A DNA stretch of 64,000 nt from Chondrosia reniformis (Eukaryota; Porifera; Demospongiae; Chondrillida; Chondrillidae), in assembly GCA_947172415.1 (NCBI GenBank), contig OX359189.1, positions 1,510,501 through 1,574,500 of the forward strand. The letters are read 5' to 3'. The stretch's first letter is position 1; each line of letters starts with the position of its first letter. Positions 1 through 64,000 of the stretch are shown here, piece by piece. The notes below the pieces were generated by a model. It was not told the DNA's origin. It ran no database searches and saw only the letters and a list, made by a program, of their open reading frames with translations. The position numbers and the translations under genes were made by a program.

Positions 1-114
1 AATGACAATGAATATAACAGTTGTTTAATTATCAATTTTATCAGTTATACACAAAACACACTTTATTATTCAACAAGTGTGCACACATAAATTCCCATAC
101 TCCTACGCAACAGT

Positions 115-250
115 ATGGCAAACACATACACTTACGTACACACACACAATTCCACACTCACACACACACATATACGTATATACATATATACACCAATGCA
201 CATATACATATATACATATATACACCAATGCACATATACGTATATATCCT
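115..250. repeat. CA/TA-rich microsatellite
   Basis: Mixed ACAC and TATACA simple repeat with a duplicated block ending in CACCAATGCACATATAC. It lies in the intron that follows the last visible RhoGAP exon of the minus-strand gene. Short open frames across it are low-complexity artefacts. Confidence 0.8.
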
Positions 251-273
251 TTGTTTCTACTAATATCACAAAC

Positions 274-3200
274 CCATATCAATGGATGCCTTTAGCTTCA
301 TCTTCCGTGCATGGTTAGCCGGCTTCCTGAAGATACCGTGGAAGGATGGTCCATCAAGATATAGATGACGCAAAATGAGCTAAGCAGATGAAATAGTGAA
401 ATCATAAAAAGACACACTGACTGACACTCAAAGACCTAACAAGAGACCAAAAGTGTGAGTCACTCGAAAACTCAAGTGGTATTAAAGTTGAATAACTCGA
501 TATTGTCTCGATTCCCGAGTGGCACTTTCGAGGGGCTTTCGGGTATTTTTACACCTTTTACTAGTGATATAAAATTGTTAACGCTTTGATGTCCTGAGCA
601 CTCACTTTACCCTTCGCTATATTCTCAATATGACTACCACTCACGAGCTCAAGGCACTCACACTTGAATCTTGCGAGTGTAAACATTACTTTTGGTCTGT
701 ACCGTAAATTCACATGTATCATAACAATATAAAATATCTGTCACATGACCAACATACGTAGACCACTTATGGCACAATGACTATGTACAGCATACGCCTA
801 TATGTAGCATATTGGTCTGTGTCTGGTTAGTAAAGATGAAAACTCACTTGTAAAAATTCAGGAAGCTGGCCGTCCTCTGATAAATTATCTAAGGGTTGTC
901 CAAAATATCTACAAGTTTTTGAAGGAAGATGTGAAAATGTATTGTTTAATTCAGCACTCATGTATTGGTATTATTGCTCTCATCTGCACCTTCCAACTTC
1001 AGGACCTCCTCTCTGCCTTCTTCCCCCAGGTTTAGGTCCCTTTCTCCCTTTGTACCAGTGCAGGAGGTTGGAAGTCTTGATCAGGTTCTTACTCTTACTT
1101 CGACCAGGAAAAGAACCATCTACAAGATCAAATACAGAATACCTTGCAGTCATAAAAGGCAATTTCCTTGACTACACACATAAATAGTAGGATGTAGGAA
1201 GGAGGCTTATACGTATGTATAAAATGTATATACAGTGGAACCTGTATAACCTCTCTAGAATTCCCACTTACTCAAGTTAATTGCTTCGAATTAGAAATAT
1301 TCAGATTTTGATATTTGTAAATACCTCAATTTAAACCAGTCTCCTGTCAATTTCAGCCAGATTATGTAGGTCAGATAGATCAAATAAATTACATACGTAG
1401 GTCTCGTAAGATGACCACAATAATTAACATTAATTGCTTCCACTGTATGTGTAAAAATGACTGCTTGGTTGTACACAATTTTTAATGAAGAAATTTTAGA
1501 AAACCAAACTCTTCAAAACACTTTACAGGTTGGCAATACTTGAAATACTGCACAAATAAAGTCACAAGATCTTCCAAAAAGCCAAAAAAGCAGTTCTCAC
1601 CACTTAATTATCACACACAGCCTCCCAGGTATTACCCTTGATGTTTGGGGTCAATCGATGTACTGTACAAATGCTAGACCTACCACTATACTCTCCTCCT
1701 GTAGCCTTCCTTTTGACAAGAAATTGGATTGGTGCATTCTGTACACTGCTATCTCCAGATCGATGCAACTGTTCACTGATGTGTTGCAATAATATAGAAA
1801 ATGGATGCTCATGTCCTGAGCAGGAAAATACAAGTGATTTCAAATAGCCCTAAGCTCAAGTCACATAAAATATACAAGGCAATTAATATGTATATGTGTT
1901 AACTAAGTATCTGTATATTAGACTCAGAGTACATCTTGCATGTTAGGCTTGACCTACCCATTAGACCTAAGGGCGGAGAATCATCTTTGGAGCTCTTTAC
2001 ACAGATGTAGAAATTTGATGGTGACTCCTAATGTAGAGATAGGGTGGAGGGATGTGAGAGGGTGGAGGGGGTAAGAGGGTGGAGGGGGTAAGAGGGTGGA
2101 GGGGGTAAGAGGGTGGAGGGGGTGAGAGGGTGGAGGGGGTAAGAGGGTGGAGGGGGTGAGAGGGTGGAGGGGGTGAGAGGGTGGAGGGGGTGAGAGGGTG
2201 GAGGGGGTAAGAGGGTGGAGGGGGTAAGAGGGTGGAGGGGGTGAGAGGGTGGAGGGGGTGAGAGGGTGGAGGGGGTGAGAGGGTGGAGGGGGTGAGAGGG
2301 TGGAGGGGGTGAGAGGGTGGAGGGGGTGAGAGGGTGGAGGGGGTGAGAGGGTGGAGGGGGTGAGAGGGTGGAGGGGGTGAGAGGGTGGAGGGGGTGAGAG
2401 GGTGGAGGGGGTAAGAGGGTGGAGGGGGTAAGAGGGTGTGGGGTGAGAGGGTGGAGGGGGTAAGAGGGTGGAGGGGGTAAGAGGGTGGAGGGGGTGAGAG
2501 GGTGTGAGCAAATCCTTACTTTTATTTTATAATGTTTGAGAGCATTCTTAAGAATATCATCAGCAGTTTCCTCACAAGATGTCATCAATGGCTCAGGGAC
2601 TACATTAGTCAACTACATACGTAATCAAACAGTTACATGATCAAGGTATTCACCTGAAGTACCTACACACTTCACTATTATATTCCTATGTGTATTCATT
2701 AGAGTTAGTGGTTGTTACATAAAGAAACAACATTACGTACATTGTTATCGTCCTCTGTGCAGTTCACCACATGGATAGGCAAGCCCTTCAGTTCCATAGT
2801 CTCTTGTTGGGTCTTGATTTGACTGGAAAAGAAATAGAGACATGGCTTTTTGAGGCAGGATGGGGTGGGGATTGGGGTGTGACTGGGCGGGGTGTGGCTT
2901 GTAGGCGTGTGACTGTGAGGGGTGTGGCTTGTAGGCATGTGACTGTGAGGGGTGTGGCTTGTAGGCGTGTGACTGTGAGGGGTGTGGCTTGTAGGCGTGT
3001 GACTGTGAGGGGTGTGGCTTGTAGGCATGTGACTGTGAGGGGTGTGGCTTGTAGGCGTGTAACTGTGAGGGGTGTGGCTTGTAGGCGTGTGACTGTGAGG
3101 GGTGTGGCTTGTAGGCGTGTGACTGTGAGGGGTGTGGCTTGTAGGCATGTGACTTGGGGTTGGGTTGGGAGAGGAAGATGTCATTACTCTAGTCTCAGGT

Positions 3201-6200
3201 GAGTACATAGGTTATAAAGTTCTATTACAGCACTTATAAACATTTCAGTAAACTGCGGCATACTGTACTAATACAGTAACTGCATACACATTTCCTCACC
3301 TGTTTAACAGTGAAAACCAGATCCTTTTCTCTTGTGGAGAACTAGAGAAAGCAGATTGATATGTTTACTTGCACACGATCTGCCTGAAGGTATATAATGT
3401 GCGGTAGTTGGAAAAGTGAACAAATTGCACAATACTTGTGTAATGGCTCTGTTTTTAGGCCAAAACAGCCAAATGAAGTTTACATTTGATTGGTGAACAA
3501 AATCCCAAAAAATGGCAGCCACTGATCACCACCCAATTATCCAAGATCAAAGAGTCATAGGCTTTGCCATCTAATAGGCTCTCAATTCCCAGTCAAGGTA
3601 AGACTTTGGTCACTTAGCTGATTCAGCATGATATACAAATTCGGGTGATTACCCAATCACATTTTGCTACAAATCTCTTGTGACAATCATACAGAGAGAT
3701 CACAAAACTCACTCAAAGGTTGCTAAGTAGTTACAGGTTGGCCATCCTATGATAAAGGCCGTATCTTTGGGCATATCCATATCAGTGATATTCTTTGGTC
3801 TGTCAGACAGCCACATGTCCACCAAGGGGACCCAGTGCTTCAGTCGAAAGGTCCTGTGACGAGACTTGCCCGAAGGCTTGCCAATGATGAGGAGATCTTC
3901 AAACAGAAAGAGATACCTTTGTCTGTGCTCAAAATTTGGCTACGGGGGTGAGACCAGTTGAGGAGATAAGCAACTAAGAACTAATGAACTTTAAGTCAGT
4001 ATGTGTTACAAAATGTTCTTTTTGTAAATAGACCCCTAGATTTAGTACAAAGAACTAAAGACTTTAAAAATAATTAAAGGACCTAATTGACAGAAAGCCC
4101 CACTGTCACTTATACAGAATGGGATTTCTTGAAACAGCCCCTGACCCAATGAAAACAGGAAAAGTGAGAGGATTAAACTATGGTCTCATCTGAAGCCTTA
4201 AAAGCGTTCCCCAAGAAATGGGTGCAGGAAAGCAGCCAATTTTTATGTTCCCTTTGCCTTAATAATCAACCATATCTAAAAGAAAATCATGGTGTTTTAA
4301 ATTATTTATTTACACGTACATGTACGTAGGTATGTATGTATGCACTAAGTAATACTCCCTCCATTATACATCATGATACTAAATATGGTATGTACGTACG
4401 TACATACGTACGTGTATACATACATATGTATAAACCTAATGAAATATTTGAAGTTGGTGTAGGCTGACAAGTCATATTAACAAAAGTTCAATAATGTTAT
4501 GCGTGCCAAACTAATCTCTGCCTAAGTGAGGCATAAATCCTGTTATTTAAGGCCATTCAGGCAAGCAATTCAACTTAAATTGTCTGCGTATCAGAAGTTA
4601 ACCAATTTGATAATGTACAGGCAAAGTATTGTGCATATGAATGTATTAATGAGACAAGGATATCAAAGCTCTAAGATCAGATCTTAGAGTCTCCTATTTT
4701 TTCAATGTACGTAGGCAAAGTAGCATATTCATGCAAATATACTAAAAAAGGCAGCCATTCAGAGTGTCAGTAGACTTACAATGGATATGAAGGTAGTAGA
4801 CTTACAATGGATATGAAGGTAGTAGACTTACAATGGATATGAAGGCAGTAGACTTACAATGGATATGAAGGTAGTAGACTTACAATGGATATGAAGGTAG
4901 TAGACTTACAATGGATATGAAGGTAGTAGGCCCCTCATGGATGTACATTCTAACTCCTCTTTTTAGGACAATCTTTTGCAGATCAGGGCTTGGTGAATTT
5001 GAAATGTCACACACTGTTTTTGGGAGACTTTTGGAGCGAGAGGTCTTTTGGACAACAGAAGGACTGTTACTGGAAAATTTGTGTCTTTTAGCAGCTGGAA
5101 CCTGTAAAAACAAAGAAATAAATTTTCCAAAATGGCAAACTGTTGATTAAGTCATCACTGTAAACAAATTGTATCTCAGCATTCCTGCCCCCCGTATAAG
5201 GGATTGACCATGAACAACACTAATACTTATGTATATATAGCAACACCAGGTTGTATAGGGTGAATTGGGATGGCCTAATGAGCATACAAATTGAATGTAC
5301 TAATAAGGCTATACAGTTCAAGTGCACTGTAGTCATAATATCTGATAGTTGCAGAGTGGGTTTAACAGTCTAGGGCTGGTTCAGCAGGATACCCCTACTT
5401 AACCACAGAGGACAAGCACAAATTAACAGACCATTACACACTACTTCATCATTTGCCCTGCTTAAATAACAAAGCAGTATGTCTACTTGATGGTGTCTGC
5501 CAACATATTAGATACTTAGGAGAGTTGAAACAGAATCCCTATGGAAACCCATTTATGGCAGTACTAATGACATTAGCTGAACCTCAAACAGTAAAAATGG
5601 ACATCAAATATTCAAGAGTTCAAATATTTCCTGAAAGAATTCAGGCAATTTGTGGAAGAGTTATTGTCTACTCAGAGAATGAACGGGGTACTCTCATATA
5701 TATTACAGGTAATGACCTTACAGTACTGGCCTATAATTATTATCCTTGAATAATTATACTGATAATCAAACCACAACCACTTAAGTGTAAACATGAAGAG
5801 AACAAAGGCAGGAATCAAACATAGGACAGCTACAGCTGTAGATTATCTGACATTGAGCTATAAATCCCACAGCAATGTTCTCTGTAAAATTCCCATCTTA
5901 TACCAAAATGCATTAGCTCAAATTTCAGTTGAGGTGATTCACCTAGTCCAAACCAAGCTAAAGAATAACAGTTAGTATTAAAAGTGTACCTTCAAGAAAA
6001 GCTTTATAGGTTATAGCTTTATAGGTTTTCCCAAAGTTGAACGCAAGTCTGTGAAAATAGTGTTTAGTCTAATGGTTCCTTTGCATGAAAACGTCAACCA
6101 TATCTATAAGAAAATGGTTTCAAGGTGTCCTCTAGCAACAAAATGTCCACTTAAAAGAGCCTTGTGCGATAACATCAATCAATTAGAGAACAAAGGTGTC

Positions 6201-9200
6201 ATTATAAAGAGTGTGAATGTGCACTAGGAGTACGTACAGGGCACTCGAGTTACACAATGTAGCACCAGTACAAGTAAACAACAGGAGGGAGCTACAAGTT
6301 TGAATAAGGACAGGCAATGAGCTAACTAGTACTCCTAGCTACACACACACACACTACATTGCTTCCTGTTACGTACATTAACTGTATGAAGTAATAAGGG
6401 GTACTTGTTGCGTTCATAATTGGTTGGTTTGATATGATTTGAGCATCAGCAACACTTATTATTAATCAAAGAATTAGGACGTTTCAACCCGTAGGTCTTT
6501 TTCAGCAATAAAATGACTGTATGTATGTAGATGTACTAAATTAACTGTACGTAGATACCATACATATGTATGTATATACCCTTGCATAAAGTAATCACTA
6601 TTTCCTACATACTTCTATCCATTTGGCCTATAGGGAACTAAACGTAACAAGAACTTTGGATGAGGATATAAGAGTCTTTTCATTATTCTTTTGCTCCACT
6701 GGGCCAGACAGTTTCTGTGCATGCTATTGTGCATGTAAAGCATGTAAACTTACGTGCAACAACTCCATTGGCTCATTAAGATGCAAGGAATCATGCGGGA
6801 AGTGGGACTGGACTTGGAGTAATTTTTTCTAAAAGAAAAAGAAAGGAATAGATAGAGTCTTAAGGAATGAAATCTGATAAACAACTGGAGCTGGTTCTAG
6901 TTAGTGAACTGTACAATCTAGACCAACCATACGTACGTACAATCTAGACCAACCATACGCAGTGCACACGACAAAGTTTAAAGAGCAAACATCAAATTAG
7001 TTCCTGTCTGATACTTGTACTAACACAGTCCAAGCATGTACTAATTTAACCAACTATGATAAAGAACTGGATGACGCAGTCACAAACAAACAACACTAAT
7101 ACACACAAATCAGATAAGACTAGGTTGTCTTCTTAATGTTGGAAAGGCTACTATTATAAATAGGCTATTATTAAGACACCTATAAACAGCATACAACGGA
7201 GGACTAATAAAGATTTAAAATGGAAGCAGGTTACTATAAAGGTTCATTGCTGCATAGTTATTGTATGTTGATGAGTAGGGAGTAATTCTTGGAGTAGAAA
7301 ACAGCAGGGAAACTTTCAATTAAAAAATTACGAGACATTTCAATCTGTAAATCTTCATCAGTTGTAACCAATGGAATTGAGTTGTATGAATTACTGAGGC
7401 ATTCAGTGGGAAAATTTACAAGGATTTAAAATATTCCTTCCTTCTTAGCTAAACCCTTTTTATTCCTACCTAGCTAAGCCTTTTTAATTATTCCTTTCTA
7501 GCTAAACCTTTTAAATTATTCCTTTCTAGCTAAACCTTTTAAATTATTCCTTCCCAGCTTTACCCTTTTTATTCCTTCCCAGCTTTACCCTTTTAATTCC
7601 TACCTAGCTAAGCCTTTTTAATTATTCCTTCTTAGCTAAACCCTTTTATTTCTTACCAGCTATATCCTTTTTCCTTTTCTCAACTATCCCCATTTATACA
7701 TACCAATTCAGCTAAATGTGGTATAGAGATGGAACACCCAAAGCTTGTACTACTTTATACTAGGCTCTGCTCTTACTGAGAAGGTGCTATTGCTATCCTG
7801 GTGCTCAAAGTCTGAATTAGACCTCATTATCTCCACAGCTATACAGGAATTTAGAATTGTCAAATTACAGATTGGAAAAGATTCACTTATTTAGGATACT
7901 CTAGGCTCCACTATAAACCACTCCTCAAAAATGAGTCAAAGAGCACACTGGCCCACAGGCTTAGGTAATTCAACTATTAAGGAAGCTTTAATAATGTTTG
8001 TTATGAGTGTAGAACTAATTGTGTACATAACAACTTGCTACAAAGTGGATGGGCATCAGCCAAAAATGCTTTTAATTGGTCAGTTTAAATTCCAAAGTAA
8101 AGTAAATTACTCTACAAGACTAGAGGTATAAAGAAGGCCTCAAATTAACAAACAATAATTTCCTTAAAGATGTGTGGGAATGGCTGCCTATGTCACTTAG
8201 AAGAACAGATGTCAGGATATAACAAATATTACAATAATCACTTGACAATAAGCAAAAAATATATTTTTACCTTCGTTGAAATATTTGCCACAATTATTGA
8301 TATGACACATAAGAGAGAAGTGTATGCAGTAAACATGTTTTTTATCTTCTATGGACTTACCTCATTTTCAGTGACCTTCAGCAGACACTCTCGAGACTGA
8401 ACCATCTGGAAGGAGCAAGAGAAAAACAAAAGTTGACACAAAAGCAAATGTCAAGTGAATGAAAACAGATTACATAATTGACCGTTGGTAAACAGGAGGA
8501 GTAGCAGACTGTCATATAGCAAGGGTAGTTTGACTGATGATCCGCCCTCACATAATTAAAGAGGTTTACTCAAATTGTTACGATCTTACATAAGATAAAA
8601 CCATGTGACAGTCACATGATCAGCAGTTTCCAGGTTTCCCATAAAATTGTGACCTAATGCATCCAGAATAACGAATCCTTGGATTCCATTACATTCTAAC
8701 ACACACAAAAACTCTTATATGGACTGGGGAAGGCGATTCCTAGAGTAGCAATACTAATTGATGTGGTCACACACGCCCCACTTAGGCCATATTTTGGTCC
8801 TATTGTTTAGCCACAGACGGTTACCTTGTTTTACAACTGAAGAGTGTCAGCCTTATATTGAGAATGATATGTTGCCATGGAAGTAATTTGAACAGCTTAA
8901 TAAAGTGTACAATGCTAATTTCATTCAAATGTATTAATTTAGGTATGTATGGATTATACCTAACCTCTAGTAGATACTTATACGGTTACATATGCATACA
9001 ATCATATATAATATTATATGTATACATGTACAGACAGTTACATATGTACGTACATATACAATCATATATACGTATATACAGATACAGTTATAAAATTAAA
9101 TTTAACATGTATACTTAGTACGTATACGTAAGTATATACGTACTTATAATTACTATAGTGTATTATATGTAAGTATCATATGGATGACAATAAAGAATCT

Positions 9201-12200
9201 GTGAATTATTAAGTATCTAGTGGGTAAAGTCCCACCAAAGTATTGATGAACAGAAATACATACGTTTGATTAGTAACTTTCTCAATCTTACGTACATACA
9301 TGTATTTGGCACATCTTTGAAAATACTAGCCAAGTGGATCAGCCCCTAATGTACAAAAACACAGCAGCTAGCGGATACAGATGATGCCAACAGAAGACAT
9401 ATTGCTGATTTGATGATACCAATTGCCCACAAGATCAAATATCAACAGACACAGGCATATTGCAAACAAATGTACATATGACGGGCGACCATATATAAAA
9501 GGTACACGGTAGGAGCAGGCTTTAATCTGGTAGAGTCTGGAATAACTGGTTAACTACTATTAAACTCAGGAAGTACAGTTTAATAAAAAAGCACATGTTT
9601 GTCAGCATATATTAGTTGGTAGAAAGGCTAGCTGCTTAGTTTGGTAGAAAGTCTATCTCTCGCAAGAGCAAGGTGCATTGAAGTGCAACAGACTGAAGGA
9701 GAGCGAAGAGACACAATATCCTTTTCTCGTTATTTTATCAACCTCAACAAATAACTACAAACGACCTCAATATACTAATAATGATTATGTGTAGGCCCTG
9801 AATCCTGAATCAGGAACTGCATCTACTCATTATGACACAATGAGAGTGTCTCAGATTTGTGTGATTTAGTAAGAGGTTAACATTTTCTTATGTAGAATTA
9901 TGTATCTCACAATTTACCAACTCATGATCTAACACAAGAGGCTAGAGCCAGCGATCTTATGTGATCTTATGATCTCATGCTAAACCAGAAATTTAATTTT
10001 CATATATTGTTGCTAATTTGAGGACAAGTTGGATGTTGGATAGCCCAATATTCCTACATTGCATGATTGGGCCTCTATTTTAATAGATCAATGACCTGAA
10101 TGGTAGAGCAGCCGATGTGTGCCAACATTTGTATGATGCACTGTACAGTATCTAACTTGAAGCAGAATATGAGAACAGGTTTCACTTTCACTGTACTGGT
10201 AGTGGGAAATGTATGAAATAATCTCCAGAGATTTAGTCAGTCACAAAAACAACTGTCCTAGACAGGTGACTGGTGAGGTGGGTGACTGTCCTAGACAGGT
10301 GACTGGTGAGGTGGGTGACTGTCCTAGATAGGTGACTGGTGAGGTGGGTGACTGTCCTAGATAGGTGACTGGTGAGGTGGGTGACTGTCCTAGACAGGTG
10401 ACTGGTGAGGTGGGTGACTGTCCTAGACAGGTGACTGGTGAGGTGGGTGACTGTCCTAGACAGGTGACTGGTGAGGTGGGTGACTGTCCTAGACAGGTAA
10501 AACTGCATATTTCTGTGTAATTCCCTCAAGGAAAGTAAAGCCAGGAGGTTTGCTTGTGAATATTATTATAAGTGCACGATTTGCAACAGATGTGGACATC
10601 ATGAACTGGGGGCTTCCATCAACAACAACTCCTTGTCTAAATTCAGCCATAGCAACAACATTCCAATAGTACATGTACACCGACAAAAAACTTTATATAA
10701 TATACGTACGTACGTACATACATATCACAGTGCTGTACGTATTCTGATTCACTATCTCTTGGAACATCCAGACAATAGGAATTTTACAAAACTCCACTCT
10801 GGTCACACAATGGGACTTCAGGCCAATCTATTAGACAAAACCCTAACTAATAAGCTACTAACCTCTCTTTGATAATTGATTTTGAGTTTAGAAAAGAAAG
10901 CCGCTTGAAGTTAAGCAATAGATAACAATGTAAACTGATATATGACTAAATTACGTCCAAACTACATAAAACTATTGTGCAACGTGATACAATTTACAAA
11001 ATTGTATTCTCCTCACAATCACAATTATTTAATGTTTACCATATCCATAAACGGATCCTGGGGACAAACACAATTTCAAAAAAATGTTAGTATATTAAGT
11101 GGGCGCTTTAATTGAAGAGTGCATTACTTGTATTAAACGGACTCCTTGTTAATGATAGCATAATATCGGCCACATCTGTTAGACATTTTACTACTTACGT
11201 ATTACACAGTCAAGAGGCACTTTAGCAATACATTAGTAGGTATGTAAATGTGCATGCCATAATAGGCAATTTGTTAATAACATTGGCACATATGTGATTC
11301 CTTTTATCTGATAAACTTAATCTACAAAGAAAATAAATCAACCTCCAGATCGGGAAGTACACTAGACACTATGACACTCACATAGTGCAGGCTGTATAAA
11401 GTACACTAGAGGCTATGATACTCACATAGTGCAGGCTGTCTGATGCTGATTTCAGCAGAGGATAGTCCACGTGGTGCTCGGGTGTCACTGTCAGAAGCTG
11501 AACTAGCAGCTTATCATACTCCCATATCCGGACTATGGGGAGCTGAAGAAGAGACTCTAGGGTGTGTCTCTCAGCGCCACGCCTACTTTCTATAAATGCC
11601 ATAAAGGGTGAATCCGTCTCACGGCGATGCTTCAAATATCTGAAATACATTAATAAAAGTGAATAAGTAGACCACATGTATACTGCATACATTTGTACAT
11701 ATATATAAGACGTTTTGGTTTAGCACAAAGATTTTCAGGGTCATTGATGAAGGGTGGAATTCCCAGAAACAGCTGTCTGGTCCAGTGGAGAAGAATAGAA
11801 GTAGAAGGAGAAAACTCTTGTATCCTCATCCAAAGCTCTCACTAGGTTTAGTTCCCTATAGGCCTTTATTCTAAAGTAGATGTAACATGTAATAAAAGTG
11901 GTGTGTTGGATTATTCATGCTCTGGGACATTCAACCAGTTCCTTTTTGGTAGTAACTGTAAGAGGGCTCTCATACCTTAGTGGTCAAATTTACATTCCTA
12001 CTGCAGGTGACAAATAGCCTATCAAAAGACAACTGTATACTTCCACAAAATATAGAACTTGTTATCACAGATAATATGCATTGATTGCCAGTTTAATAGG
12101 AAGCTTTTTATATTCAAAAATTTATTGAAAAATTCCAGTTAAAGGGATACAACTATTGTCACACCAGAGAGTCCCATATGACAACACATGTCATGCAATG

Positions 12201-15200
12201 AGCAATAAATTCTGTAGAATACAATATTCTTGGAATAGTAAGTTTCAGTTTATTCTAGTAAGGGCTACATTTTATCACATCCAAATCATTTCAGCTAAAT
12301 TGATATTTCAGATGATTTGAATTCATACAATAGTCAATATTAAAGCCATCAGCTAAGTAAGAAATTACATTAATGCCTTCACTATAGTACGTGCATATTA
12401 ATGGATCTAAAACAGGAAGCAAATTTATAAAATGCTATTGTCAGCAAACCAAGATAAAATTGAACACCTATTGTTCTCATACAAGCAGCTAGTTAAACTT
12501 CAATACTTGACTTAATTTACCATACTGCATCTTTAGATGATCAAAAAAGTCAAAAGATGAACCATTCAAAAGATAACTTTGACGCAATTAGAAGAAATCC
12601 TTATTCTATTATATGTACGTAGATGTAGGTATTTGAGTGTACGTACGTAGCTACTTATAGAGTGTGAGGTGCAGGACATACTTGACACCCTCCGGATGCT
12701 TATGGTAATACTTGTCATACTCGAGCAACATATGAACATACTGAGAAAACAAGTAGCCTGCACGAGAGAGTAATACATGTATCAGTTAGGATCTACAACC
12801 GGGCAGTGACAGATTTTTCACCTATTTTTGATTCCTCTGAGTTCCAATGCCGTACAGCTATTTCAACCTACACAACATTATGAAGAATATTGCTAGTTAT
12901 ACACACATACGTATACAACTGCCATTCAAACCACTTAGGCAGTATGTATGGAAGTACTAATGATGTTATAAACTAGACGACTTCCTGCACTAAAAACACC
13001 ATTATAAAAGTAATTACTAAATGTAAATATTCACACTTTTATTGAAAACACTAACTATTACTGTTTCGGGGTAGGCCTAAGTTGGTTTCCCAATAAGATG
13101 CCAGTAGAAACTACACATAGACAACACAGGTTGGCTTATAAATCAGCCAACCCACCAGAGATCAGTAAACACAAGTTCAGAGTCAGGCAATACATACATA
13201 CAGCCCGGTACATGTAGTTGCTAATAATACATTTTTGGTAGTGACACAGTAAGTTCCTGTTAGGCTTGGTTGAGAAGTACGAACATACCTTCAAAAGGTC
13301 CACGCTCGCCCACTTGAAGTATATTATTACTGCTTACAATAATGACCCATTATAAACATATGTAGATATACAAACTGAGCATGTATTGAGTGAATCAGAG
13401 GAATTGCAGTGCACAGATGTAGATGAGAATCAGAGAACCGATAAACAACTCACTTTTGTATAGAATGTTATCAGTATGTCTCTAAGGTCACACAAGATGT
13501 CAAACAATACACTGAGCGGTGTTCCACCAATCCCCCATTTCCTGTGATGGAAAACAAACATTTCAAAGTGTAATAAGCAGATCAAATCTCTAAAAGGAAA
13601 ACACTCGGGTTGAAGCAGTACATAGGTGTTGTGTAATAATTGGGAATGTAAAGATTCTAAAGATTCTAAAAGAAAGAATGGTTGTGGTAAGGTTATCAAT
13701 TACAAAAAGCTCTTAGTACACAGCATATGTACAACAAGAAGGATAACGATACCAAGGAGGACAACATGTACTCTTAAACTATGAGGAATATTCGTAAAAT
13801 ACAATTGCTAGCTTTTACAAACGGCTTGTTAGTATCCACATGCTTGAAAGGTTAGTTGTTGAAATGCATAATAGCAGGCTGGACAGACATTGGGAGAGCA
13901 ATTTGATTGGTTTGCATCTACACTTGACCAAAGCTATATACAGTATATGTATGTATTATATATTTCTGCACTGCTCAGGATAATTGAACTGCTGATTGAA
14001 AGAACCATCCACACAAGATGTAATCTGCAGCCAAATTACACACTAAGTACACACTTAATTTAGACATTTGTAGTAACTACGTGACCACACTAGACAAGTG
14101 ACTGCAGGGTGGAGCCTTTCCTTATAAGGAATGTCCCCTCCCCTAGGATTTTTCTAAAATCTCATTTCTCAAGGATGTGACCAGTGAGAGGCTAGAGATA
14201 AGGACAGATGAATGATGATGGAGGAGAAAGGAAATAGTGATCTCAGTTGGGAGGTAAATAACTTTTATCCCTCAATCTTATCCCTCTGTATTGGATTTCA
14301 GGCTTCACTTAGGACTACAGTGATAACCTCTATACTTAGAAATGACTCACGTAGTACCACTTCATTGTTACTGTAAAATCAAGTATCTATTTTCATGTTT
14401 TGTTTTGCAAGACAGTTAGTGAATGGCCCATTTTGCTATTGGGTAATCAAGAATTTCTATACTATACGTACATTCCCTCAACAGTAATTAAACAGTTGTG
14501 GTATGTCAGAATGAGATAACATTAAATGCATTCCTTTAATTCCCCCCACACACTGTACAATGTCATCTGTGGTCAGAAACACATTGAACGCTCCCTCAGG
14601 ACAACCACTGGAGCTGTTACTGGTGAACCATGACATACACATGAAAGAATCCTCTCTTCACCAGAGGTGACAATCATGAGATTCCTATGGTTACACTCTG
14701 GAAAGGATGGCCTTCTCCCTGTACGATTTCATATGTACTACGTATGTCATAGTAATAACAGAGCTATCCTATAATACGCAATCATTAAGGTGGAAGAATG
14801 GTACAAATCAACAGTATAATTAATCTATGTACGTACATTTGATTACATTTAGTGGAAATATAGATCGGACAATACACATAATATAGACATACATAGTACA
14901 GTATGTAGGTTTAAACTCGGTTGTATTCACCATCAGTCTATGTTTGAGTAGCATACAGTGCATTTGTGGGGGCAAAATCTTCAATAGAAAATTGTGTGTT
15001 CAGAAGTAATTGAAGTGATTCACTTGGCTGTTATATCTCCCAGTGATTATACATATTCCTTTCATGTGCTAATGGCGTACATTACTATGTGTACATTACC
15101 ATGTGTACATACGAGTGGATAATGACATAAGTAAGAGCTAAGATACGCACCTCAATGGTTCACAGTAGTTTTCAATTAATAGCTGCACATTTGACAGGAA

Positions 15201-18200
15201 GACATCTTCCGTCCTCAACAACTCCTTTGTTACTGCTAATCTCTTATCTGAAGAATCTGAGGAATCAGAGAGAGGATGTTGAAACATTCACAACACCTTT
15301 TACAATCTCACTATACGTATCTTAATACAATGATTGAACAGTTTAAATTTCATAATGTTTAATGTTCATGTATTATCCCATCTAATATTTTATTGTATAT
15401 GGACAGTTACGTAGGATCCAAGGATTCACAGAAGATCAAGATAAAGAAAAAGACAAAGACTCCCAGGATCACTGATGAAGGGTGGAATTCCCAGAAATGG
15501 CAGTCTGACCCAGTGGAGAAGAAGATGAAAGAAGGGAAAAGAAGGAAGAAAAGACTCCTGTATCCTCATCCAAAGCTCTCTTCAGGTTTAGTTCCCCTAT
15601 AGGCTCTTTTACAGAATAGGCATATAGCATGTAGGAAAATGGTATCTTAGATTTTTCATGGACAATTAGGCCTTTCCCTTCTAATCATCACGTTTCCCTC
15701 TCATGTTTTCATTACCATCTTTTTCTCAAGGTTTAAAACTCTATCTCACCAATGATATTCTTTAAAGTTAGGAAAATATACTATAACTATATGATATAAG
15801 GTGTATCTTTATATAGAGAGGTACCTGTCAATTGTTACCCAAAATAGGTCACTATGTATGGCATTGTAGCCAATGTACTCTGTTATGTCACTACAGAGTG
15901 ACTTCAGCCATCAAGCATACATCAACAATACATTACATCAGCCAATAAGAATCCATCAAAACCTCAAATTCTTGCCTACAGATTACTCAAAGGAATGGGG
16001 AGGCTGCACCAGGACAGTACAGTGGTGTGGGTAAATTATGAAGTAGTATTTTCAGAAGGACATGCATGCTTGAAATATTTGACAAATTACATGTTAAAAT
16101 TAACATGTAATACTAATGTAGGAATAATTCTTTAAATAACTAGATTATTATATCCTTACACCTCAGTTGACAAAACAGTTAACTATGTACGTATATTCGC
16201 TTTATTAACTTATATCTATATGATATCACTTTTCAATTTCAGAAGAAGAAAGAGAAGACTCCTGTATCTTTATCCAAAGTTCTCTCCAGGTTTAGTTCCC
16301 TATAGGCTTTTTTGAATTTATTTATTACAGAGTAGGCATAGCATGTAGAAAAATGGTGCATGAAATTTTTGCCCAGATACACACTTAGGGACGCCCAGAT
16401 ACACATGTAGGGACATCCAGATACACACTTAGGGACACCCAGATACACACTTAGGGACACCCAGATACACATGTAGGGACACCCAGATACACATGTAGGG
16501 ACACCCAGATACACACTTAGGGACACCCAGATACACATGTAGGGACACCCAGATACACACTTAGGGATGCCCAGATACACACTTAGGGACACCCAGATAC
16601 ACACTTAGGGACGCCCAGATACACACTTAGGGACGCCCAGATATACACTTAGGGACGCCCAGATACACACTTAGGGACGCCCAGATACACACTTAGGGAC
16701 ACCCAGATACGCACTTAGGGACACCCAGATACACACTTAGGGACACCCAGATACACACTTAGGGACACCCAGATACACACTTAGGGACACCCAGATACAC
16801 ACTTAGGGACACCCAGATACACACTTAGGGACACCTAGATACGCACTTAGGGACACCCAGATACACACTTAGGGACACCCAGATACACACTTAGGGACAC
16901 CCAGATACACACTTAGGGACACCCAGATACGCACTTAGGGACACCCAGATACCTTAGTAGGGACAGTGTACATACGTAGAGGCTGTCTTCACAAATGGTG
17001 ATTTTAAGGAAATACATAGATAAGTGTAGCAGTTTGTTTGTTCAGACTTAATAAGTTAAGAAATAGATTATATATATCTTATGCTATGCATTAGCTAATT
17101 GTCATGTTATTTTAGGCAAATTTAACCAAAAACCACTGCCTCTGTAAAGTAATATCTTAAGAGCTCTCGCAGACCAGTAAACAAATCTGTAGCTGCACTG
17201 ATCATGGACACCACCTCACCAGCATATTGGTGTTGAATGAGGGAGATTGGAAGCTTGGAACCAAAGTACAGCTAACTAAACACATTTACTTACTGGTATC
17301 TACATCATTCAGTTCAATGGTGATTTCATGACCATTGAGGGAGTCACAGCTACGCTGTACATTAAGGAGGCTCCTTATGGGAAACTGGAAAACATTGTAA
17401 GGAACATCATGCAGTTCCGGTAGAGCTTCTTCTAAAATGTCTTGCAGAGCCTTGCCAGGTGTACATTCAATCTATAGAATGCAGAGGACACGCATGATAT
17501 GACACAAAATATTTCAGTGTTCATATATAGCATACCCAATCTTAAACAGTTACCCCTACAATCACAATAGGAATATACTTATAACATGCACCTAAATACA
17601 ATTAATGCATAAAAGGGGTACTTATATACACCACTAAGGATAACCATTTCCATACTACCAAAAAGGTATATGTATACTCCTTTAGACATTCTCTACTGAG
17701 GATGCTACGTATGTACAGTATGTTGATCAAATTTCTATCTAAAGACATTGCCTTATATATACTCTATTATAAGGAAAACATACATATCTACGTATATCTA
17801 CCCAGATCCAGATTAACTGTCTAAGTACATCTATCTATCATGACCTTTACAAAAAGTATAGAATTTCATCTTAACAATGCCTTATCATACTGCTTACATC
17901 TCATTACAAAATCAATGAAGGAATAACAAGGAATATATAGGCTTACATATTATTATAAAAAGTGCTACAATAATCAATAATGAAAGTGTAAGGAATCACT
18001 CAATAGAACTGTCTCCTTCATACTCAATATCAGTGCCTTCATAACAAGTAAAAACACTACAATGGTAAACTACGGCACATTAATAACTCTCTTCTTTTCG
18101 TTACATCTTCAGAAAAACATCCATCCACTTACGTATATTCTTTGATATACCCATTATCGTGATAACATACTGTCATTATACGTGAGCAAAACAGCACGCC

Positions 18201-20582
18201 AGAACATCTGTTGAACAAGGTTTTATAAGGAGCTCAAAAGGGAAGCACTTAATACCTGATGTACAGTTCATCATGTATTGGTCAGAAGTACACTGAACTT
18301 CACAAGAAAACAGATTTAATGACAAATTCCCCACAAAACATTACACATCCAATATATGTATATAATGATACAGATGATATTATAGGTATTGGATGTGCTT
18401 CAGAACAGATATAAAGGTCAAGCTTGTACACACCAACTGAGGGAGATGGTCAGTACAATACACAAAGTGTTGACAAGAGTGTCCACACCATATTTCTATA
18501 CACAATACACAAAGTGTTGACAAGAGTGTACACACCATATTTCTATACACAATACACAAAGTGTTGACAAGAGTGTACACACCATATTTCTATACACAGT
18601 TAAGTGATTACAAGTTACTACATATCACAGATGGGGAAGAGAATGCAGCATATCTTTATGAACATTTCATTTATAATTTATTTTATCAAACACTAGGGCC
18701 TCTCAGTTTGGTTACTTCTCCCTTCAGCCTGGGATACAAGGTGGACCAAGTGGATATCCTCATCCCATAAAGGAACGTACCTATGGTGGGGCCATTTCAG
18801 TACATATCCTTACCATCCCATGGTATCTACGTATGGTGGGGCCATTTGAGTACGTATCCTTGCCATTTACGTGTGTACCCACATTACATAGGTATAAACT
18901 GTACACTTACCAGCTAATACATACAGCTGTGTGCCAACTCCACCTGAATACCACTCAGTCAAGTGATCACAGTGATGCTTCATCAGAGGTTCACGATATA
19001 CTATTTATTGTGCTGGGGTGCATCCCATGGTAAATTGCATGCACTAGATGTGTACGTACGTACATACCCAAACACATTGCTCTGAAGTGGAGAATGTGAA
19101 GATAACGACACTACACTGCAGATCATATCCACCAATCACATGCTAACTACGTATACCTTGCAACCCTGTAAATAGACACACTGCACAAGTTTAAATTGTA
19201 CTGTCACATCATCTGGTAATTAACTAATAGATACTAATTAATTGAATTGCCAATCCAAACATGTGATGTACAAAACAATTTCAAATTGAATGTATAATTA
19301 GTTAACAGAAGAAAATGAGTATTCCATGAATTAATAACAAACATGTATTTTTTATTATTGGTAAACTAAACAAATAGACAGTTGTATAACTATCATTTAG
19401 TACTTACGTACATTCCCGACATAGACTCACACCATTTCAATGCTGTACGGAATTACACATGAATGTACACAATTCACATGAATGTACACAACACGAAGAA
19501 GGTACACAACACAGAGAGGGTACACAACACAGAGAGGGTACACAACACAGAGAGGGTACACAACACAGAGAGGACACAGAGAGGGTACACAACACAGAGA
19601 GGGTACACAACACAGAGAGGGTACACAACACAGAGAGGGTACACAACACAGAGAGGGTACACAACACAGAGAGGGTACACAACATGGAGTTAGGTGTCAC
19701 GTTATGGGTGCTAAGGAGACATACAAGTTTCAGTGTTTAGATCATCCCATGCTAGACAGTGCATTCCACATGGCAAAGTACATCAACACGATGGATATTC
19801 ACATAAATACAAGTGAGTTTTAGATCATGAACTTCTGGAGATTTGAAGTAGTAACAGCAAGACCAAAAAAATGGATGAAAACTTTAGAACTTCGAAATAA
19901 TCAATTACACTCGTATTTTGTTTGTTGAAGTTACAGCAATGCATACAAAATGTTGAGAATGACACTATTAAGGTACACTCAGTTTCTAATTGAATCTATT
20001 CTCTGTTTAGATGCTATCAAAAACACTTCAATGGAGTTGTAGTATATGTTGGTAAACCTATCTCTAAATGTATATTCATCTCCAATGAATGCTCAAATTT
20101 GGCAAATTGATAACAACATATTCTCCTATATTGTCTATATTCTAAAACACACTTCTTAATATCTGTTGCTGGTAATATCATGGGATAACAGCTTAAAAGT
20201 CTAGCTTAGCGAAGCATAACATTACGCCCAGGGGTATTTTAAAGCTTTCCGCTATCTTTAGCTTCGTAATCACATTCAACACAGATTAACATCTAACTAA
20301 TTCTCCAAAATAGTCCATTAAAAGTAAATTTTAGACAAAGTCGTCGTGAACATTACAGCTATTGAAAGTACTTACCTCAATCTTCTTCCAGTCTTGTTGT
20401 GGGAGATAGGCAGTCAAAATAAACTTGGTCGAAACTTGCGGAGACGAGTGAAGATCTCCATCGTGAAGACTCTTTCGATGTAAATGTCCTCGCTTCTTGG
20501 TTTCCTTGGTAAGCGGCGGTGTGCCGTATTGTGGATTCAATCCGGGTGGAATGAGAATATCGTCGATTCTCCCTCCGTCCAT
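274..20582 (-). CDS. Rho regulator with DH, PH, RA and RhoGAP domains (3' end outside window)
   Basis: Likely a cytosolic regulator that both loads GTP on Rho GTPases (DH-PH) and stimulates their hydrolysis (RhoGAP), with a Ras-association domain between. Exons, phases all compatible: 20582-20376, 17471-17294, 15256-15151, 13541-13454, 12867-12822, 12757-12682, 11639-11426, 11057-11040 (18-nt microexon, least sure), 8405-8361, 5101-4910, 3939-3713, 3341-3300, 2822-2741, 2612-2520, 2027-1958, 1815-1636, 1119-990, 908-848, 379-274; about 720 residues in view. DH spans about 130-312 (KELLRTEDVFLSNVQLL; LESLLQLPIVRIWEYDKLL; TPEHHVDYPLL). PH spans about 375-480 (RYLFLFEDLLIIGK; IIGWPTCNYLATF). RA follows (ETADDILKNALKHYKIK; GHEHPFSILLQHI). 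RhoGAP begins with YFGQPLDNLSEDG and GPSFHGIFRKPAN, whose GIFR holds the catalytic arginine. The PH-RA-RhoGAP part resembles ARHGAP20 from memory; the added DH does not. The N-terminal 50-128 could be a ubiquitin-like fold (inference). The rest of RhoGAP lies left of position 1. Confidence 0.85.
1233..1445. mobile_element. pogo/Tigger-like MITE
   Basis: Ends are CAGTGGAA and TTCCACTG (8-bp perfect inverted termini), each flanked by TA, the usual target duplication of Tc1/mariner-pogo elements. 213 bp with no coding capacity. It lies in an intron of the Rho regulator. The class call rests on termini only; two better-preserved relatives occur at 30,862 and 37,296. Confidence 0.55.
2040..2505. 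repeat. 17-bp G-rich minisatellite filling an intron
   Basis: About 27 copies of GGGTGGAGGGGGTGAGA with a GTAAGA variant. The array occupies nearly all of the 492-nt intron (2519-2028) between two RA exons of the Rho regulator. The plus strand is G-rich and the transcribed RNA C-rich. Proline-rich open frames on the minus strand are by-products of the repeat. Confidence 0.95.
2880..3160. repeat. 30-bp minisatellite
   Basis: About nine copies of a 30-bp unit with core GTGAGGGGTGTGGCTTGTAG, with G/A variants, in the intron between the last PH exon and the first RA exon of the Rho regulator. Confidence 0.95.
4775..4930. repeat. 26-bp tandem repeat carrying a splice donor
   Basis: Six copies of a 26-bp unit starting at 4775, 4801, 4827, 4853, 4879 and 4905. 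On the minus strand each contains CCATTGTAAGT, a consensus 5' splice site. The copy at 4904-4909 is the donor of the PH exon 5101-4910; the others lie just downstream in the intron. Confidence 0.9.
6420..6520 (-). repeat. SINE-like dispersed repeat, family 2
   Basis: Contains GAGCATCAGCAACACTTATT and GACGTTTCAACCCGTAGGTC. The first is shared with 24,296-24,320, and related text occurs near 50,950 (CAGCAACATAATTTTTC, GAACGTCTCAACCC). The reverse complement resembles the GAAGAC..GGTC..AAACGT tail seen in many invertebrate dispersed repeats (also about 29,520-29,560). No coding. Confidence 0.5.
6597..6720 (-). repeat. dispersed repeat, family 1 (copy 1)
   Basis: Reverse-orientation copy of a family marked by GGCCTATAGGGAACTAAAC and TTTGGATGAGGAT, ending near CTCCACTGGGCCAGACAG. 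Other copies are at 11.8, 15.5, 16.3, 24.7, 42.9, 43.5 and 49.9 kb. Non-coding. Confidence 0.65.
7430..7680. repeat. degenerate ~28-bp pyrimidine-rich tandem repeat
   Basis: About nine imperfect copies of TTCCTTTCTAGCTAAACC followed by TTTTAATTA. Intronic in the Rho regulator. The repeated CTAGCTAAACC core and varying spacing make it an old array. Confidence 0.75.
10257..10497. repeat. 33-bp minisatellite
   Basis: Just over seven nearly identical copies of a 33-bp unit with core GGTGACTGGTGAGGTGGGTG. The period is a multiple of three, so one minus frame stays open with a repeating 11-residue unit. This is not good evidence of a gene; the array is intronic. Confidence 0.95.
11737..11895 (+). 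repeat. dispersed repeat, family 1 (copy 2)
   Basis: Carries GATGAAGGGTGGAATTCCCA, CAGTGGAGAAGAA, TCCTCATCCAAAGCTCTC and TTTAGTTCCCTATAGGCC in that order. The same order recurs at 15,455-15,650 and 24,690-24,812. Confidence 0.75.
12540..12610. repeat. fragment related to the 331-bp duplication at 32.7-33.4 kb
   Basis: Matches, with drift, the segment AAAAAGTC..AGATG..CCATTC..AAAGATAA..ATCCTTATTCTATTA found twice inside the 30.3-36.6 kb transposon. It therefore represents a dispersed repeat, not a sequence private to that element. Confidence 0.5.
15455..15650 (+). repeat. dispersed repeat, family 1 (copy 3)
   Basis: Longest copy. It adds a right part ending GAATAGGCATATAGCATGTA and GGAAAATGGTATCTTAG, shared with 43,520-43,605 and, in reverse, 42,918-42,960 and 49,862-49,910. 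A lysine-rich open frame over it is incidental. Confidence 0.75.
16238..16352 (+). repeat. dispersed repeat, family 1 (copy 4)
   Basis: AGACTCCTGTATCTTTATCC then AAAGTTCTCTCCAGGTTTAG and TTCCCTATAGGC. It directly abuts the 22-bp minisatellite that follows. Confidence 0.7.
16370..16955. repeat. 22-bp minisatellite
   Basis: About 27 copies of CAGATACACACTTAGGGACA plus CC, with variants ACATGTAGG and ACGCCC. Intronic in the Rho regulator. Confidence 0.95.
18440..18600. repeat. 47-bp tandem repeat, three copies
   Basis: CACAAAGTGTTGACAAGAGT recurs at about 18,461, 18,508 and 18,555, each followed by CACACCATATTTCTATACAC. Intronic. Confidence 0.9.
19485..19690. repeat. 18-bp minisatellite
   Basis: About eleven copies of GGGTACACAACACAGAGA with one internally shortened unit near 19,570. 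The period is a multiple of three, so all frames stay open; not coding. Confidence 0.95.
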
Positions 20583-20804
20583 GGGGCACTTGTAGAGAAG
20601 ACTGACGATTTATACGAACCCAATATAACTTTCTTCTCCTTTAGTCAGCTAAAAGGTACTTAATGGAGCTCGCGTCTCTAATTATAGACTTCGTGGTATA
20701 CAGACATCTGCGAGTGCTTATTTGAGGAGTGTCTTTGGAGCACCCCTCCAGCGTAGACACATTCCAGACATTCCGTTAAAAAGTGAATTCCAGATGTCCT
20801 AAAT
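20583..20804. promoter_or_regulatory. bidirectional promoter region between Rho regulator and GLYCTK
   Basis: The 222 bp between the two divergent start codons must hold both 5' UTRs and promoters unless a far upstream exon exists. No clear TATA box or CpG-dense core is visible. Inferred from gene arrangement only. Confidence 0.5.
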
Positions 20805-23800
20805 ATGGCGGATGTTAATCTCCTTGCGAGAGAGGTACTTTCGTCGATTTCTCCGTATAAGCTGGTACAAAAATGTATTCGCTTTGATAAGGAGAATCAT
20901 TGTATGTACATACAGGGGAAGCCTTTCACTGTTGCGAAGAATATTAGAGGTTCGGAGCTTATAAAACTTGTGTAGTTTATAATTGATAATTGCGTTTCCT
21001 TTTTTGTTGTTTCTACAATTAGAGTGTCAATGTATACTTCGTGTACATGTTGTGTTTGTCCAAAAACGCATGCAAAGGGAATGCGCCTAGCGCATCTAAC
21101 AACAAATGGAATAGGTGTTAATGTGTGTTAATAATATTATTGTGTCAGACTACCCACAACAAAGAGACAGTTTAAGATATGGACATTGTTTATGCATTAA
21201 TTGTAATGACTACAGCAACACACTACACTTATCCCTTTGCACAGAGGTACCTATACTAAATGTTAGGTACTGTTTGGTAAAAGGGTTTAATAGTCAAGTC
21301 CACACATTTCCAGTGGAACATAATGGGTCCCTGTGGTGTGTAATTTTGACTCAATTGCTATATTTCTGATTTTTCTGATATCTTGTAATACCCATATTGA
21401 CAATGTAGCTATATGTTTATTATAAGGTTGTAATGATTCCTCAGCCAAAGAAGCCATATGGTACAAAAATTCAGATTCCTGTGGTATTTAAATACAAGTA
21501 ATCTGAGGATTGGATGGTAACTTGAGCTCTACACTCTCCAGTGTTTGTTAATTTTAGCTTAATGAGCCTTGAAAACCATTTTTGTACATTTGAAACATAT
21601 TCACTAGTATACTGACCAGTATATCACCAGTATATTAACCAGTATATTTACTAGTATACCCACCAGTATATTCACTAATATACCAATCACTACCAGTATA
21701 TCCTCCAGTAAATTCACTAGTATATCCATCACTACCAGAATAAATCCATCATATAATGTATCAACTAATATATCAACTGTTATACTGGTCCTCTCAATAT
21801 TTTGTATAATCAACATTTGGTAATAATTAGGTCATACTTGTAGATGGTATAGTGGTCAGAATGAAACCTTTCAGAGTAAGATTGGCAGCACCTGTTGTGT
21901 GACCTACATGAGCTGTTCTCCTTTTCTGACTGCATCATGAGGCAGTTATCCGGCTTAAGACTTTAAGGAATGCTGCATAATGACTCTAAATCATTTGGAA
22001 TGAATTTTACACTATCATCATGTACTTGCAATGATAATGTACATTTATAGCATAATACTACCCATCCCATACTATCTGTCACATACTAACTGTCACATAC
22101 TACCCATCCCATACTATCTGTCACATACTAACTGTCACATACTACCCATCACATACTACTGTCACATACTAACTGTCACATACTACTGTCACATACTACT
22201 GTCACATACTACTGTCACATACTAACTGTCACATACTACCCATCACATACTACTGTCACATACTACTGTCACATACTAACTGTCACATACTAACTGTCAC
22301 ATACTAACTGTCACATACTATCTGTCACATACTACTTGTCTCAAGTTATTTTCTGCATATATAGCAACTTTGAGAATGTCAAAGTGAGGTATGCTCTTAT
22401 TTAACTGGTTGTATGTATGCGTGTGATTAGTCAGTTTCCATAAATGTACAAAAACATTCTTAAAATTGAGCATAAACTTGCAATACAATAATTGTGTACG
22501 TATACAATACATGGAAGTAATTGTTAAGGCTGAGTGAATTGAATCTGTATTTTCATGTTCATTCATATGCAATTCAATATTCATCTTGATGAAATGCTTT
22601 GTATATGTATATAGTTATTGCATTTGGTAAGGCCGTCTTGGGAATGGTTGAAGCAATTGAGAATATTTTGGACAGCCATATTGTTGGAGGTGTGGCCATT
22701 GTACCAAGAGGAATGATAAACACAATGCAGCAGGAACATCCTCACTATCTACCTAGCAGCAGAATAAGGTGTAGTTGTGGTGTCTATTATAGGGATCCAA
22801 CGTCAAGTCTTTATATCTAAGTCTGATTTAATGGGCAGACCCACCCATTTACACACCCACTGGGAAGACACCCACCCATTGACACACCCACTTAGTAGAT
22901 ATCCACCCATTGACACACCCACTGGGAAGACACCCACCCATTGACACACCCACTTAGTAGATATCCACCCATTGACACACCCACTGGGAAGATACCCACC
23001 CATTTACACACACTTAGTAGATACCCACCCATTTACACACACTTAGTAGATACCCACCCATTGACACACCCACTGGGAAGATACCCACCCATTGACACAC
23101 ACACTTAGTAGATACCCACCCATTGACACACCCACTGGGAAGATACCCACCCATTTACACACACTTAGTAGATACCCACCCATTGACACACCCACTAAGT
23201 AGATACCCACCCATTGACACACACTTAGTAGATATCCACCCATTGACACACCCACTGGGAAGACACCCACCCATTGACACACCCACTTAGTAGATATCCA
23301 CCCATTGACACACCCACTGGGAAGATACCCACCCATTTACACACACTTAGTAGATACCCACCCATTGACACACCCACTGGGAAGATACCCACTTAAATGA
23401 TTCTATAGGCTCTGCATGTTATTTCAATTATGTTCCTTTTCATTTTTCATTTTTAAGTTGAAATCTCAGTGTTCAATTGAATGATTTATGCTGGTTAGAC
23501 TCTAGTACTGTTACATCAAGCCTTACATATATCCTTAGAAGGTATTCAATATAAAAAGTGTAAGGGAACGCATCCCAAGAGGAAAGGCTAGTAGCTTTGA
23601 AGGGAGACAGACACATATAAAATATGTTTTTTATCAAGCATATCTAATTATGTTTAAAAATGAATAGTTACATCATAAATATTTTACCTCTATACATTTA
23701 TCTATAACAGTAGTCCTTATTAAGTCTTAGTTCTTGTACTTAGTTGCAATTGAAGAAATACATTAATACTATTCATATGACACTTATTAAAGCCATATCT

Positions 23801-25698
23801 ACTGTATCTAATATATTTTTACATCAAACATCAAATTTTCTTATGAATCAATTTCCTAAACATTTCTTTACAGAACTTTTGAAGCTGGCCAGAACAATTT
23901 ACCTAATAAGGCCTCTGTTGTTGCTACTAGGGAGATCATTAAAGAGGTTACCATGGCAACAGGTGATGACATAATAATAACCCTAGTGTCAGGGGGTGGG
24001 TCAGCTCTTCTAGTAGACCCTGCTGGAGTCACTTTGGAGGAGAAAATTGATGTAACCCAATCTCTTTCTAGAGCAGGAGCCAGCATTCAGGAGCTAAACA
24101 CAGTTAGGTGCCATCTGTCCACTGTGAAAGGCGGAAAGTTGGCACGATTAGCTTCTCCTGCAAAGGTATAGACCTTAAGATTCCTCTCCTTTTATATAAG
24201 AATTGAATTTTGAACACAATTTTGTGTTCTATACACCTTTTACATGTTAATATGTATATATATACGTATACAGAATAGACAGCTGATAATTATATTCATG
24301 AGCATCAGCAACACTTATTAAACAGGTTTGAATGTCTTAGGTCTTCATTGCAACAAGTACCTCTTATCCTTTCACAGAATAGCATATATTTATGCATGCA
24401 TGGTATATTTTAGAGGTTGTTTTTGATAATTTCTGTTTTGATAGCAACAGAAAGTAAATCCTAGACATTTTCCTTAGAAGAGTTTCTGATCCTTTTGGAA
24501 ATTGAAAAATCAAATATGTACTAACCTCAGTATGCATGATACATAGCTGCTACATACCTTAATATGCAAGTATGTAAATATATAGGGAACTATTATATTT
24601 AATGTATGTATATAGAGAGATGAAGTAGTTAAAGAGATACCAAAGAAATAACAATGCATGAGATAGTCAGAAGTTTGGCATTTAGACATACATAGCTCAG
24701 TGGAGAAGAAGAGAAGGAGTAGAAGAAACTCTTGTATCCTCATCCAAAGCTATCACTATAGCTTTAGTTCCCTATAGGCCTTTACTCTAAAGTAGATGTA
24801 ACATGTAAGAAATTGTGTTAAATTAATGTTTGTTATACAGGTCATCAATTTAATATTGTCTGATGTAATAGGGAACCCTCTGCATATCATAGCCAGTGGA
24901 CCCACCATTCATCAGATACCTGCTGACCCTATGCCAATAGTAGATAAATACAGGCTTGAACTGCCAAAGCATGTGGAAGATGTATTGAAGAAATCTTACT
25001 CCTTGACAGAGAACACCATAGAACTGGCGAAGGAAGAGAAAGTCACAAATGTCCTTGTTGGTGACAATACTCTGGCTACAAGAAGCTTGGTTGAGAGCTA
25101 CAGTCGTCTGGGCTACTCCACTTTTGTGTGGTCCCATTCTGTTGATGGAATGGCAAGACACCTCGGAGACTTCTATACCGGGATTGTCAGAAGAAGGCTC
25201 CTGGTCACTTCTGATCATACTCCTATGGCAGCAGATAATGGTCTTACTCTTCCATCTGCTACTGTTTCCAGTCTCGAGATTGGGAGACTAGTAACTTACC
25301 TTTTGGAGGCTCGGCCTCCCTTTTGTGTCATTGGGTCTGGTGAATGTACTGTAGCTGTTCTTGGTCGTGGCAAGGGGGGCAGAAATCAGGAGACCGTTCT
25401 TAGCTTTGCATTGAGTCTTTACAAGGTAGTCCACTTTGAGTTTCCACATCTTTTGAGGTCCAATATGATGCAGTGCACATTTGCCAGTTTTGGTACTGAT
25501 GGGCAGGATGGTCCAACAGATGCGGCTGGTGCACAAGTGATACTCTCTGATCTGATCCACTGGGATGTACAGGAAATGGAGATGGCACTGAATGACAATG
25601 ACTCTTACACTTACTTTGCTAGCAAAGGAAATTGTCTGCTTAAAACTGGACTTTCAGGGACTAATGTATTGGACATTCATGCACTGGTTTTCATTTAA
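20805..25698 (+). CDS. GLYCTK: D-glycerate kinase (GLYCTK family), complete
   Basis: Phosphorylates D-glycerate using ATP, in serine and fructose catabolism; cytosolic or mitochondrial in animals. Exons 20805-20949, 22615-22768, 23874-24165, 24841-25698 join in phase to 482 residues, close to the human length of about 520. Visible family motifs: AFGKAVLGMVEAIEN in exon 2, LVSGGGSALL and LEEKIDVTQSL with GASIQELNTVRCHLSTVKGG in exon 3, then VINLILSDVIGNPLHIIASG, GRGKGGRNQE and FGTDGQDGPTDAAGA in the C-terminal MOFRL region. The start ATG gives MADVNLLAREVLSSI. The exon 1 donor is GTTCGG, a weak site, but it is the only one that yields the expected RVIAFGKAV junction. Introns hold arrays at 21.6, 22.1 and 22.8 kb. 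No clear mitochondrial presequence is seen. Confidence 0.95.
21600..21800. repeat. degenerate TATACCAGTA tandem repeat
   Basis: Imperfect short units such as CAGTATATCACCAGTATATT and CACTAGTATACC in GLYCTK intron 1. Heavily diverged, so boundaries are approximate. Confidence 0.75.
22060..22335. repeat. CACATACTA short tandem repeat
   Basis: Alternating CACATACTAACTGT and CACATACTACCCATC units with an 11- to 14-bp period, in GLYCTK intron 1. Confidence 0.9.
22835..23395. repeat. ~31-bp minisatellite
   Basis: About 18 copies of a unit with core CACCCATTGACACACCCACT followed alternately by GGGAAGA or TAGTAGATA. GLYCTK intron 2. Glycine/valine-rich open frames on the minus strand are repeat artefacts. 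Confidence 0.95.
24293..24375 (-). repeat. SINE-like dispersed repeat, family 2
   Basis: ATGAGCATCAGCAACACTTA then AATGTCTTAGGTCTTCATTG and CAACAAGTACC. The same words flank the copy at 6.4-6.5 kb. In GLYCTK intron 3. Confidence 0.5.
24690..24812 (+). repeat. dispersed repeat, family 1 (copy 5)
   Basis: CAGTGGAGAAGAAGAGAAGG, TCCTCATCCAAAGCTATCAC, TAGTTCCCTATAGGCCTTTA and AAGTAGATGTAACATGTAAG, nearly as at 11.8 kb. It ends 28 bp before the last GLYCTK exon. Confidence 0.75.
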
Positions 25699-25970
25699 TT
25701 TAATTTATTAGTTACCAAATTTTCTTTTTATATATCATCCATGTTACATCTTGCAATTGATTATCTAATTAATGATTCTTTAAGATACTCTTCCACTAAC
25801 TCTACCATTCATGTATACATATGCAGTTATAAATTGAACATGTACATGTGCTTATACATCCAGATGTTCCTTTGCCCGTGACACTCCATGGCATCTACAG
25901 ATGTAGATCTAGACCTTATTCTTCAAAGGAGTAATTCCTGTATATATATATATATAGTATACATATATAT

Positions 25971-26070
25971 TGTAACTTGCACTGTATATATATACAGTTT
26001 ATTAACCATATATATACATATACGTATATAAATATATATTAAATAAACTACATGCACAGTGCAAGTTACA
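25971..26070. repeat. 100-bp inverted repeat downstream of GLYCTK
   Basis: TGTAACTTGCACTGT (25971-25985) is perfectly complementary to ACAGTGCAAGTTACA (26056-26070); the inner arms also pair (TTTATT with AATAAA). It may be a small MITE or a 3'-UTR hairpin of GLYCTK. Confidence 0.7.
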
Positions 26071-27641
26071 CAAAATGTTGTCACTCCAGGATAACTGGAA
26101 TCAAGTTAGCTATAAATATTAAATATTGCAACTGAACTGCATTGAGGGGTAACATAATGCACTCTTTTACCAGCAAACCTGACATTGGACATTGAAATTA
26201 TCACTTATAAAACAGGTCTGATGGCCAATTGGCCAATAATTGGTTTGATTCAATGACAATTACTTTGCTTCTATTCTGAAAAGTTCTTATTTAACTGAGG
26301 CTATTGTCACAAATATCAATGGACAGTTACTGAGTTGCTTTGCACTAGACCTGCCATTGTTCTTTGTTATTCCCAATAACTGTTCATAACAATAATCTAT
26401 AGACTAGAACATTCTAACAAAGTTCTCTAAGTATAATAGTCAATCTGAAATGATTATCACACAAAGAATACAAACTGACATGCTCTACTTTAAACAAAAA
26501 GGTACCAGGCCCCAGGGCTCTACTTTAAACTAAAATTGGAACAAGGATCACTATGAAACCCAAGCAGCTAGCTACACTTCAACAGGAACAGCCAAATACC
26601 TAGGTCCAGGGCATAGACACACTTTAAATTGGCTTATACATGGCCAAGGAACTCTCCAGCTGAGCACTGCCGCATTTCTGGTTTGGCTGGAGAACCTTAG
26701 CTGAGGGCTATGGACTAAAGCCAAACTGTATGAAAAACAAGTTTAAGATTCCTTTGGTTAACCTAACATTACTATTATTATTGGCCTGGATTGACATAGA
26801 CAACTATAAGAACAGTTTTTATCATTCTAGTCCTGACATTTAAGAACAAAAAGTTCATACAACCAACTAAGTACAAATTACCATGGTTACATTTAAATAA
26901 CAAAATTGCCATAGCAACAGCTGCAATCCATGCAATCAATTCAGGCTGCAACTGAACATTAACTTAGCTGGTAGCTAGTACAATGTCTTAATTTAAACTT
27001 TATAAAGTACAAATGAATTTTATTAAGAGCATGAATGATTCCCATGTAACTATGAAGTTGTCTACAGTACATATTTACTTTTTTTAATACAATTGTTATA
27101 CTCCATGCATGCAAACTTTTCTTTGATCTAACATTTTCTTTGCACTCAGTCCTCCTTGTTTCTTAATTGGACATGTTGCTAGGTAACTGATATTTGACTT
27201 CTATGACAATTCTATAAATAGATGAATATACAGCAAATTAAGTAATAATAGGTTGCACAATATAATCAAATTGTATAATCAAAATTTATTGTTAGCTTGT
27301 ATAAACGTCAGGTACAAATTATATTTTGAACAGTCTCACAAGTAAAAAGTATTTTGTGTAAGTGTAAGTGTAAAGATGCTGATTAATACGTATGTTAATC
27401 AAAAACATAATAGACTTTATTTTAAAGTAGCTATATAGTTTGTCTGATTCTCTAAGCAAGATGACCTACCAATGAGTGTAGTTTAGACATGGACAACGCC
27501 AAAATTCCTCAAACTATATAGGCAATTGAACGGCCATTTTAATTGAATTCACAAATCGATTGAGCAATAGCACGAGAAAATTTAATATAGCGGAACTGAT
27601 TCTTGTTAAATCTAGAGACGTTCAACGATTGTCCTGTGTTG

Positions 27642-27681
27642 TGCATGAATCGATATGCCGATTGGCATGTCGATTCATGCA
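27642..27681. repeat. 18-bp arm hairpin
   Basis: TGCATGAATCGATATGCC and GGCATGTCGATTCATGCA are inverted copies with one mismatch, around a four-base GATT loop. Confidence 0.85.
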
Positions 27682-27979
27682 TGCGCTTGCAAGAGTTTGT
27701 GAAAGAAAAGATCACTCATGAAATAATTAGAGGTTCATTACGATGCTGATAGCTTGTTTATTAATTAAGCATTCTATTCATGGGGTCACTGTACATTTCA
27801 TGATTTGCTCTGCTGGTTAGCCATGATTGATTTCTAATCGAAACTCAATAACAATAACAACTTGCTGAATAGGCCGGGTCATGTTCTGCATGTTGTCTAT
27901 TGTTCTCGAACATGATTTCCAAAACAATTTGGTTCCACGATTTTCCGCCAACTTCACGATGTTTCCCGCCGACAATTTC

Positions 27980-28700
27980 TAATAAATAGGCCAGGAAATT
28001 TTTCAGTCTTTGGCCTCCGGGCTATCAACTCTGGAGGTCTACTTTGGTGTGGATCGATGCGAAAACCATTCTTGGAGTACGAGTAATGGTACATGCCTAT
28101 CCGAAGGGTCATCGGTGTTCGTATAGTGGGGTGGTCTCTCTACCTATGGGTTAGTGCCTGGAGATGTATCTCACTATTAATCCTGCTTGTGTGTTAAATT
28201 GGCACTTGCGGATTCTTGCTATACGACCCGTACCTGGAGGTTGGTGTGGTCCAGTGCCACTACGTAGTCGGTCAGGAAGCTATTGTAGGCTGCCACATCA
28301 GGTTGGTTTAATTTTGAAGACATCTGCATTTGCATTTGCATTTGGAATTTTACTTGCGCATGTGTGCTCAATGTTTATATGTCATATATATGCTGGTAAT
28401 TATTGTATTCTCTAATTCTTTTCTTGTAGTTCATCGATGGGTCCCTACTCTAAAGCGACCTGGCCGATCCCAATGAGCTAAAGTCTGTGTACAGTACTCT
28501 CAAGCTGCGTTGTGTGCACATGATGATTCTCATTGGTGGGAGTTTGTGGTCCGCCAGGGTCGGGCTTGTTCTGTCCGTAGCGTGAGGCAGTGCAGGACTA
28601 GTAACTGGTCACAGGTCGGTCAGGTACGCCGGACCGTTCCCGAGCAACTTCTCTTACGACGCAAGTAGTGGAAGTGTCAAACAGAGTTGAGAAACCGGAG
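27980..28700 (+). other. GC-richer island, possibly a non-coding transcript or old mobile fragment
   Basis: Base composition is near 50 percent GC by eye against roughly 35 percent around it. One frame (28,508-28,665) reads coherently (DSHWWEFVVRQGRACSVRSV) but has no start or recognised family; other frames have stops. A CTTGTAG acceptor-like site precedes it at 28,430. Confidence 0.35.
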
Positions 28701-30119
28701 GCCTTTTGGGGCACAAAGTACTTCTACCTCCACGTGGTGTGCCCTGGGATCACTTTTATACTCAGTAAAGTGATGCGAAAAGAAGTACTGCAGCACCGTT
28801 CCAGTAACACTCACAAGGAGAAGAAACAGGGGTCTCTTTACAACCATGAAGAACTTGTTTAAGAACTACATTGTTTGAACATTTTTTTCCATGTACATGT
28901 ATATTTCAGAATTGTCGAACAAAATGATCATTTTGCTACAATCCCAATTGTCGATAATGATGAATTCATAATAGAAATGAGATTCAGATATACATAAAAT
29001 TATAACCCAGCTCATCGCAAATGCATACATTTATGTAAGCATCCAGTATACTCTTGTAAATTATTGCATAACACTTATTATAAAAATCAAAAGGACAGCC
29101 AATGTGTCCCTTAGATGTTGTAAGAAAAAAGTAAAAACGAAAAAGAAAAAAAGAAAAAAGATGTATTCTGTGTGTACTCCAGATAATCCTAACAATGACA
29201 TTGCTGTTCATGCACTGCATGGGACGGTGTCAGAGTTAATTAGTGCTACACCCAATTACTGGTAGAGAAGATCATGGAATTGAAGTTATACAGATTGAGA
29301 CCAGAGGTGTGGTGATGAACTTGGACAGCGGTATGTAACTACGAAACAGTGTGGAACCCTGTACTTATTCCACCCTAACACTCAGTATGAATTTGTTATG
29401 GTTGTCATGTCCTATTCCTTATTACTTGATTAAACCACTCATTTATCTTATTTTGACGTCATCACTTTCTTTACTATAAATAGACCAATCTGATACCTTA
29501 TACTTGTTCTATTGTAACTGAAGAAGACCCACATGGTCAAATGTGTTAGAAATCATTTTGTTAGTTTGACTGCTCAAGAGTTGTCTATATGTTAAAGTAT
29601 TATAAAAATACAAAGGCCAGCCCATGTCCCTAAGATTGCAGCCATGTTGCATTATTAATGTCATTTGTATAAGTAAAGAGGAATACACAAAGAAAAGGAA
29701 GAAGGAAGGTGAAAAAAGAAAAAAAGAAAGTATAAGAAAATGAAATAAAGAAAAAGGAAACTGATAATTAATTAGTATATTTTACTTGCCTGCATTGATC
29801 TCTAAATTCTAGTCACACCCCAGAAAAGGACAATGTTTGTGATACACACTATAACTGTAGAAAGTTTATATCAAACCTATTGAATATTAGAATAATATTA
29901 TATTGAATCAAAAAGCAATTCATGTGTATATAAGCCATGTAGTAATGTAATAGTATGGAGCATATAGCATCATATTATGGATACCATCATATACAGTGCA
30001 AGTCACAAAATACCATAATATAATAATATCGAGTCTTATCATGTAATATATATGCATTTCATCATTGAAATCCAGATCCCATGGTGGGCTCCTTGTAAAG
30101 TAGCCAATTTGGCTAATAG

Positions 30120-30178
30120 GCCCTCCCACCTAAAATAAGATTGATTGAATTGATTGAATTGATTGAATTGAATTGAAT
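30120..30178. repeat. GAATTGATT simple repeat
   Basis: About six copies of TTGATTGAA. Just outside the left end of the transposon. Confidence 0.85.
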
Positions 30179-30399
30179 CCCTTATATATATACATGTATG
30201 AAAGCCTGAGTCTTCTTATATAATTTTATCATATCTGATGAACATGTACATTTGCACCTTTCCAGTATATACACTGGAAAAGAATAAATCTTTACTGACT
30301 TTACAATATTTTAAAGTTATCTTAAAGTTAATGTTTACTAATTTTAAGTCCAACTAAATTTCGTAAACATGTAAGATATATTTAAGACATATAAGTTAC

Positions 30400-30850
30400 T
30401 TAAAGTAAACTTAAAGGTCAAGTTTACGAAATTTAAGAATTCTCTAAAGTTCATAAATATATCATTACTTTTACAAAATTTAAGTATCACATAAATGTAA
30501 CTTAAAGGTCAAGTTTACGAAATTTAAGAATTCTCTAAAGTTCATAAATATATCATTACTTTTACAAAATTTAAGTATCACATAAATGTAACTTAAAGGT
30601 CAAGTTTACGAAATTTAGGAATTCTCTAAAGTTCATAAATATATTATTACTTTTACAAAATTTAAGTATTACATAAATGTAACTTAAAGGTCAAGTTTAC
30701 AAAATTTAAGAATTCTCTAAGTTCATAAATATATTATTACTTTTATAAAATTTAAGTATCACATAAATGTAACTTAAAGGTTAAGTTTACGAAATTTAAG
30801 AATTCTTTAAAGTTCAAAATATATTATTACTTTTAATACAAAATTTAAGT
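30400..30850. repeat. 91-bp subterminal tandem repeat, five copies
   Basis: Units begin AACTTAAAGGTCAAGTTTAC at about 30,409, 30,500, 30,591, 30,683 and 30,774, continuing GAAATTTAAGAATTCTCTAA. They lie directly inside the left transposon end. Short subterminal repeats are typical transposase or accessory-protein binding sites in CACTA elements (known of the family; not shown here). Confidence 0.85.
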
Positions 30851-30861
30851 ATATATATATA

Positions 30862-31046
30862 CAGTAAAGCCTCTAATAAAGGACCATCCAAAGAACAGCT
30901 AACCTCCCTATACAGTGGACACACTACTTGCTTCAAAATAGGACAAAGCTTACGTTTATATCCATAACCTCTAAGAAGGGACAACCTCTCTAAAAGGGAC
31001 TATAATTTTTACTCCCTAATGTGTCCTTTCTTCAGAGGTTTTACTG
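30862..31046. mobile_element. pogo/Tigger-like MITE nested in the CACTA element
   Basis: CAGTAAAGCCTCT at the left and AGAGGTTTTACTG at the right are inverted with one mismatch, each flanked by TA. 185 bp, no coding. Its position inside the subterminal repeats shows it inserted after the host transposon. Confidence 0.75.
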
Positions 31047-31329
31047 TATATTAATATTATATACTTAAACAAAAGTAGACTCCAGATGCAAAGATGTCCG
31101 TATATATATGCTATACTATAAGTATTATTGATATAACTTATAGTTATTAATACACATAACACTTAACACTTATATATGTAACAGTCAAATTTACTAATTA
31201 AAAAATTTGTACATTTTATAAATATATAAGTAAGAATATTCATGCACAAAAAGGTATATATATATGACACAAGTTGGGGAAATATATACATGCATATGTG
31301 AGTGAGTCATATATCATGATCCAACAAAT

Positions 31330-33684
31330 TCAAAAAGTAACAAAATTTTTCTTCGATAAAGGAATGGCTATCTTCTCCAATGAATTTAAGGGTTCAAGAG
31401 TATAGTTAACACCAACGGAAACTAAGTTAGCAATTCGTTGAACAGGTAGAAAGTTTGCTGGACCACCGGTAATGTAATTTCCAAAGGAAAATTCAATAAG
31501 AGGAGGGAGGAAAGATTTGTTGTTTCTAGATGTTGCTTTATACCATTTACAACTGCAAGTGTAATACTGATATATTTTTCTTGATTGTTACATTTGACCA
31601 TGAAAGAATGGTTCAAATAATGCTGGACCTCACCAGGATATAAAATATATGACTCTGTGTTTATAGTGCCATTGTCTTTTGTCCAAGATCCTTGTATGTA
31701 GCCAGAATTACAATTCTTTCCAAAACACTTAGATCCATATCGCTGTGATCCTATATAAATATAAGGATACTTCTTACACAGAGAGGGCAACTGATCAGAA
31801 ATGGCATAGTTAGATCTGGAGAATAGGAGAACGTATACAGATTTTAGATAGGACAAATCGTCCTTATCAAGTGATACTAAAGTGCCTGAATTTGGGGCTC
31901 TTGCAAGTTGCACATCTTGTGTAATAACTTCACACCATACCACTTCTGTTATTGGTTAGTGCTCTGCCATTGAACCATGCTCCATTCATGTTACTCATGG
32001 CCATGGCATACGATTAAAAATATATACATTATAACTCTCAGTTAAAATGAAGTGAAATGATCACACCAATTGCGAGGTGTGAGTATATAGGGGATTACAG
32101 TGACTATAATTAAATTTCCAGTGAGAACGTCTCATGCACTGCATTTTACCAGTTTTATATACATGCATATATACCTCTTCATCTGTTGGAATGGTTCTTG
32201 CACACTTTACTGGTGGCTTGCAATTGTAATCTGAATCATAGGCTGGTTCGATCTCTACATTTGCACCATCTGAATGGACTAATTGATCAATTCCAGTAGG
32301 TGGATAAGGTTGATCACTTAAGTTTGACTCTGCTGTCAGAGGCCTCTTCTGAAGTATATAGAAAATTACATACAAAATGAACAACATGCATGAAGACATT
32401 GTGGATAAACGATAAACTAATATGTAATTATACGAAAACATGTGGAACAAGCTAAGTCCTAATTAAAAATGGTGGCGAAGAGTTCGTACTTTCTAATGTG
32501 CTCTAAGTAACCATCTTTGCACAGATCATTTTGAAACAGAATGTGCCTATTCCCTAGTTCCTAAAACCGGAACTGTTAAACGTTTAGTGTGAATGTTACA
32601 CCCGATTTGTTTGTATTAATCATGCAATAAAAGTTAACTTATACAATCAAATTGAGGTTATCCTTTTTCTTTACATCTGTGTGCATGTATGGCTCCAGGG
32701 ACACAATTAAATTATCTTTGAGATGATACATCCTTCGACATTTTGAGAGTTTCTAAATATTCAAAAAGTCGAAGGATGTACCATCCCAAAGATAAGCGGA
32801 GTTAGGAGGGATCCTTATTCTATTACACAATTAAATCGTTCAGTAAAGATGATTTCCCCTTAGTTGTAAACGCCTGAAAATGTTTTAGCAACTTAGAGCT
32901 ACTTTGCGCTACTGAAAACACCTTTCTCTCGATTGAAATCGTGCGAAAAGGAAGTGTATTGCTATATATTAACATGTCAACTCGTAATACATCGAATAGG
33001 GCTTTTTCGTACTGAGAGAGTACTCGCCTCTAGTAAGTACGAACAGATTTAAGGATGATACATCCTTCGACTTTTTGAGCGTTTCTAAGTACTCAAAAAG
33101 TCGAAGGATGTACCATCCCAAAGATAAGCGGAGTTAGGAGGGAATCCTTATTCTATTACACAATTAAATCGTTCAGTAAAGATGATTTCCCCTTAGTTGT
33201 AAACGCCTGAAACTGTTTTAGCAACTTAGAGCTACTTTGCGCTACTGAAAACACCTTTCTCTCGATTGAAATCGTACGAAAAGGAAGTTCATTGCTATAT
33301 ATTAACCCGTCAACTCGTAATACATCGAATAGGACTTTTTCGGTCATCCCTTACTGAGATAGTACTCGCCTCTATGGTACATACGCCCAGATTTCGGGAT
33401 GTAAACTTTGAGAATATTTGCATACGGAAAAAACTTGGGGTAAGATGTCTAGTTATATTAAAGTACGAGTGTCTGACCTTAAGCCACTGAGCTTCGTCCT
33501 CATCAGAACTGGAAATTTCTGCTTCAAAAGGATTGCGTTGAAATATTTCACCATCTCTACCTCGAGCTCCTTGTTCTGGCTTTTGTTTAATTTTACGCAT
33601 ATGCCTGTACATCGTAGCTCTGGCCACTAGTTGTCCATGACATTCGTTACAAAAACACATCTTTCTGCTTTGTTCATAAACCAT
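31330..33684 (-). pseudogene. transposase-like gene remnant lacking its catalytic core
   Basis: Exon 1 (33684-33478) starts MVYEQSRKMCFCNECHGQLV followed by RATMYRHMRK, a CxCxxC..H metal-binding motif like the N-terminus of animal tnp2/EnSpm-type transposases, then an acidic stretch. Exon 2 (32348-32175) joins in phase and ends IPTDEE. A C-terminal block (31940-31330) has PYIYIGSQRYGSKCFGKN and YPGEVQHYLNHSF in one frame and FGNYITGGPANFLPVQRIAN in another; a frameshift near 31,565 separates them, and the block does not join exon 2 in phase. The roughly 400-residue catalytic region expected between exon 2 and this block is absent. The family call rests on layout and recalled motifs, so another element-encoded protein is possible. 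Confidence 0.5.
32723..33396. repeat. 331-bp tandem duplication with internal hairpin
   Basis: Two copies, about 32,723-33,053 and 33,054-33,396, share TACATCCTTCGAC, AGATAAGCGGAGTTAGGAGG, ATCGTTCAGTAAAGATGATT and later text with few changes. Near the start of each, ACATCCTTCGAC..TTTTTGA pairs with TCAAAAAGTCGAAGGATGT as a hairpin. It lies in the first intron of the transposase remnant. A drifted fragment is at 12.54 kb. Confidence 0.9.
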
Positions 33685-33872
33685 AATAGACTATATATAC
33701 GATTAACACTGTGACAAACACGAAGGAGCACCTATAGCTAGGAGCACATGTTAAAGTCTTGCACGTGCATATATGCATATATGCATAAATGAATAAATAC
33801 ATAAATGAATAATTGATTTGCGCGGGTTAGTTCAAGCGGGATAATTTCAAAAGGTCGACCTACAATTTTTCA
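33685..33872. promoter_or_regulatory. divergent promoter inside the transposon
   Basis: 188 bp between the start codons of the transposase remnant (minus) and the acidic gene (plus). Contains TATATGCATATATGCATAAA and ATAAATGAATAA runs that could serve as TATA-like elements. Inferred from arrangement. Confidence 0.4.
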
Positions 33873-36010
33873 ATGGCAAGTCCAAGCGAAACTATTGAGC
33901 CTTGCGAAAATGAAGAAGCGTCATCCCCACTGGGCCATGAGGAAGACCAAACAAATTTACCTTGTGAAGAAGTTACCTTCACAACAATTAATGACCTGTC
34001 AGACGATTCTTATGACAGTGATTCTGATGAAGAATTCCGATATTCTAATTGTGACATAAGTAGCGATGTGTCCGACAGTGAAGACGCCGAGGAACTAGCA
34101 GAGCTGCAAAAAGAAATACTAATCCTAGAAGGGGAATCGTTTCTTACTGAAACTGGTACAGTAGAAACAGCAGCACTTGTAGGTTCCATTGTAAACCTAA
34201 AGCAAATGCTAGAAAGTTTCCTAGAAAACTGTTCGCAGTTTATGGAAAGAATGGCGGCGTCACAAGCGGAAGGACAACGAGAGCTAAAGAAAGCAATTAG
34301 AGAATTAAAGCAACCGGGTAATACGGAACCAGCTACAAACCTAACCGGACGCACTCGAGGAAAGGCGAAAGTACCAATTGAATGCTCGGTAAGCACAAGT
34401 TATAGTTGCCGCTAGAGTATTGATTGCAAACATTCATTATAGAAAACGTCGTCGAACTTGTTGTGAAATATATAGTTAAATGGCGGCTTCAAGGCAGGAT
34501 ATTCTTTTAAGCGCTTTTAGTGGATATTGCTATTTTCCTGCTCACACGTCGACATTTTTGAGTTTAAATACTCGTATTAAGGCGATTTATTAATATAATA
34601 CAGTCTTTAGTAGTTTCCATAGTCGATTTTAGGTTAGAAAATCGTTAACGTTTTAGGATGCCATTTTTCTTATATACACTGTACATCTTGTACACTAAAA
34701 TATAAATTTACGCAACCTCAACTTGGCAATGCAAAATTGTAGTTTGCAACTTTGAATGTAAACCTCTAGATGACTCTAGGAAATCATTCATGCTAACTCC
34801 CTATACACTGAAAATTTGATACATCCTGTATGGTAACTTGTGCATGTCAGTGATTCAATTTAAGCCGCACGAAATAATGTATAAATTGCATATAGAGGAG
34901 AGATATAAAATTGTTCAAATTAAAAGGTATTGCAAATTAAGAAAATTCGAATTATGTGTGCTGCACTGTAGTATAAGCTTAATTGTGGGGGCAGCCAAAT
35001 ATTTGTACATGTATTAAGCATATATATTATGAAAGTATAGTACTTTAATTTTGATCAATACTTCAGGTAGACTCTATAGTGATTATGCATGTTCATGGCC
35101 ATCATGTACATTAATGTCCTCTTATAATAGAGTGCTGTTAGACAAGTATACACAGCTTTGTTGAAGAATTCGAAGTCCCAGCAAAATGATTTTTCTGAAT
35201 GGAACTTTGATCAAAGGTGCATAGACTTAACACATGTAGTGGTCATGCATGAAGCATATCATTATCATGAATTTTCATACAGGTTTGATTCTAAAGAAAA
35301 TGAAGAAGTAAATGCAAGATTAATACGGGAAATTGTACAATTATACCCAAGTGCAAATCAAAAATGGGGAGAAGGGATCATAAAAGGTATATGTTAATGT
35401 ATTATATATATTAGGCATATTATACCAATTTTCTTGTATATAATATGTGCAGCTGCTGCCCAAAGATACTTCCAAACAAGATTGGAAGTTTTCAAGAAAT
35501 CGGATGCTGAAATAGAGGTGCATAAGCGTATCTCTAGGAGAAATGGCAGAATCCTTCAGGTAAATCAATAATGCAAGTATATACTTAATCAATGCAGCTT
35601 ATATCCATGTACGTGTATATATGTAGAAAATGAATAACAGACTGAAGGCATTGGAAACCATTGAATGGACTGAAGATGCCAAGGAGAAGGCGAGGAAATG
35701 TATTGCAGAAAAGGGGTACCACAGTTCAGAACATTCTGAACTTGAGTCCAGTAGTGGAAGTGATGATGAAGATAGTGATGATGATGAGGTGCAACAACCT
35801 AAAGCCAAAAGGATCAAAAGATCTAGAATCGTCATTCAAACGTTACCTTGGCAAAGAACAAGATTAAAAATTACTAAAGAAGAATTAGACCGCCACCATG
35901 AAGACACCCTCAGTGAAAGGGCACGTGGTATGACTCAAAAAAGAGAGAGGGGAGGTCCATCTAACAGAAGTGTGCCAAAGACACGAATTGACTGGGCTTG
36001 CAAAGCCTAG
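33873..36010 (+). CDS. acidic coiled protein carried by the transposon, function unknown
   Basis: Exons 33873-34388, 35167-35386, 35453-35559, 35627-36010 give about 408 residues; exons 2-4 join in clear phase, while the exon 2 start (acceptor TTGAAG at 35166) is the weakest point and an extra exon may exist. The N-terminal third is very acidic (SDDSYDSDSDEEF, SDVSDSEDAEEL) and ends in a probable coiled coil (RELKKAIRELKQ). The middle has FSYRFDSKENEEVNARLIRE and QRYFQTRLEVFKK. The C-terminal exon has a second acidic-serine tract, a basic PKAKRIKRSR nuclear-localisation-like run, and LPWQRTRLKITKEELD. I do not recognise a named family with confidence; a resemblance to animal C14orf93-like proteins is only an impression. 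The reading frame appears intact while the neighbouring transposase is broken. It could be an accessory DNA-binding protein of the element or a host gene captured by it. Confidence 0.6.
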
Positions 36011-36606
36011 GACTCCATGGATGTGCAGCCTCTCTGCATGTATAACTTTTCCTAAACAAAGTACAATACTAGACTAAGTACTGTGTAACATTAATTAGCA
36101 GTGCATGCATGTAGTTGATTTAAAACTCTATATATGTATATCTGTGTATATACATTTTAAGAATGTTATTTGTCTTTATTGGATCATGATCAGATATTGT
36201 TTCATATACGTGTGCATGCTAAATTCATATACACATGCATTCATGCATGTATATGCATGAGATTTTTAATACATGCATTTTAAGTCATAATTAGTTTAAC
36301 TTTAAGACACCTTTAATCATGGAACTTTAAGGAATTTAAGATATCATTAAGTCCAGTTTATATTGTTGATAGGTTTATTGACTTTACAACACATTTAAGT
36401 TAACTTCAGGTTTTCAAATTTTAGGATTGATTTAAGTTGTCTTTAAAGAAATACTTAAAGTGAATCATTACTAAATTTAAAAGGCACCCTAAATGTAGAG
36501 TAAATATGATATTTAAGATGGGACCCTAAATTTAGTAAATTTGAATTTAAGTTATATTTAGGTCATGTTTAAGTGACCCATATATTTGATATATTTTGCA
36601 GTGATA

Positions 36607-37025
36607 TGTAGGCATTGGATCAAGGATCCAGTTTGTAAGTCTATTGTGACCAAGTGCGTGCATCTTCCTTAGTGGTGGCATGGTAGCACTGCAGCTTGCA
36701 TGATTATATCACCTTACAACTTGTTGACATTTTATTGCACATCGATTACACATAATATATCATTCATCTAAACCTTTATACAGTCTAGATGCAATAAATG
36801 TTACATTTACATCAAACATTATTGCATCACATGCTCTCTTTGAAATATTCTGTAAAAAATATTTGAAAAGCGAAGACACTGCAGCTAGTGTATATATACA
36901 CAGTTCATTTGTGATTTCATTGCATCATACAGTCACCGGCCAATTAATAAGTCATCAAAATGGCTTATAGTATATGAATATGTTGCACAATGCGGTTGTC
37001 AAGGCAACAAGCAGCTATATAGGTG
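36607..37025. other. intergenic spacer
   Basis: AT-rich spacer between the right transposon end and the MRPL13 stop codon; no gene, array or clear element seen. Confidence 0.6.
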
Positions 37026-39320
37026 CTATAAGTGGGGTATGTTCACAAGTTTGGGGAATGCTTTCTTCTCTTCTTCACTGTACTCTGAGAGTTTCTTGCC
37101 AAGAGGGCTTGAATTAGTGATTTTATGAGTGATGTTGGCTCCATAGGGATGATCCTGTAATTAGGGACAATTAAAATAAATTTTGAGACGGGTTTATCTA
37201 GCAACCAAAGATAAAAAGTATTTGGCTGATTTAAATATTTTTCTAAGATACATTGCCCTTAGTTATAATATATTATCAGCATTGGATACCTACTACAGTA
37301 GAATCTCATTATAACGAAATTGCTTATAGTGAATGTCTCAGTATAGTGAAGTACTTTGCTAGCCCCAGCAAAAGTTATATACTATTATAAACATTCAATA
37401 TAGTGAATATTCAATATAAGGAACTAATTTTGGTCCCCTTTGAGCTTCACTATAATGAGATTCCACTGTATGTATACAGACGTATCTACAATTGGGAAAA
37501 ATGAGGACTTTTTGGTTTTCTGTTTAATCACTTTTCAAACATTGTATAGTATTAAACATCGGAAAAACAAACAACTGTAAATGCTACCAAAATTATCTTG
37601 TTGAGGTGCTAAAAAGACCATCCCTACTTACTATTGTATCTATAGTAACATCATATGATATGTGCAAAAACACCCGTCAAACAGGGTAACAACTTGTATT
37701 TACTGAACTACATGCATGTGTATAATATATGTGGGCTTAATTCCTCGGTTGGTACAAGCCAGAGCTGTACATATAGACTCATTGGAGAAGACCACTGTAT
37801 GCAGACTTGTCAAATTAAGGTGTTACCTCTCCAGGGAAAAGATAAAGCCTCTTCATTCTCCTCTTCCTCAACTGGTTCTTTGGCAGCATACCATTGACTG
37901 CTTTATACAGAACCTTTGTTGGGTCCTTTGTATGTAGCTTTTCAGCTGTGATTTCCTTCAGACCTCCTGGATACCTGACATTATTATATCAAAAACATCT
38001 TGGTTGATAATTAATTTTTAATGTACTAAGTTGCTTGCATAAATTGTGTACTTACGTTGGAATGTATAATTCAACAAAAGCACCTAACATAATATTTCAG
38101 CTATCACAAACAGACTGATTGCAGCTATTTTAGTATGATGTATAAACTCCAGCTGTTAGACTGCCACAAGTGTCCTGCAACTAGTAGCACTCACCCACTA
38201 TGATGTCTGTAAATCTTGTCATGCCATTTCCTGCCAGTTAACATGATGTCCTTGGTGTTCTTAACAACCACAAAATCTCCCACATCAACTAGTTACATAT
38301 ACAATAGTATAAATACACAGTGATTCTATTGATGATCTTATCATGATTAAATATATACATCGTCCAAATTTAATGTAGCATTTATAAGCAACAATTAGAG
38401 TACAAGTAATCCAATCCCTTAAGTCACTTATAGAATCTGAAAGCTTAAATGACGTAAAGTAAATGTCAAACTATCTGCATACATAGTATGCAGTTTGCCT
38501 ATACATACCTATAATATATTATTATTATTACTATATTAATGTGCCCAAGGCACTATACATCATCAACCTATAATATATTATTATTATTACTATATTAATG
38601 TGCCCAAGGCACTATACATCATCAACCTATAATATATTATTATTATTACTATATTAATGTGCCCAAGGCACTATACATCATCAACCTATAATATATTATT
38701 ATTATTACTATATTAATGTGCCCAAGGCACTATACATCATCGACCTATAATATATTATTATTATTACTATATTAATGTGCCCAAGGCACTATACATCATC
38801 GACCTATAATATATTATTATTATTGTTGTGCCCAAGGCACTGTATATCATCGACCTATAATATATTATTATTATTGTTGTGCCCAAGGCACTGTATATCA
38901 TCGACCTATAATATATTATTATTACTATATTGTGCCCAAGGCATACAAAAACCAAAATAAGAAGTGGTACATGGTTGCAGCTGGCCACGTATAAGCCATC
39001 GCCACTTGCAAGGCTACCAGGCTGCTCTACAACATGTATATAGTATGGTCTGGTAGCACTAGGGAAGGCCTACTCCTAGGCTGTGCACCTGGGCGGACAG
39101 CAGATAGGTACATACCTGCGGGGTGATAGATTGGTTTGGTCTTTCCTTGAAGAATCTTGACTATGAGAACAGCCAGCCTTCCAGCAATTTGGTCTTTAGC
39201 GTCAATCTGATACCACAACCTCGTATACGTGGCAATACACTACCAGAATGGGAAAATATGGTGTGATTAAATGATCTAAGTAAAACGATGCGATCTTACT
39301 TGGCTGAGTTTGGAAGCCAT
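37026..39320 (-). CDS. MRPL13: mitochondrial large-subunit ribosomal protein L13 (uL13m)
   Basis: Structural protein of the mitochondrial ribosome large subunit. Exons 39320-39300 (MASKLSQ), 39239-39116, 38288-38195, 37974-37827, 37154-37026 join in phase into about 171 residues, near the human 178. Family motifs: [80 protein letters not shown] and a C-terminal [13 protein letters not shown]. Intron 2 (39115-38289) contains a 59-bp minisatellite; intron 4 contains a MITE. The next gene on the strand (IAP) ends 221 bp upstream of this start. Confidence 0.95.
37296..37468. mobile_element. pogo/Tigger-like MITE
   Basis: CAGTAGAATCTCATTATA at the left and TATAATGAGATTCCACTG at the right are inverted copies with one mismatch, flanked by TA on both sides. 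173 bp, non-coding, in the last intron of MRPL13. Confidence 0.8.
38506..38945. repeat. 59-bp minisatellite
   Basis: About seven to eight copies of a unit with CCTATAATATATTATTATTA and GTGCCCAAGGCACTATACAT; the last copies are shortened. GTGCCCAAGGCAC is itself near-palindromic, so each unit carries a potential hairpin. MRPL13 intron 2. Confidence 0.95.
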
Positions 39321-39541
39321 TTTTTAAATTTATAACGATAATTGATAAAATGGAGGCAATGGGGCAGTGTTGGGCTACAGCAGACTAGTTAGGGCATGCC
39401 CAGGCTTGTTAAAATTTTGTTTGCGTGTACAGCAACTTTACGCATACCATGCTAATATATTTATTTATTGACAACTACATAAACATGTATGCATGGTATT
39501 AACAATACACTTATAAAAAAAAACATTAAAATACGTTAAAG

Positions 39542-41272
39542 TCAAAATGGCAAATAAGCCCGCATTATTCTCTCAACCCTACTCCTACATATGGGACAGA
39601 GAGTTACCGAATGAGCACACTTTTTGCAGCAACAGACATGTCCACATGGCAAGAACATGGACTCAATATCGTGGTCCATACATATACGACAGGATTTCAT
39701 TTCACTCTCCCTTTGAGTCTCAGAAGATGTTCCACTGTACTTAGCAGTACTGAAGTACTGGGAGGCACCGTAGCTTGTTGCAGTTGATTCGGGAGCAATT
39801 GGCCTACTCTCCCAGCTAGGAGAGCTGTATTGATCAGATTTCCTCTGAGGGGGGTACAGGATCGACTCATCTTCTTCTTTAAAGCTTTTCCCAGGCTTTT
39901 CAAATGTATTAAAGCATGTTCCTCCACTGTCATATGAACTTCCTTCTAACTTCTTTGTTGTTGAAGAATAACTATTAAAGCCACTGTATGCTTTGACTGG
40001 CTTGCTGTATTGATCTTCATCATCAAAAGAAGACTTAGATTTTGTAGCATTGAATGAGTATTGATCAACAGATTTACCCGTATACGGTGTATATGCTGTC
40101 ATGTGCTCTTCTCGTGACATCAGAGGTTTTGGTTTGGAAATAGAGAGACCACTAAAGGTAGGCACAATACTTGAAGAATCACCTTTATATTTTGCCTCCA
40201 AATAACCTGCAGTTGGCAACTCGGCTTCCTTCCGTAGCAACTTTTGTGTAGCAATTTCTTGGTCTACAATGACTACAAACATACACTTTGGAGACAGTTT
40301 GCGATGTTCCTCCATCGGATCATCAAATGGCTCCCAGTCTCTTAAGATCATGTCACAAGAAAAGCATTGAGTATAATCAGGCATTTGGACAAGAATAAAT
40401 CCAGCATCTGCCAATTTCTCTTTTGTAATAGGTCTGGTTGGGTCATATATATAATAAGTTATCAATCTGCGATCATACGTAGAGTAATCAGAAATACCAC
40501 TACCCTCTGGATCAAATCTTTCGGCAGATCTGTTTTTCGAAACTCTTGCTTCATACAGTTTGGAATAATACGGAGTAACTTGCTTCACATCTCTCTGTTG
40601 TGGAAATTGTGAAGTAGTAGGCATTCTATAACCACCTTCATTTGATCTTGGTACCCTACTCCTCCTGCCATGTCGATAATCTGCCTGCATTCCTTGACGG
40701 AACTGACAGTGAGGTTGATGAAGGTGTGCAATGTACTCACCTGGTGTTGGGTTCTCTACTGAAGCATTACAGTCTCGACAAACAATTTTACTTTCTTGAC
40801 CAGTGTAAGCAAAACCAGCATTAGCCAGAATATCTGGAGTTAGACCTGGAGTATTCAAGTAAGGCCATTTGGGGTCTCTGTAGTAGGAATTAATATTCCC
40901 TTCAATTGGCTTTCCTTTTCCGTCTCGTCCTGCGTTCGTGTGGTCCGTGAAATTAGTTACAAGGTTTAAGGATTCTTTTCTAGAATACGTTTTCTGGGGC
41001 ACCAAGAAAGAGCGTCCAGGCACTGGAAGACATTTTTGGTCGTTTGATGCTTCAAGGGGCTCAGTTGTGGTTAAATAAGAACTGGTTGGTTCACCAATTG
41101 TTTTACTTACTGGTCTCTGCTGGTGATTCAAAAATGTAGATTCATCTGAAACGGAATCTATTCTTTTACAAATCTCTTTGATGGCCAGCGTACACTCGTG
41201 ATGAACGTCTTTTAGTCCATCTTTAGTTGAATCTTCAGTAAGATCTTCCGTATTACTAGTAATCAGTGACAT
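39542..41272 (-). CDS. IAP-family protein, two BIR domains and a C-terminal RING
   Basis: Single-exon frame of 576 residues. Likely a cytosolic E3 ubiquitin ligase of the inhibitor-of-apoptosis family. The first BIR is about 134-191, with zinc ligands in CRDC (165, 168), H185 and C189, but lacks the usual tryptophan after the second cysteine. The second is about 270-331, with CFSC (303, 306), RDWEPFDDPMEEH and C330, and is canonical. A serine/tyrosine-rich low-complexity linker covers about 340-525. The RING is 528-570: CRICMDHDIESMFLPCGHVC then CKKCAHS and CPICRSRVERI, matching the XIAP/cIAP-type C-terminal RING. No CARD or UBA seen. Lack of introns in an otherwise intron-rich region could mean origin by retroposition, although a 5' non-coding exon is not excluded. 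Caspase binding is family knowledge, not shown here. Confidence 0.93.
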   Translation of the reverse strand: MSLITSNTEDLTEDSTKDGLKDVHHECTLAIKEICKRIDSVSDESTFLNHQQRPVSKTIGEPTSSYLTTTEPLEASNDQKCLPVPGRSFLVPQKTYSRKESLNLVTNFTDHTNAGRDGKGKPIEGNINSYYRDPKWPYLNTPGLTPDILANAGFAYTGQESKIVCRDCNASVENPTPGEYIAHLHQPHCQFRQGMQADYRHGRRSRVPRSNEGGYRMPTTSQFPQQRDVKQVTPYYSKLYEARVSKNRSAERFDPEGSGISDYSTYDRRLITYYIYDPTRPITKEKLADAGFILVQMPDYTQCFSCDMILRDWEPFDDPMEEHRKLSPKCMFVVIVDQEIATQKLLRKEAELPTAGYLEAKYKGDSSSIVPTFSGLSISKPKPLMSREEHMTAYTPYTGKSVDQYSFNATKSKSSFDDEDQYSKPVKAYSGFNSYSSTTKKLEGSSYDSGGTCFNTFEKPGKSFKEEDESILYPPQRKSDQYSSPSWESRPIAPESTATSYGASQYFSTAKYSGTSSETQRESEMKSCRICMDHDIESMFLPCGHVCCCKKCAHSVTLCPICRSRVERIMRAYLPF

Positions 41273-41782
41273 TATTCACTGCCAGCGATTCAGCTCCTAC
41301 AAATTTACATTAGAATTCTTAGAAGTTCAAACATGGAAATTCATAGGTTACCACACGAATAAATTATTCATGGTGCAAAGGTGATGCAATCAGATCTATT
41401 GGTTGCATAACCAACAGCCCGAGAGGGCCAATAGTGCTCAATTAACACATAACAGTTCTTTACGTGGTCAAACACCTGCCAAACCTACCAATCGAATGTA
41501 TAAGAATGATAAGATAAGTACTATTGATTGATTGATTGATGTGCAGAGGCCAAAAGTCCAGTCAGTGCATTGGCTCTTTAATGTGTATGGTGTTAGTGCG
41601 TAATATTTTGGCTTACTATAGATCGTGTTTTTGCTCTAATATCCGAGATTGAACTAGCCAGGATACCAATGTACACAATCTGAATGAACTGGCGCTCCGC
41701 GTTTCGTTGTCATAGTAACACTACTATGCAAATGGCGGATTTAGCGGACTTGGAGTATAATTGAACATTTTTTTCAAAGATC
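41273..41782. promoter_or_regulatory. divergent intergenic region between IAP and PPIL6
   Basis: 510 bp between divergent start codons. Contains four TTGA/GATTGATTGATT units at about 41,524 and no coding exon I can support. It should hold both promoters. Confidence 0.4.
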
Positions 41783-44700
41783 ATGGTGTCTACCTTAAAA
41801 ATTGTTGGACTAATAAAAGATGTTCCATTCTATAGATGCAAATTAAACGCCGAGGTAGGAAATATGGTTTAATTCGAGTTTCTATTACGTATTAGTCGCT
41901 TTCATGTACACAAAGGTTGCAAATTTTACATCTATGTAGGTCCTTCAAAGCAAGTACCCGAACGAATTTACTGCAGTAGAAGCGGAAGGATTATCCGAAA
42001 TGCAATGGACAATGTTCATAAAGTCTACAGTACAAGTACTTCATGATTATACATGATATAAATGGGTATCCCTAGTATATTTAGGGTTGCTATTATTGTA
42101 CAGAATCAGAAAGGAGATATGTGGTCGTACAGGGAAAATGTGATAGTCTTTGTGGATGATAAAGTGCTGGGTTCATGTGAAGACTTCCTTAAATGGGCAA
42201 AGGAAACCTTTGACTTTTCTGACATGAGGTATATAGCTTGCAATAATACTAGTTGATTTGGTGTAATTTAGTGATCATGTGAGATGAAATGTAGTGCACA
42301 TAGCTATAAGAGGATAGAGTACTTTTAAAAGCACTTATTAGTGACACCTAACCCAGATGAGACCTTGGTCACTTTTGGCTGGTTAGAGGCTATATTTGCT
42401 GTTATTATTAGTTGGTTATCATTATGACATGGTAGTGTTTGCAATTGTATGCAATCAAATCCACATTATCTGATCAAAATACCTTTGGTAGGTATATATG
42501 TAGGTGCATATGAATAATCAAAGTGATAGCAATAGTGATAAATAGATATGTACATGGTTATGAATGCATATATGTAGATATGTACATTAACTTTTCATGA
42601 TATACACTTAAATTATTGTGTATTCCTGAGATAGTTGATGTGACTGCTATACCTCTATCTACATATGTACAATGATGTGCATATATTGCAACTTACTTTT
42701 TAAACAAAAGGATATATAGCATATATGTATGTACATATAAGGGAATTCCACTTCTATATTATATATACGTATGTACGTATTTATATATAGGCCTCTTCCT
42801 TTCTATTACTCCATTGCAAAGGACTCCTACAATGAGTTCATTATGGATAGCAAGGTACATGCTATGTATATATGTACGTACGTGTGTATGTTAGGTATGT
42901 ATATACCATGAAAATTTGAAGATTTTCCTACATGCTATGCCTATTCTGTAAAAGAGCCTATAGGGGAACTAAACCTGAAGAGAGCTTTGGATGAAGATAC
43001 AGGAGTCTTTTCTTCCTTTTTTCCCTTCTTTGTATGTATTTTCCTTCCATGTAGTTTTGATTTTTCATGTGTGTATGTGTGTGTATGTGTATATCTGATG
43101 GATGTATATGTATGAATATAGGTAAGAGACTGTGTCTACTTTGACATCTCTACTGAAGGAGAGCCTCTGGGAAGAATAGTCTTTGAAGTATGAGACATGC
43201 ACAATCTGTACATATGTAAATATACAGTTGGTTATCTCTGTTAGATTAATAGTAGTCACTCCTAATTTGATATACTTAGTGCACACTGTTGACATTCTTC
43301 TGATTATCTCCAGTTGAAGACTTCTTCACTCACTCCTTCAGCTACACAAGACCTTGTGTCCAAAGGCTTGTGAAAACTTTAAAGCTCTCTGTACTGGTGA
43401 GAAGGGAATCACGGAAGGAGGCATAGCACTGACCTACAAACACTCTCTAATACATAGGATCGTGCCAAACGGATGGATTCAGGGAGGAGGTCATACCTAC
43501 ACATATAGTACATACAGTACATGCCAAAGCTCTCTTTAGGTGTAGTTCCCCTATAGGCTCTTTTATAGAATAGGCATAGCATGTAGGAAAATGGTATCTT
43601 AGCTTTTTCATGCCTAATATGACATGCCTAGGCTATGTACACAGTTTATATACGTACGTACATATGTATATAGTACCTACATACATATATAGGCATATAC
43701 TACTTACATATTATGTGTTGGAGTAAGCATATGAATACATTTACATATATCATCTCATTATATACATATACATACCACCCTTGTAAATATTTCATTGAAG
43801 ATGTCTGTGGAGGTAGTGGAGCTGGCGGTGTGTCCATATTTGGAGATAATTTTGCGGGTCAGTATTTTGTAAAACTTAAAATTGATTATATTGTTTATAT
43901 TGAGAATTTATTTTATTAAAATATTAATTGAAAGCAGGGAAGTTAGTGCATTTGTAAAAGGATGTTTTTGATAATGTACGTATGTAATATCATGAGACAG
44001 AGTACAGAGTATTGTACCCTCTAATGGCACTGTTAACCTCCGGTACAAATCATGTGAGTGCTATATAGGTAAACACATCTTCCTGTTGACATTTCTGTCA
44101 TATGACCTTTGACAACAATTTGACCTTTGACAAAGATGTGTGATTTGTCATAAAGGCATGACTTTGCTATTAGAAGTATGGCTATGATATAATTATAAAC
44201 AATAACTATGAAGGATGACCTTTTCTTATATGCACAGTAGTGGAAGATATTGACTGTATTGAGATGACATATACTACATAGATAGGGAGTTTTAGGTCTT
44301 TCTAGCCAATTAGGTAAAATTATCACATCTTGACAGTATGATTTAACAGTACACTATGTGTATGATCTGTACAGACCTTTGGCTGTGGAGCTGTGTACTG
44401 TTTGGAAGTTCCCTTATTGGGTGTATCACTTGCACTAATATATAAACTGAAAATTGGGGATTTCCTTGGAATTTTACTATGCTATGTACAGTATTTGTTT
44501 GTCTATGTATGTAAATACACAGACCTTAACTTGAATACCAGTACAATAATTGACAATACTTACAAGAGAGGAGAAATCAATTATCTCTGTACACCTTCTG
44601 TAGACGAGTGTTTCACTGCTGACCACAGCTCCCGAGGTGTCCTTGGGATGGTCAACAAGGGCCCAAACACAAATGCCTCACAGTTCTACATCACCTTAAT

Positions 44701-45305
44701 GCCCTCCAACTGGATGGACAAGCAGTACCAGGCCTTTGGGTGAGCTCGTGGTGCAATGCTATTTATAGTAATATGACAAGGGACTCACTCCAAATCTCAT
44801 GATCACACCATTGCAACACTCATGTGACCATAGTTACTCTATGATGTAGCTAGTTACTATGCAACACAATAAAGGTCAGTATGTAAATGAAATCTAAACT
44901 GAATGGAGACTATTGAACATTGTGTAAATGAATAAGAGGTTGAGAATGATCCCATAGGAATTCTATAAATAGTTACTACCTAGAGAAATATCTCTGACCA
45001 AAGGGAATTCTATTCACTGTCCCCTGGTAGCTGTATTGATGATCCCCCAGGCAGGGGATTCTATTGATGATCCCAGGGGATTCCGTTGACTATCCCTGAG
45101 GGTGCTACTGACTGCATGGATACATGTGGTTGTTTCACCATCACTGCCCTTGACTTCTCCTCAATCTGATAGGCGAGTGCTGGAAGGCAGTAAAGTGTTG
45201 GAGAAACTGGAAAGATTGGAGACCTTCAATGAAAGGCCAATTAAACAGACCATCATATCAGACTGTGGAGTGCTGCAGCCACTAGAAGTACTCAGCATGG
45301 AATAG
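41783..45305 (+). CDS. PPIL6: cyclophilin-like protein PPIL6, complete
   Basis: Nine exons in consistent phase: 41783-41854, 41940-42035, 42104-42228, 42791-42854, 43122-43187, 43342-43489, 43801-43857, 44604-44739, 45173-45305; 298 residues (human about 311). The N-terminal half is the PPIL6-specific region (STLKIVGLIKDVPFYRCKLN; FVDDKVLGSCEDFLKWAKET). The C-terminal half is a cyclophilin fold: VYFDISTEGEPLGRIVFE, LCPKACENFKALCTGE, HRIVPNGWIQGG, SSRGVLGMVNKGPNTNASQF. Compared with cyclophilin A, the catalytic Arg55 (HRIV), Gln63 (QGG) and Trp121 (NWMDK) equivalents are present but the His126 position is not histidine. Peptidyl-prolyl isomerase activity is therefore plausible but unproved. 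Exon 6 and 7 donors are weak (GTCATA, GTCAGT) yet required by phase. In mammals PPIL6 expression is linked to ciliated and sperm cells (general knowledge). Confidence 0.92.
42918..43030 (-). repeat. dispersed repeat, family 1 (copy 6)
   Basis: Reverse copy: TTTTCCTACATGCTATGCC, GCCTATAGGGGAACTAAACC, CTTTGGATGAAGATACAGGA. It lies in PPIL6 intron 4, 90 bp before exon 5. Confidence 0.75.
43520..43605 (+). repeat. dispersed repeat, family 1 (copy 7, truncated)
   Basis: CCAAAGCTCTCTTTAGGTGT, AGTTCCCCTATAGGCTCTTT and GCATAGCATGTAGGAAAATG. Right part only, in PPIL6 intron 6, in opposite orientation to copy 6. Confidence 0.75.
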
Positions 45306-45652
45306 GAGACACTCTACCACTAGTTTCAAACCACCCTCATTAAAACAATGACATATGCATATACGTATATATATATAAGCACTATGTACCATCCTAGTTT
45401 AATTATATTCATAGGTGATGGAATATGTGTGGATCCATTGTGTATATATACCTATCAGCCAGTGAGGGTGCAGGTGATATATTTGTGGTTAAATATAAGC
45501 TGCATAACTAATCATTACACTGTATTGTTTATATGTACATCACAGGTGACACACAGCTGTTTGAAACAGATGGTTTTACAACTCGAAAATTATTGTCACA
45601 TTATAAATACTTAAATATGTACATGAAACACAAGTAACTAGTGCAAGATTCT

Positions 45653-46276
45653 TCACTTTCCCTTGGCTCTGAAGTAGTCGGCCATTTTCTCAACTGTCTC
45701 AACACAGACAGACGGGTGCATTGAAGAGGAGTATGATCCATATATTATATACAGCTTAGTCTGCACAGCTACAAAGCCTGAATTTTCCTGTCAAACCAGA
45801 AACAGACATCAATTTAACATTGGCATAACCATGTATGGTATATGCATCTTGAACTTATGGGTGTTCATTAGAAAAGAAGCAAAATATAGTTGGAAGATAA
45901 GCTTTAAGGCTATATAGGTTATAATCATTATATGTACTCGGGAACATATACATGACAACAGTTCTCCAATCCCCATTGTACAGCTTGTATGTAGTCATCA
46001 TAACTTCAAAACGCGAAAAGTTACCTTTTTTCCATATATAGAGTCTTTGTCTGCGCGCACACACTTGTAAGTGGCACCATTAAATTTTATTCCTTGCTGC
46101 CTGAAGGCTGACGGGTTCTTGAAGGCACTGACTAGTGAAGACACTTGGTCCTGCGACACTTCATAGCCGACAGAGGACGCCCGAACACTGTGGTCCTTCT
46201 TCTGTAAGAAAGCAGCACATTCTATGTGGCCACAACCAATGAGCACCTCCTGAACTAGACCCTGCAGTTCGTTCAT
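45653..46276 (-). CDS. PFN4: profilin-4
   Basis: Two exons, 46276-46025 and 45787-45653, joining in phase to 128 residues, the usual profilin length (human PFN4 129). MNELQGLVQEVLIGCGHIEC, then FNGATYKCVRADKDSIYGKK, ENSGFVAVQTKLYIIYGSYS and MHPSVCVETVEKMADYFRAK line up with PFN4 more than with actin-binding profilin-1. PFN4 is a divergent, testis-enriched profilin thought to bind phospholipids and not actin (family knowledge). It lies 282 bp downstream of the FAM228-like gene on the same strand, and its 3' end faces PPIL6 (convergent, 347 bp). Confidence 0.92.
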
Positions 46277-46557
46277 AACCGCCCAGTTTGGGGACTTTCC
46301 CTAGACCTATAGCTACGTACGCAAGCTCTGACTACGCGATTATGAAATGCGTACTACCGTATATCTTCTTTTAAAATGTCCTTTATTCCCTAATTATAAA
46401 CTTATGGAACTAATATAATTAACTGGAATAGAAAATATTTATTGTTATTGTTGTCTAAAATAGCCAACTTACTTAGTAAGTGCATTAATGTGGTGTTGTA
46501 CACAATATGTATCAACTATACATAACAGGTAAACAGTGACAGTAGATTAGATTATGC

Positions 46558-49500
46558 TTATGATTGGTCGGTTTCATTAGATGACCAAGTGAGTGTCAGA
46601 GTGGATGGGTTATGGGGGACCTCCCTCTTGTGTGGCATTTGAAGCTCTTCACTGATTGTTGCTTGAGTGACCACCTGTTTAGACCACTCCTCTGGGTGGA
46701 TGGAAGACTGGGTCTGGATACCTCTCTGACGTAACCTTGGAAACGTACAATATACATATCATTGCAAATAATAAACAACACTGGATAATTACGCCAACCA
46801 ACCAAGTGACAATCGTCTACTTGGCTGGGGGACGAAGTCCTATTTGTGGCCACCATATACATATCATCTATGTACCATCCTAGTTTAATTATATTCATAG
46901 GTGATGGCTGAATTATATTCAAAGGTGACTGGGAATGAAGTATATAGTTTAGTATGTAACTTGGTGGATTCTTCCTAGTTTTTTAGGAAGGACAACTACT
47001 AGTTAGCAGTTATTACTTGATTTCTAGGTCTATACATCTCATAATACATACTCCCTCCATCTCATAATACATACTCCCTCCATCTCATAATACATACTCC
47101 CTCCATCTCATAATACATACTCCCTCCATCTCATAATACATACTCCCTCCATCTCATAATACATACTCCCTCCATCTCATAATACATACTCCCTCCATCT
47201 CATAATACATACTCCCTCCATCTCATAATACATACTCCCTCCATCTCATAATACATACTCCCTCCATCTCATAATACATACTCATAATACACTAATAAGC
47301 TTGAATTAAAAGGTCACCTAATGACATTGTGTACTTATACGTAGGTTTGATTTGACTAGTATATTACATTAAGATTACAACAACTTGAAAACATTCGTCC
47401 ACATCTAATCATACACCTACTCTACCCACACATGCCCACACACAGACACGCCCACACACAGATCCACGCCCACCTGCTCCTCTGTCTAGTGTTGCTCTCA
47501 ATGTCCATCAGCTGCATGGCCAGCCAAGTGCTGCAGTTTGTGTCAAGTCTACCCATTTGAGCCACTGTCTCTTTTGTACTTTGACAGTGAAGTGGGGAAT
47601 ACCCTTCCTCACAATCTTGTACAGTTTTCTGTTCCTTCTTCCAGTCAGTGATTTGGGTGATGAGTGGGTCGTCAAGAGGAGTGTTCCCCAACTAGAACAG
47701 AAACAAGCACTACACACACAAGTACTTGTCTATATTTCATTTATGCAAACTCATTAGTTTTAGTCAAAAGTGTGGTGATTTAGTGATATGTACTTAACAA
47801 CATTTATTAGGCACATGTGACAAACTAGATGATAAGTTTTCTGTAGTAGTGCAAAACAATTATTTCAACACCAGGTGTAATTCATTAGAGTCATTCAGAT
47901 GTAAAGGTCTACTGACCTAAATTTAGTAATTGTTTCATGCTACTACAGAAAGCTCATCATTTAGTTTTTCATATGTATATGTAATAATGAATATGTATTC
48001 ATAAAGCTGATAAGACCAAAGTTGATCCAAACTTTAAGCTGCTCCAGTTTCCAAAAGGAGTCTGATTTCAAATCTTTAGTATTAAACAAGTTGTGCAAGA
48101 CATATCATACACTTAGCAGGTACCTGTATGTATGTACGTACATATACATGTATGTATGTCCCACCTTATTTTGGTTGCTACCCTGATCTCGGATATCCTG
48201 AGGCTTGTAATCAGTAGAGGTCAGTGTATCCAGGAATACATCAATCTAACAGTTGTGGTAAGAGATAATAAGGCAGGGACTACAGACCTTATGCAGTGTA
48301 ACTATTGCATAGCCTCTTTGATTCCCAATAAAACTACTCTCAATTGACTATGATTGTTTCATATCTTAGCTTTAAACCTGACATCCTTAGAGCTTTAGAC
48401 TTGCTTAACCTGACATCCTTAGAGCTTTGGACTAGCTTAACCTGACATGCTTTCATCACCAATGGACGTCAGATGACTGTGTTTCAGTGACACTTCAGCT
48501 CCCACAAGAGACTAAATGCGCAAGTTGGTGTACTTTACCTGTTCATTGCGGTAGGAGAGGTAGCTGTTAAAGAGATCTCTCTTCCTCTGCTGTAGATCAG
48601 GATAGCTTGGCCCATCCATAAAGTTGCGAAGCTTTGACTGCAATTACATAAATCATGTCATTACTTTACAAATACAGCAGGTATTAGTTGTATGTCACCA
48701 ATTACCTGGATTGGTCCAAAGACATTGCGTGACCACTTCTGGTACAGAGTTTCTCTTTTGTACTGGTGTCTATCATTTTGGGTTTGTAGAAAGTCATCAA
48801 TCTCCTATTATGAACATCAACAATGTCAACAACTTCGAAATGTCAATAAGTCAACAATGTCAACAACTTCAAATGTTAATAAGTCAATAATGTCAACATC
48901 TTCAAATGTCAATAAGTCAATAATGTCAAAAACATCAAATGTCAATAAGTCTATGTTGCCATGGTGATCATAACATTGACATTAAAGTGTTTACTTGCAA
49001 GAGGTCTTGTTCGTTTTGCAAGACTGTCTGACACAATGTTTGGACTGACCTCACTTCCGGAAGGTCTTTCTACAATAACCAACAACAATAGACACATCTC
49101 TAAGTGTGTGATAGCAAGTAATACTGTACAAGTGGAGCTATTGATTAGAACAAATAAAGTCTGTACTGCCCATTTCCATGGCAACAGGAGGAGGAGGAGA
49201 AGCATAGAAAAGAACACTTATACAATAAAGGAGCGATAATTCAACACACTCTGCATATAGTACAGTGTATGATCCACTCACCACATTCACTTGGTCTGTA
49301 GGCAGGATTGGTTCCCGCATTTGTTCAACAGGGACATTCTGCACTTTTGACTGCTTCTTCGCTCGAGAGTATTTCGCAACCTCTGATTCCAACTTCGATA
49401 ACTACAACCACAAGGAAGCTGTTACTGGTCAGTAGCGGCTACAAGCTTATCAGTAGTGATAAGCAACTTCACATCAGTCACAGGGCCGAGGCACATCTGT

Positions 49501-49830
49501 ACTTCAGTTTGCCCTAATGTTAAGGATCTAATAATAAGACTAGGATTTAAGTTCACAAGCGATTCAACGTCAAAGAATAGATCTCAGTCAGATCTCAGAT
49601 CAATCTCAGTTAGGCCCGAAGTTTCAATCGAGTTTATGCTGGTATCTGAGTGACAATAATAGAGTCCCTTATACCGTACTCCACCACACCAAGTTATACT
49701 GTACCTTATTGCGGATGTGATCCTGATCTGATACGCTAAATATTTCCTTGCACAGTTCGGAATTGTGGACAGTAACTTTGTTGGTCAAAGATGTGCCCAA
49801 ATCGGCGGACATTTTTGAATCCATTGTCAT
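46558..49830 (-). CDS. FAM228-like protein
   Basis: Eight exons, phases consistent: 49830-49705, 49401-49282, 49069-48995, 48804-48706, 48637-48539, 48245-48165, 47691-47474, 46735-46558; 331 residues, like mammalian FAM228B. Conserved-looking core: EIDDFLQTQNDRHQYKRETL, YQKWSRNVFGPIQSKLRNFM, QQRKRDLFNSYLSYRNEQID, TSTDYKPQ, DDPLITQITDWKKEQKTV. The pattern KW..NV..PIQ..I....D then R....YL.Y.N and DPL matches what I recall of FAM228. Two starts are close (49830 and 49824); the longer is used. Function is unknown; the mammalian proteins are tissue-restricted with testis expression. Adjacency to PFN4 supports the identification, because the human FAM228A/FAM228B and PFN4 genes are neighbours. The last two exons are less certain than the core. 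Confidence 0.7.
47030..47285. repeat. 23-bp minisatellite
   Basis: About eleven nearly perfect copies of CATACTCCCTCCATCTCATA plus ATA, in the last intron of the FAM228-like gene. Uniformity suggests recent expansion. Confidence 0.95.
48820..48955. repeat. 33-bp tandem repeat, four copies
   Basis: AATGTCAACAACTTCAAATG then TCAATAAGTCAAT, four copies with drift, in the FAM228-like gene intron just upstream of exon 4. Confidence 0.9.
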
Positions 49831-49861
49831 GACAACACCTTTCCTCACTTGAAAAAAAGAT

Positions 49862-49910
49862 ACCATTTTCCTACATGCTATATGCCTATTCTGTAAGAGA
49901 GTAGCATTAC
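49862..49910 (-). repeat. dispersed repeat, family 1 (copy 8, fragment)
   Basis: TACCATTTTCCTACATGCTA followed by TATGCCTATTCTGTAA only; matches the right end of copies 3, 6 and 7. It sits in the 5' region of the FAM228-like gene. Confidence 0.6.
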
Positions 49911-50044
49911 AGCTATCCTCAGTCACCTTTGACTGACCATAATAAATAACATAGTACATGCAGTTTAAAAAAGAAATAGCAAATGATCACGGCTAAAGGT
50001 TGCCTAGTCTTAAATGTTTTACCATCCTTGGTCTCTGTGTATAG

Positions 50045-52311
50045 CTATTTAGCTTCAATTCTTCTGAGGCAAGAATTGTGAAAGGATCCTTTCCATTCTA
50101 AAGAGGGAATTGAATTGTACAATTGTGGCAGTCTACAGATACTGTATAGGTGATCTTTGTAATTTTCATGTTTGCTTGAATCATTTTGTAAATCATGGTG
50201 TGATAGGAATTTCTCCACAATGGTTTGTTGGAATACACCACCTCCCACAACAATTAACTTTTTAGAGTGGCCAAGCACTTCGTGTTCAATGAAACTAGCT
50301 GATGTTCTAGTGATGTTATACTTCTTGGGGTTAATATATGCAGGAGTAAGACTAGTTATTTTCTTCAGGGCTGCAACTACTGTATTCAACTTTTGGGGGC
50401 ACTTGTGTAAGCAGGAGTCAGTACCACTTGGAGAGACGTCAGTGAACAGCAGTACTTTAATGTCTTCTTGAGTAGCTATAAGTACCTCCTTCTTAACTGA
50501 ATTGATAGTATTGAGACAGCATTCAACTTCTTTATTGGACAGCCTAATTAACTCTTCAATTCTTACCTATATAAAATGGAAGCCCCAGCTGATACAATTA
50601 CCCTTATTAGGCTATGATATCCAAACACTTCTGTCTATCCAATTAATGCAATTTGCTATATATTGTTATGCTTGCATTCAAAACATCATTCAAACATAAT
50701 GTATCAGTTGCATGAATACGTAATAGGCTAACTCCCTCACAGCCCGCCCACTATTTACTTCTCAAATTAAAAGTGTACCTGTTTGACATATATATAGAAA
50801 CTAGAGGAAATGGGTTTCTCATTTATATGACTAATTAAAATTACAATGAAAATGTCATATTAATTATATAGAAAATGTGATCATGATATGTAATACAGTT
50901 ATAATATAATGAAAATTTATAATGTCAAATCTATGTAAAATAGTATTATTACGAGTCTCAGCAACATAATTTTTCTAATTGAACGTCTCAACCCAAAACT
51001 CTTGTTAACGTGATCACAACAAAAACCAACCCGTACCGTATATATTTAATACATGCATGTGAACATGTAAAATGTACTCATTACTTGGGCCTATATGCAT
51101 ACATTACAATCATGGCCATTCCATTCAACAGCTACTTAAATAATAGTGTAGTAATATCAAATTCAATCTATGAGACATTTATATGACAGTGGCATGTTTG
51201 CATGCTATATAGTGTGCCTCATAGGACAGTCTGTCCTAGTGCTATGCATGTGGCACGTTAAATAAAATAATAATAATAATAAATATAGTTAAGTGTTGTA
51301 TGAGCTCACATGTATTCCGATGTAATTCCCTTGCACACCGAGATCTGCTGTGAACTGGCTGGCTGATGGTGTTGTGTTGTCAAGCAGCGTAGGCCCCCTC
51401 CTCAGATAATCTGCACACTCCTTCTGCTCAGGATTCAGTGAAAGTAACTTGGGCCTGCCATCAGGATTGTATAACCCAGATTTTATGTAACTGTACAGCA
51501 GTATACTGAATTGATAATTTTCTTTCTGCGACACCAAGGAATTCATAGCTGTCATTAGAGTATTAGATATAGTTGGAGTTGAAGTATGCCAGCAGAGCAC
51601 ACTTTGGATAGAAAAAGGTTTAAACTCATGACCACCATTATTGAGATAATTTTCTAACTCAGTTGCTGTAGAGTTAAATGTTGCCGTGCAGTCCCAAATC
51701 GGTTCAACCTGATCACTCCTTACAATTTTCAAAGTCATTACTAAAATAATTTGTCTATAGCTCAATTTCATGAAAGTTGACCATTTTTCCACATCGCATC
51801 CATTATGACACAGGGCTGCCTGCTTCAGTTGCTCCATACTAAAAACAGTACCATATGGTAACATTTTCTCCTCGGATAAGCAAAGACTATCTTTGTAGCC
51901 TGGAATCCCATAGAGCCTCGATCCACACACGAAAGGTTCAACTAAGGTGCTCTGCCAGTCTAATGCTATCCGACAAAGATCCACGTAACTGAATAGTTGT
52001 CGGGTCAGCTGTTCGATGGAAAGCACTGTAATCAGAAAGGAGCGAGATGCGGAACGTAATTCTTCGTAAGATGTAGCCTTTGATTCTGGCGGTCTAGCCT
52101 GCCTCTTAAAGACGAGCAAATAGGCAGTGGAGGAGTTTGCTCTCGGATTAGCGTCAAACAGTGCTACATGCCATAAGTAAAGGACGAGGACAACGATTAT
52201 CGTTACCAAAGGAAACAGTCGAGACATCGAGGCTCTCCTACGAGCCAAATGAAGCTTCAGTTTCACTGTCATGTATATACCTTGACAAATAATACCACTC
52301 GAATCCTCCAC
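50045..52311 (-). CDS. type II membrane, fucosyltransferase-like protein, paralogue A
   Basis: Two exons, 52311-51310 and 50566-50045, about 507 residues; a later in-frame Met (MTVKLKLHL) could be the true start. One N-terminal hydrophobic helix (LFPLVTIIVVLVLYLWHVAL) suggests a Golgi/ER type II membrane protein. Shared family motifs: CRIALDWQSTLVEPFVCGSR, LYGIPGYKD, HNGCDVEKW, and in exon 2 LLFTDVSPSGTDSC and KLIVVGGGVFQ. The exon junction creates IGIH/VRIEE, an HxR motif like the GDP-fucose-site HxR of fucosyltransferases (family knowledge). Several NxT/NxS sites and conserved cysteines fit a lumenal domain. Catalysis is inference. Divergent from paralogue B, 242 bp between start codons. 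Confidence 0.75.
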
Positions 52312-52553
52312 AATTTTTAAATCAGTATTTGTTTTTATCCGGTGAAAAGTCTATGCATACACTTTATAATTATACAAGTCCATTGCAGCCAGGGAAACCA
52401 TAATACTCTTAATTTAATAAAATTATAATGTAACAATAATTACATCAAAGGTGATATATATATATTACATGCGAAGATCATATTAGTCTACTTAGCTTGC
52501 GGGATATATATGCGTCACGCACGGGAATATTAAATGATTGATGTTTAGAGGAG
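52312..52553. promoter_or_regulatory. divergent promoter between paralogues A and B
   Basis: 242 bp between opposed start codons, AT-rich with GATATATATATATTACATG at 52,452 and a GC-richer GCGTCACGCACGG at 52,512. Inferred from arrangement. Confidence 0.4.
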
Positions 52554-54777
52554 ATGAGGCTTTCTAGACAGCTCCATTATTTGGCATCAGTCCTTGCTCT
52601 TGCTATTCTGTTCCTCCTGGGAAAACGAGTGCAAGTGATGCAGAACAACGCAAGAAGCCACGGCCATGTAGTTGTTAAAATACTAGGTCGGACTTGGCTG
52701 TCTGCGTTCTCCGGTAGATTGTCTCCACAATTTATCGTCCCCATTTTCTCTGAAGAACAGCTGATTAACCAGTTAGGGAATTTTATGGATCTGTGTCGCT
52801 TAGCGCTGGACTGGGATGGCTCTCTTGTAGAACCTTTTGTGTGTGGATCCAGACTCTACGGATTGCCTAATTTTAGAGACGATCACTGTAGTCGAGAATT
52901 GATTATGGCACCTTATAACTCATTTTATGATTTACAGGAGTTAAATGATTCGCTGCACTGTGCAAATGGATGCAGCATAAGGCCCTGGTCAGATTTTGTC
53001 AAGAAGTCTTATCGCAAACTCTATATCATTCTAATGCTTAAAGGATATACATATATCAGCTTATTGAAGAAAAGGCAGAGTATAGGGGATATGAATTTAA
53101 AACTGTTAATGGACTGTACAAAGGAATTCAGTTCCTTTGCCCAAAATGTCACACTAGCACTTAATGCTGAAGCTAATAAATTCTCTGTCCCCCTTTTTAG
53201 AGTCATTGGAATCGTTTGTTGGGACCGAACAGCCACCATAAGTACAAGACAGCTGATGTTACACATGAATTCTGGCCTATCACATGAAGACCAAAATAAG
53301 TTTAGCGTCTTATTTGACAGATATGCATCAAGACAAGATAGTGGAAATATATACCGACCTCAAATTGTGTCATCAAAACAAGTGTTAAAGACAGACTTCT
53401 GCAGTAAGCTGGCAATAGGACCTACTCTTGTGAAGCATTACAAAGAGTTGGCAAAGTCATTTGTTGAAAGTCTGGGAATGAAGTTTGGCAGCTATATTTC
53501 TGTACATGTAAGTAAAGACATGAGACATTTAGTTTAATTATACCTTTGTATAGTACAAGGGGCATGTTGCTGGAATGGATGTAGAAATTTGTTAGATTTT
53601 AGCTCCTAGCTTTTTATCTTTAAAATGACATTTTGTTAAATGCATGCAGACAATGTCATGCAAAATCACCAAGATCAAAAACTGATCATGAATATAGCTG
53701 ATCTATGCATTGAGTTTAAATCTGTATTAACCACATGCACACATAACGTTAATGTTTGGCCAAACCATACACCCTATATCCTCACTGCCACACTCTGCTA
53801 TATAACATATACCCTTACAATTTTCTATAGATCTGCCCATATTGTATTATGAAAATCAACTGAATGCAGCTTGTTGTGTGTATAGATTTGTTATATTCCA
53901 CTAAATAAAAACAATATGCAAGCATTTTCAATATGTACGTGATGCTAGCATTGGATTTATAAAGCTATATAGGTTAAAGAAACCGTATATGTATTAGAGT
54001 CAATCCTCGAGGGCCAGGTTTAACCTATATAATATGCATATGCATGAAATTAAAAGGATTCTGAAGTATATATATATAATATATTTTGAGAATTAAACCA
54101 AATCTCAAGATGGGATTGAAGCAAGATCCCCATATATCATTATGCATGCATGCAGCTACACTTGTGCATGTTGTTCCTATGCAATCAGTGATGAAGGAAA
54201 CATGCACTTTATTTTTATATACACATCTTATGACACTTTACAGATACGGATTGAAAAGATGGTTAAGAATTTCTCAGATTGGAAAATAAAATGCTGCATG
54301 GAAAACTTGAAGAAGTCCCTTCTGCAGTTAAAAGGTGACACAAAAATACTGCTAATAACGGACATATCACCCTCTGGAACAGACTCCTGTGATCAAGATA
54401 ACACTAATTGTATAAGGAAATCAAAACAAATAAAAGATTCGTTGAAAACTGTTGTTGGGGTGAATGCTGAATACTTTGACCCAACAAAGTATGGACATGA
54501 CATGTTAGGGAATTCAATTGCTGGTGCAGTGGAGAGTGAGGCACTATGCCGAGGCAATAAACTGCTTGTGGCAGGAAGTGGTGCTTTTCAGGCTAAAATT
54601 ATACACAGATTCTTTGAATACAAGTATGCTTTAACTGGCCCACCATTAACACCAAAATTTGGAAATTATACTGAAGGGGGTGAGATTGAACCAGATGTTT
54701 ACACATTTTGTAGAACTCCTTTACAGGACCTGGACACATTTTATATGGACAGAATATTAGCAGACAACTCCTGTTAA
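52554..54777 (+). CDS. type II membrane, fucosyltransferase-like protein, paralogue B
   Basis: Exons 52554-53507 and 54244-54777, 495 residues. N-terminal helix (ASVLALAILFLLG). Motifs as in the paralogues: CRLALDWDGSLVEPFVCGSR, LYGLPNFRD, ANGCSIRPW, then LLITDISPSGTDSC and KLLVAGSGAFQ. The exon junction gives ISVH/IRIEK. It has an insertion near TYISLLKKRQSIG and a longer C-terminal tail than A, C and D. It is well diverged from C and D, so it is an old duplicate. The 736-bp intron is the longest in the family. Confidence 0.75.
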
Positions 54778-55407
54778 TGATATATATATGATAATGATAT
54801 ATAATGTGATGCTTGGAATCTAATCCAAAGTACGTATACATGCATGGCTAACTTTAGCTTAAATAATGTATTATCAGGGCAAAGGGGTTAGCCTCGAGCT
54901 TTAGGCTTAGCCCAGTCCCCACTCATGAGACTTTTCAACAAATTCAGTAGTAGTAGTAGTGTAGTGGTAGTAAAGTTTTTGCCACCCAGTTCCATGACCA
55001 TGAAAGATGGACCCCCACTTTTAGGAGCTGCTACCGTCCCTGATTGTATGCTTGATTGCGAGTTAATTTAAATAAAGTTTTAATTCTCAGCCAAATTAAC
55101 AATCTTAACCTTTGCTATACCAAGGCCTATTAGCCTATTAGGATCCAAAGGGCCTGTGGTATAGCTAATAATTAGGGACTAGACAATTGGCCTTGGTGAC
55201 ATATCTTTATAGCTACGGTTAAAAAAGAAAGTTTCTCCACTCTGAAAACCACCTCAAAATCAGGATCGATGCTAATTGATGAGTAAAGTTCTCCCTCCTT
55301 TACGTGCATGTAATATATAATTGTTCGCTTTGGGAGAAAAACGGCGACTGATTTGCATTGAATTTGTTACCGCCATTTTAAACTGATAACAGCCTCGCGT
55401 TGAAGAC
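54778..55407. other. intergenic spacer between paralogues B and C
   Basis: 630 bp; a short AGTAGTAGTAGTG run at 54,947 and otherwise unremarkable sequence. It must contain the promoter of C. Confidence 0.5.
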
Positions 55408-57148
55408 ATGATTTGTGTTCGGAGACCACTGCTAAGTAGTAAGGTGCTGTTAACTCTTATTGTCGCCATCGGAGCTGGTAATTTGATATTTTTTAAAAGT
55501 AGTTTGTTGGATGTAAAAAGTGGTCTTTCTACTATACATTCGAATATCTTAGAAGGAAGATCGGTAAAGGAAATCGAAGGAAATTATTTAGCAGATATTA
55601 ATGTCACGAGGAAAACCTATTTACTTACAGTGTTCTCCGATGAACAAATTAGTAATCAAATGGAAAGTTTCGTTGACAGCTGTCGAATAGCTCTTGATTG
55701 GGAGAGTTTTATGGTCGAACCATTTGTCTGCGGTTCCAGGCTGTACGGTGTGAAGGGATACAAAGATAAGCACTGCGAGGAAAACGAACAAATGCTCAAG
55801 TACAGCAGCATTTATGGCAATGACTTAGATAATGGAATATCCTGTAATGGATGTTTACTGAAAAGTTGGAAAAACTTCCTACAGGAGTCACATCGTGATA
55901 TTTATATGATATTTCGTGCCAGCAGAGGGATGGACTTTGATGAATGTAATGCATGGCAAGCCCATACTCTAAAGGACCTATCGTACCACTTAAACAAAGA
56001 GGCCAAGTTGCTATCAGTTCCACCCTTTAATGTGAAGGGTGCTGTGTGTTGGTCTGCGGATACGGGAACCTCAACGTCAGAGCTGATGAAGAGTATGAAG
56101 GGAGAAGCTGGTAATCAGAGCAAGTTCAGTGTATTCTTCTATAGATACATGGCAAGGAATGACCACCAGGGATGGCGGCCATATTTGTCATCAAAGCATG
56201 TAAGTGATTGGTGGCACTGTATGAGGAACAGGGCTATCTCTTCACCTCAAATATTGGACCTGGCTGATAAGTTCAGGAAAAGCCTACATTTGGTAAAAGA
56301 TCACTACATAGCAATACATGTAAGCCATGCACTGAATAGGTAGAGATGATGATTTTCCATATACAGTTGCATATATTTGAAAAGGTTCATATTTCCATTT
56401 TTGAGTATTTAAATGGTTTAGAGAGTCAAAAGTTGAAAAACTAGACATCTATGGGATATTTTCATGTATATAATAATTATACACACATTTACGCATGCAT
56501 TTTATAGCCATGTCACTTTACAGCAAATTTATATTAGTTATGTTTGTATAAATGGCATCATGCATGGTATAACTTTGCAGGCCACACAGGATTGTTAATT
56601 TTTTTACTTTCTCTTCTCCCATTCAGTTGAGGTTGGAAAAGCTTATTGTAAAGCAATCATTGAACTATATGAAGTGCTGCATGAAATACGTTCAATCAGC
56701 ATTTATGAATGTTACAAAGGAATTGAACCAATCTTCTGATCAACACACTTCCCCATTTCCGGTTTTAGTGATTACAGACATGTCTCCTTATGGGACTGAC
56801 TCCTGTAGCTCTACCAATGGGTGTCTACAAAAGGCCCAATATGGATTAAATTTGCTCCGAAACATAACGGGTATAGAGCCATCATTCTTTGACCCAAAGC
56901 AGTTCAATGCAAGCAGGGCAGAAGCAGGCTTGGTAGAACAGGAAGTCCTAGGCTGGGGGAGGAAGTTGATTGCAGTCGGCGGTGGTAGATTTCAATCCAA
57001 TGTTTTAAGGATATTCCGTCAAAAACTAAACAAAAAACTACCTGGTGTGGTTTTGTACTCAGTTTGTGCAGGGGAGACTGCCCTTGTAAAGACTTTCAGA
57101 CCAAAGGGAGTATTAATATCACGTGACTCATGTTTGCAATATTTATAA
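55408..57148 (+). CDS. type II membrane, fucosyltransferase-like protein, paralogue C
   Basis: Exons 55408-56319 and 56627-57148, 477 residues. N-terminal hydrophobic segment (VLLTLIVAIGAGNLIFF) then lumenal domain: LLTVFSDEQISNQMESFVDS, CRIALDWESFMVEPFVCGSR, LYGVKGYKD, SCNGCLLKSW; exon 2 has VLVITDMSPYGTDSC and KLIAVGGGRFQ. Exon junction IAIH/LRLEK carries the HxR motif. Long blocks are almost identical to paralogue D at DNA level while the first about 65 codons and the last about 55 codons differ. The frame is intact, so this is the functional-looking member of the C/D pair. Confidence 0.78.
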
Positions 57149-57384
57149 GATGTATTTGTTACTTTGATTTGATTTTTAACTGCATGAATATCTAAAACAC
57201 CACAATGCACTTATAAAATGTATAGCTTGGTGCGTGGATCTTCCGGCCAATCGAATTTTCCAAATAAACAAAAAATGAAGATGTTGTAATAATGAAAATG
57301 GCCGTCCATTGTATTTATATCGATTAAAGATTATGACGTGACAATCACCGGCTAGGACCGGACGAACTACCAAACAATAGAATC

Positions 57385-59546
57385 ATGCAAATTAGAAAAG
57401 GACCCGGACCCAGTTATAAAGTGATATTCTTAATATTCGTTGCTGGAGGTGCTGGTGTACTCTATTTTGGCTATTTATTCTTCGTATCTAATAATACATT
57501 TATCTCTTATGATCAAGTAAAGTTGTACGTTTCTCTTCATAACAGAAACGCTCCGCTAAATGCAGTATTCATGAAGGAAGCGATACCTATAATAGCACAG
57601 AATCGAACCAATATCACGAGGAAAACCTATTTACTTACAGTGTTCTCCGATGAACAAATTAGTAATCAAATGGAAAGTTTCGTTGACAGCTGTCGAATAG
57701 CTCTTGATTGGGAGAGTTTTATGGTCGAACCATTTGTCTGCGGTTCAAGGCTGTACGGAGTGAAGGGATACAAAGATAAATACTGCGAGGAAAATGAACA
57801 AATGCTCAAGTACAGCAGCATTTATGGCAATAGCGTAATCAAGACCATGTCCTGTAATGGATGTTTATTGAAAAGTTGGGAAAACTTCCTACAGGAGTCA
57901 CATCGTGATATTTATATGATATTTCGTGCCAGCAGAGGGATGGACTTTGATGAATGTAATGCATGGCAAGCCCACACTCTAAAGGACCTATATATCGTAC
58001 CACTTAAACAAAGAGGCCAAGTTGCTATCAGTTCCACCCTTTAATGTGAAGGGTGCTGTGTGTTGGTCTGTGGATACGGGAACCTCAACGTCAGAGCTGA
58101 TGAAGAGTATGAAGAGAGAAGCTGGTAATCAGTGCAAGTTCAGTGTATTCTTCTATAGATACATGGCAAGGAATGACCACCAGGGATGGCGGCCATATTT
58201 GTCATCAGAACACACTAGCAACAAACATCAGTGTGGGAAAAATAACATGTTACCTCAAATAGTCAAGTTGGCTGATGAGTTCAAGAAAAGCCTGCACTTG
58301 ATGGAAGGCCATTACATATCTGTACATGTGAGAAGATTTCTTTATGCATGGCAAATGATATATTATATAACTAGCATATAAGCCCTCCTTCGGCGGGCTT
58401 CTCCGCTACAATAAAACCTAGATTATATAGACTACGTAAGGTTACGTAGTCTATATAATCTATGGATAAAACGATAAAAAATGGTGTCTTTCCTTTACAT
58501 AAATTTGAGACTGGATGCTCTTCGCAGCGGCGAATTTTCTTACATGAAATACTTCAGGTCACTTCCCAAGTGATACTCCATATAATCCGTGAGAGTTAGA
58601 CTGCATTTCGTCCAGAAACGACGGAGTAATGCGGTAACAAACAAACCCACAAACTCTACTGAATTATATATATAGATACAATAGATGTATCTATATATGG
58701 AAATTCTTTTGAAATGCTTCTGGAATTAATTGAGTGTAATTGAATCTGAAGAAGGCAATCAAATTGGAATACATTTACAATTTAACACCATGGTTTCTAA
58801 TTACCCAAAAGTAGGCTTGTTCAAAGTCATCTACGTAAATATAGAGATATAATATATATAGCTATCTATTGTATATGCTAAATTTACTATATGTGACTCA
58901 CTGGAAGACATTATGGCATGGGATATATTTTAGCGATGTTTCATCATATAAAAGAAGACTGTATATACATTTTTCTTCCTTATTATTATGAATACATGTT
59001 TGTTATTCTATTATACATTAGGTAAGGTTGGAGAAACTTGTAAAAAATCTGAAATCACTGGACACTATGAAGTGTTGTATAAAATATATTCAATTTGCAA
59101 TTACGAATGCTACAAAGGAATTGAACCAATCTTCTGATCAACACACTTCCCCATTTCCGGTTTTAGTGATTACAGACATGTCTCCTTATGGGACTGACTC
59201 CTGTAGCTCTACCAATGGGTGTCTACAAAAGGCCCAATATGGATTAAATTTGCTCCGAAACATAACGGGTATAGAGCCATCATTCTTTGACCCAAAGCAG
59301 TTCAATGCAAGCAGGGCAGAAGCAGGCTTGGTAGAACAGGAAATCCTAGGCTGGGGGAGGAAGTTGATTGCAGTCGGCGGTGGTATTTACCAGAGCAAAA
59401 TTTTGAATAAGTTTCATTACAAATTAAACATGAGCATAGCTGGTGTGGATTTGTATTCAGTTTGTGCAGGAGAAACTGCTCTTGTGAGGTCCTTTAAGCC
59501 AAAATTAATGATTATATCCCATGAATCATGTAAAAGTTTATCATAA
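57385..59546 (+). pseudogene. paralogue D of the fucosyltransferase-like family, frame broken
   Basis: Exon 1 57385-58327 and exon 2 59022-59546 follow the family layout: hydrophobic helix (VIFLIFVAGGAGVLYFGYLF), CRIALDWESFMVEPFVCGSR, exon 2 MSPYGTDSCS and KLIAVGGGIYQ, junction ISVH/VRLEK. Compared with C, four extra bases (TATA) at about 57,991-57,994 shift the frame after TLKDLY and lead to a stop near 58,044; the original frame resumes at 58,022. All else looks sound, including splice sites and exon 2. It could be a recent pseudogene, a segregating null allele, or an assembly or sequencing error in a TA run. The 694-bp intron is more than twice that of C and carries inverted repeats. Confidence 0.7.
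58371..58700. repeat. cluster of hairpins, candidate small mobile element in paralogue D intron
   Basis: Three inverted repeats: AGCCCTCCTTCGGCGGGCT (58381-58399); TAGATTATATAGACTACGTA with its exact complement across a GG spacer (about 58,419-58,462); and ATATATAGATACA/TGTATCTATATAT (about 58,669-58,699). Read on the minus strand the first hairpin is followed by ATATGCTAG at 58,371, resembling a Helitron 3' end (hairpin then CTRR, then T). The 5' end was not found. Paralogue C lacks this segment. Confidence 0.35.
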
Positions 59547-60312
59547 ATAATTTGAAATGATTCACTGCGTATACTATATCTGTGGTTTTTTGCATGATTT
59601 TGGGCCTCACTTATGCATGCATGGGTGGTGAACAGATTGTAGACTGCATGAACTGCTTATACCACATGCGTGTTAACTTATAAACAGAATATCTTTTAAA
59701 CCTACGTACATGGTTGCAACTGACTCTTTCACTTAACCAATAAGTAGCTATACATCCTCAAAGATGGCAGATCACACATGAATATTTATACAAATATATA
59801 AACAAGTATAGATTGGAATGTGGATGAGAAAAAGTGCTAGGTGTGTGGCGGGAATAGGAGGGAAATGCAGAGCATATATTATACAGAGCAGGTAGGCTAT
59901 ATATAGGTATATGGTAAAACAGGCATGTACAGGTGGAACATATATTATAACAGGAACAGCTAGAGCAGGTATAGCGCATGCAGCAATTTTAGATTCTGTT
60001 GGCAGTCATGGCTATGCACTCTTATATACATTATTTGCCTTGAAATCTTATAGAGTATAACTACTCTATAATATACATGCAGAAATATATAACTTATATA
60101 TCATTAAATTAACAGTAAGTACATATTAATAATTAATTAACCATTAGTTGTTCAATAAAGAAAAAATATACAAACTACATAATATACTTAGATGTTAGTC
60201 TATATACATATGCATAACCAACTGTAAACATGCTGATGTAAGTTGATCACAATGGATTTAACAAATTTACAATTTATTCTTGTGTACTGTTGCTTGAAAC
60301 CAGTAGGCAAGA
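59547..60312. other. intergenic spacer
   Basis: 766 bp of AT-rich sequence between paralogue D and the stop codon of the minus-strand membrane-protein gene. Nothing recognised; short open frames here are low-complexity. Confidence 0.5.
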
Positions 60313-63078
60313 TCAGCCAATCAGAATGTACCCAGCTGGCTTTCTAAGATGCTTGATCACTACAACCACCGCTACCAGAAGTACTGCTATAGCTACAACC
60401 ACACTGATTGTGCTTACAATGGCTATACAACCTGCAACAATGCATACAGGCATGTCCATATGAATAATCTAACACACCATTTTTCAACATGCTACATCTA
60501 CTTTAGAGTATAGAGAGGTGGCTGTCATAGAGAGCCACCTCTCTAGGACAGTCACCTCTCTATGACAGCCACCTCTCTATGACAGCCACCTCTCTAGAAC
60601 AGTCACCTCTCTATGACAGCCACCTCTCTATGACAGCCACCTCTCTAGGACAGCCACCTCTCTAGGACAGTCACCTCTCTATGACAGCCACCTCTCTATG
60701 ACAGCCACCTCTCTAGGACAGTCACCTCTCTATGACAGCCACCTCTCTATGACAGCCACCTCTCTAGGACAGTCACCTCTCTATGACAGCCACCTCTCTA
60801 TGACAGCCACCTCTCTATGACAGCCACCTCTCTAGGACAATCACCTCTCTATGACAGCCACCTCTCTATGACAGCCACCTCTCTAGGACAGCCACCTCTC
60901 TATGACAGCCACCTCTCTATGACAGCCACCTCTCTATGACAGCCACCTCTCTAGGACAGTCACCTCTCTATGACAGCCACCTCTCTATGACAGTCACCTC
61001 TCTATGACAGCCACCTCTCTATGACAGCCACCTCTCTATGACAGCCACCTCTCTAGGACAGTCACCTCTCTATGACAGTCACTTGCTTTAAAACAACCAC
61101 TTCAGTAGAGTCCAAAATTTGCACTATATTAGATAGGTACTTGTAAATCCTGATATATATTCTAGTCACCAGTGTAATACAGCAGGTCCCTTATAATTAG
61201 GTGACAGATTAGAAAGGTTCCTCTATATGTAGTAAACACAAAGGTGTATATACTGACCAGTATTGCTACAGATATCCACATCGGAACCTGTATTTGGATG
61301 TCTTTTGTGGGAAGCAGCAGTGGTCAAGCGAGGCTTGAGGACTCCATTAACGGGATAGTATACCTTAGGCATGCCATTGGATATGTATACAGCAAATCCA
61401 TTGCTCTGTACTGTCACCTTCTCATTAGGGTTCATCACATTTTCAAGAACTATAAGGTGAATATATAAGTACTGATATTGACATCAGGTTAATCACATGT
61501 AATAGCTTAGGTACAGTAGTTATTCTTGTGAGTACATAAGATTTGCAATATATAGCTCGGGTTACTTTGGAAAGTGATATGTATATCGTATATGATCAGA
61601 TATTTTGTGACAGTTCAAAAGTCAGTGACAGACATTTAAGTGGAGCTGCTACAGCCTAGTTAACTCTCTGGATATGACAAGCTTAGTACAGTGCAGAGAA
61701 TATATGTACGTAGCTGATTAACGATAGGTATACCAGCAATAGGTTATACATCACATGGTCTGGGATTTCCCCTCCCACACCCCCGTCTCCTAAGAGTGCA
61801 AATGGCTAGATTCAAACAACATTTAAGAGGAACTACAGCCTCGAATTGTCAATAAATATTCATTTCAACCTAGTTGGGACCTATTTGTAAGACGCAAGAT
61901 GAATATTAATTAGTATAGTATAAAAATTCTCACAATTATGGTTTTAGATGTAAAGTGTTTCTACTGTGCAAATTTATGTACAATTAATAATTATGCTAAT
62001 TATACTAATTTCCCAACAATGAGTGTATTTGATGTACCTTCACCGACAGAGTACGGATGGTAAGTTATCTGACGAGTTATACTTTGACCAGAACCAATAT
62101 TTGTTGTTGCAACAAAGACCTAAACGACACAAGCAATACAAACATACATGTATACATTCTGTGCATTCACATAGCACATGCTAAAATACATGTACATACG
62201 TACTGTATTACGGTATTTTTGACTAAATAGAGAAATATTACATATAAAGAGCTATAACAAGTGTAGCTAAGGGCAGAACACTGGTTTACAGGTGTAGCTA
62301 AGGGCAGAACACTGGTTTACAGGTGTAGCTAAGGGCAGAACACTGGTTTACAAGTGTAGCTAAGGGCAGAACACTGGTTTACAGGTGTAGCTAAGGGCAG
62401 AACACTGGTTTACAGGTGTAGCTAAGGGCAGAACACTGGTTTACAGGTGTAGTTCAGGGCAGAGCACTGGTGGTTGAAGAAAGCTGTATTCCCATTGCTT
62501 GTAATGCTATTCCTTCTGATATGATATCAACAGTTGTGGTTAGATTATCACTTTGATATTCATGTATTGTAGCAGTACTAGCACAATGAATGGAGCTCTG
62601 AGTAGTTATTGCATACTTTATGTAGCTATTATCTAATCTGTATAGTAAAGAATTCTATCAAATAAAGGTGAGTTTCAATAAGTATAATTTAATTTGTTAC
62701 ATAAAATTCAATCACATAAAATAGCTGTTGCATTAATATAACATAAAAATAAAAATGAAATGGAAGTGGAAATGCAAAACATTTAAATAAAATGGGAGTT
62801 GGAATACAGATACTCAAGGAAATTCAAAATGGCTACCTCAGTCAATTTAGCTAAGAAGTACAGTCTGTTAGGCAAACACACCTCAACTTAGCACAACAGC
62901 TCATAGCTGCATACCCATTATTTGGGACTCCATGTGTTGCAATAAAAGTGTCCTCGGATGTATATACAACAAAAGACATACAATTTTCCTTACTTTTCCT
63001 CTGGAATACGCGTAGAATTGATTATCTACATAGCGCTGAACTTGGGCCACTGAATAGAAGGAGTCGTCCAGCTTATTT
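60313..63078 (-). CDS. single-pass membrane protein, C-terminal exons only (5' part outside window)
   Basis: Exons 63078-62994, 62119-62038, 61449-61258 and 60431-60313 join in consistent phase. The extracellular part reads DDSFYSVAQVQRYVDNQFYA, KVFVATTNIGSGQSITRQIT, NEKVTVQSNGFAVYISNG and VYYPVNGVLKPRL. The last exon codes a transmembrane helix (IAIVSTISVVVAIAVLLVAV) and a short cytoplasmic tail, KHLRKPAGYILIG. I do not recognise the family. The layout (lumenal region, one helix, 12-residue tail) suggests a type I surface protein. A possible further exon near 63,958-63,918 (LKQSLHLSNEHLQ) does not join exon 63078 in phase without an intermediate exon. The two longest introns contain minisatellites. 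Confidence 0.6.
60520..61082. repeat. 17-bp minisatellite
   Basis: About 33 copies of CACCTCTCTATGACAGC with GGACAGT variants. In the last intron of the minus-strand membrane-protein gene. It starts with a short inverted unit (GAGAGGTGGCTGTCATAGAG, 60,511), giving a hairpin at the array edge. Confidence 0.95.
62258..62465. repeat. 31-bp minisatellite
   Basis: Six to seven copies of GTGTAGCTAAGGGCAGAACA followed by CTGGTTTACAG. Intronic in the membrane-protein gene. Confidence 0.95.
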
Positions 63079-64000
63079 CTGAAATGAGTCAAATTGCTGA
63101 TAAACTAGAAATTAAGATACAAGCAGAATACAGGCTGTAGCAGCTAATGTGAATGTGATATCTAATCTTGCTTAGTAACAATCCTTTACAACTGTAATTA
63201 GCAAAATTATGATTCTTATTACCATATATTGCATAACAGAGAAGTAACTATATCCCTTGAACATGTGTACACATACGTACACACCATCTTCAATAACCAA
63301 TAACACAGATGTTTGGTTATCAGCGCAAACTATCTTATAAAGATAATATATAATATCCTATAGTGAAATCACATTAAAATATCTGTGGTGCTTGCTATTC
63401 TATTCTGTAATAATTTTATACATTTACGTATATTAGGTAAATGTAGTACAGTTCCTTGAGTGTCAAGCACTATGTAATAATATTCTCCCTTTAGTGTTTC
63501 AGGGTTCAATAATAAGCTATTTTCAACAGATAAATTTCAATTTAAAAGTCAAGGAAATGGATTTTCATAGACTATTTTCATTGTCTGTACACTCTCTGTA
63601 GTCCTGTTCCGATGATGATTCAATCTAGAAACTGTCCTCTAAAACATACAAGTGCATGCATGCACCTTATAATAGGTTCTGTTTTCTTTGAACATAATTT
63701 TGGGGTGAAAATATAAATAAAATTAAGAAGTACACTTTCCACTGCCTGACAGTACCTGTCCAGTAATGTAAGATTATAACCTAGATAGCCTTAGGATGTC
63801 ACAATCCTTCCATGAGTATGGATGGTAGTTATAAGAGGATTAATGTATTATGAAGCAATATAATGCACAGTGATGCAATTTACAAGTGTAGGTAGCTCAA
63901 TATACATACTTGGAGGTGCTCATTGGAAAGATGCAGAGATTGTTTCAAATTCCTTAAAGAGAAGTTGCACTAAACAGAAATCCTAGCCATACTAAGCTAC
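63079..64000. other. intronic or upstream sequence of the membrane-protein gene
   Basis: AT-rich; no confident exon. One acceptor/donor-bounded open segment at about 63,918-63,958 on the minus strand is the only exon candidate. Confidence 0.4.

What the first reader, a model, noticed from the sequence alone, without database searches (positions are those of the whole stretch)
30272..36603. A CACTA/CMC-type element with matched ends and target duplication
CACTGGAAAA and CACTGCAAAA inverted termini, an ATA duplication on both flanks, and subterminal AACTTAAA-type repeats at both ends frame exactly two divergent genes. That set was found independently of the coding content and fits the CACTA pattern of two genes between subterminal repeat arrays. 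Possibly an undescribed animal family.
Basis: partly seen in the sequence, partly recalled or inferred. Interest (0 to 1): 0.82.

Follow-up and report, generated by a model that had tools for sequence, protein, structure and literature searches.

The report
Sponge CACTA transposon missing its transposase core
This stretch is a real jumping gene of the CACTA type best known from plants, in what is very probably a sponge genome; this copy has lost the cutting part of its enzyme, sister copies still carry it, and its second gene appears to be a partner shared with other CACTA families of the same genome.

Summary
All six have CACTGGAAAA...TTTTGCAGTG ends and a perfect 3-bp target duplication (ATA x4, CTT, TAC). 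Paralogous empty sites with one triplet were found for three of six. The window copy is an internal-deletion derivative: at least 2,269 bp present in all five sisters are missing at 31957/31958, and with them the Transposase_21 (tnp2) core, open as a 915/916-aa frame in four of five sisters. The window keeps two leading exons and the tail of the transposase gene plus an intact, divergent, five-exon second gene (398 aa). ACTTAAA repeats are enriched at both ends and absent inside. New lead: relatives of the second gene lie beside tnp2 in four of five other CACTA families examined (two of the three not picked for gene-2 hits), divergent in three and same-strand in one. Best reading: a non-autonomous CACTA copy, mobile only in trans, with gene 2 as a TNPA-like end-binding partner (inferred). 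Animal CACTA elements are known, so this is a new member of a known kind.

The parts
30269..30271 (.). left target-site duplication ATA
   Evidence: 6 of 6 copies have matching 3-bp flanks
30272..30281 (+). left terminal inverted repeat CACTGGAAAA
   Evidence: same 10 bases in the other 5 copies, which match from base 1
30272..30850 (.). left subterminal region with ACTTAAA-type repeats, including a 91-bp tandem array 30408-30852
30858..31050 (.). nested ~190-bp interspersed repeat, MITE-like; 14 other genomic matches listed (a lower bound)
31330..31957 (-). gene 1, remnant of exon 3: about the last 210 residues of the tnp2 transposase, frameshifted near 31540
31957..31958 (.). junction of the internal deletion (2,269 bp missing relative to three sisters; no microhomology against the C2 copy)
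32175..32348 (-). gene 1 exon 2 (58 codons), borders by eye
32722..33342 (.). 333-bp tandem duplication, each unit opening with a hairpin, in gene 1 intron 1
33478..33684 (-). gene 1 exon 1 (69 aa, zinc-finger-like by eye)
   Evidence: related exon in families B and C
33685..33872 (.). 188-bp gap between the two start codons, presumed shared promoter
   Evidence: promoter role inferred
33873..34388 (+). gene 2 exon 1
35131..35216 (+). gene 2 exon 2
35283..35386 (+). gene 2 exon 3
35453..35559 (+). gene 2 exon 4
35627..36010 (+). gene 2 exon 5 with stop; whole gene 398 aa, GT-AG introns, predicted without transcript data
36264..36603 (.). right subterminal region with ACTTAAA-type repeats
36594..36603 (-). 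right terminal inverted repeat (TTTTGCAGTG on +)
36604..36606 (.). right target-site duplication ATA

Best explanation
An internally deleted, non-autonomous copy of a recently mobile, low-copy CACTA (En/Spm-type) cut-and-paste transposon family. Shown: family, ends, 3-bp duplications, precise insertion of three sisters, loss of the tnp2 core from this copy, its presence in the sisters, an open second gene. Inferred: tnp2 protein from sister copies could act in trans on this copy's intact ends; gene 2, kept beside tnp2 in several diverged families, makes the partner protein that binds the ACTTAAA subterminal repeats and helps pair the ends, as TNPA does in plant Spm; the two genes share the 188-bp head-to-head promoter. 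The confidence given is for the identification as a CACTA deletion derivative; I put the end-binding role of gene 2 at about 0.6.
For: Six copies: right 340 bp at 97-100% over the full length in 6 of 6; left end from base 1 at 96-100% in 6 of 6, three of them only over the first 307-494 of 579 bp; 3-bp duplications in 6 of 6. Long copies are 8.9-10.0 kb and 98.0-99.8% alike; the window copy is 97.7-99.3% like them. All 5 long copies hold 2,269-2,759 bp where the window has a bare junction. Transposase_21 in the C13 copy's ORF: E 2.9e-13, 49.9 bits, cut-off 28.6; the 5 long copies, and not the window element, are among the 55 Transposase_21 places of the genome. Empty sites with a single triplet for 3 of 6 copies, best alignments 117, 117 and 114 of 117. 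Gene 2 open in the window, C2 and C14 copies, 6 synonymous and 4 replacement codons window-C2. Families B (6,227 bp, ATA) and C (6,295 bp, CTA) have like ends and gene order. Gene 2 relatives in D and F by profile comparison, above all shuffles. TNPA binding of subterminal repeats and trans-mobilised deletion derivatives in plants: PMC2613891, passages.
Against: No expression, excision or binding data. Gene 2 has no Pfam match above cut-off and no solved relative, so its role rests on position, conservation and analogy. The deleted form was found once only, so nothing shows that it moved after losing the core. No empty site was seen for the window copy; its left flank is single-copy. Gene 2 was not assembled from C13 and the two C12 copies, and in C13 its first exon is split over two frames. 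No gene 2 was found in family E.
Confidence: 0.93

Rival explanations
1. A host gene pair with chance CACTG words and chance ATA flanks.
For: CACTGGAAAA alone is common: 596 occurrences on both strands of the genome against 366 for the control.
Against: Six dispersed copies share both ends and have 3-bp duplications in different flanks; three empty sites.
Confidence: 0.01
2. The window copy is itself an autonomous CACTA element.
For: Both ends, both subterminal arrays, gene 2 and the first exons of gene 1 are present.
Against: The Transposase_21 core is deleted and the remaining tail is frameshifted.
Confidence: 0.02
3. A member of a related superfamily (Chapaev, Transib, Mirage) rather than CACTA.
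For: CACTG ends also occur in Chapaev (recalled).
Against: 3-bp duplications in 6 of 6 copies (4, 5 and 2 bp in Chapaev, Transib and Mirage: recalled) and Transposase_21 above the curated cut-off. No tree was made.
Confidence: 0.03
4. Gene 2 is not a transposition partner but a captured host gene or a regulator (for example a repressor) carried along.
For: No similarity to a described family; gene 2 pieces occur at C2:6585191 and C5:2561664 without tnp2 in the 10 kb read around each.
Against: Relatives lie beside tnp2 in 5 of 6 families looked at, this one included, over tnp2 identities down to about 36%.
Confidence: 0.3

Closest known systems
Plant En/Spm and Tam1 (CACTA)
   Same: CACT ends, 3-bp duplication, subterminal repeat arrays, tnp2 transposase plus a second protein, internally deleted copies (PMC2613891 and PMC8978399, passages)
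   Different: CACTG not CACTA; two separate head-to-head genes, where Spm makes its proteins by alternative splicing of one unit (PMC1636069, passages); no Pfam plant-transposase match in gene 2
SmTRC1 and animal TRC elements
   Same: Transposase_21 in an animal; a second, non-transposase product (PMC1636069, passages)
   Different: TRC elements have CCC ends and 2-bp duplications, and alternatively spliced products; their second protein was reported without relatives in other TRC elements, whereas gene 2 here has relatives in other families of the genome
Families B, C, D, F of the same genome (C13:6003937-6010163; C14:2740868-2747162; C8 near 6895067; C7 near 554144)
   Same: tnp2 plus a related second gene; B and C also like ends (CACTGGAAAA..., ...TTTGCAGTG, 3-bp duplication)
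   Different: tnp2 identity 57-58% (B), 47-69% by piece (C), about 36% (D) and 38% (F); C is frameshifted; in D gene 2 lies downstream on the same strand; ends of D and F not defined

Membership tests
CACTA (En/Spm) superfamily | Terminal inverted repeats beginning CACT(A/G) | tested here: met
   CACTGGAAAA / CACTGCAAAA in 6 of 6 copies. That CACTG is allowed beside CACTA is recalled
CACTA (En/Spm) superfamily | 3-bp target-site duplication | tested here: met
   6 of 6 copies: ATA x4, CTT, TAC
CACTA (En/Spm) superfamily | tnp2 / Transposase_21 transposase | tested here: met
   Met by the family, 5 of 6 copies. Not met by the window copy alone, whose core is deleted
CACTA (En/Spm) superfamily | Subterminal repeat arrays at both ends | tested here: met
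   ACTTAAA counts above all 300 shuffles at both ends
CACTA (En/Spm) superfamily | Precise insertion shown by empty sites | tested here: met
   3 of 6 copies; none seen for the window, C13 and C12:5035552 copies
CACTA (En/Spm) superfamily | Second element-encoded protein binding the subterminal repeats | tested here: inconclusive
   A second gene exists and has relatives; binding not testable. PF03004 gave nothing in this genome nor in the 14 controls, so it says nothing
CACTA (En/Spm) superfamily | DDE/D catalytic residues in an RNase H fold | tested here: inconclusive
Animal TRC group (SmTRC1) | CCC ends with 2-bp duplication | tested here: not met
   CACTG ends, 3-bp duplication against the paper's description

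The most novel reading that the evidence does not exclude
Animal CACTA elements have their own old second gene, a TNPA analogue without visible likeness to the plant ones, kept together with an ACTTAAA end motif and moved between head-to-head and same-strand placement; the window copy, which keeps gene 2 but not the catalytic core, is a natural end-binding-only derivative that could repress or help its sisters.
Probability: 0.45. Interest if true: 0.55.

Novelty: new member of a known kind. Interest (0 to 1): 0.42.

Why it matters
CACTA transposons were worked out in plants as two-protein machines: a cutter and a protein that grips repeat arrays near the ends. For animals the second protein has been unclear; the SmTRC1 paper reported no relatives of its candidate in other animal elements (PMC1636069, passages). 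Here a recently mobile family and diverged relatives in one (very probably sponge) genome keep a related second gene, and those with both ends defined have the same kind of end motif. Whether animals use the same two-protein logic thus becomes testable with a small, defined system.

Tried and rejected
Chance host genes: rejected by copies and empty sites. Autonomous window copy: rejected by the deletion. Solo ends or short derivatives: none seen; the left- and right-end searches gave the same six close copies and beyond them only matches of 67-78% identity, some of the left-end ones being inverted matches inside the same copies. Empty site for the window copy: none in the listed part of the 390 matches (40 of 798 first-look candidates were scored, the listing was cut), and its left 100 bp is single-copy. 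PF03004 as a test of plant kinship: says nothing, as no control rang. Solved relatives of either protein: none convincing (best E 0.82 and 0.21). Rfam: no match in the window. Family E (L060) has tnp2 (886 aa) but no gene 2 relative was found. Ends of D and E: not found with the rule used. Literature: the listings of searches and passages of PMC4298943 held no sponge CACTA description; the library is partial and Repbase is not held.

Full report
Source. The genome searched has 117,379,552 bp in 15 contigs and the window is C1:1510501-1574500. Contig lengths seen agree with the chromosome table of Chondrosia reniformis odChoReni1.1 (10.41, 10.29, 9.42, 8.8 Mb and so on; contig 4 is 8.95 against 8.96, and the total 117.38 against 117.37 Mb; PMC12181767, passages). 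The species name is an inference from sizes.

The element. Window 30272-36603 begins CACTGGAAAA and ends TTTTGCAGTG, with ATA on both sides. A search with the whole element found five further places that carry both ends: C2:8235252-8244194 (8,943 bp, ATA), C12:5121493-5131477 (9,985 bp, CTT), C13:1630037-1639075 (9,039 bp, TAC), C14:93296-102461 (9,166 bp, ATA) and C12:5035552-5044713 (9,162 bp, ATA). All six have a perfect 3-bp duplication. Separate searches found the right 340 bp in these six at 97-100% over the full length and the left end from base 1 at 96-100%, in three of them only over the first 307, 488 and 494 of 579 bp; everything else was 67-78% alike. The window copy is 97.7-99.3% identical to the others and the long copies 98.0-99.8% to one another, so the family moved recently.

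Empty sites. The two flanks of each copy, joined at one target triplet, were searched in the genome (390 matches, listing cut; 40 of 798 candidates scored). Uninterrupted matches across the junction were listed for three of six copies and aligned over 117 bp: the C12:5121493 copy (117 of 117 at C9:6579784, 116 of 117 at C11:4011674 and C1:4912171; single CTT; the site reads like a helix-turn-helix transposase gene, a motif recalled and not tested), the C14 copy (117 of 117 in a neighbouring satellite unit, C14:92516) and the C2 copy (114 of 117 at C8:4546582). None was listed for the window, C13 and C12:5035552 copies; the window's left flank is single-copy.

What is missing. Every long copy holds extra DNA between the bases that correspond to window 31957 and 31958: 2,269 bp in C2, C12:5121493 and C13, 2,276 in C12:5035552 and 2,759 in C14, which has a further 490-bp insert. 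Compared with C2 the junction shows no microhomology. With that DNA the long copies have a leftward frame, stop to stop, of 915 aa (C2, C12:5121493, C13) or 916 aa (C12:5035552); in C14 it is split. The C13 frame matches Pfam Transposase_21 at E 2.9e-13, 49.9 bits against a cut-off of 28.6. A Transposase_21 search of the genome lists 55 places, 54 above cut-off; the five long copies are among them and the window element is not. The window keeps exon 1 (33478-33684), exon 2 (32175-32348) and the last part of exon 3, itself frameshifted. It is a deletion derivative, seen once.

Gene 2. On the other strand, its start codon 188 bp from that of gene 1, lies a predicted five-exon gene of 398 aa with GT-AG introns, open in the window, C2 and C14 copies; in C13 and the two C12 copies some splice marks were not found and it was not assembled, and in C13 the first exon is split over two frames. 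Window and C2 differ by 6 synonymous and 4 replacement codons: few, but in keeping with selection on the protein. It has no Pfam match above cut-off and no solved relative.

Relatives. Family B, C13:6003937-6010163 (6,227 bp, ends CACTGGAAAATAATG and TTTGCAGTG, ATA), has an open 900-aa tnp2 frame (57-58% identical), the leading exon and a divergent gene 2 with the same five-exon layout, 41% identical. Another copy shows at C13:6896310 (tnp2) and C13:6898633-6899967 (gene 2). Family C, C14:2740868-2747162 (6,295 bp, CTA), has the same parts but is frameshifted. Family D (L061, C8) has an 890-aa tnp2 frame about 36% identical, and a gene 2 downstream on the same strand with like exon borders plus one more intron, read by eye; profile comparison with A and B scores 56.3 (probability 93.6) against a maximum of 23.7 in 200 shuffles, while a plain HMM search gave only E 0.0035. 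Family F (L062, C7; tnp2 about 38%) has a divergent gene 2, cut by the end of the stretch and spliced by eye: 32.7 (probability 33) against A and B, 100 shuffles max 18.8, and 46.1 (probability 87.5) with D added, max 20.0; its unspliced exons gave no HMM hit. Family E (L060) gave no gene 2. So gene 2 or a relative lies beside tnp2 in 5 of 6 families, this one included. The choice was not random: B and C came up through gene 2 or end matches, D, E and F for tnp2 matches with long frames; of these last three, two have it.

End motif. ACTTAAA counts exceed every shuffle at both ends of A and of C; in B the right end does (6, max 3), while the left only equals the highest shuffle (2, max 2). The interiors show no excess (A 0; B 1 against a mean of 1.45; C 2 against 1.70).

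Working model. Sister copies would make tnp2, which cuts at the CACTG ends; insertion leaves 3-bp duplications (the duplications are shown, the enzyme's action is inferred). Gene 2 protein would bind the subterminal repeats and bring the ends together (inferred from Spm; PMC2613891, passages). The window copy, with both ends and gene 2 but no core, would be mobile only in trans and could supply gene 2 protein (inferred).

Comparison. At family level it meets the CACTA features that could be tested, with CACTG in place of CACTA. It is not a TRC element (CCC ends, 2-bp duplication; PMC1636069, passages). CACTA elements in animals are thus known. I did not meet a second gene conserved between animal CACTA families in the listings of searches or in the passages read; the library is partial, so this is a lead and not a claim of priority.

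What changed on checking. The confidence in the rival that gene 2 is not a partner was raised from 0.2 to 0.3 for the last reasons; the other odds stand.

Noticed in passing
window 30858-31050: A nested ~190-bp repeat with TACAGTAAAGCCTCT-like inverted ends in the left part of the element; 14 other genomic places of 73-88% identity are listed. It looks like a pogo-type MITE (recalled).
   Followed up: partly
window 32722-33342: 333-bp tandem duplication inside gene 1 intron 1, each unit opening with a 27-35-bp hairpin; sister copies differ in length here, and hairpin-like matches also occur at C5:1916495 and C8:4185228.
   Followed up: partly
G000:C2:6585191-6586005 (L051): A piece 90% identical to the gene 2 first exon and following intron, with no other part of the element matched beside it and no tnp2 in the 10 kb read.
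   Followed up: partly
G000:C5:2561664-2562202 (L029, L052): Another diverged gene 2 fragment (82% DNA identity over 284 bp), no tnp2 in the 10 kb read; the nearest Transposase_21 place listed on C5 is about 14 kb away at 2576305.
   Followed up: partly
G000:C6:3281456-3283439 and C4:3109696-3109997: Further places 73-76% like parts of the left end: probably other relatives; around C4 only a 29-residue tnp2 match was found.
   Followed up: partly
G000, 55 places: The genome holds 55 Transposase_21 places, several in open frames of 800-922 aa: many CACTA families.
   Followed up: partly
G000:C14:92516-92715 and arrays on C13, C11, C7: A satellite with units about 169 bp apart on several chromosomes; one element copy is inserted in it.
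   Followed up: no
window 39542-41275: 577-aa leftward ORF with two BIR stretches and a RING finger, inhibitor-of-apoptosis-like.
   Followed up: partly
window 24802-25698: ORF with MOFRL and DUF4147 domains; glycerate kinase-like (enzyme name recalled).
   Followed up: no
window 50045-59546: Array of related ORFs on both strands (...EPFVCGSRLYG... and ...TDxSPxGTDSC...); the three pieces scanned have no Pfam match at E 0.001.
   Followed up: no
window 1-64000: Many minisatellite arrays: 26 rows at score 150 or more, units 14-333 bp, up to 32 copies; no baseline was made.
   Followed up: no
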